Shown here: positions 1 through 34,521 of the stretch, piece after piece
Position numbering within the stretch: position 1 is the first letter of the stretch
Layout: the number at the start of each line of letters is the position of its first letter
NCBI GenBank assembly: GCA_027036675.1
Contig: JALWDW010000024.1
Coordinates: 1 to 34,521, forward strand
Direction: 5' to 3'
Length of the DNA: 34,521 bases
Source: Candidatus Dojkabacteria bacterium
GTDB taxonomy: Bacteria; Patescibacteriota; Dojkabacteria; SC72; JAHDCA01
The notes under the pieces: generated by a model
The model's input: the letters and a program-made list of their open reading frames with translations, nothing else
The model's database searches: none
Told to the model about the DNA's origin: nothing
Made by a program: the position numbers and the translations under genes

Positions 1-180
1 AACAAAGAACAAATTGACAAACTCTGTGAAGAAATAGTCCGCCCGGCCACAATCCGCCACAATCTGCCTGAATACCGTATCTGTGACATCCTCCATCGGC
101 GCCAGGCTGAAAGTCGGGGTTACTGCCCGGGTTTGGATAGCACTCTTATCAAATTTGCCCTGAGCTGTAGTCTTTCGTAG
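1..180 (+). CDS. Possible 3' end of a gene cut by the left edge
   Basis: Frame 1 is open from the first base to a TAG at 178-180, giving 59 codons. The first ~37 residues look protein-like (charged, with [14 protein letters not shown] near the start). The last third is read from a GC-rich palindromic repeat copy at 111-137, so the true gene may end earlier or the frame may be decayed. No family is recognised. It could equally be non-coding sequence. Confidence 0.22.
111..137 (+). repeat. Palindromic GC-rich repeat family A, copy 1
   Basis: The core reads AAGTCGGGGTT, a 3-base spacer, then CCCGGG followed by TTTGG. The same core recurs inverted at 511-540 and directly at 29873-29900 and 32921-32944. 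GGGGTT facing an AACCCC or CCCGGG half makes it a small hairpin. It looks like a REP-type intergenic element. Confidence 0.6.
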
Positions 181-487
181 CTCACTTTTTTTATCTGGCA
201 AAATGTATGAATTAAAAAACTTAACCGTCAATTATACCTGTCCACATGCCGACTTGTATACAATCAATACTTACGAATCGCTAAATACGGCGCCCTTCTA
301 CTCGTAACATTTATACATGACTTAATAGGAAAACATGCAATCGTAGGCGCAAATCCATACATTAATTTTGTTCCATACTCCAAAAAAGACTGTAGTTCCA
401 ACATTGCAAAACTTACTTTCCGTAACACAACGGAATCAACAACGTAACCGTTCCTCGAAAAAACAGGACAAAAAACGTATGCTCATG

Positions 488-493
488 TATAAT
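488..493 (+). promoter_or_regulatory. Putative -10 box for the FemAB gene
   Basis: A perfect TATAAT lies 53 bases upstream of the ATG at 547. No convincing -35 box stands 16-18 bases upstream. Transcription from it would include the inverted repeat A copy at 511-540 in the leader, which could fold. Confidence 0.35.
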
Positions 494-510
494 TTTGTTG
501 AAGCCGCGGT

Positions 511-540
511 CCCAAGCCCGGGTCCCAACCCCGACTTCGA
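511..540 (-). repeat. Palindromic GC-rich repeat family A, copy 2 (inverted)
   Basis: The reverse complement gives GAAGTCGGGGTT, a short spacer, then CCCGGGCTTGGG, matching copy 1 in core and order. It ends only 6 bases before the FemAB start codon, so it would sit in the 5' leader of that mRNA. Confidence 0.6.
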
Positions 541-546
541 AGTACC

Positions 547-1644
547 ATGCACGTCATCACACAGCCTACAACACAGCAATTAGATAAGTTTTACACCGCC
601 CAACCCTGGGTGCCGGTCCAACAGACCCCACCCTGGTACAGATTCCAAACAGCTGGCCTAAACAAAGAAGCCTACCAAATCGCAGTCACAGACGCAGACA
701 GGATACTGATCTCCGGGATGTATACAATCGAACATACCCATTTGAACACAAAGTTTGCGTATTTTCCGCGCGGACCGGTCATCGACCACGCATTGTACGA
801 TGCAAGCGCCGAATTGCAGGATGGGTTGAAACTCCTCACGCAACAAGTATTCGCCAATCACTCCGAAATATCATTTATCCGCATAGAGCCAGCATTGCCA
901 AATACAGTGGATAATCAAAACAAACTGCGTGATATCGGATACAAGGCATTGCCAGCCAATATACAGGTGCAAAGATCATGGGTGGTGGGACTTTTTACAG
1001 ACAAAGATATGGGCATGGAAGAAAAACTGGCTTTTATGCGTCAGCATGGTATGAAATCCAATGTCAAGGGCAAAATACGCAAAGCCCATAGATCAGGAGT
1101 ACAGATCGAGGATTATATTGGAGATATTGAGAAAACCAAGGAGTTTTTGGAATTACTGCATAGGACGGCGGCCAGGCAGGAATTTCCTCTATTTCCCGAT
1201 GATTATTATCTGCAACAAGCCAAAATACTAGGTGAAACACAGAATATGAAAATCTATATGGCGTATTACGAAGGTAAACTCATGGCAGGCGCAATGGTCG
1301 CCATCTTCGGCAAGAGGGCATGGTATCTGCATGGCGCATCAAACGCGAGGGAAAGGAAAAACAATATTCAAATTCCTCGTTACCTTCATTGGCGAATAAT
1401 GAATGATATGGTCGGGCTCGGTGTGACTCAATATGACATGTTGGGTGTCAACTCTGAGGAGAAGATGATACCTTCGCACCCAAATTACGGGTTTTCCCAG
1501 TTTAAACGCAGTTTCGGGGGCAGGGAAGAGGTGTATGTATTGCCTCATGATATTGTGCGTGGGGGTGTCCTAAACCGTGTCAAGCACGGGGTTGAGTATT
1601 TGCGGCACTGGATAAGGAAGAAGAAGTACCATTTGGATTATTGA
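547..1644 (+). CDS. FemAB/FemX-like peptidyltransferase (peptidoglycan bridge or lipid II aminoacyltransferase)
   Basis: The 365-residue protein resembles the Fem/MurM family, which uses aminoacyl-tRNA to add amino acids to the lipid II stem peptide at the cytoplasmic face of the membrane. Family-like features are an N-terminal WYRFQTAGLNKEA segment, a central KGKIRKAHRSGV region, and a C-terminal GNAT-like half with AGAMVAIFGKRAWYLHGAS, then YDMLGVN and a terminal GFSQFKRSFGG block. That last block is typical of Fem proteins (a G-x-x-x-F-K-x-x-F-G pattern). Length is normal. The ATG has no Shine-Dalgarno sequence. The stop is TGA, showing that TGA terminates in this genome. It stands alone, with no other cell-wall gene nearby, so the amino acid added cannot be inferred. 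Confidence 0.85.
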   Translation: MHVITQPTTQQLDKFYTAQPWVPVQQTPPWYRFQTAGLNKEAYQIAVTDADRILISGMYTIEHTHLNTKFAYFPRGPVIDHALYDASAELQDGLKLLTQQVFANHSEISFIRIEPALPNTVDNQNKLRDIGYKALPANIQVQRSWVVGLFTDKDMGMEEKLAFMRQHGMKSNVKGKIRKAHRSGVQIEDYIGDIEKTKEFLELLHRTAARQEFPLFPDDYYLQQAKILGETQNMKIYMAYYEGKLMAGAMVAIFGKRAWYLHGASNARERKNNIQIPRYLHWRIMNDMVGLGVTQYDMLGVNSEEKMIPSHPNYGFSQFKRSFGGREEVYVLPHDIVRGGVLNRVKHGVEYLRHWIRKKKYHLDY

Positions 1645-2216
1645 TGCCGGTACGGGCTAGAGATACTCCGCCGGCCCGGCGGGCGAAAACTTCCCGAATA
1701 GCACCGGGAAGTTATTCCCGTTGTCGTATGGGGAATGTCTCCCCGCCGGGAAGGAAACGATTTTGATGTGATTTTTTAGCCAATACCGATGGCGACAAAC
1801 TTGTAGATCGTCCCGCGGGCGGGGGAGTGTGCCCTCAGGAACTGCGTCGCATACCACGACCCGAGAGAATGCGATGTCCGTCTGTCAGGGACGCGGCCCC
1901 GCTACCTACCCAATCTGCCAGGCATTGCCACAGCGACCACGTCGGCGGTCTATCGCATGGATACAGTTCAACGATTGGACGGCGGGAATCAGCATCATGG
2001 CAGGGAAACCACCTTGACGACCGAGTGGGACTGGACTTACCCCAAGGTGCCGGAGTATGTCCAGGCGCCGAACAAACGTCGGTCATGCCTGCGCCGGCGT
2101 AGCATGGGGCCCGCACTCGTTGCCCGAGGAGCTACAGGGACCCGCCCCCACGCAGTGGGAAAAAGCACACACAGCGCACACAGAACAGTGGCCGCACCTA
2201 TGACTCAAAAATCCGT
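1645..2216. other. GC-rich interval with no recognised gene; contains a hairpin
   Basis: This 570-base stretch is clearly richer in G+C than its neighbours. Short frames are open on both strands, but none resembles a known protein. A perfect inverted repeat lies at 1688-1713 (AACTTCCCG, 8-base loop, CGGGAAGTT) without a T-run. GC-rich palindromic bits occur around 1741-1755 and 1812-1825. It lies between convergent genes (FemAB plus, SPFH minus), so it may hold both 3' ends, an intergenic repeat cluster or a decayed gene. Confidence 0.4.
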
Positions 2217-3170
2217 CTAGACCGTCGGAGCTTCCGGCTTGGCGGCTGGATTCGCCCGCATGGCATCGTTCACACGATCGGCTGAAATCACAGCATTCCT
2301 TAGCTGGGACGCCAGATCACCAACGGCACCCGGCCCGTGTGGCATCAAGATCACACTTGAATTGCCTTTTTCGCCGATATCCTTCATCGTATCGAAATAC
2401 TGTGTCAAAAGGACCAAATTCATCACATCAGCAGGAGTGGACCCCTCCACGCTACTCTGAAACTCCTCAACCGAAGCGCTCAAACCCTCCACGATAGCCT
2501 TCCTCTGACGCGCGATACCCTCGCCCTGCAAAGCCTTCGCTTCAGCTTCCGCCTCGGCGGCCTTCACCACTAAAATCTTCTCGGCCTCACCGCGCTCGTT
2601 TGCGGCAACACGCATCCTTTGAGCAGCATTGATCTCATTCATCGCTGCCTTGACCTTGGAATCCGGTTCAATATCCGTCACCAATGCGTTGACAATCTCA
2701 AACCCAAATTGATTCATAGTCTCATTCAACTCACTTTTGACCGCCATCGCTATCTCATCCTTCTTTTCAAACAACTCATCGATAGTGATACGAGGTACCC
2801 TGGCACGTACAACATCGAAAACATATGAATTGATCTGAGTATGAGGATCATTGAGCTTATAAAATGCGTTATACACACCGTCGGGCATCACATGATACTG
2901 CACGGAAGTCACGATATGTACGAAAACATTGTCCTTGGTCTTGGTCTCCGCCTTGACATCCAATTGTTGAACTCTAAGCGATACCTTACCGGCGACCCTG
3001 TCTATGAAGGGCATTTTGGTATGCAGTCCGGGACCCGACAGGTACTGATATTTACCAAACCTCTCGACTACCGCTACCACCTGTTGAGGTACCGTGAAAA
3101 AAGAGCCAGTCACCAGCAACAATATGAAAAAGAAAAAACCAAGTATAAGACACAGGAAAAGGTAAACCAT
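2217..3170 (-). CDS. SPFH/band-7 (stomatin-like) membrane protein
   Basis: The 317-residue protein has one N-terminal membrane segment (about residues 3-24). The SPFH domain follows (about 25-200), with VPQQVVAVVERFGKY, GPGLHTKMPFID and the QQLDVKAETKTKDNVFV strand. Next is an Ala/Glu-rich coiled coil (about 185-240, RGEAEKILVVKAAEAEAEAK) and a flexible C-terminus. The layout matches stomatin and plant HIR-type proteins, which oligomerise into membrane microdomain rings and often regulate membrane proteases. It is divergent from the membrane-anchored Clp-like ATPase operon, which suggests a partnership. That link is inference. An extended -10 promoter lies just upstream at 3200-3208. Confidence 0.9.
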   Translation of the reverse strand: MVYLFLCLILGFFFFILLLVTGSFFTVPQQVVAVVERFGKYQYLSGPGLHTKMPFIDRVAGKVSLRVQQLDVKAETKTKDNVFVHIVTSVQYHVMPDGVYNAFYKLNDPHTQINSYVFDVVRARVPRITIDELFEKKDEIAMAVKSELNETMNQFGFEIVNALVTDIEPDSKVKAAMNEINAAQRMRVAANERGEAEKILVVKAAEAEAEAKALQGEGIARQRKAIVEGLSASVEEFQSSVEGSTPADVMNLVLLTQYFDTMKDIGEKGNSSVILMPHGPGAVGDLASQLRNAVISADRVNDAMRANPAAKPEAPTV

Positions 3171-3199
3171 GTTTGAGATATTACTAAACTTAATGTATC

Positions 3200-3208
3200 A
3201 TTATACCA
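3200..3208 (-). promoter_or_regulatory. Extended -10 promoter for the SPFH gene
   Basis: On the minus strand the sequence reads TGGTATAAT, a TGn-extended consensus -10. Initiation would fall near 3193, leaving a leader of about 20 bases before the ATG at 3170. No -35 box is visible, as expected for extended -10 promoters. Confidence 0.5.
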
Positions 3209-3228
3209 TCTTTGATGACAATCTGCCC

Positions 3229-3648
3229 ATGAATACAGCCAAGACAAATTACATCCCCCCGGCCAGAAATACTCATGTATTATTTTTGGAAAACTTCTCC
3301 GGCAAACCAACCTTTGCGAATATTTTGTATTACTTCGCCAAAGAGTTTTTTGTATGGTGGTATGTCATCGCGCCGATCGGGAAAATTCACCGCTTTTCGC
3401 GTATGATGTTGGTCATCGACGACAAACTTTCAATATCACTGCTCGCACGCACGTTCTTCGTACCCTGGCATAGCGACAAAAGTTTCGTCGGGTACCTCGT
3501 CGCATTGATCATACGTATAATTTACCTGCCGATCGCATTATCCGTCTACCTGACAGTGGCAGTCGCATACGTATTGCTTATGATCCTATGGTTTCTCCTG
3601 CCTTTCCTACCGATCACTATGATCATTTTGACTCTTATCGGACGTTGA
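3229..3648 (+). CDS. Small hydrophobic membrane protein upstream of the Clp-like ATPase
   Basis: No family is recognised. From the ATG at 3229 the protein has 139 residues: a polar N-terminus (MNTAKTNYIPPARN), an aromatic stretch (ILYYFAKEFFVWWYVIAP), and a C-terminal ~55 residues that are almost wholly hydrophobic, enough for two or three membrane passes. In-frame ATGs also exist at 3169 and 3193. I prefer 3229 because the 3169 start would overlap the first codon of the divergent SPFH gene and span its promoter, but AAAAGG precedes 3169 and keeps that start possible. It ends 4 bases before the ATPase gene, so they are surely co-transcribed and probably act together at the membrane. Confidence 0.7.
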   Translation: MNTAKTNYIPPARNTHVLFLENFSGKPTFANILYYFAKEFFVWWYVIAPIGKIHRFSRMMLVIDDKLSISLLARTFFVPWHSDKSFVGYLVALIIRIIYLPIALSVYLTVAVAYVLLMILWFLLPFLPITMIILTLIGR

Positions 3649-3652
3649 ACTC

Positions 3653-6364
3653 ATGACAAACTTCACCACACGGCACAAATCGTTGCAAGGATATGTGGAC
3701 GAACAAACAGGCTCCAAAGAAATACCGCCACCAAACCAATTGTACCTGTTTACAAATCCCGTACATCGCCCATTTCTGCTGACAAAGAATATCCTGTTTT
3801 CCACAACATCAACGAAAGTCGCTTCAGCCATACGCAATACCAATAAGCTCAAACGATACAGAGCGATCAAGATATGGATAGCCCAGATCCTTGTGGGGAT
3901 CGGCTTTTTAGCAGCTTTGGTCATCGTATATCTGCATTTGTCTGATACATACCGTCAATTTTTACACCTGACACCGTGGTTCAACACCGTATTTTGGATC
4001 TCATTGATAGGGGCGATGCTTTTATGGCACGAGTATTACGGGAACTCCGGGCAGACGGTGCATCTGCCACATACTTCGGAATTATCCGACTCAGAGATCA
4101 AAGAAATACGCGAGCACGGTCTTGACTACGAAAAGCTGGTCCGTGAAGACATCTTGTCGTACGTGAATCCGGACGTCATGTCAATCATCATCTCCGCGAC
4201 TTCGGGACAAGGGGATGAATCATTGCAAGTATCCTATTACCGGCTGTTGCTATCATTGCTACAACACCGTCATATCCAATTCATCAACAAACACGCAAAC
4301 GACCTTTTCAATACCGAGTCCTTCCGCGAGCACAATGTCAATGACCAGACATTGCCCGCATACCCAGTCGTCACGCTTAGGAGCATATTGACGACTGCCA
4401 TGCAGGAAGCTCTTACAAGCAAAGCCACCGCCATCGGTCCGCAACATGTATTGCTGGCACTGCTTCGCCATTTCCCGATCATGACTGAATATTTGCAGAA
4501 ACGAGGCGCCAAATACGAAATTCTCCAAAAGGGTGTCCAATACTATGATGATCGGCTAAAACGATTAGCGAGGACACATATATTCGATCCATACGTACCA
4601 TATTACCGGACCGGTGGGGTGGGGCGATTTTGGGTGTACGGATACACATTTAAGCTCGATCACTTCAGCGAAGATATGTCGATGAAGGTGGCTTATTCCC
4701 ACGACATTTTCGGTATCGGACACGACAAGGAAATCGAGCAACTGGTATCGATATTGGGACGGCGGGAAAATAAAAATATTCTGCTGATAGGTGAACCGGG
4801 AGTGGGGAAGTCCAGCCTGATCAAGGGCCTAGCGCAGAAGATCAACTGGGGACAGGTACCACCGGTGCTCAAAGACAAACGCATACTGAAACTCGACCTG
4901 AACATGCTTCTGGCGTATTCGTCAGCCAAAGGCAATATAGAAGCGTTGATAGGGGAATCCTTCGAAGAAATGCGTGAATCAGGAAACGCAATTTTATATA
5001 TCGATGAGATACAGACAATATTACCTGCCAAATCAAGTGAAACAGGTCAAAGTGTGGCATCGGTGCTATTGCCTCATATACTGGAAGGTCAAGTTCCCGT
5101 CATAAGTACGATCAACCACGCGGAATACAAAAAGTACTTGGAAGACAACGGTTCTCTGGAAAACGCATTTGAAAAAATAGAGATCGAAGAAGTCAGCCCT
5201 GATGATACATTCACCATACTAGCTTCGCAACTTGATTTTTTGGAAAAAGAATACAATCTGACCATCACATTTTCGGCGCTGACCTCATCAATCCAGCTGT
5301 CCCAACGCTATATCGCCGACCGCAGGTTGCCGGATAGCGCTATGCGCACATTTACCACCACATGTTCGTGGGCACATACGGCTGGAATATCTGTAGTGAC
5401 GGACAAAGAGGTCGCCAATGTCATAGCCAAAGAGACCAAGATACCTTCCGTCTCCACCGACACGGATGACAACAACAATCTGCTGACATTGCAGGGAAGG
5501 ATCATGAAGAAAGTCATAGGGCAACAAGATGCGATAGAGGCCATAGTCAAGGCGTTGAAAAGGGCGGTCACCGATATACGGGCGGAAAACAAACCTATCG
5601 GCGTGTTCCTGTTTCTCGGGCCGACGGGGACAGGTAAAACGCATGTGGCAAAAGTCCTGGGTCAAGAATACTTCCACGGGGAGAAAAATATCATCCGAGT
5701 GGACATGTCCGAGTACCAGGAAGTGACGGATATCGCAAAATTGATCGGCGATCCCGCGCAACCGTCATCCACTGCCACGACACTGACAGAAAGGGTCAAA
5801 AAGCAGCCTTTCAGTGTCGTCCTTTTCGATGAGATAGAAAAAGCCCACCCGCATATACTGGATCTCTTCCTGCAAATATTTGATGACGGCCGACTTACCG
5901 ACGCCAAAGGGGAAACCATATCGTTTAGCAATACCATAATCATCTGCACCAGCAATATAGGCAGCAAAACATTGCTCGAAATACTGCAGGACGGTTCAAA
6001 AACATGGCAGATGGCTCAAGCGGAGGCCATGCGGGATCTGCGAGAGACCATGAGACCGGAATTACTCAACCGCTTTGACCAAATCGTCGTGTTCAGACCG
6101 CACAGTATGGAGAACCTTGCCAGGATAGCGGAACTCCTGCTCCGACAGCTTGCGAAAAAACTCAACGAAAAGAATATCAATCTTTCATGGGAAGAAAGCA
6201 TTCCGACCTTGCTCGCACAAAAAACTTACGATCCGGGCATGGGGGCCCGTCCTTTGCGTCGTTATGTGGAGGACACGATACAGACACGTATTGCGGATGA
6301 GATCCTCGCCAACAGTCTACAGCAAGGCGGTAATGTTATAATCACTTCACAGTGGATCACCTAA
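3653..6364 (+). CDS. Membrane-anchored Clp/Hsp100-type double AAA+ ATPase
   Basis: The 903-residue protein has two predicted membrane helices (about 73-95 and 108-126) and a Clp-N-like helical region (about 165-300, with AIGPQHVLLALL). AAA+ domain D1 has Walker A GEPGVGKS at 380-387 and Walker B AILYIDE ending at 452. D2 has Walker A GPTGTGKT at 656-663, Walker B VVLFDE at about 722-727, the arginine-finger region RPELLNRFD at about 801-809 and sensor-2 GARPLRR at 864-870. Compared with ClpB/ClpC, three elements are missing. The D1 pore tyrosine position holds Ala (near 425) and the D2 GYVG loop is replaced by GDPAQPSSTATT. The D1 arginine pair (ERRF in ClpB) reads ENAF. No ClpP-docking LGF loop or M-domain coiled coil is visible. 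It is probably an ATP-driven membrane remodelling or quality-control machine rather than a ClpP partner; that is inference. Confidence 0.88.
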   Translation: MTNFTTRHKSLQGYVDEQTGSKEIPPPNQLYLFTNPVHRPFLLTKNILFSTTSTKVASAIRNTNKLKRYRAIKIWIAQILVGIGFLAALVIVYLHLSDTYRQFLHLTPWFNTVFWISLIGAMLLWHEYYGNSGQTVHLPHTSELSDSEIKEIREHGLDYEKLVREDILSYVNPDVMSIIISATSGQGDESLQVSYYRLLLSLLQHRHIQFINKHANDLFNTESFREHNVNDQTLPAYPVVTLRSILTTAMQEALTSKATAIGPQHVLLALLRHFPIMTEYLQKRGAKYEILQKGVQYYDDRLKRLARTHIFDPYVPYYRTGGVGRFWVYGYTFKLDHFSEDMSMKVAYSHDIFGIGHDKEIEQLVSILGRRENKNILLIGEPGVGKSSLIKGLAQKINWGQVPPVLKDKRILKLDLNMLLAYSSAKGNIEALIGESFEEMRESGNAILYIDEIQTILPAKSSETGQSVASVLLPHILEGQVPVISTINHAEYKKYLEDNGSLENAFEKIEIEEVSPDDTFTILASQLDFLEKEYNLTITFSALTSSIQLSQRYIADRRLPDSAMRTFTTTCSWAHTAGISVVTDKEVANVIAKETKIPSVSTDTDDNNNLLTLQGRIMKKVIGQQDAIEAIVKALKRAVTDIRAENKPIGVFLFLGPTGTGKTHVAKVLGQEYFHGEKNIIRVDMSEYQEVTDIAKLIGDPAQPSSTATTLTERVKKQPFSVVLFDEIEKAHPHILDLFLQIFDDGRLTDAKGETISFSNTIIICTSNIGSKTLLEILQDGSKTWQMAQAEAMRDLRETMRPELLNRFDQIVVFRPHSMENLARIAELLLRQLAKKLNEKNINLSWEESIPTLLAQKTYDPGMGARPLRRYVEDTIQTRIADEILANSLQQGGNVIITSQWIT

Positions 6365-6387
6365 AGTATTATTGAAAGTATCTCACT

Positions 6388-7119
6388 ATGTCACATCATC
6401 GGAAACAAAAGTACGGTACGTTGTACGTCACACCGACCACTATCAGCACATTGCCATTGGATATTGTGCTGCCCAAATATACTTTGGATATACTCAAAAA
6501 TATCCGAGTGTTCGCGGTGGAAAATATAAGGACGACGCGTAGGGCGGTAAATTCGTTAGAAATGAAAACCCCGATCCAGGAGATAGAATTTCTGCCTATC
6601 AAATCAAAATCCGACACATATGAGATCGGACTTGTCATATCGCGACTGCGCAACGGTATCGACGTGTCATTGATGTCAGACGCCGGCACACCGAATATCG
6701 CGGATCCGGGGAATATACTCATCATGGAAGCTCACAGGCTGGGCATACCAGTGATTCCGTTGATAGGGCCGTCATCCATCACCATGGCATTGTCCGCTTC
6801 CGGACTCAACGGTCAACATTCACGTTTTTACGGATATCTTCCCAAATTTCGCCCCCAACGTATCAAGAAAATACGCGACATGGAACGGGACAGTTATACA
6901 TACGATCATTCATGCGTTTTCATCGAAACCCCGTACAGAAATATTCATCTTTTACAGGATTTGGTAGCCACACTCAAGGACGATACGTTTTTGACAGTCG
7001 CTCAAGATATCACCGGAACGTATGAATTTATCAAGACCCGGAAAATCAAGCAATGGAAAATCAAAAAATGGCCTCACCTGCAAAAAATCCCTGCCATTTA
7101 TGTGATTGACCATCCGTAA
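6388..7119 (+). CDS. rsmI: RsmI-like SAM-dependent methyltransferase (tetrapyrrole methylase fold)
   Basis: The protein has 243 residues of tetrapyrrole (corrin/porphyrin) methylase fold. Diagnostic stretches are GTLYVTPT at the N-terminus, AVENIRTTRRA, the SAM-binding MSDAGTPNIADPG and PLIGPSSITMALSASGLNGQ followed by FYGYLP. RsmI 2'-O-methylates C1402 of 16S rRNA. The protein is shorter than E. coli RsmI and lacks its C-terminal extension. The TRRA and SGLNGQ motifs recall the shorter RsmI paralogue common in Bacteroidetes, so the exact substrate is less certain than the fold. It lies 23 bases after the AAA+ gene and could be read from the same transcript. Confidence 0.8.
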   Translation: MSHHRKQKYGTLYVTPTTISTLPLDIVLPKYTLDILKNIRVFAVENIRTTRRAVNSLEMKTPIQEIEFLPIKSKSDTYEIGLVISRLRNGIDVSLMSDAGTPNIADPGNILIMEAHRLGIPVIPLIGPSSITMALSASGLNGQHSRFYGYLPKFRPQRIKKIRDMERDSYTYDHSCVFIETPYRNIHLLQDLVATLKDDTFLTVAQDITGTYEFIKTRKIKQWKIKKWPHLQKIPAIYVIDHP

Positions 7120-7145
7120 GCCAAATGTACGAAGAGATTTTCTGT

Positions 7146-7174
7146 TTGCATAACAAGCCGAAGTTTACTATAAT
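7146..7174 (+). promoter_or_regulatory. Sigma-70 promoter for the rpmF-nusB-rnc run
   Basis: TTGCAT at 7146-7151 and a perfect TATAAT at 7169-7174 are separated by exactly 17 bases. Initiation would be near 7181, about 25 bases before the rpmF ATG. It is one of the best full -35/-10 promoters on the plus strand here. Confidence 0.65.
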
Positions 7175-7205
7175 ACGACGTCTTAATACTTGAAAAGAAA
7201 TAAAA

Positions 7206-7415
7206 ATGGGAGCATTACCAAAACGCCGAATATCTCGTGGCAGGAAGAACCGACGACGAGCGCAAGATCATCTGTCCACACCGGCACTAAGTGTTTGTCC
7301 AAAATGTAAACGAAAGAAAAGACCACATTTTGAATGCGAATTTTGTAAACATTACGGCCCTGTGTCAAAAAGTGAAACCACAGCCAAAGGACAATCGTTG
7401 AAACAAGAGTCCTAG
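7206..7415 (+). CDS. rpmF: 50S ribosomal protein bL32
   Basis: The 69-residue basic protein begins MGALPKRRISRGRKNRRRAQ, matching the VPKRRxSxxRxxxRR signature of bL32. It has the zinc-ribbon form: CPKC and CEFC pairs flank KRKKRPHFE, with the downstream HYG typical of the family. Its length is slightly above the usual 57-65 because of a polar C-terminal tail. A strong promoter precedes it and nusB follows after 27 bases. Confidence 0.95.
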   Translation: MGALPKRRISRGRKNRRRAQDHLSTPALSVCPKCKRKKRPHFECEFCKHYGPVSKSETTAKGQSLKQES

Positions 7416-7442
7416 TCGTTAACTCATATATATCAGTGCCCG

Positions 7443-7901
7443 ATGGACGAAAAGACTGACCCACGACACCAATCGCGCAGGATAGCGTTGTCCGTCCTCT
7501 ATCAGCGGGCCTTTGAAAAACAACACAAAACTGATTCCGCAGAGATTTCGCCTGAAACTGTGGCCGAACAATTGGGGATTGACGCCGACGAATACGATGA
7601 AGGTATGGTGGAGTCCATCGTGGACGGAGTGTACCGAAATATGAAACTTCTGGACGAGAGAATTTCCAAATATGCGCCGAAATGGCCGATACACAAAATC
7701 CCCATACTGGACTTGCAGATATTGAGGATCGGGATATATGAAGGTTTTGTCGCAAAATCGGTCCCCCCCCGCGTGGCTATCAACGAAGCTATTGAGCTTG
7801 CCAAAGAATACGGAAGCGAAAATACGCCCGCTTTTGTAAACGGCGTACTTGGAGCAATCTACGATGATGAAAAACAAAAACGCGATGAAAAAAACGACTG
7901 A
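7443..7901 (+). CDS. nusB: Transcription antitermination factor NusB
   Basis: The 152-residue all-helical protein has the NusB signature. The N-terminus carries HQSRRIALSVLYQRAF (family form: R-x-x-A-x-x-x-L-Y-Q-x-x). The C-terminal half carries LDLQILRIGIYEG, PPRVAINEAIELAKEYGSENTPAFVNGVLGAI split over two helices. NusB binds boxA RNA with NusE (S10) in rRNA antitermination. A run of eight C bases lies inside the gene at 7763-7770 (codons for Val-Pro-Pro-Arg), a slippage-prone site. The 3' end overlaps the start of rnc, so the two are translationally linked. Confidence 0.93.
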   Translation: MDEKTDPRHQSRRIALSVLYQRAFEKQHKTDSAEISPETVAEQLGIDADEYDEGMVESIVDGVYRNMKLLDERISKYAPKWPIHKIPILDLQILRIGIYEGFVAKSVPPRVAINEAIELAKEYGSENTPAFVNGVLGAIYDDEKQKRDEKND

Positions 7902-8616
7902 CTTGACTCAAGCACGCCCGATAAGCGAGCTCAATGAGAAACTGGGGCTGGGTTTTTCAGACCTTGACCTTCTCAAGCAAGCCTTCGTTCACCGTTCCGC
8001 AACCAACGAAGTCAAATCTGGAAAACGACGCACTCACAACGAACGAGTGGAGTTTCTCGGCGACGCGGTGTTGGAGTTGATCATATCCGAATATTTATTC
8101 AGAACCTATCCGGATCGCACGGAGGGGGAGTTGACAAGCTTCCGTGCGGCGACGGTACGTACCGAAACTCTCGCCGAAACCGGTCGCGAATTGAAGCTCG
8201 GCGAGTATCTCACAATGTCCAAGGGTGAAGCGATCACCGGCGGTCGGGACAAGGACTACCTGCTGGCAAACACATTTGAAGCCTTGCTCGGCGCGCTTTA
8301 TCTGGATCAAGGACTGCAAGCGTGTGAAAAGTTTTTGCGCAAGCATTTGATCCCGAAAATAGACCATATTGTCCGATTCCGATTGGATATCGACGCAAAG
8401 ACGAAGTTCCAAGAGATAGTGCAAGCAAAGTATCACACGACGCCGACATATCGCCTGGTCAGAGCTGTCGGGCCAGATCACGATCGTGTTTTCACTATGG
8501 AGGTACTGGTGAACAAAAGGTCTTTTGGCGTAGGGGAGGGGAGAACAAAACAAAAAGCTCAGGAAGCCGCCGCCAACGCCGCACTGTCAAAGTTTGCACA
8601 GACCCGGACTGCATAA
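7864..8616 (+). CDS. rnc: Ribonuclease III
   Basis: The protein has about 250 residues. The RNase III domain carries the signature HNERVEFLGDAVLE and the second catalytic block LLANTFEALLGALYLD with its Asp/Glu metal ligands. A C-terminal double-stranded RNA-binding domain runs from about DAKTKFQEIVQAKY to the GEGRTKQKAQEAAANAAL helix. It processes rRNA precursors and cleaves double-stranded RNA. Possible starts are ATG at 7864, 7867 or 7885, and TTG at 7849. I use 7864; all lie within the 3' end of nusB in another frame, giving a short overlap. Confidence 0.95.
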   Translation: MMKNKNAMKKTTDLTQARPISELNEKLGLGFSDLDLLKQAFVHRSATNEVKSGKRRTHNERVEFLGDAVLELIISEYLFRTYPDRTEGELTSFRAATVRTETLAETGRELKLGEYLTMSKGEAITGGRDKDYLLANTFEALLGALYLDQGLQACEKFLRKHLIPKIDHIVRFRLDIDAKTKFQEIVQAKYHTTPTYRLVRAVGPDHDRVFTMEVLVNKRSFGVGEGRTKQKAQEAAANAALSKFAQTRTA

Positions 8617-8650
8617 TAGACCCATTTTACTGGAATATGCTCAGACGGTG

Positions 8651-8659
8651 TGCTACAAT
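8651..8659 (+). promoter_or_regulatory. Extended -10 promoter for rpsP
   Basis: TGCTACAAT matches the TGn-extended -10 form. It stands 37 bases before the rpsP ATG, with initiation near 8666. The upstream TTTACT/TGGAAT region is at best a weak -35. Confidence 0.5.
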
Positions 8660-8696
8660 TCACGAGTAAATTGAATAATATAGATTAATTACATAG

Positions 8697-9005
8697 ATGC
8701 TGAGATTGAGGCTTAAACGCACAGGTCGCAAAGGAGAACCACATTATCGCGTAGTAGTGATGCAGTCGACCAACCCTCGTGACGGTATGGCTGTCGAAGA
8801 GGTCGGGTACTACAATCCGAGGACGCAACCATCCACTTTCACGGTCAAGGAAGACAGGGTCAAATACTGGCTGAGTCAAGGTGCTCAACCGACGACGACC
8901 GTCCGTGCGTATCTTGTCAAGGCAGGATTGATGGAAGCGCCACGTAAGGGCTCCAAAAAACCTGTGGGCAAAAAGAAAAAGAAAGAAAGCTCACAAGAGG
9001 ATTAA
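8697..9005 (+). CDS. rpsP: 30S ribosomal protein bS16
   Basis: The 102-residue protein begins MLRLRLKRTGRKGEPHYRVVV, the bS16 N-terminal signature (M-x-x-I/L-R-L-x-R-x-G-x-K-x-x-P-x-Y-R). It continues with DGMAVEEVGYYNPR, YWLSQGAQPTTTV and the usual lysine-rich tail. bS16 stabilises the 5' domain of 16S rRNA. No Shine-Dalgarno sequence precedes the ATG. The KH-domain gene follows at a distance of about 100 bases. rpsP next to a KhpA-type KH gene is a common bacterial arrangement. Confidence 0.96.
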   Translation: MLRLRLKRTGRKGEPHYRVVVMQSTNPRDGMAVEEVGYYNPRTQPSTFTVKEDRVKYWLSQGAQPTTTVRAYLVKAGLMEAPRKGSKKPVGKKKKKESSQED

Positions 9006-9030
9006 ACCTCTTTTCCGATCTCAACTACCT

Positions 9031-9054
9031 TGTGATTTTCTATGTGATTTTCTA
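9031..9054 (+). repeat. Perfect 12-base tandem duplication
   Basis: TGTGATTTTCTA is present twice in direct succession between rpsP and the KH-domain gene. It looks like a recent slippage duplication in the spacer. No function is evident. Confidence 0.6.
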
Positions 9055-9103
9055 TATTCAGTGTATTTATATATATTAATTAATTTCATCAATCAATCTA
9101 GTC

Positions 9104-9517
9104 ATGACAGATATCAAAAACCTTATCACCACAATAGTAACGGGTATAGTGAACAATCCCGACGCAGTTTCGGTCACGGACAGAGAAAGCGCCGATTTCA
9201 AAGGGCTTACAATTTTCGAAATAGATGTCGCCCCCGAGGACAAAGGGATCTTGATCGGTCGCAAAGGGAAGACTATCAATAGCATCAGGGACATTGTACG
9301 CATCAGTGCGATCAGAAATGACGTTCGAGTAAGGGTTACCGTCCGTGATGATGAAAGGGATGAAAATGTTTCCACTTCACAAAGCGATGAAGTGGAGTCC
9401 GGTCAGCCGGAGCAGATTGATGTCGAGTCGCTTGAGACTCCTTCATCTGATGACGAAACAACCGAACCCGAGGTTGCAAGCGAAGAGGTCGAAGACATCC
9501 TTTCTGACGAGATATGA
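9104..9517 (+). CDS. khpA: KH-domain RNA-binding protein (KhpA-like)
   Basis: The first ~85 residues form a type II KH domain of the KhpA/YlqC family: IKNLITTIVTGIVNNPDAV, then IFEIDVAPEDKGILIGRKGK with the GRKG RNA-contact loop, then TINSIRDIVRISA. A ~50-residue acidic, Ser/Glu/Asp-rich C-terminal tail follows that ordinary KhpA proteins (about 75-80 residues) lack. KhpA with KhpB binds RNA and affects cell length in Firmicutes. Position after rpsP supports the call. Function in this lineage is not known. Confidence 0.85.
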   Translation: MTDIKNLITTIVTGIVNNPDAVSVTDRESADFKGLTIFEIDVAPEDKGILIGRKGKTINSIRDIVRISAIRNDVRVRVTVRDDERDENVSTSQSDEVESGQPEQIDVESLETPSSDDETTEPEVASEEVEDILSDEI

Positions 9518-9520
9518 AAC

Positions 9521-9574
9521 CCCTCCCGACCTGACGGTCGGGGAATCGGCTCAATAAACTTCGTTTGTTCAAAA
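9521..9574 (+). repeat. Interspersed repeat family B, copy 1, with perfect hairpin
   Basis: A 7-base stem (CCCGACC at 9525-9531 and GGTCGGG at 9536-9542) with a TGAC loop is followed by GGCTCAATAAACTTCGTTTG and TTCAAAA. The same arrangement recurs at 29733-29787. It lies right after the KH-domain stop codon. No T-run follows, so it is not a classical terminator. Confidence 0.6.
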
Positions 9575-9778
9575 TCTCTCTATACTATCCGGAAGAACAC
9601 TCACATCAGTGGCAAGTCATGTTCCTCATAGCATACGACGCTTCTATATGCTTACTGACACCGATGTCGTCGCCCGTATACACTCCAATTTCGTTTTCAC
9701 TTAGTTCAACACAGTGACCGATTTCGCGATTTAGGAGCTACTTCACAGGGGAGTTACGCCGGAGGCATTAATACAGGA

Positions 9779-10591
9779 TTACTCATTAAACTTCTGTGCC
9801 TTACTGTATACAAATTGTAAAACACTTTGCATAGTGGTATATGGCACAAATCCCTTTTCAATATCTATTGAACTATCCACTGTAATATTACTGGAATAGT
9901 AACCAGTCACCGTCAATGCAACCTCCCATTCATCGTCATAATTCGATTGACCGACATTTTCCAGACGCACTGAACTTATGACCACTAAATAGGGCGACAA
10001 ATCTTGCACCTCACTCAAAAAGTTTGCAATATCGTTATATTTGCCTTTATATATAAAGGGTCCGGAAACCATATCGTACCCCAATGCGTCACTTTTTCTA
10101 ACCTTTTTGGATAATGATGATTTTCCAGACTCATCCGCTATTAGCTTTTGCACACTCTTCTCCTCTTTTTTTGCAGAATTATCAGACTTTTTCTTGTCAC
10201 TTATCAATACCTCAGAGTTGGCGGAACTAAACCTCTGTAACAGTAAGCTGTTTTTTAACGCAAGTTGATCCACATATCCAGCAAACGATGATACCTCCAT
10301 ATCTTGAGGCATTACCATACTCAAACGTTCTTGATCCAGGTCCATTTGCACCTCATCCAAAGCATTCAAATCGTTTATATACTTCTGAGTTTTTACTATT
10401 TCGTCATCTAGTCTATGGATCTCATATCTGTCTGATTTAACTTTTTGTGTAAACGGTAATAATACGAAGAACAATACCATTATAAACACACTCAATCCTG
10501 TCAGCGCTATAACCCAATCTACGGAACGCATGATACGTTTCATTCTTTGGTGTTTTTCTTTTATCCTTTGTCTTTTTGTCTTATGTGCCAT
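9779..10591 (-). CDS. pilO: PilO-like type IV pilus inner-membrane assembly protein
   Basis: The protein has 270 residues from the ATG at 10591 (a TTG two codons upstream is possible). It has a basic cytoplasmic N-terminus, one membrane helix (about residues 25-47), a coiled coil (RLDDEIVKTQKYINDLNAL) and a C-terminal ferredoxin-like domain (YDMVSGPFIYKGKYNDIANFLS, then SSVRLEN). That is the PilO layout. A Lys/Ser-rich low-complexity linker of about 45 residues splits the periplasm-type part and is unusual. PilO pairs with PilN to align the pilus motor below the envelope. It is the last gene of the pilus locus, 14 bases after the pilN stop. Confidence 0.8.
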   Translation of the reverse strand: MAHKTKRQRIKEKHQRMKRIMRSVDWVIALTGLSVFIMVLFFVLLPFTQKVKSDRYEIHRLDDEIVKTQKYINDLNALDEVQMDLDQERLSMVMPQDMEVSSFAGYVDQLALKNSLLLQRFSSANSEVLISDKKKSDNSAKKEEKSVQKLIADESGKSSLSKKVRKSDALGYDMVSGPFIYKGKYNDIANFLSEVQDLSPYLVVISSVRLENVGQSNYDDEWEVALTVTGYYSSNITVDSSIDIEKGFVPYTTMQSVLQFVYSKAQKFNE

Positions 10592-10605
10592 CTTCAAAAT
10601 ATCCC

Positions 10606-11463
10606 CTAAAGTCGTTTTTTACTGAAAACAGTGGAATTCAATTTGCCGTTGAATATAAATGTAGCCTCATCATCGCCTGCGGTAAATGACGACAATGCTA
10701 CACTATCCACTGCCGGATCGACACTTAACAAATACCATAACTCCGCCAAGGATTCAACAGAATCGCCATTACCCTCTATTGTAAAAGTAAGATCTTGACT
10801 TATGGATATTGAAGATAATGTTCCGTATCCTTCTATCCTCTGTTGCCAATATTCAAGTGTGTGCTTTGGATCATATGTCTTGATCTCCAGTTGATCAACT
10901 ATGGCCAACCTTTTTTTCAATGTTTCATTTTTCTTGTTCTTTAGAGCCTGTCCATTCAATTCACGCTGAATGGAATCCAATCGTCTCTTACGCTCATCCA
11001 ACGATCTGTGCAACAGCAATGTAGCAACAAACATAGTGAACCCAATGAACATGATAATCATCAAGAAGGCCAATATGCCAATACTACTTTTACCCTGCTG
11101 TTGATCCGCCTCAAGTTCCTCCAAGGAAGGTGTCGGAGTAAGATCCAACGTACCATACGTAATGTTATAGATCCGTTTTTTTCTATCCGAGGGTTTACGA
11201 GTGTTATGCGTACGATTGTGTTTTTTATTTCGTTTTGTTTCTGTCTTTTTGCTTTGTCCTCGAGAATCCTTGCCGTCATCATATGTGTCAGATTCATCAT
11301 GATTCTCCAGTTGATCGGTCTGAGTTTTCACCTTGACATCATTGGGCACAACTATATTGTCAACATCTGATGCCACCTCGTCTTTCATAGTCACTTTCAA
11401 ATCTTCAGATTCCTTTGTATCTTGACGACTTTGTTGTGTATCATGTTTATCTTGTTTCATCAT
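10606..11463 (-). CDS. pilN: PilN-like type IV pilus assembly protein with long disordered N-terminus
   Basis: The 285-residue protein has one membrane helix at about 128-151 (GILAFLMIIMFIGFTMFVATLLL), then a coiled coil (RSLDERKRRLDSIQRELNG) and a compact C-terminal domain, as in PilN. Typical PilN is near 180 residues. The extra ~100 residues are an Asp/Lys/Thr-rich disordered head. Residues just before the helix (YNITYGTLDLTPTPSLEELE) resemble the short PilN cytoplasmic motif that docks into PilM. It lies between pilM and pilO, the standard order. Confidence 0.8.
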   Translation of the reverse strand: MMKQDKHDTQQSRQDTKESEDLKVTMKDEVASDVDNIVVPNDVKVKTQTDQLENHDESDTYDDGKDSRGQSKKTETKRNKKHNRTHNTRKPSDRKKRIYNITYGTLDLTPTPSLEELEADQQQGKSSIGILAFLMIIMFIGFTMFVATLLLHRSLDERKRRLDSIQRELNGQALKNKKNETLKKRLAIVDQLEIKTYDPKHTLEYWQQRIEGYGTLSSISISQDLTFTIEGNGDSVESLAELWYLLSVDPAVDSVALSSFTAGDDEATFIFNGKLNSTVFSKKRL

Positions 11464-11499
11464 ATTTGAGTATTTGACAGCCTCCGGAATAAAGGTCTA

Positions 11500-12534
11500 T
11501 CAATTATTTTTTTGTGCTAGTCCGATCGCAACAGCGTAAGAAGGGTGATTTTTGTCAACTAAATTGACATATTTTTCAGGAATCTGTATCCCTTCCCAGG
11601 GATTCGCCACCTCAGACTCTATACCAAGTTCTTGCGTCATGAAATCCGCCAACCCAGGTAATAACGCTCCGTCACCACATAGCTCAGCTTTCGAAGGTAA
11701 TTGCATCAAGTACTTAGTCTTATAAAACTCCAACGCTTTGTTGATCTCTACGATTATACTTTTCAACACAGGCGAAAGAGCAGAGTACACCTTTCCTTCC
11801 AATACGTCAGGCAAGACTCCGTAGTTCCTTTTATACTCTTCGGCTTGATTGTAATCAAAATTGAACTGGTTTATCAACGTTTGAGTCAATACGTCCGAAC
11901 CAATCGGTATACTCTGAGAGAAAACCAAAAAGCCGTTCCTGATAATACTTAGATCTGTGGCGCCGGCACCGAAATCCAGCATCACCATATGTTCATTCTT
12001 TACAGCTCTATACAAAGCTCGACCAACAGCGACCGGCTCTGTCTCCACTGCAATAGGATCAAGCCCGGCTCTATCCACTACATCGAGATATATATTAACA
12101 ACACTTTTTGGCGCCGCGACGAGAAGTACCTGAAAAGCGTTTTGTGTTTCGTTGAATCCAACTTTTACAGCTGACATCTGGACTTTATCAATAGAAATAG
12201 GCAAAAGTTGCTTGGCCTCGTAAAAGATAACACTTGGGATTTCATCTTCTTTGATCCCCGGTAATTCTACAAATCTTGTATATACTGATGATTCAGGCAA
12301 CGCGATGACAACTCTTTTATTTCTAATCCCACTTGAATCGTACAACGCCTTGACTGCGTCAGCCAGCTGTATCTGATGCTTTTCGTCTATGCTTCCAACT
12401 ACGCCATGTGGGGTCGCCTGGCTCCCTACATTTACCAAGGATTGTTTTTCAGTATCAATCCCAGACAGCTCGATTGCTTTAACTGTGTGGGTCCCGAAAT
12501 CCAGGCCTACATGTTGCGGGATTTTCTTTGACAT
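11500..12534 (-). CDS. pilM: PilM, actin-like type IV pilus assembly ATPase
   Basis: The 344-residue FtsA/actin-fold protein has the phosphate-1 motif GLDFGTHTVKAIEL near residue 10 and phosphate-2 MLDFGAGATDLSII. The internal IALPESSVYTRFVELPG and LCGDGALLPGLADFM blocks are typical of PilM. It is cytoplasmic and binds PilN while contacting the motor ring. Length is normal. A gap of 87 bases separates it from the DUF4215 gene; a weak TTGCAA-like -35 is present there, but I cannot assign a firm promoter. Confidence 0.93.
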   Translation of the reverse strand: MSKKIPQHVGLDFGTHTVKAIELSGIDTEKQSLVNVGSQATPHGVVGSIDEKHQIQLADAVKALYDSSGIRNKRVVIALPESSVYTRFVELPGIKEDEIPSVIFYEAKQLLPISIDKVQMSAVKVGFNETQNAFQVLLVAAPKSVVNIYLDVVDRAGLDPIAVETEPVAVGRALYRAVKNEHMVMLDFGAGATDLSIIRNGFLVFSQSIPIGSDVLTQTLINQFNFDYNQAEEYKRNYGVLPDVLEGKVYSALSPVLKSIIVEINKALEFYKTKYLMQLPSKAELCGDGALLPGLADFMTQELGIESEVANPWEGIQIPEKYVNLVDKNHPSYAVAIGLAQKNN

Positions 12535-12621
12535 AGGGCAGTTTCAGATGAAATTAAGATAATAAAGTCTAACTGAAAAAGAGGTATATTGCAAGTATGA
12601 TACCTGCTGATGCCAAACCTA

Positions 12622-14730
12622 CTACTTGATTCCAATTTCCTGTTTGTACCCGCCCACACCGGTGTAATACTCCGACGCTAACTCAAAGTATTTGTTGCTA
12701 CGCGCAACCAAAAGAGTAGGGTACAGATCACCCAATGTCGATACCGTAGATCGACCGTTAGATATACTCCCGCGTGCATAAAGCGTGCCGGATACTTTCA
12801 ACCCGTCAGAAGCGTACGTAGCGGCAGTGTCCGGCAATATATTGATATCCCCGTCAGCAATAAACACTCCGTCCAATAAATCATACTTGGTATGACAAGT
12901 AGGTGGGGACTGTCTGTTCACACATTCATTACTTTCGTGATTGATCCCGTCGTCTACCGTAATATCGCCGCTTACTATAAAAGTGCAGCCATTCTCGATA
13001 CCATCGCTCTCGACATCCGTATCTATCGTCAAATTCCCGTCAATCATGAATATCGTATTACGATCACATACAAAAGACTCGGAAGAACCGGGCTGTGTGT
13101 TACGAACCAACGAGATGTTGTGGTCAAAGGTGTAGACTATCGCCCCTGTCGCCGGAAGGCTGACTAAATTGCCACCAAGAAGGTTGGACGACTTACCATA
13201 AACACTATTGCCAGTCATGGCAAACTTGCCGGATATATTTGGATTATCGGTGATCACATCCTGATACTCGTCATACATCGATGTCGAACGTGTCTTGAAA
13301 TCATAATTGTACATGAGTAATGCTGTAGGACTGCCAGAGGATTCGCGATCCAAATCATTGTTATCCGATGAACTGTGATGTGTCATGATCAATTCGGAGC
13401 CCTTGTACAATTCGTTCTTGGTCAAATCAAATGGGACTATAGCTTCTTCGGGACTCAATACCGTCCCACTACCGCTTAGTGATGTCGGGATACCGGACAC
13501 TATACGGTCGTAACCATAGACCGAGCCACCACGAGACACCCACCACGTCTTTTCCTCTATCTGACACGAAGAACCGCAACCATCACCATCGATCGTGTTC
13601 CCGTCATCGCATTGCTCATTGTAGGGAGCAATGGTTTGGACGATGCTATCTCCGCACACGGCATTCTTGCATGCGTTGGAACAATCATCGTCGTTGATAC
13701 TGTTACCATCATCACATTCTTCCGTACCTTCCTTCGTACCATTGCCACATACCGGAGCCGTACTGGCTGTAAATGTGACACTACACTCGACAGGGTACCA
13801 ACAATAGTCACGGACCACTGCAACTACAGTCTGAGCATCACTTCTGTTCTCAACTCTGTAATATACTGGGTCCCATGGGCTTGCAGCATCTTTCAGAGCC
13901 CATGCCTCATTAAACGGCAACTTCCATGACCACGACTTACCTATGGAAGGGTTTGCACCCGATGCATGAACACCCCACAGTATCTCGCTGATCGTGTAAT
14001 TTGTTGTGGTAGATACTCGCAGTATTTCACCCGCTGTATATGTACCGTCTCCGGCTTGCCAACCTCCACTACCGTTCGATTCCTCCAAATGTATTTCACA
14101 TACATGCCCAGAGTTTCTACAATAATTCGTCATCACACCTGTTTTTAAATAAGTATCATGCCAAGCCCCAGTAGTATCTTCCCACCTATAGTAAAGATTC
14201 CAGTCTGTTCTACCTGACCAATCACAATAACCACCCGGCTTTTCTCTATAACGCAAATCTAAAAAATCAGGAAATATACTCTGGGTCCAGCCCGCTCCAC
14301 CACGGCCAACCAAATATCTATCAAATGCATATTCTTCAATACCTTGCTCAGAGATGGTAAAGTTACTTCCCGGTGGGTGACCGCATACTTGGGATCCGTT
14401 ACCTTCCATGTGGTGCAATACTACAGCCTTGACAGGTAGTTTATCAGTATAACCATTACCGGGTATTTGAGTATCGGAAAACAACCATACAGATATATTT
14501 GCAGACGTACCACACATGCAATTTCTAACCACATCTCCAGCACTTACGTTGTAAGGATCTGTCGCATATGGATCGTCACCTGGATTGCCCAATGGGTGAT
14601 TGGCATTTACCACTGATGATTGAAATATGGAAAACATAAACAATACTGCAGTCAAAATCAACACAATAAATACCCGATAAACAAGCCAGAGATTCTCACG
14701 CTGTTTATAATTTTTGTATCTACTCGTCAT
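12622..14730 (-). CDS. Large secreted DUF4215 (Myxococcus cysteine-rich repeat) protein of the pilus locus
   Basis: The 702-residue protein starts with a signal or anchor helix (about 18-37). A Cys- and Trp-rich region follows (about 65-320). Two DUF4215/Myxococcus cysteine-rich repeats lie at about 328-390, recognised by the pattern CGNG...EECDDGN...DDDCSNAC and QCDDGNTIDGDGCGSSC. A long beta-rich C-terminal part (400-702) holds ITVDDG and LTIDTDVES repeats suggestive of a beta-solenoid. It sits between the PilX-like gene and pilM, 21 bases after the former. Position and length suggest a pilus-tip adhesin or PilY1-like role. That is inference, since no von Willebrand A or PilY1 propeller motif is visible. 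Confidence 0.75.
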   Translation of the reverse strand: MTSRYKNYKQRENLWLVYRVFIVLILTAVLFMFSIFQSSVVNANHPLGNPGDDPYATDPYNVSAGDVVRNCMCGTSANISVWLFSDTQIPGNGYTDKLPVKAVVLHHMEGNGSQVCGHPPGSNFTISEQGIEEYAFDRYLVGRGGAGWTQSIFPDFLDLRYREKPGGYCDWSGRTDWNLYYRWEDTTGAWHDTYLKTGVMTNYCRNSGHVCEIHLEESNGSGGWQAGDGTYTAGEILRVSTTTNYTISEILWGVHASGANPSIGKSWSWKLPFNEAWALKDAASPWDPVYYRVENRSDAQTVVAVVRDYCWYPVECSVTFTASTAPVCGNGTKEGTEECDDGNSINDDDCSNACKNAVCGDSIVQTIAPYNEQCDDGNTIDGDGCGSSCQIEEKTWWVSRGGSVYGYDRIVSGIPTSLSGSGTVLSPEEAIVPFDLTKNELYKGSELIMTHHSSSDNNDLDRESSGSPTALLMYNYDFKTRSTSMYDEYQDVITDNPNISGKFAMTGNSVYGKSSNLLGGNLVSLPATGAIVYTFDHNISLVRNTQPGSSESFVCDRNTIFMIDGNLTIDTDVESDGIENGCTFIVSGDITVDDGINHESNECVNRQSPPTCHTKYDLLDGVFIADGDINILPDTAATYASDGLKVSGTLYARGSISNGRSTVSTLGDLYPTLLVARSNKYFELASEYYTGVGGYKQEIGIK

Positions 14731-14751
14731 ACATACTGTCCACGAAATAAA

Positions 14752-15714
14752 TTATTGAATACTTCCGCCTCCACTAAATAATAAAAAATCGAAAACGCTC
14801 GGAGCAACAGAGTCGGTAGGCAATACCATTTTTTTCGCACGAAAGACGCCGTCGCAATTCACTTCTGCTCGTGCCAATGCGCTGCCAAAGCCATTCCTGC
14901 AAGACTCGGCGCTGTAATCTCCATCAACGATCATGTCCGCGCCTATGGGAAGCAGACGCAACGAACGGAGCACGTATGTATTTGATCCAACAGTCTTCGT
15001 TTCCGTATCCACGACTATATTATTGTTGGTTGCCACTACCCAGTTTCCAGTCCAGGGCGCGCCACATGAAGACGTAGTTGTATTTAGACAATAGCCTGTC
15101 ACGTCATCGTTATCGTATGGTTTATATGCAGTGATCTGACCGGTTGCATCTACTGTCGCATAAATCTTGGTCACAAGCACACCAGCAATATTGTTCGATA
15201 TATCGGAAAATTTCAGAGTCAATGAGCAACCAGTATATGGCGTGCCGCTTGTACTTTCCGAAGTGAATGCAAACGGGACATCTTTGTGTAAAACGATGTC
15301 CCTAATCTCCCTACGGTCTGTGATTGTCAATTTGACATTATCAACAGTACCTGAACACTCAAAAACTTCTTCGATATGATCTACGTCCAAAACTTCGGCC
15401 AAATCCCCATAGCCAGCAGCGTCACTCCCTGTAACGACACAGACTTCGTCTCCAGATGCCACCTGTGGAGCACATACACTCGTACCCAAGACCGAGGCAA
15501 TATCACGAGTTGCAAATAGATCCAATACAGCATCAGCACTTGCCAAAGACTGATCCGACTTTCTTTCCTGTAAAACCCTTTGTCTATCACGCATCGTACG
15601 TGACACTATTGCCATGGCCAAAATCGCTCCGACCACCAATACTACCAGTACAATCAAAAGAGCCTGAGCTTGATAACGACCGCTTTTACAAGGATACTTC
15701 AAAAGACGCCTCAT
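14752..15714 (-). CDS. PilX-like minor pilus component
   Basis: The protein has about 320 residues from the ATG at 15714 (a TTG at 15729 is also in frame). A short basic head (MRRLLKYPCKSGRYQ) precedes a hydrophobic helix (ALLIVLVVLVVGAILAMAIVS) that runs into an alpha-helical stalk (RDRQRVLQERKSDQSLASADA). This is the PilX N-terminal form, which lacks the Glu+5 of other prepilins. The large C-terminal domain has several Cys residues. Location beside PilV- and PilW-like genes supports a minor-pilin or priming-complex role. Confidence 0.65.
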   Translation of the reverse strand: MRRLLKYPCKSGRYQAQALLIVLVVLVVGAILAMAIVSRTMRDRQRVLQERKSDQSLASADAVLDLFATRDIASVLGTSVCAPQVASGDEVCVVTGSDAAGYGDLAEVLDVDHIEEVFECSGTVDNVKLTITDRREIRDIVLHKDVPFAFTSESTSGTPYTGCSLTLKFSDISNNIAGVLVTKIYATVDATGQITAYKPYDNDDVTGYCLNTTTSSCGAPWTGNWVVATNNNIVVDTETKTVGSNTYVLRSLRLLPIGADMIVDGDYSAESCRNGFGSALARAEVNCDGVFRAKKMVLPTDSVAPSVFDFLLFSGGGSIQ

Positions 15715-15776
15715 AGCGTTCAAGATCAATTTACTTATGATTAATTTATCATCTTAACTCAAACAAAGCAAGCACG

Positions 15777-16523
15777 TTACTCATTGTTAAAGATAACCAC
15801 CTGTCTTACCACATCTGGGTTCACTATACTGTTACTTCCAGACAACCATTTATGTGGAGTTATGACATAGTTGATCACGAAATAAGACCCGCTCGCCTGA
15901 TCTCCAGCCAAGTCAATATATTCCACAGAAAACTCGCTTATATCCGTACTACCTGTATTCAATACTTGAAATGAAGTTCGAAACCGATTATTAACAATAC
16001 CGTTGATTGTTGGAGCAAAACAATCTTGATCCGCAGCCGACGAAGACATTGTAGCTCTCAGCAAATAACGTGGAGATTCGGTATGACCGGACGAAATATC
16101 ATTGAAATACGCGAAACAGACTGTCTTACTGTGATCAGATAAAAGCTGAAAATGTACTTCATTGGCTGAAGTTGAATCAGCGGCAGACAACTCGGTATAA
16201 ATAGGGTTGACACTGCTTATCGAACCATCATCAAAGTATCTATTTTGCACATCAAAATATTTAATCGTATCTGGATCTGCAGATTGAAAATTCCTGTATA
16301 ACGTAGTTTCTACAAATTTCGATTCTTGCCGTGCTATAGTCTTTGCTCTTGTCGCAGTAGAAACTTTGACTAGTGACACCAATATTCGTGTTGAAAGCAA
16401 TATAAGCACACCCAATACCACCATCACCATCAGTAACTCTATCATGCTATACGTCCTATACGCACATGTATGAGTCTTTTTTATCAGTCGGTTTTTTAGT
16501 TTTCTTATAAGGATAGTTCCCAT
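15777..16523 (-). CDS. PilW/PulJ-like minor prepilin
   Basis: The 248-residue protein starts at ATG 16523; TTG 16526 is also in frame. It has a type III signal: basic head, then T|YSMIELLMVMVVLGVLILLS, with Glu at +5 and Tyr at +1 but Thr instead of Gly at -1. A long C-terminal domain with SEFSVEYIDLAGD follows. Length and place after the PilV-like gene fit PilW/GspJ, a subunit of the pilus initiation complex. The stop of the upstream gene lies about 5 bases away. Confidence 0.72.
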   Translation of the reverse strand: MGTILIRKLKNRLIKKTHTCAYRTYSMIELLMVMVVLGVLILLSTRILVSLVKVSTATRAKTIARQESKFVETTLYRNFQSADPDTIKYFDVQNRYFDDGSISSVNPIYTELSAADSTSANEVHFQLLSDHSKTVCFAYFNDISSGHTESPRYLLRATMSSSAADQDCFAPTINGIVNNRFRTSFQVLNTGSTDISEFSVEYIDLAGDQASGSYFVINYVITPHKWLSGSNSIVNPDVVRQVVIFNNE

Positions 16524-16528
16524 CAAAA

Positions 16529-17161
16529 CTATTGTCTATATATTGGTACCGAAACAGAAGATACATACTCTACTGCCGGTACAAAATCACAAGCACGAGT
16601 ACCACCTTCACATTGTTTATACCCCGTAACCACCTTTATCAACAAGACTGCAGAATCTATATCATTGACATTATTTGGGATGCACATTATCCTGAAAACC
16701 TGATCAGCCACCAGTTTCTCTCTGTTTGATGTACCTGTTGGCGGTGGATAATATCCGTTGTAAGTATATATACTTGGACAATTTCCCGCTTCATAATTGT
16801 CATAAGTACATGGAGATATAAATGTTCCTGCATCTTTCCTTATGGCAGGCGAGTCGTAAGAGCCAATGATATAATAACACTTTCCCAGTCCACTGTCAGA
16901 CCCGTTTGTAATCCACGGAAACGACGGGTTTACCTCTGTATCCTTCGAAACGGCTCCACGTACCATTTCTGCAGCAACTTTGGCTTCCTGAGTTAATACG
17001 TCATACCTGTCGTTTTGAACTTCCATTTTCAAAGCGATGGACGCCATCGACAAAAATGCTGCGCTTGCCAAACCAAGCACAATCAAGGCAAACAATACCT
17101 CGATCATCCCAAACCCGTTGTATTTGCTTATCTTTGACTTTCTCATACCTTTATATCTCAT
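16529..17161 (-). CDS. PilV/GspI-like minor prepilin
   Basis: The leader is basic with the cleavage motif NG|FGMIEVLFALIVLGLASAA, including canonical Gly at -1 and Glu at +5. The LF-ALIVLGL run is typical of PilV/GspI. Starts are possible at TTG 17194, ATG 17161 and ATG 17146; I use 17161 (210 residues). From 17194 it would overlap the stop of the FimT-like gene, implying coupling. The C-terminal domain has several Cys (CYYIIGSY, SPCTYDN, GNCPS, KQCEGGTRACDF). Confidence 0.72.
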   Translation of the reverse strand: MRYKGMRKSKISKYNGFGMIEVLFALIVLGLASAAFLSMASIALKMEVQNDRYDVLTQEAKVAAEMVRGAVSKDTEVNPSFPWITNGSDSGLGKCYYIIGSYDSPAIRKDAGTFISPCTYDNYEAGNCPSIYTYNGYYPPPTGTSNREKLVADQVFRIMCIPNNVNDIDSAVLLIKVVTGYKQCEGGTRACDFVPAVEYVSSVSVPIYRQ

Positions 17162-17190
17162 ATTGTACTTTACCCATAGACAATGTTTCC

Positions 17191-17940
17191 TCAATTCTCC
17201 ACCAATTCTAACCAGCCGCTGATATGGTGAAGCACCAACTTTTTACTACCACCACCTGTTAACTTGGTAAATGTCAACTCTAGATCCTTTTCTTGATTTT
17301 GTGGGACTATAGCACCGGTAGAGTCAAAATTGACCAAGTGCCCTGATTGATCGTAAAAGAAAGCTCGCCCAGACAATGCTTCAAACAGAACAAATCTTAC
17401 ATTGCCACCACCAGTGAGATTTACGGAAACATTTGTATTTTGGAATTCATCTTCACCGAAAACACCTTCGAGTTTTGTGATTGTGTTACACGCAAGTGTT
17501 GGATTATCCGGGTCGCAGCCTGTACGATGACAACCATCAACCGTATAGGTCGTAGGCATTTTCAAATCACCCAAGCCCGGAGTTCCACCTGTCTGATCAG
17601 GGTCAAAATTTGGTAGTGCAGAGTCAGTATAACCCTGTCCGTACTCAAAAAAAGGCGAACACCATTTGAACGTATTCAATTTGTTGTTTCCAATGTCGCC
17701 AAAATCGATACCAATACCATATATCCAACGGTCTTCACTATTTCTTTGTAAAAGTAGAGCAGACGTTCTGGTGTTACGTATATCACCTACCACTGAGGCG
17801 TAAGTTTCTGTCATATCTATCGTCGATCGCGTACTCCTGATACCAACGATAGACATGGATAATAGTAACATAACAATCGCCATGACGATCATCATTTCTA
17901 TCAAACTAAATGCTGAGATGGTTTTAGACAGTGATGACAT
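17191..17940 (-). CDS. FimT/GspH-like minor prepilin
   Basis: The 249-residue protein has a short leader and the motif A|FSLIEMMIVMAIVMLLLSMS: Phe at +1, Glu at +5, Ala instead of Gly at -1. The following stalk (RSTRSTIDMTETYASVVGDIRNTRTSALLLQ) and the beta-rich C-terminus with GRAFFYDQSGHLVNFDSTGAI are GspH/FimT-like. It heads a cluster of minor pilins with short spacings down to the DUF4215 gene. The upstream gap of ~650 bases contains the pilin relic. Confidence 0.72.
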   Translation of the reverse strand: MSSLSKTISAFSLIEMMIVMAIVMLLLSMSIVGIRSTRSTIDMTETYASVVGDIRNTRTSALLLQRNSEDRWIYGIGIDFGDIGNNKLNTFKWCSPFFEYGQGYTDSALPNFDPDQTGGTPGLGDLKMPTTYTVDGCHRTGCDPDNPTLACNTITKLEGVFGEDEFQNTNVSVNLTGGGNVRFVLFEALSGRAFFYDQSGHLVNFDSTGAIVPQNQEKDLELTFTKLTGGGSKKLVLHHISGWLELVEN

Positions 17941-18049
17941 TCATTATGTTGGTAAATATTTAATCCTCAATATGATTCTTTCAGAGTACCACAATCATCG
18001 TTTTATTTCAAACACCCAGTGTGCGCATTAATTTTCTCGGTGCGTAGAA

Positions 18050-18440
18050 GTATGTGGTGTACTTATTTTGTTGGAACTACTTATCATGATGGCGATGAAC
18101 GTCGTCTTGATAGGTATCAGCGGACGGGCGTTTTTATAATCGAAGGAGCTCACAAGAAAGAACATCAGGTTGTCTTGGCAGATTTGATCAAAGCTACGGA
18201 ATTATACTATATCGATAATGAGAAATGCCGATTGATTGACCATCATCGTAACGTCAGCTTGAGTACTTTATCAGGTCTGGTGAGTTAATATCCTCTTAGG
18301 AACAGTAAGAATGTCTGGATTACCAATTTGACGATTGGAACAGATAGTCTGGTAATACAAACAGTTTTGGTAGTTTTACTTCTGCATTCATAATACCACT
18401 GACAGCTAAAGGGTGTACGACGGAGCGAGAGTCACATCTG
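18050..18440 (+). pseudogene. Degenerate pilin gene on the strand opposite to the pilus operon
   Basis: The frame around 18059-18121 encodes a pilin-like N-terminus (LLELLIMMAMNVVLIGIS), corresponding to LIELLIVMAVIVILMGIG of the intact pilins. After a frameshift and small deletion near 18120, another frame continues GVFIIEGAHKKEHQVVLADLIKATE, matching FVIKRAHKTEHQ and LADLVKATE of pilins 1 and 2. A stop follows near 18288. Further on, 18316-18435 reads protein-like in shifted frames (VWITNLTIGTD, then SFGSFTSAFIIPLTAKGC). It is broken by at least one frameshift and lies inverted in the gap between pilD and the FimT-like gene. Confidence 0.75.
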
Positions 18441-18589
18441 ACCTAGCTGCGACCCGATGTGTGCGCGACTTATATAAAAGGAACTTATTAACGACATAAG
18501 ATCGGTGTGAATTATCAAAAAGTGCAAATACGACAGGCGTAACATAACTCTCAAGATGAAAAACAAAATTGGAGCTCACACCAAAAGTA

Positions 18590-19522
18590 TCAGTATATCC
18601 AGAAAAACTTCATCAACCAATCCATCACCTCGGTCAAGAAAAACACCGATAAAAAAAATGAAACCGCAATGAACGGTACAAACGGCACATGGTGCCCACC
18701 TCGTTTACAGTCCAACCGTCCCAATAGCAAGAGTATGATACCGAAAGCACCCCCTGCCAATACGGCAATCGCAAACGACACTGACATCAACGCCCCGCCG
18801 AAAAAAAGATACAACACAATGAATACTAAAGTATCACCAAGTCCAAATTTCCGCAATACAGTCAAGACAGCCATCAACCCGAGCAAGCCCAGACCAAACC
18901 AATCCATGACGTGATACATCGACTTCGAAGCCACGACAACGGGTGTGTATACAGATCCTACTACAAACCCGGGGTATATATATGCAACAAGTTTATACGC
19001 AAGGCCTGCGATCACCGCAATATCGACTGCAATTCGCGGGACCGTCATATGTCGCAGATCATACAAAGCTAGGAGTACCAACCATACAAATGCGCCTAGT
19101 ACCATAATCGACATCACGGTCGGCCACAGACCGAAGTACTCATCGACCCGAGGGTAGAGATGTAGCAGTATTGCGAAATCCTTACTCCGAGACATCAATA
19201 ATACGAAAGCCATACCAAATGCAAGCTCGATGAGTGGGTATCGTATCGGGATCGGTTTGTGGCAACATCGGGATCTTCCACGCAGTAGTATCCAACCAAC
19301 CACGGGTATCAATTCCAATACCCCTAAAGGCCTCCCGCAGTGGTTGCATACCGAACGTCGAGGCAGGACTCGTTTCTTCTTCGGCCCCGCACTGTGTTCC
19401 AACTCCGTGCCCACATCCTCTTCGTCGTTATTTTCCACATACCACACCAAAAAACTGGCAATAGAAGCTCCGCAAAAGAAAAAAATTGTATATACTATTG
19501 TCGTAACGACTAGACGGGGCAT
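18590..19522 (-). CDS. pilD: Type IV prepilin peptidase PilD
   Basis: The 310-residue polytopic membrane protein is an aspartyl protease of the A24 family. It has the zinc-binding CNHC at 59-62 and a second Cys pair at 86-87 (RCCHKP). The first catalytic Asp is at 155 (ALYDLRHMTVP) and the second at 230 in the FGLGD motif. It cleaves prepilin leaders and N-methylates the new terminus in classical systems. About 25 extra charged residues (NNDEEDVGTELEHSAGPKKK) lie between the first membrane helix and the zinc motif. It lies within the pilus locus; a possible extended -10 lies at 19565-19573. Confidence 0.93.
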   Translation of the reverse strand: MPRLVVTTIVYTIFFFCGASIASFLVWYVENNDEEDVGTELEHSAGPKKKRVLPRRSVCNHCGRPLGVLELIPVVGWILLRGRSRCCHKPIPIRYPLIELAFGMAFVLLMSRSKDFAILLHLYPRVDEYFGLWPTVMSIMVLGAFVWLVLLALYDLRHMTVPRIAVDIAVIAGLAYKLVAYIYPGFVVGSVYTPVVVASKSMYHVMDWFGLGLLGLMAVLTVLRKFGLGDTLVFIVLYLFFGGALMSVSFAIAVLAGGAFGIILLLLGRLDCKRGGHHVPFVPFIAVSFFLSVFFLTEVMDWLMKFFWIY

Positions 19523-19564
19523 CTTTTCATGATCTTATGTATATAAAGCTATAGTGCGTTCTCT

Positions 19565-19573
19565 ATCATACCA
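19565..19573 (-). promoter_or_regulatory. Possible extended -10 promoter for pilD
   Basis: The minus strand reads TGGTATGAT, a TGn-extended near-consensus -10, 43 bases before the pilD ATG. No -35 is visible. Confidence 0.35.
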
Positions 19574-19696
19574 GTCCACTATAACACAGACTCTGCAAAA
19601 TACGAGTTCTATACATAAGTATTCGATGTAAAAATAGAAACTTTTTCAATAGTACTAAACGCTTAAACCAGATATGGTCGGAACAAATAAACATGG

Positions 19697-20197
19697 TTAA
19701 TAAGTCGCCCATAAAATATCAATACCAGCGCCCGGGCCTGCCGCACCATTAGCGCTAGTAGGTAATGTTGGTGTTGCTGCTGGTACACCACGCCCTCCAC
19801 ATACCGTATAATCGTCCGCCACGTTGTTTGCGCAAAAATACAGCGCATCGTTATTTGTGTTACTATAATAATAGAACTTAGCAGATTGTCCGTGATTATC
19901 TGCAAAAGGTACATCTAAATAGCTTCTGTTTTCATAGTCTGTGATCATATCATTGAAACTGTTATATATAGCTCCAGCAGGAATTGTAGTTGAGCCTATC
20001 ACAGGATAACGACCAACATCCAACTTAAGCTCCTCGGTGGCCTTAACTAAATCAGCAAGGATAGCCTGGTGCTCCGTCTTATGCGCCCGCTTGATCACGA
20101 AACGACCACCAAGCAAACCGATACCCATCAAGATGACGATCACAGCCATCACGATAAGCAATTCAATTAACGTAAAGGTATTGTGATAGTTTTTCAT
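19697..20197 (-). CDS. Type IV pilin, paralogue 1
   Basis: From the ATG at 20197 the protein has 166 residues; an upstream ATG at 20212 would add MYNYS. The start is chosen by analogy with paralogue 2 (MKKQYN against MKNYHN). The prepilin motif is T|FTLIELLIVMAVIVILMGIG. The stalk (FVIKRAHKTEHQAILADLVKATEELKLDVGRYPVIGS) is nearly identical to paralogue 2. The C-terminal domain has a Cys pair in LYFCANNVADDYTVCGGRG and a Pro/Gly/Ala-rich tail. It has its own promoter. Confidence 0.88.
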   Translation of the reverse strand: MKNYHNTFTLIELLIVMAVIVILMGIGLLGGRFVIKRAHKTEHQAILADLVKATEELKLDVGRYPVIGSTTIPAGAIYNSFNDMITDYENRSYLDVPFADNHGQSAKFYYYSNTNNDALYFCANNVADDYTVCGGRGVPAATPTLPTSANGAAGPGAGIDILWATY

Positions 20198-20233
20198 TGA
20201 ATAATTGTACATACTTTAAATTACAGACATCAC

Positions 20234-20262
20234 AATATACACACTTTCTCAAATACAGTCAA
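20234..20262 (-). promoter_or_regulatory. Sigma-70 promoter for pilin 1
   Basis: On the minus strand TTGACT (20257-20262) and TATATT (20234-20239) are spaced by exactly 17 bases, with TG just before the -10. Initiation would fall near 20227, leaving a ~30-base leader. Confidence 0.65.
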
Positions 20263-20348
20263 ATCAAACATGAAAGTGCACCAGAAAGCTACTGTACATT
20301 CGAGAGTAATACATCCCGGTATCGATCAAGACTCTAAGAAATTTGTTA

Positions 20349-20385
20349 TAAAAAAAAGACAAAGGAGGAAAACACCTCCTTTGTC
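20349..20385 (-). terminator. Strong intrinsic terminator after pilin 2
   Basis: A perfect 11-base stem (20358-20368 with 20375-20385) and 6-base loop are followed on the minus strand by a run of seven or eight U (A-run at 20350-20357). It lies about 65 bases after the pilin 2 stop and before the pilin 1 promoter, so the two pilins are separate units. The RNA stem pairs AAAGGAGG with CCUCCUUU, identical to the Shine-Dalgarno/anti-Shine-Dalgarno pair. Confidence 0.9.
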
Positions 20386-20449
20386 TATCATTTAGCCACC
20401 ATAATTACACTAACTTTGTAGCTGTGTTAATCATGTAATAAGCATTAGC

Positions 20450-20917
20450 TTAATATGTTGTCGTGATATAGTCAGTACCAGCAGTACCTGTAGGTACGGC
20501 TGCAGGTGAAGGAGCACCAGGACCATCACAAACTATATAAGAATCGCCTGTGTTATTTGCACAAACGTAATAACCGTTTGACTCATGCGCAGGATCTACG
20601 TAATAAAACGCTGCCGACTGACCATGATTAGTGCTGAAGTCATGATCCAGGTATCCAGCAGTTTCATATGCTTGCATCATAGCATCATATGTAGCAAATT
20701 CTCCCGCGCCTGAACCGATAACCGGATAAGCTGAGTTATCAAGGTTGTACGCTTCAGTAGCTTTCACTACATCGGCAAGCACAGATTGATGCTCTGTCTT
20801 ATGCGCTCGCTTGATCACGAAACGACCGCCAAGCAAGCCGATACCCATCAAGATGACGATCACAGCCATCACGATAAGCAATTCTATCAATGTAAATGCA
20901 TTGTATTGCTTTTTCAT
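20450..20917 (-). CDS. pilA: Type IV pilin, paralogue 2 (likely major pilin)
   Basis: The 155-residue pilin has the leader MKKQYNA and the motif A|FTLIELLIVMAVIVILMGIG (Phe+1, Glu+5, Ala at -1). The stalk is GRFVIKRAHKTEHQSVLADVVKATEAYNLDNSAYPVIGS. The C-terminal domain carries a Cys pair in YYVCANNTGDSYIVCDGPG, probably a disulfide. The best promoter in the locus upstream and a strong terminator downstream make it the most likely major subunit; that ranking is inference. The first ~90 bases of coding DNA are almost identical to pilin 1. Confidence 0.92.
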   Translation of the reverse strand: MKKQYNAFTLIELLIVMAVIVILMGIGLLGGRFVIKRAHKTEHQSVLADVVKATEAYNLDNSAYPVIGSGAGEFATYDAMMQAYETAGYLDHDFSTNHGQSAAFYYVDPAHESNGYYVCANNTGDSYIVCDGPGAPSPAAVPTGTAGTDYITTTY

Positions 20918-20955
20918 TTGATTTATATATTAAATAACTTAAATAAGAACACTAT

Positions 20956-20984
20956 CAATATACATAGCAGCAATCGGAGTGTCA
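20956..20984 (-). promoter_or_regulatory. Strong sigma-70 promoter for pilin 2
   Basis: On the minus strand a perfect -35 TTGACA (20979-20984) and TATATT -10 (20956-20961) have the optimal 17-base spacer. Initiation near 20949 gives a ~32-base leader lacking a Shine-Dalgarno sequence. Confidence 0.75.
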
Positions 20985-20998
20985 AGCATAATTATCAA

Positions 20999-21505
20999 TC
21001 AAATCCATGAAGTGCCATTCCAATGCCGTAAGTAAGCCGCGGATGCTTTATTGTTCAACGGAGATGGAGAGTCCGTCTGTCGGCCTTCTTCGGCTGTACC
21101 GTTGCCGGCCAAAGACACCTTAGTGCCGTCACATACATAGTAATTGTATTGATCGGGAATGATGCAAACAGCATAATCATTCCCATCACTGGACACCCAA
21201 TAATATAATGTCATCGGTGAACCGGCCCCGGAATTTTCCGAGTCGCTGAAAGCTATGGAACCGGTTTCCCGCTCCAAAATATCGATAATATCAGATGAAC
21301 CGTCCATAAATCTGCCGTCACCAACTCTTTGAGTTTCTATACCTCTGGCGACAAGGCGCAACCACGATCTATGCTCGGTCTGTCTGGCGCGTTCTACAGC
21401 GCTCCGGCGAGAAAAAATACCCAATCCGATGATGATTATTATGATAATAGTCACAAAAAGTACCTCAAGAAGAGTCCAACCACTGTAAATCACCTTCGTT
21501 TCCAT
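20999..21505 (-). CDS. Pilin-like protein downstream of pilC
   Basis: The 168-residue protein has the prepilin motif SG|WTLLEVLFVTIIIIIIIGLGIF: canonical Gly at -1, Glu at +5, and an unusual Trp at +1. The stalk (SAVERARQTEHRSWLRLVARGIE) and the Cys pair in YAVCIIPDQYNYYVCDG align with the two pilins, so it is a divergent member of the same pilin family. It follows pilC by about 40 bases and is probably expressed with the motor genes. Confidence 0.82.
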   Translation of the reverse strand: METKVIYSGWTLLEVLFVTIIIIIIIGLGIFSRRSAVERARQTEHRSWLRLVARGIETQRVGDGRFMDGSSDIIDILERETGSIAFSDSENSGAGSPMTLYYWVSSDGNDYAVCIIPDQYNYYVCDGTKVSLAGNGTAEEGRQTDSPSPLNNKASAAYLRHWNGTSWI

Positions 21506-21547
21506 CTTTGTAAAAGCAATATTCGAACAACAGCGACTATAATCAAG

Positions 21548-22765
21548 TCATTCCAAAGCATTTGTCAAACTGAACATCGGCATATACACCGCCATCGCCA
21601 CAAAAGCTATGATTATGCCCATGAATACCAACATAAAAGGTTCGATGATACTGGACATATTATTGGTCATCGTATCCACTTCTTGGTTGAAGTATTCGGC
21701 GATCTTCTCCATGACCGCTACCATCTCACCGGACTCCTCACCTACAGCTATCATCTGACTGACAATCAACGGATAATGCTCTGCTCGTGCAATATGCATC
21801 GACAATGGCATTCCCTTAGACACCTCTTCCTTAGCTTTGATGATGGTTTCTCTAAATACCTCATTGGTCAACGCGTTGGCTGTCAAATCCAGAGCTTTGG
21901 TGATATTGACACCACTATTCATCAACAAAGCAAAAACCCGTGTAAATTGTGCTACTTGCATCTTCGTGATTAGGTTGCCTATTTGTGGGATTTTGAGGAT
22001 CATGCGGTGATAGAAATACCGCCCGGTCGGTTTGCTGTAATGATAGCGAAACAGCATATAACCCAAACCAGCTGATATTACCATAAATATCCCGTATTTC
22101 TGCACGAACCCGCTGGCATTCACCAAAAACCTTGTTGCAAACGGCAATTGACTCGTGGCACCTACATCCTCAAAGATTTGATCTATAGCCGGGACAAGCA
22201 CCACCAAAAGCAAAATAATTACCACAACGACCACAACCAATACTATCACTGGGTAAATCATTGCCGACCGAACCTTACTTTTAAGCTTTTGTTTCTTCTC
22301 CAACTCGGTCGCCAATTTCTCCAGTATAACGTCCAGGCTACCGCTTTCCTCACCCGCGGCGATCAAGCTGACTGTCACCTTATCAAAAACGTCTGGAAAC
22401 TTGCGGAAAGAGTCAGACAGAGAACTGCCTCCTTCAATATCCGATATCACATCACTGATCACTGCTGCAAAACGAGGGTTACTTATCTGTTTATGTAAAA
22501 TCTCTAGAGATTGCAATATGGGCAGAGCTGAAGAGACCATTGTTGCAAGCTGACGAAAGAAAATCACTTTCTCCTTGAGTGGTACCCCCCCCAGATTAAT
22601 TTTCTGCAGGCTCGATAGCCCGAAACCGAGAGATTCGTGGACATCCACCACTATCAGGCCCTGTCCCTGCAACAATTCGACAAGCTCTGTACGGCTACGC
22701 GCTTTCTTTGTTCCTCGCTTGATCGCCCCTTCTCTTGTCCTGGCGGAGAATACATATTCCTTCAT
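21548..22765 (-). CDS. pilC: PilC, type IV pilus inner-membrane platform protein
   Basis: The 405-residue protein has two T2SS-F domains. The first runs through KVIFFRQLATMVSSALPILQSLEIL and VSLIAAGEESGSLDVILEKLA. The second repeats the same plan with FTRVFALLMNSGVNITKALDL and MIAVGEESGEMVAVMEKIA. Membrane helices lie between the domains and at the C-terminus. The N-terminal segment FSARTREGAIKRGTKKARSR is also typical. It couples the PilB/PilT motors to pilin assembly. It follows pilT by 23 bases. Confidence 0.95.
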   Translation of the reverse strand: MKEYVFSARTREGAIKRGTKKARSRTELVELLQGQGLIVVDVHESLGFGLSSLQKINLGGVPLKEKVIFFRQLATMVSSALPILQSLEILHKQISNPRFAAVISDVISDIEGGSSLSDSFRKFPDVFDKVTVSLIAAGEESGSLDVILEKLATELEKKQKLKSKVRSAMIYPVIVLVVVVVVIILLLVVLVPAIDQIFEDVGATSQLPFATRFLVNASGFVQKYGIFMVISAGLGYMLFRYHYSKPTGRYFYHRMILKIPQIGNLITKMQVAQFTRVFALLMNSGVNITKALDLTANALTNEVFRETIIKAKEEVSKGMPLSMHIARAEHYPLIVSQMIAVGEESGEMVAVMEKIAEYFNQEVDTMTNNMSSIIEPFMLVFMGIIIAFVAMAVYMPMFSLTNALE

Positions 22766-22788
22766 GATTGCAAGTTCATATCGTTATA

Positions 22789-24768
22789 TTAAACCGATGC
22801 GGCTTTCAAAAGTCTGACAACTTCCTCCGGATGGACGGCATACTCTTGCGCCTTGTCCGATGTGATGTGCCCTTCACGTACCAGTTTGACCAAATCTTTT
22901 TCGATACTTCGCATACCCATCTCCGTGCTGGTCGATATGATATTGTCAATCTGATAAGTTTTCGCTTCACGTATCAGGTTGCGGATGGCCGGTGTAGCCA
23001 ACATAATTTCCGACACAGCCCTCCTGCCTCCAGCATCTAGAGGTATCAATCGTTGCGATATTACGGCTTTGATCACCAACGACAACTGCATACGTACCTG
23101 CGATTGTTGGTGCTCAGGAAACACATCTATGATACGATCTATCGTCTGTGATGCGCTGTTGGTATGCAATGTGGCAAACACTAAGTGGCCGGTCTCCGCC
23201 AATGTGATCGCTGCCGAGATCGTTTCATAATCTCGCATTTCACCAACAAGAATAACATCTGGATCCTGCCTCATCGCACTTCGTAATGCAACCGCCCATG
23301 AATGTGAATCTTCGTGCATTTCCCTCTGATCAACCATAGCCTGAGCCTTGGGGAATATATATTCAATCGGATCCTCGATTGTGATGATATGCTCTCTGCG
23401 GGTTAAATTAATTTCATTGATAATTGCTGCAAGCGTAGTACTTTTACCGGATCCGGTTGGCCCGGTAACCAAGACCAATCCTTGTCGCAGTTTTGTCAGG
23501 CTTTGGTATATCTCAGGTAATTGCAAATCCTCCAGACTTCTGATCTTTTCAGGGATAAGACGAAAGGCCGCAGAAAGACTACTTTGTTGATAGTACGCAT
23601 TAACCCTAAAACGGGCCTTGTTTGCAAACGCATACGCCATATCTATCTCCTTATTTACATCTAGGAGATCTTTTTTACCGTCCGGAATGATTTGCATGAT
23701 CAGGTCATACGTCTGCTGTGGACTCAAAATTTCATCACCCACCGGTACAAGCGACCCATCTATCCTTATACTGGGTTCATATCCAGCTGTGATATGCAAA
23801 TCTGAAGCATCCCTTAGCACTACAGTATTCAAAAGCTCGTGGATCGAAAACATCTTACCGCTTTGCGTCGTCATTTTGGCGGAGGGTGATTGTACATCCC
23901 CTACAGACTGGTCCGTTTGATCGGATAGGGTGGGGGATTGCTCGGGATCTACAGATTGTGATGCTGTTTGCGATACATCTACGTTATCGGTTTCCTTGGC
24001 ATCTTCCACACCATCCATTTGCGTACCTTGGGCCACCAAATCGGTTTGCACACCACTATCTGTCGTACCTTGATCAGTCACATTCGCAATATCGTTTGCC
24101 GGTTTATCCTCGTGCTCTCCCGTACCTTGAGCGACATCTTCGAGGGCTTGCTCATTTTGAACTTGGGCGTCTTGCTCGGGGTTGGCTACCGCACTCTCAT
24201 CTACTAGTGGCGCAGGCTGATCGACTGCCTCGCCATCTTCGCCATTTTCGTCTTTATGCACAAGTACGACAGGACCCATCGGTTCGGTCGCTCCGGCCGG
24301 ACTGGAGGCAATTTCGGGAGGTATACTTGAGTCTTTGTTGACCTCCGAATCCAACGCATCGGAGGTCTGTCGTCCAGTTGTTTGAGTCGATTGAACTGTA
24401 TCAATCGCCGCTGTTTCGGTGGTGTCAACGATGCTGGTCACATCTGCCTCACTCCTCGTACCGCGCCTGTTTTGTGTAGCCGTACCCTCATCGGCTGACT
24501 GACTGGCGGGGAGATTCGCTTGCCCGTTTTCTACAGGTGAATTATCTTGCTGTTCCTGTGGTGCTCGTTCCTGACTTGATGAAATACCGGCTGAGGTATC
24601 AGTTGCCACATCCGCCCCGCTATCTTGGCCGACCTGTCCTGCAGACGATGCATCAGTCGTACCGGATACAGGTGCATTCGTCGCTTGCGACTGAGAATTA
24701 TCGGATGAATTCGGAACGGTGGGGTAGGAGAAATCCAAGATCGGGCTTTTTTTGTTTTGGTCGTCCAT
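22789..24768 (-). CDS. pilT: PilT retraction ATPase with a ~305-residue acidic N-terminal extension
   Basis: The last ~354 residues are a normal PilT: IHELLNTVVLRDASDLHIT, Walker A GPTGSGKSTT, Asp box IITIEDPIEYIF, Walker B VILVGEMRD, His box TGHLVFATLHTNSA, and AIRNLIRE, the retraction-specific signature. PilT depolymerises the pilus. The first ~305 residues are low-complexity, rich in Gln, Asp, Ser, Thr, Ala and Glu, and seem disordered; ordinary PilT lacks them. An internal ATG at 23853 would give a standard-length enzyme. The frame stays open over the whole extension without stops, so I keep the long form. It follows pilB by 41 bases. Confidence 0.93.
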   Translation of the reverse strand: MDDQNKKSPILDFSYPTVPNSSDNSQSQATNAPVSGTTDASSAGQVGQDSGADVATDTSAGISSSQERAPQEQQDNSPVENGQANLPASQSADEGTATQNRRGTRSEADVTSIVDTTETAAIDTVQSTQTTGRQTSDALDSEVNKDSSIPPEIASSPAGATEPMGPVVLVHKDENGEDGEAVDQPAPLVDESAVANPEQDAQVQNEQALEDVAQGTGEHEDKPANDIANVTDQGTTDSGVQTDLVAQGTQMDGVEDAKETDNVDVSQTASQSVDPEQSPTLSDQTDQSVGDVQSPSAKMTTQSGKMFSIHELLNTVVLRDASDLHITAGYEPSIRIDGSLVPVGDEILSPQQTYDLIMQIIPDGKKDLLDVNKEIDMAYAFANKARFRVNAYYQQSSLSAAFRLIPEKIRSLEDLQLPEIYQSLTKLRQGLVLVTGPTGSGKSTTLAAIINEINLTRREHIITIEDPIEYIFPKAQAMVDQREMHEDSHSWAVALRSAMRQDPDVILVGEMRDYETISAAITLAETGHLVFATLHTNSASQTIDRIIDVFPEHQQSQVRMQLSLVIKAVISQRLIPLDAGGRRAVSEIMLATPAIRNLIREAKTYQIDNIISTSTEMGMRSIEKDLVKLVREGHITSDKAQEYAVHPEEVVRLLKAASV

Positions 24769-24809
24769 GTTGGCAGTGTTTATAAATTTAAATACATTTT
24801 AACATACAT

Positions 24810-26624
24810 TTACTCTCTGGAAACACGGAGTACTTCATCAATCGTCGTGATCCCCTCAAGAGCTTTCAGATAACCGTCCTGAATCATTTTCACCAAACCT
24901 TCATTTTCTATCGCATACTTTTCAATATCCGATGCGAGAGCTTTTTGCGAAATCATTTCCGTAATCTCATCGTTGACATCCAACAACTCGTAAATACCCG
25001 TCCTGCCGGAGTACCCTGTCCCTTCACAGACTGAACATCCTTCGCCTTCGTACAGATACACGCTGAACGAGCCGTCCGGATTGCGTACCGGCTTTTTCAG
25101 TTGCGAGTGTTTATCGTGATTGTGAGCGTTTTCAGCCAGTTGAGTGGCATATGCGATTAGATCGAAGCCTGGAATTTTATCCAATTCATCATGCAATATC
25201 TGCATCTGAGCCGGTGTCGCAAGCACAGGTCTCTTGCAGGCTTCACATACAGTACGTGTCAACCTCTGCGCCATGGTCGTCCGCAGAGCCGGAGCCACCA
25301 GGTAAGGTTTAATGCCCATTTCCACCAATCTTGGGATTGCTGCCGCAGCGCTATTGGTGTGCAACGTGGCCAATACCAGGTGTCCTGTCAATGAGGCTTC
25401 CACCGCTAATTTGGCGGTTTCCTCGTCGCGGATCTCCTGCACCATGATGATATCCGGGTCTTGACGCAGGATAGAACGAAGCCCTGACGCAAATGTCAGC
25501 CCAGCCTCCGCGTGGATCTGCACCTGGGATACACCGGCTATCTGGTACTCGACCGGATCCTCCAATGTGATGATGTTGACTTCGGGTGTATTCAATTTGG
25601 CCAATGTCGCTGCCAATGTCGTACTTTTACCTGACCCCGTCGGCCCGGTAATCAACATGATGCCATTTGTAGACAGCATGGCCTCGCGAAATTGTTTGTA
25701 AGCCAATCCGCGCAGTCCCAATGTTTCCAAGACCGGAGTACCCTTGGTGGCGTCAAGTAACCTCATCACCACCTTCTCACCGTGGATCGTTGGCAATGTT
25801 GATACACGGACATCGATACGCCCGGTCGGTACCGGAATTTCCGTACGCCCGTCCTGCGGGATGCGTTTTTCGTCAATTTTTATATTTGACAGAATCTTGA
25901 CGCGGGCGACAATAGATGGCGCCAACCCTTTGGGCAACGTCATCTTCTCCAACATGATACCGTGTATACGGAACCGTATCCGTACTTTATCTTCCATCGG
26001 TTCTATATGGATGTCCGATGCGTCGGATTTGACCGCGTATGAGAATATTGTATTAACGATACGGGCTACAGGGGCCTTGGACAAATTGACATCGTCTATG
26101 CTGCCGGTCGATTTGTCATCTATCGAGATTCCGCTTTCCTGTTTGACGTCTTCCAATGCTTCAGTCACCTCGTTTGATACCAGCCCTTCCATATTGCGGT
26201 CGAATACTTGCTTGATATCGTCTGCCGTAGCAATATATGTCACAATCTTGGTGGCTCCGTCAATATGCGACAGGTAACTTTCCAATCGCTGGATATTCTG
26301 CATATCAAACGGGTTTTCCATGGCGACCTTGATGACATGCCCGGCCCTGGCAAACGGTATTGCCTTGATTCTCTGCAATTCTTCTATCGGAAATTGACGA
26401 AATACCGTATCATCCACACCTTGCGCCGGGAATTCGACATACGGGATATTGAATATATCCGACCTGGCTTTGGCAAGTTGCCTTTGCGATACCAGCCCGG
26501 AGGCGAGCAATACGCTTAATTCGGTTTTGCCTGACTTCGCCATTTCGACACGCAGACTTCTTGCTTGTTCCTGCGTGATGATGCCTTTTTCAGCGAAGTA
26601 ATCGATCAGCCTGGTATTTGTCAT
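24810..26624 (-). CDS. pilB: PilB extension ATPase
   Basis: The 604-residue protein has an N-terminal MshEN/T2SSE-N domain (about 1-140, with YFAEKGIITQEQA and IPYVEFPAQG). The catalytic core includes DASDIHIEPMEDKVRIRFRI, Walker A GPTGSGKSTT, Asp box IITLEDPVEY, Walker B DIIMVQEIRD and His box TGHLVLATLHTNSA. A tetracysteine zinc motif (CEACKRP with CSVCEGTGYSGR) is characteristic of PilB. It powers pilin polymerisation. Its promoter is at 26662-26690 and it is the first gene of the minus-strand pilus locus. Confidence 0.96.
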   Translation of the reverse strand: MTNTRLIDYFAEKGIITQEQARSLRVEMAKSGKTELSVLLASGLVSQRQLAKARSDIFNIPYVEFPAQGVDDTVFRQFPIEELQRIKAIPFARAGHVIKVAMENPFDMQNIQRLESYLSHIDGATKIVTYIATADDIKQVFDRNMEGLVSNEVTEALEDVKQESGISIDDKSTGSIDDVNLSKAPVARIVNTIFSYAVKSDASDIHIEPMEDKVRIRFRIHGIMLEKMTLPKGLAPSIVARVKILSNIKIDEKRIPQDGRTEIPVPTGRIDVRVSTLPTIHGEKVVMRLLDATKGTPVLETLGLRGLAYKQFREAMLSTNGIMLITGPTGSGKSTTLAATLAKLNTPEVNIITLEDPVEYQIAGVSQVQIHAEAGLTFASGLRSILRQDPDIIMVQEIRDEETAKLAVEASLTGHLVLATLHTNSAAAAIPRLVEMGIKPYLVAPALRTTMAQRLTRTVCEACKRPVLATPAQMQILHDELDKIPGFDLIAYATQLAENAHNHDKHSQLKKPVRNPDGSFSVYLYEGEGCSVCEGTGYSGRTGIYELLDVNDEITEMISQKALASDIEKYAIENEGLVKMIQDGYLKALEGITTIDEVLRVSRE

Positions 26625-26661
26625 GTCGGGCAGTATCTGTGTCTATATGGTTATACCGTTT

Positions 26662-26690
26662 ATCATAACCAATTCTCTCGGCGGTGGCAA
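26662..26690 (-). promoter_or_regulatory. Sigma-70 promoter for the pilB-pilT-pilC unit
   Basis: On the minus strand TTGCCA (26685-26690) and TATGAT (26662-26667) are separated by 17 bases. It is back to back with the extended -10 of the holB gene at 26707-26715, so the two divergent units share a very short regulatory region. Confidence 0.6.
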
Positions 26691-26706
26691 GTGCGAAGCC
26701 GGGTCG

Positions 26707-26715
26707 TGATATAAT
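26707..26715 (+). promoter_or_regulatory. Extended -10 promoter for the delta' gene, likely leaderless
   Basis: TGATATAAT is a perfect TGn-extended -10. The -10 ends 10 bases before the ATG at 26726, so transcription should begin only 3-4 bases ahead of the start codon. This also argues against the upstream in-frame start at 26684. Confidence 0.6.
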
Positions 26716-26725
26716 ATTCCACCGA

Positions 26726-27487
26726 ATGAACATCATCATAGTACATCACGACAGAGAAATCTTATTGGGAAGCACATCCCAACACCTGTCCAACCTGCTC
26801 GGCACGCAGGTCAGACACCGTGACAGTCAAGTCGACCACCAAAAAGACACCAAATGCCTTTTTTGCCACAAGCAGATTTACGAAATCATACCGTCCGATG
26901 ACAGACAAAGCATAGGCATAGAAACGATCCAGGAAATGCAGTCACACGTTAAATTCAAATACTCGCCAGAGGAGCCGTTGGCGGTCCTGATCCATGAAGC
27001 CCATACACTGACCGTCCAAGCGCAAAATGCATTGCTCAAGACACTGGAGGACGACAGGGCTGAGTTGCACTTCGTGTTGACAGTCAACCACCAAAACAAC
27101 CTCCTTCCCACCATTCTCTCCCGAGCGCAGATCAAATTCCCGCAAATCGCCGTGCACAACGACATACAAGCCCACACCGAAGAACAATTCGATACCGACG
27201 TGTACAAGTATGCAGAGCAATTATTGGGCGACGCCCCATTGTCCGCCAAATTGATGCTTGTGCAAGAAATAGTCCAAAAGGCCAAGGAGGACAATCAACT
27301 CATAAACAATATTACCATGGCCATGGCCAAGTTGCTACGAGCAAACCTGCGTGAAGCAATCGGCGATAACCACTCACCCGAACTTGTGGCCGAACAACTC
27401 AAGCTACTCCACGATATACGTCAAAAGTTAACCCGCAATGTAAACAAAAAAATCGCGTTGGAGCATTGGGTATTGAGCACCATATGA
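26726..27487 (+). CDS. holB: DNA polymerase III delta' subunit (HolB-like)
   Basis: The 253-residue clamp-loader-type protein has IIPSDDRQSIGIETIQEMQ, the sensor region AVLIHEAHTLTVQAQNALLKTLED, then LPTILSRAQIKF. These match delta' (family form: I-x-x-A-x-x-M-x-x-x-A-x-N-A-L-L-K-x-L-E-E-P, then L-P-T-I-x-S-R-C-Q). Ala replaces the Cys of the SRC motif. No Walker A is present, as expected for delta'. A CLFC pair is present near residue 45, possibly a reduced zinc module. gyrB follows after 54 bases. Confidence 0.85.
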   Translation: MNIIIVHHDREILLGSTSQHLSNLLGTQVRHRDSQVDHQKDTKCLFCHKQIYEIIPSDDRQSIGIETIQEMQSHVKFKYSPEEPLAVLIHEAHTLTVQAQNALLKTLEDDRAELHFVLTVNHQNNLLPTILSRAQIKFPQIAVHNDIQAHTEEQFDTDVYKYAEQLLGDAPLSAKLMLVQEIVQKAKEDNQLINNITMAMAKLLRANLREAIGDNHSPELVAEQLKLLHDIRQKLTRNVNKKIALEHWVLSTI

Positions 27488-27493
27488 TACAAT
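27485..27493 (+). promoter_or_regulatory. Extended -10 promoter for gyrB
   Basis: TGATACAAT matches the TGn-extended -10. A weak TTGGGT at 27466-27471 lies 16 bases upstream. Initiation near 27500 gives a ~40-base leader without a Shine-Dalgarno sequence. Confidence 0.45.
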
Positions 27494-27523
27494 ACTGATC
27501 AGATTGCCATATTGAAACATTAA

Positions 27524-29464
<1,941 letters not shown>

Positions 29465-29478
29465 TGGCGTCAAGGTCC

Positions 29479-29811
29479 TTATCTTCTCATCGGTTCGACG
29501 GCCAGGGTACCTCCCTGTGACAGCATATGCCAATTCACCGTACCGGGTGCCATCCACACACAACGTACAGTCTCCGCCGTAATCACGCGGTACTTATCCG
29601 ATGTATTTGGACCACCCTTGCGACAACAAGCATCCAATCCCACTAGCCGGCCTGAAGCCAGGTCCATTACCAGATCGGTATGAAGCTTCGGTACGTCACA
29701 CGCGTATACACCCGTTCTGTCTCCAATGAAGGCCCTCCCCAACCTTACGGTCGGGCGTTGGCTGAACAGATTTCGTTTGTCCCAAAAGCTTTCCGGATGA
29801 CGCCCCAACAT
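29479..29811 (-). CDS. Small hypothetical protein, convergent with gyrB
   Basis: The frame is 110 codons and no family is recognised. The C-terminal ~75 residues look protein-like: HTDLVMDLASGRLVGLDACC, then KYRVITAETVRCVWMAPGTVNWHML. The first ~27 codons are read through repeat B copy 2 (29733-29787), so the natural start is probably further in, for example the ATG at 29667 (62 residues). It ends 15 bases from the gyrB stop. It may be real or a relic. Confidence 0.35.
   Translation of the reverse strand: MLGRHPESFWDKRNLFSQRPTVRLGRAFIGDRTGVYACDVPKLHTDLVMDLASGRLVGLDACCRKGGPNTSDKYRVITAETVRCVWMAPGTVNWHMLSQGGTLAVEPMRR
29733..29787 (+). repeat. Interspersed repeat family B, copy 2
   Basis: It matches copy 1 in order and spacing: CCCTCCCCAACC, loop TTAC, GGTCGGG, then GGCTGAACAGATTTCGTTTG and TCCCAAAA. 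The stem keeps pairing through a G-U where copy 1 has G-C, as expected if the RNA or cruciform structure matters. Confidence 0.6.
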
Positions 29812-29872
29812 GCTAAAAAATGTGATTTGACGCCCAGTTCGTATCGACCTACATTTTAATTCCGATCGCTAC

Positions 29873-29900
29873 AAGTCGGGGTTGAACCCCGGACTTAAAC
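29873..29900 (+). repeat. Palindromic GC-rich repeat family A, copy 3
   Basis: AAGTCGGGGTTGAACCCCGG contains CGGGGTT-G-AACCCCG, a palindrome with a single central base. The flank continues ACTTAAACCCCAGACTTGAC. It is the most perfectly palindromic copy in the window. Confidence 0.6.
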
Positions 29901-30340
29901 CCCAGACTTGACAAAGGAATCTTATCACCATGGGAATAACCGACCAGAAAATCTTGCGGTTAATATTATTTTAATCGAAATTTAACGGCCAACTTACGTT
30001 GTCGTATAGGCGTTTACGGATACCCGTCGCTCTGGAGCGCGCATTCCGGGGGCTCTGCACGTTCCTTGTAACCATGGTGTTTATCGATACTTTGTAGTTG
30101 CAGTAGGTAGTACGATGTACCTAAACGTGCGTACGTAGCGGGTTGATGTATTGTCTTTCGGGTCTTGAGAAAATACCCCAAGTAAGCGTCTTCTCCGTAC
30201 CTGATGTGTAGTGTATACTGTAGTCACGCGATATTTGTATATGTCGTATACGCTCTGTTTTGTGTATGTGACCGGGTCGAATCCTTGCCCACTAACTGTG
30301 TCGCAACAGCGTTTCCATCCAATCAGTGGGTTCGAAACTT

Positions 30341-30376
30341 TGAAGCCTCAGTTGCAGTCGGAAATAGAATTTGTGC
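30341..30376 (+). repeat. Repeat family A, diverged copy with conserved tail
   Basis: The sequence runs TGAAGCCTCAGTTGCAGTCG then GAAATAGAATTTGTGC. The tail GTTGCARTCRGAAATAGAAT plus TTGYGC is shared with the copy at 32921-32970; the GC-rich head is eroded. Confidence 0.5.
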
Positions 30377-30461
30377 AAGATACAGCTTCAGGCACAACGA
30401 CACAGGAGAACACCGCAAACTCTATTTTTGATTGCAACAGTCAGTCCGGTGACGAACCCCT

Positions 30462-30492
30462 GCCTCGCCCCGGGCTAGGGGGCGAGGCTTTT
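30462..30492. terminator. GC-rich hairpin followed by TTTT
   Basis: A perfect 10-base stem (GCCTCGCCCC at 30462-30471 with GGGGCGAGGC at 30479-30488), a 7-base loop and four T bases form a terminator-like structure on the plus strand. No clear plus-strand gene ends just before it, so it could also be part of the repeat cluster. Confidence 0.4.
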
Positions 30493-30631
30493 GAACCAAA
30501 AGACCGTGGCCACTGCGTTGGTAGACAGGAAACGAAACCGTGATTCCACTATTTTCCCGCCCTCATCCTCATAGCACTTCCACCCCTGGTTCTGGGTCAA
30601 AACTGGGGTTGGCCTACGACATTCCGCCGCC

Positions 30632-30659
30632 TTGTCGCAATTGAAGGTAGAATTTGCGC
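30632..30659 (+). repeat. Repeat family A, diverged tail
   Basis: TTGTCGCAATTGAAGGTAGA then ATTTGCGC parallels GTTGCAATCAGAAATAGAAT then TTGCGC of copy 4. Only the tail half is clearly preserved. A GGGTTCAGCCCC mini-palindrome follows at about 30672. Confidence 0.4.
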
Positions 30660-30718
30660 AATACAGGTTCAGGGTTCAGCCCCAAACTTCAAACGTTTGC
30701 GCGCAGATGACCCTCTCA

Positions 30719-32845
30719 TCAATAATCATTGCAGTATGTCGCCCCGTAATCATCCAGTAACAAGTCCCAACGGTATTCATTGGGCTCATAATCATCATCG
30801 GGATCATAACCCAAAGGTAATAAACTGTCATAAGTGATCTTCCATTGCCCGTCCACCATAGTCAAATTCATACTGCCGTTTTGACACCTGTGTTCACCAT
30901 TATATGTATACTCCAATTCCGTCTGTACGTATACAGAATCCTGGTACAAAACCGACGATGAGAAATTTCGTGCTATACACGATGCAAATGTCTCGTCGTC
31001 AGAATAATCGTCATTCGAATACCATCCACCCGAGCACCAATCATACTCCCCGTCTCGCAACCTGTACGAAACCACCTTGATCGGAGCCAAAGTATCTGTA
31101 TTATACGGTACGAGGCCATCCTCCCAGTACCTGTAGAGCGCTCCGAGATAGTCACCTTCAGCCAGATACCTGGTATAACCATCGAAAAATGAATTCATAT
31201 CCGCCTTCAAATCAGGCAGACCTCCATGAACCTTTTGTTGCAACTTCAAGAATCGCTTTTTGCTCACATCATACAACAGATTGAAACTGCGCCAATCCCT
31301 GCCTTCGTACGTATTGCACGTATAAGCAATATCAGGATACGAATAATCACCGTCCAGACCGTATGAAGTGCATATATAATGAGGTCGTATGTGGTGATAC
31401 AGCAATGCGTCGGCTACGGTGTACTGATCCGGAGATTTGGACTCAAGCATTTCCATAATCGGAATATCCGCTTCGGCCGACAGCGTCATGAGATATGGAA
31501 CGTCAATCTTGCCGGTGCCGTTGTACCTGTGTATATTCCATTTGGCCACGATATAGCCCGTCGGTACAAGCAAGACCAAGAATACCGTCATCGTGATGAC
31601 AAAGGCAAGATATCGACTGAAATACTTGCGGAACCCATTCGTCCCGAGTGTCAGGGCAACTACGACTGATGTCAATATGACCAGGATGACTATATACCCG
31701 GCGATCAATCTGTTGGTTGTCAACCCATATGCGTTTATATACATCTTCATCCTATACAAGGCGGATACACCGATAAATACTATCGCCGTCGACATGGTGT
31801 ACACATTGAAAAGGAAGGCCAATTTCGCGGTTTTACCTTTGTTTGCGGTTTTGGTGAATATATTTCCCACAGCAAGTACGGATAATACGATCATGGACGC
31901 CACCACCAGTTGAGAGAACCCTTGTCTTGCGTACTCAGCGTATGAAGTATATCCGTATTCGGTGAACAGTTTTGCTTTGTCTACAAACATCACGTAGACT
32001 TGGGAGGCGACGAAAAGCAACAATGACATGTTCAGTACGGACAATACCGTGGCTGTGAATATGGGATTCAAAAAACCGTCTTTTTTGATCATGCTACGGT
32101 TTACCAAAAGGTTTTTGGCTTGCTTTTCAAGGAATGAACCTCGTTCCCACAGCATCATATATGCCCCGGCATAGTAAAGGTATACAAACGTACCGATGAC
32201 CAATTTCACCAAAAATCGCAAGAAGCTTGCCAGGTCTTTGAATATCATCCCCAGCGTATGATCCCATATTACCCTCAGCCAATGTGCAAATACCGGATCA
32301 CCCTTCGCCAAGATCACAAGTACGATTATCAGTATCGGGACAGCTATTACCAAACCCACAAAAACCCATTTCATTTTCCATATCTTGCTTGAGTGTCGTC
32401 GGAATGCACGCCAGGCCTGAGCCAAATAACGGAAGAACGCCACTGTACCCGCACTCAGGATCAACAACGGTAGCAGAAGCATACTCAGCAAGGATATATG
32501 CCATTTCCCACCTTTTTGCAACGCCCACGCGATAGCCATCAATTGCGCCAACGGGAATATGTAAAAGACCGTGTACATATCAATTTGCGACATCCTGAGA
32601 AGATACGTCAACGACAACAGTGTCAACAAAACAAAGATAACGGCCAACCGTTTCTTATCGCCCGTATACCGAGTGAACACTGGGTACAGAAGGAACGCAT
32701 TGGTAAGGACGGCGAATATCACGTACGAGAGTCCCGGAACATGCCAGAGGAAAAGGTAGATAAATGCGACGGCCGACAATAACCCACCGACTGTAGCCAC
32801 GCGGAATAGCGCTTTGTCGAGCTGTGTTTTAGTTGTTTTGGTCAC
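30719..32845 (-). CDS. Large polytopic membrane protein (DUF4173-like)
   Basis: The 708-residue protein begins with GTG. The first ~480 residues contain around a dozen hydrophobic segments. The loop FTEYGYTSYAEYARQGFSQLVV resembles the signature region of DUF4153/DUF4173 family membrane proteins. The C-terminal ~220 residues are soluble, rich in Tyr and Asp (DYSYPDIAYTC, DPDDDYEPNEYRWD), and contain several Cys, so they are probably extracytoplasmic. Function is unknown. It is monocistronic as far as seen, flanked by repeats and tRNA-Pro. Confidence 0.7.
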   Translation of the reverse strand: MTKTTKTQLDKALFRVATVGGLLSAVAFIYLFLWHVPGLSYVIFAVLTNAFLLYPVFTRYTGDKKRLAVIFVLLTLLSLTYLLRMSQIDMYTVFYIFPLAQLMAIAWALQKGGKWHISLLSMLLLPLLILSAGTVAFFRYLAQAWRAFRRHSSKIWKMKWVFVGLVIAVPILIIVLVILAKGDPVFAHWLRVIWDHTLGMIFKDLASFLRFLVKLVIGTFVYLYYAGAYMMLWERGSFLEKQAKNLLVNRSMIKKDGFLNPIFTATVLSVLNMSLLLFVASQVYVMFVDKAKLFTEYGYTSYAEYARQGFSQLVVASMIVLSVLAVGNIFTKTANKGKTAKLAFLFNVYTMSTAIVFIGVSALYRMKMYINAYGLTTNRLIAGYIVILVILTSVVVALTLGTNGFRKYFSRYLAFVITMTVFLVLLVPTGYIVAKWNIHRYNGTGKIDVPYLMTLSAEADIPIMEMLESKSPDQYTVADALLYHHIRPHYICTSYGLDGDYSYPDIAYTCNTYEGRDWRSFNLLYDVSKKRFLKLQQKVHGGLPDLKADMNSFFDGYTRYLAEGDYLGALYRYWEDGLVPYNTDTLAPIKVVSYRLRDGEYDWCSGGWYSNDDYSDDETFASCIARNFSSSVLYQDSVYVQTELEYTYNGEHRCQNGSMNLTMVDGQWKITYDSLLPLGYDPDDDYEPNEYRWDLLLDDYGATYCNDY

Positions 32846-32920
32846 TGGATTTGCGTGTTAGTTTAACCACATCTCTACTGAGATGATAGCAAATATACGA
32901 GTAACGGGCAATTGGGGTAC

Positions 32921-32970
32921 GAAGTCGGGGTTGAAGCCCGGGCTGTTGCAATCAGAAATAGAATTTGCGC
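32921..32970 (+). repeat. Repeat family A, copy 4 with full tail
   Basis: GAAGTCGGGGTTGAAGCCCG then GGCTGTTGCAATCAGAAATA then GAATTTGCGC. It has both the palindromic head and the A/T-rich tail, so it is the best reference copy. It lies in the leader side of the DUF4173-like gene, just upstream of the tRNA promoter. Confidence 0.6.
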
Positions 32971-32991
32971 GCGAAGGGTAGGGTGGGGGCA

Positions 32992-33000
32992 TGATATAAT
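32992..33000 (+). promoter_or_regulatory. Extended -10 promoter for tRNA-Pro
   Basis: TGATATAAT, identical to the delta' promoter element, ends 17 bases before the mature tRNA 5' end. No -35 is visible. Confidence 0.6.
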
Positions 33001-33017
33001 AGGCGGTTTACCGACAA

Positions 33018-33094
33018 CGGGGAGTAGTTCAGATGGCTAGAATGCTGCTTTTGGGAAGCAGAGGTCGCAGGTTCAAGTCCTGTCTCCCCGACCA
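33018..33094 (+). tRNA. tRNA-Pro (anticodon UGG), CCA encoded
   Basis: A cloverleaf folds over 77 bases. The acceptor stem CGGGGAG pairs with CTCCCCG, with discriminator A and an encoded CCA at 33092-33094. The D arm is AGTTCAGATGGCTAGAAT. The anticodon stem CTGCT/AGCAG encloses TTTGGGA, giving anticodon UGG. The T arm contains the GTTCAAGTC-type loop. All helices pair. Confidence 0.97.
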
Positions 33095-33429
33095 AATTGG
33101 ACACTGTTTTCAAGTTAAGCTCAAGCCTTTTTAAGCCCTGTGAACACCGGAACGTCAATTCATGGACTGGCACATGGTGAATTGGAACCTACAAATCAAA
33201 AGAAATTGTAAGCAGGAGAGACAAAAGTGACAGTAAGAAAAAACAATTGATTACACCATTCGTCAGACATTCGATATTAACAGAAAATATGCAACTTACT
33301 TAAAACGTCTGAGAGTGGATGAAAATACAAATCAGTCGTTTCCGAAATCGAGAAGGCGGTTAAATTAATTTTTTGGAACGACATGCAAGAGTAAAATAAA
33401 TTCAGTAATATATTACATGTGCCTAATTG
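33095..33429. other. Spacer between tRNA-Pro and the R-M island; no clear gene
   Basis: Base composition falls from moderate to low G+C along this stretch. One 43-codon frame (33237-33368, TIDYTIRQTFDINRKYATYL in its first half) is open but has no start codon and no recognised family; it may be a relic. A 12-base perfect palindrome lies at its right end. Confidence 0.4.
33405..33416 (+). promoter_or_regulatory. 12-base palindrome upstream of the XRE regulator (possible operator)
   Basis: GTAATATATTAC is a perfect palindrome 13 bases before the XRE start codon. It overlaps TAATAT/TATATT, which could serve as a -10. This is where a controller protein would bind its own promoter. Binding is inference. 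Confidence 0.45.
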
Positions 33430-33633
33430 ATGGACAAATCTCCAATAGCAAAAAATATTAAAAAGGCTCGAAAAAAGTTAGAACTTACTCAAGAACAACT
33501 TGCAATTAAAGCTGGAATACCTTATGCAACACTTTCTAAAATTGAAAGCGGGCAAGTTGTAAATCCAACTATCATTACATTAAAAAAGATAGCAGATGCT
33601 CTAAATATAGGGGTAGATGATATTTTAAATTAA
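33430..33633 (+). CDS. Small XRE-family HTH regulator (possible R-M controller protein)
   Basis: The 67-residue protein is little more than a Cro/C1-type helix-turn-helix: IAKNIKKARKKLELTQEQLA, then IKAGIPYATLSKIESGQVVN and LKKIADALNIGVDDIL. I use the ATG at 33430; a TTG precedes it. Size and position directly before a methyltransferase gene resemble the C proteins that time R-M expression. It is AT-rich compared with the genes to the left, a sign of acquisition. Confidence 0.9.
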   Translation: MDKSPIAKNIKKARKKLELTQEQLAIKAGIPYATLSKIESGQVVNPTIITLKKIADALNIGVDDILN

Positions 33634-33653
33634 ATTATTTGAAAATAAACATC

Positions 33654-34514
33654 ATGAACAAAATGAAACTAAAACAACTCATTAAAGATATTCTACAAAA
33701 GGATGAAAGACTGTGGAATGAAGAGAAAACAGAATTAAATGAGACTTTATTGCTTGATCTAGTAGAAAAAATTGATGAAAAGATAATCAATTTACTGCTA
33801 CAGGAAAAATCATTACGAGAAAAATTCTTTGTGAAAATTAAAGATGTTTATGTATTTAAAACGAATGAATTTAAATTCTTCATAGAAGAAAACAAGGTTG
33901 ATAACTCTTATACCCAATATAAAAACAGGATTGGATTAACTGATGGAAAACGATTTTTAAAAGATACAAATGATGTGGTACTTAATTGGCCATATAAAGA
34001 TTGTGTTTTAGAAGGCGGGCAAAGTACAGAAGAAGGTTATGATACATACTTTGAGTATGGTAAAAAAGTAACAAAAACGGATGAGAAGAAAGGTTGGAAA
34101 GCAGGACAGTACAATAAAAAACAGGCAAAAAGAAAAGAGATATTTTTTAATACAATTTTAGCTCACGATGAAATAGATAGGCTGTTTGATGAAAAAGCAC
34201 TTGTGAATTGGAAAAGATTTACAAAAGATGGAGAGCAAGAAATCAAAGAGATAAAAAGAGATGCAGAGCTTAATAGAAAAAGAGGACTTCCAGAGGATAC
34301 TATTACAGATAATTTAATTATAAAGGGAAACAATCTTTTAGCTCTTCATAGTTTGAAGAGAGAGTTTGCAGGTAAAGTGAAACTAATTTATATTGATCCA
34401 CCTTATTATTTTAGAAAAGATAAATCTGATGATGCTTTTGCATATAATTCTAATTTTAAATTATCTACTTGGCTCACTTTTATGAAAAATAGATTGGAAT
34501 TAGCAAAAGAGTAA
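33654..34514 (+). pseudogene. mod: Type III restriction-modification methyltransferase (Mod), early stop
   Basis: The 286-residue frame from the ATG at 33654 (TTG at 33639 also possible) is the N-terminal part of a beta-class adenine-N6 methyltransferase of type III systems. It shows KKGWKAGQYNKKQAKRKEIF, the LIIKGNNLLALHSLKREFAG block, and the catalytic IDPPY motif near the end, followed by AYNSNFKLSTWLTFMKNRLELAKE. Family members continue for several hundred residues with the target recognition region and FxGxG SAM motif. Here a TAA at 34512-34514 stops the frame, and the next in-frame codons read L-S, fitting a TTA to TAA change. AT-rich. The window ends 7 bases later, so the remainder is unseen. 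Confidence 0.8.
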
Positions 34515-34521
34515 TTAAGTG

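Follow-up and report, generated by a model that had tools for sequence, protein, structure and literature searches.

A conserved pair of a small membrane protein and a two-ring Clp/Hsp100-type ATPase as a candidate non-threading remodeler in Patescibacteria

A small membrane protein and the two-ring AAA+ ATPase encoded directly downstream of it appear, on balance, to constitute one membrane-anchored remodeler of the Clp/Hsp100 type in Patescibacteria, which would work without threading its substrates and without ClpP. Genomes of the CPR are mostly small and rich in genes of no known function, and division of CPR cells is poorly understood. The pair was studied in a window of 34,521 nucleotides, the whole stretch of DNA that was analyzed, for which an initial annotation had proposed that the two proteins assemble with a divergently encoded SPFH protein into a three-protein membrane machine. 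The portion of this proposal that joins the small protein to the ATPase is retained here; the portion concerning the SPFH protein is given up, as an SPFH gene lies beside the pair only in this genome. The literature search, which was confined to open-licence papers, returned no record of a membrane-bound Clp in CPR, and this is therefore weak evidence of novelty.

The locus and its conserved gene pair

All three genes were confirmed at the positions originally assigned to them. The SPFH gene (Band_7 by Pfam, stomatin/QmcA-like, 317 aa; 2217-3170) is on the minus strand, divergent from the other two. On the plus strand, the small gene is followed after 4 bases by the gene for the ATPase, a membrane-anchored two-ring Clp/Hsp100-type AAA+ protein of 903 aa (3653-6364), referred to below as the membrane Clp. 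The small hydrophobic frame was first listed as 3169-3648, but its conserved start is most likely the ATG at 3229 and not at 3169, because homologues mostly start near there and because promoter-like sites occupy 3173-3229. The resulting partner module of 139 aa (3229-3648) is defined by 39 homologues, a structure model and hydropathy. The promoter-like sites, which are the best two consensus matches and matches only, overlap between the divergent starts, with TTGAGA-17-TATCAT on the plus strand and TGGGCA-18-TATAAT, with an extended -10, on the minus strand. The small protein carries a WWY motif, an FFxPWxxD motif and a long hydrophobic C-terminal half, and is modeled as two long helices (pLDDT 88). 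It had no match in Pfam, NCBIfam, PDB sequences or PDB folds, and a known fold was accordingly rejected for it.

Loci of the ATPase relatives were collected together with 7-8 kb of flanking sequence wherever the contigs were long enough. In the window's order and class, comprising Dojkabacteria/WS6 and allied CPR, the small gene is directly 5' of the ATPase gene at 39/39 loci with a readable upstream side, the window included, and the intergenic gap is mostly -11 to +10 nt. Among 40 far Patescibacteria loci, 20 are fused, in 19 the ATPase gene follows the small gene directly (one of these, L136, is the same place as the class locus L069 and so a duplicate), and one has no ATPase alongside. Twenty deliberately weak profile matches added 19 adjacent pairs and one fusion. 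With the duplicate left out, separate genes are adjacent in 37/38 far loci, and the two are fused in 21 loci, the small protein then making up the N-terminal part of the ATPase. Of the 381 sampled Patescibacteria genomes, 190 were matched by a profile built on the small protein (A1) and 227 by a refined version (A4); in many of these the match opens a frame of 800-920 residues, which represents the fused form. The one exception among the far separate-gene loci is L143, in genome G322, in which the small gene has no adjoining ATPase; on another contig of that genome is a membrane-Clp-like match in a 1008-residue frame (G322:C19:3935-5908), apart from the lone small gene. At a further locus (L203 of G053, 2534-5117) the membrane Clp is in two overlapping frames of 618 and 320 aa with the break between the rings, which may represent a frameshift, an assembly error or a true split.

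Chance adjacency of the two genes was excluded by this conservation and by the fusions. The fusions and the conserved coupling also constitute strong evidence, at the level of gene organization, that the small protein and the ATPase act as a physical unit. The small protein had originally been taken for a subunit of the ATPase from its position 4 bases upstream; its adjacency across the phylum and its fusions are the behavior expected of a dedicated subunit.

Two other features of the window were recorded. The approximately 570 bases between a FemAB-like gene and the SPFH gene (1645-2216) are roughly 60% GC as against about 45% around them, and yielded neither a convincing gene nor, even at E<=1, a match in Rfam. 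On the minus strand, a PilO-like gene (9779-10597) and a PilM gene (11500-12534) suggest a type IV pilus cluster (9779-12534).

The SPFH gene as a neighbor

The SPFH product has a Band_7 Pfam match (E=3e-39) located after an N-terminal membrane segment, and its best solved relative is QmcA. The initial annotation envisaged an assembly of three subunits, the small protein among them, in which this SPFH protein cages a Clp motor, by analogy to the cage of the SPFH proteins HflK/HflC around FtsH. Such a cage would fit the divergent orientation of the genes and their overlapping promoter-like sites in this genome, but it is very improbable in light of the comparison across CPR genomes that was originally suggested as a check. 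That comparison bears out the small gene and the ATPase, which are kept together beyond this genome, and fails for the SPFH gene, which is beside the pair at 0/79 other loci searched (best match E=0.86). A Band_7 match is absent altogether from near-complete genomes that bear the pair (G002, 99%; G010 and G014, 98%; also G015 and G016). The closest SPFH homologues, 65-70% identical, are scattered through genomes of the order and class at a distance from the pair; in G017 the SPFH homologue and the ATPase gene are about 143 kb apart on the same contig. The window ATPase and its relatives share only 26-44% identity, and with this disparity the simplest reading is that the SPFH gene spread horizontally. 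Moreover, FtsH is the usual partner of SPFH proteins, and the window's own genome encodes FtsH elsewhere.

From synteny, co-occurrence, the scattered homologues and the separate FtsH, the SPFH protein is no conserved component of the machine; synteny and co-occurrence led us to reject it as a third subunit, and without a conserved SPFH partner the analogy to the HflK/HflC cage falls away. The SPFH gene looks like a chance neighbor in this one genome, and its product would be a later arrival, outside the unit. At most loci of the window's order, the divergent gene encodes a tRNA-dihydrouridine synthase (Pfam Dus, in a representative), and at the remainder it is DHH-type phosphoesterase-like or YbaK-like, as named by eye.

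Architecture and motif losses of the ATPase

The ATPase is a Clp-type AAA+ protein with two AAA+ modules, forming two rings, in which Walker A and B, arginine-finger ([RK]PE-x-NRF[DS]) and sensor-2 motifs and a D2-small domain are present. Its AlphaFold2 model (mean pLDDT 83) matches the folds of ClpC and ClpB. In the model, a small beta domain (residues 11-50) precedes an N-terminal membrane hairpin (residues 53-133; 3809-4051, plus strand), which was assigned from the model and hydropathy. Two N-terminal membrane helices had been described initially; two long helices are indeed predicted, at residues 53-96 and 100-133, but only the former passes a simple hydropathy threshold. The best match of the N-region, in the window ATPase and in one fused member, is to Clp_N and is sub-threshold (about residues 240-310; 4370-4582, plus strand; 8 bits, E=0.021, below the cut-off). 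Alignment with ClpC and ClpB revealed no insert between the ring-1 lid and ring 2 that could be a coiled-coil M-domain. Neither Pfam nor NCBIfam detected a protease domain, M41 included, in keeping with the original description of a membrane-anchored Clp-type motor that lacks one.

The motifs of 77 membrane Clp sequences (40 from the order and class, 20 fused and 17 far separate-gene members) were compared with those of 25 soluble Clp paralogues that also come from Patescibacteria. In a tree of the ATPase core, made by a quick method and with some long branches, the membrane Clps form one group and the 25 soluble paralogues lie across a 100% branch. The window ATPase, on the plus strand, has ring-1 Walker A GEPGVGKS (4790-4813) and ring-2 Walker A GPTGTGKT (5618-5641). 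At its pore-loop positions, AYSSAKGN (4913-4936) replaces K-[YFM]-RG in ring 1, and GDPAQPSSTATT (5747-5782) replaces GSPPGYVGYxEGG in ring 2. The ring-1 pore-loop aromatic is found in 0/77 membrane Clps, whereas all 25 soluble paralogues have Y, F, M, L or V there, and the GY/F-x-G loop of ring 2 occurs in 3/77 as compared to 25/25, these being calls from sequence alignment of unequal-length loops, in which alternative gripping residues can be hidden. The IGF/LGF-type tripeptide of the last ring, which docks ClpP, is present in 15/25 soluble paralogues and in none of the 77 membrane Clps, and partnership with ClpP was rejected on this ground. The window's own genome has separate genes for ClpP, FtsH and a soluble Clp.

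The nucleotide sites are intact in ring 2 and, in the window's order, also in ring 1. Walker A and B of ring 2 are intact in all 77 membrane Clps. Walker A of ring 1 is intact in 39/40 order and class members, 19/20 fused members and 9/17 far separate-gene members, and ring-1 Walker B is DE-type in 36/40 members of the first set and 1/17 of the last. Because ring-1 Walker B is degenerate in the lineages of L144-L154, ring 1 of the membrane Clp is probably inactive there. With the usual pore-loop residues lost from both rings, the unit is unlikely to thread substrates as Clp motors ordinarily do.

Proposed function and known systems

The genes surrounding the pair suggest a target in division or the cell wall. 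At eight far loci (L144-L146, L148, L149 and L152-L154), the pair is among mraZ, rsmH and an FtsL-like gene (Pfam, in representatives), and most of these loci also have a MraY/WecA-type gene. At the fused loci L128, L131 and L135, the unit is upstream of prfB, ftsE, ftsX and an M23/PcsB-like gene; other fused loci have in common prfB and an FtsK-like gene in convergent orientation. A UppP-like gene, named by eye, is two genes upstream at L064 and L065, and several T4SS_pilin-type membrane protein genes are in a row downstream of the membrane Clp at L068 and L069/L136, although these Pfam matches are mostly just below the cut-off. The envelope is a recurrent theme among these genes, but since the neighbors vary by lineage, and those downstream in the window's own order are the housekeeping genes nusB, RNase III and S16, the link to the envelope is suggestive only. 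Other genes were seen near the pair or near SPFH homologues. A FemAB-like (peptidoglycan bridge) gene is close to the small gene and ATPase in the window (547-1644) and in family f5 (L057 and L058, about 1.0-1.1 kb off), and also to the lone small gene of L143. A LemA gene and then a DUF2207 gene come right after the membrane Clp at L064 (11276-13657), and a gene pair beside the SPFH homologue at L073 (1-1366) looks, by eye, like the LemA and DUF2207 families.

We propose that the small protein and the ATPase hairpin would together form a membrane platform, which would hold the ATPase hexamer on the cytoplasmic face. Through ring movements, ATP turnover would remodel or assemble membrane or envelope protein complexes, with no pulling of chains through the pore and no degradation. 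The unit perhaps acts on the cell envelope, where neighboring genes suggest division or cell-wall complexes as its targets. A bolder formulation, which we consider rather unlikely as a whole, is that the pair represents a widespread CPR/Patescibacteria membrane Hsp100 that has given up both threading and proteolysis and serves as a torsin-like remodeler of the divisome or of cell-wall synthesis complexes, its platform being either separate or fused.

The same motifs can be read in other ways. The membrane Clp may still be a threading motor, for which the membrane module would serve as a gate or adaptor while the hexamer extracts or exports proteins by means of non-aromatic pore loops, in the manner of HSP101 in PTEX. 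The two-ring Clp architecture and the intact ring-2 ATPase motifs are consistent with this, as are the 3/77 members that retain the ring-2 GY/F-x-G, the aromatic residues kept in the ring-2 loop of L120 and L150, and the phenylalanine of a shorter ring-2 loop (F-V-GG or F-E-GG) in the L067-L069/L137 group; other residues might also grip a substrate. The loss of the ring-1 loop residue in 77/77 and of the ring-2 GY/F-x-G in 74/77, in a phylum whose soluble paralogues keep the ring-2 loop in 25/25, nevertheless makes a threading motor doubtful. A mainly structural or regulatory ATPase, one that performs little mechanical work and whose binding of ATP acts as the switch of a membrane scaffold, would account for the pore-loop losses and for the degenerate ring-1 Walker B of the far separate-gene lineages. 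We judge it clearly unlikely, given that Walker A and B of ring 2 are intact throughout and that ring-1 Walker B remains of the DE type in most order and class members.

If the pair is the non-threading remodeler favored here, it would provide a bacterial, two-ring addition to the short list of seemingly non-threading Clp-family ATPases, the torsins, and a way to examine what a Clp ring can do without pulling chains through its pore. The machine, its pore loops lost from both rings, occurs in well over half the genomes sampled, and would then also be a candidate envelope factor for CPR cells.

Among known systems, ClpC, ClpA and ClpB share with the membrane Clp the two AAA+ modules, the Walker A/B, arginine-finger and sensor-2 motifs, the D2-small domain and the fold. 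The membrane Clp differs from them in its hairpin and small membrane partner, in lacking the pore-loop aromatics, the ClpP tripeptide and an M-domain, and in having Clp_N as a sub-threshold match only. FtsH with HflK/HflC is likewise a membrane-anchored AAA+ ATPase, and an SPFH gene happens to lie next to the pair here, but the membrane Clp has a two-ring motor of the Clp type, no M41 protease domain and no conserved SPFH partner. HSP101 of the Plasmodium PTEX translocon is a threading Clp/Hsp100 unfoldase recruited to a channel at the membrane, whereas the motor of the membrane Clp is itself anchored in the membrane and lacks the pore-loop aromatics. The torsins offer a precedent: they belong to the Clp family of ATPases, lack aromatic pore loops and operate with membrane cofactors (PMC5425593). 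Torsins with LAP1/LULL1 and the membrane Clp are alike in being Clp-related, in lacking aromatic pore loops and in having a membrane cofactor or partner. In contrast, torsins have one AAA+ ring, reside in the ER lumen and receive their arginine finger from the cofactor, while the membrane Clp is bacterial and has two rings and an arginine-finger motif of its own. Because of these differences in ring number, location and the source of the arginine finger, the likeness to torsins is one of a way of working and not of membership.
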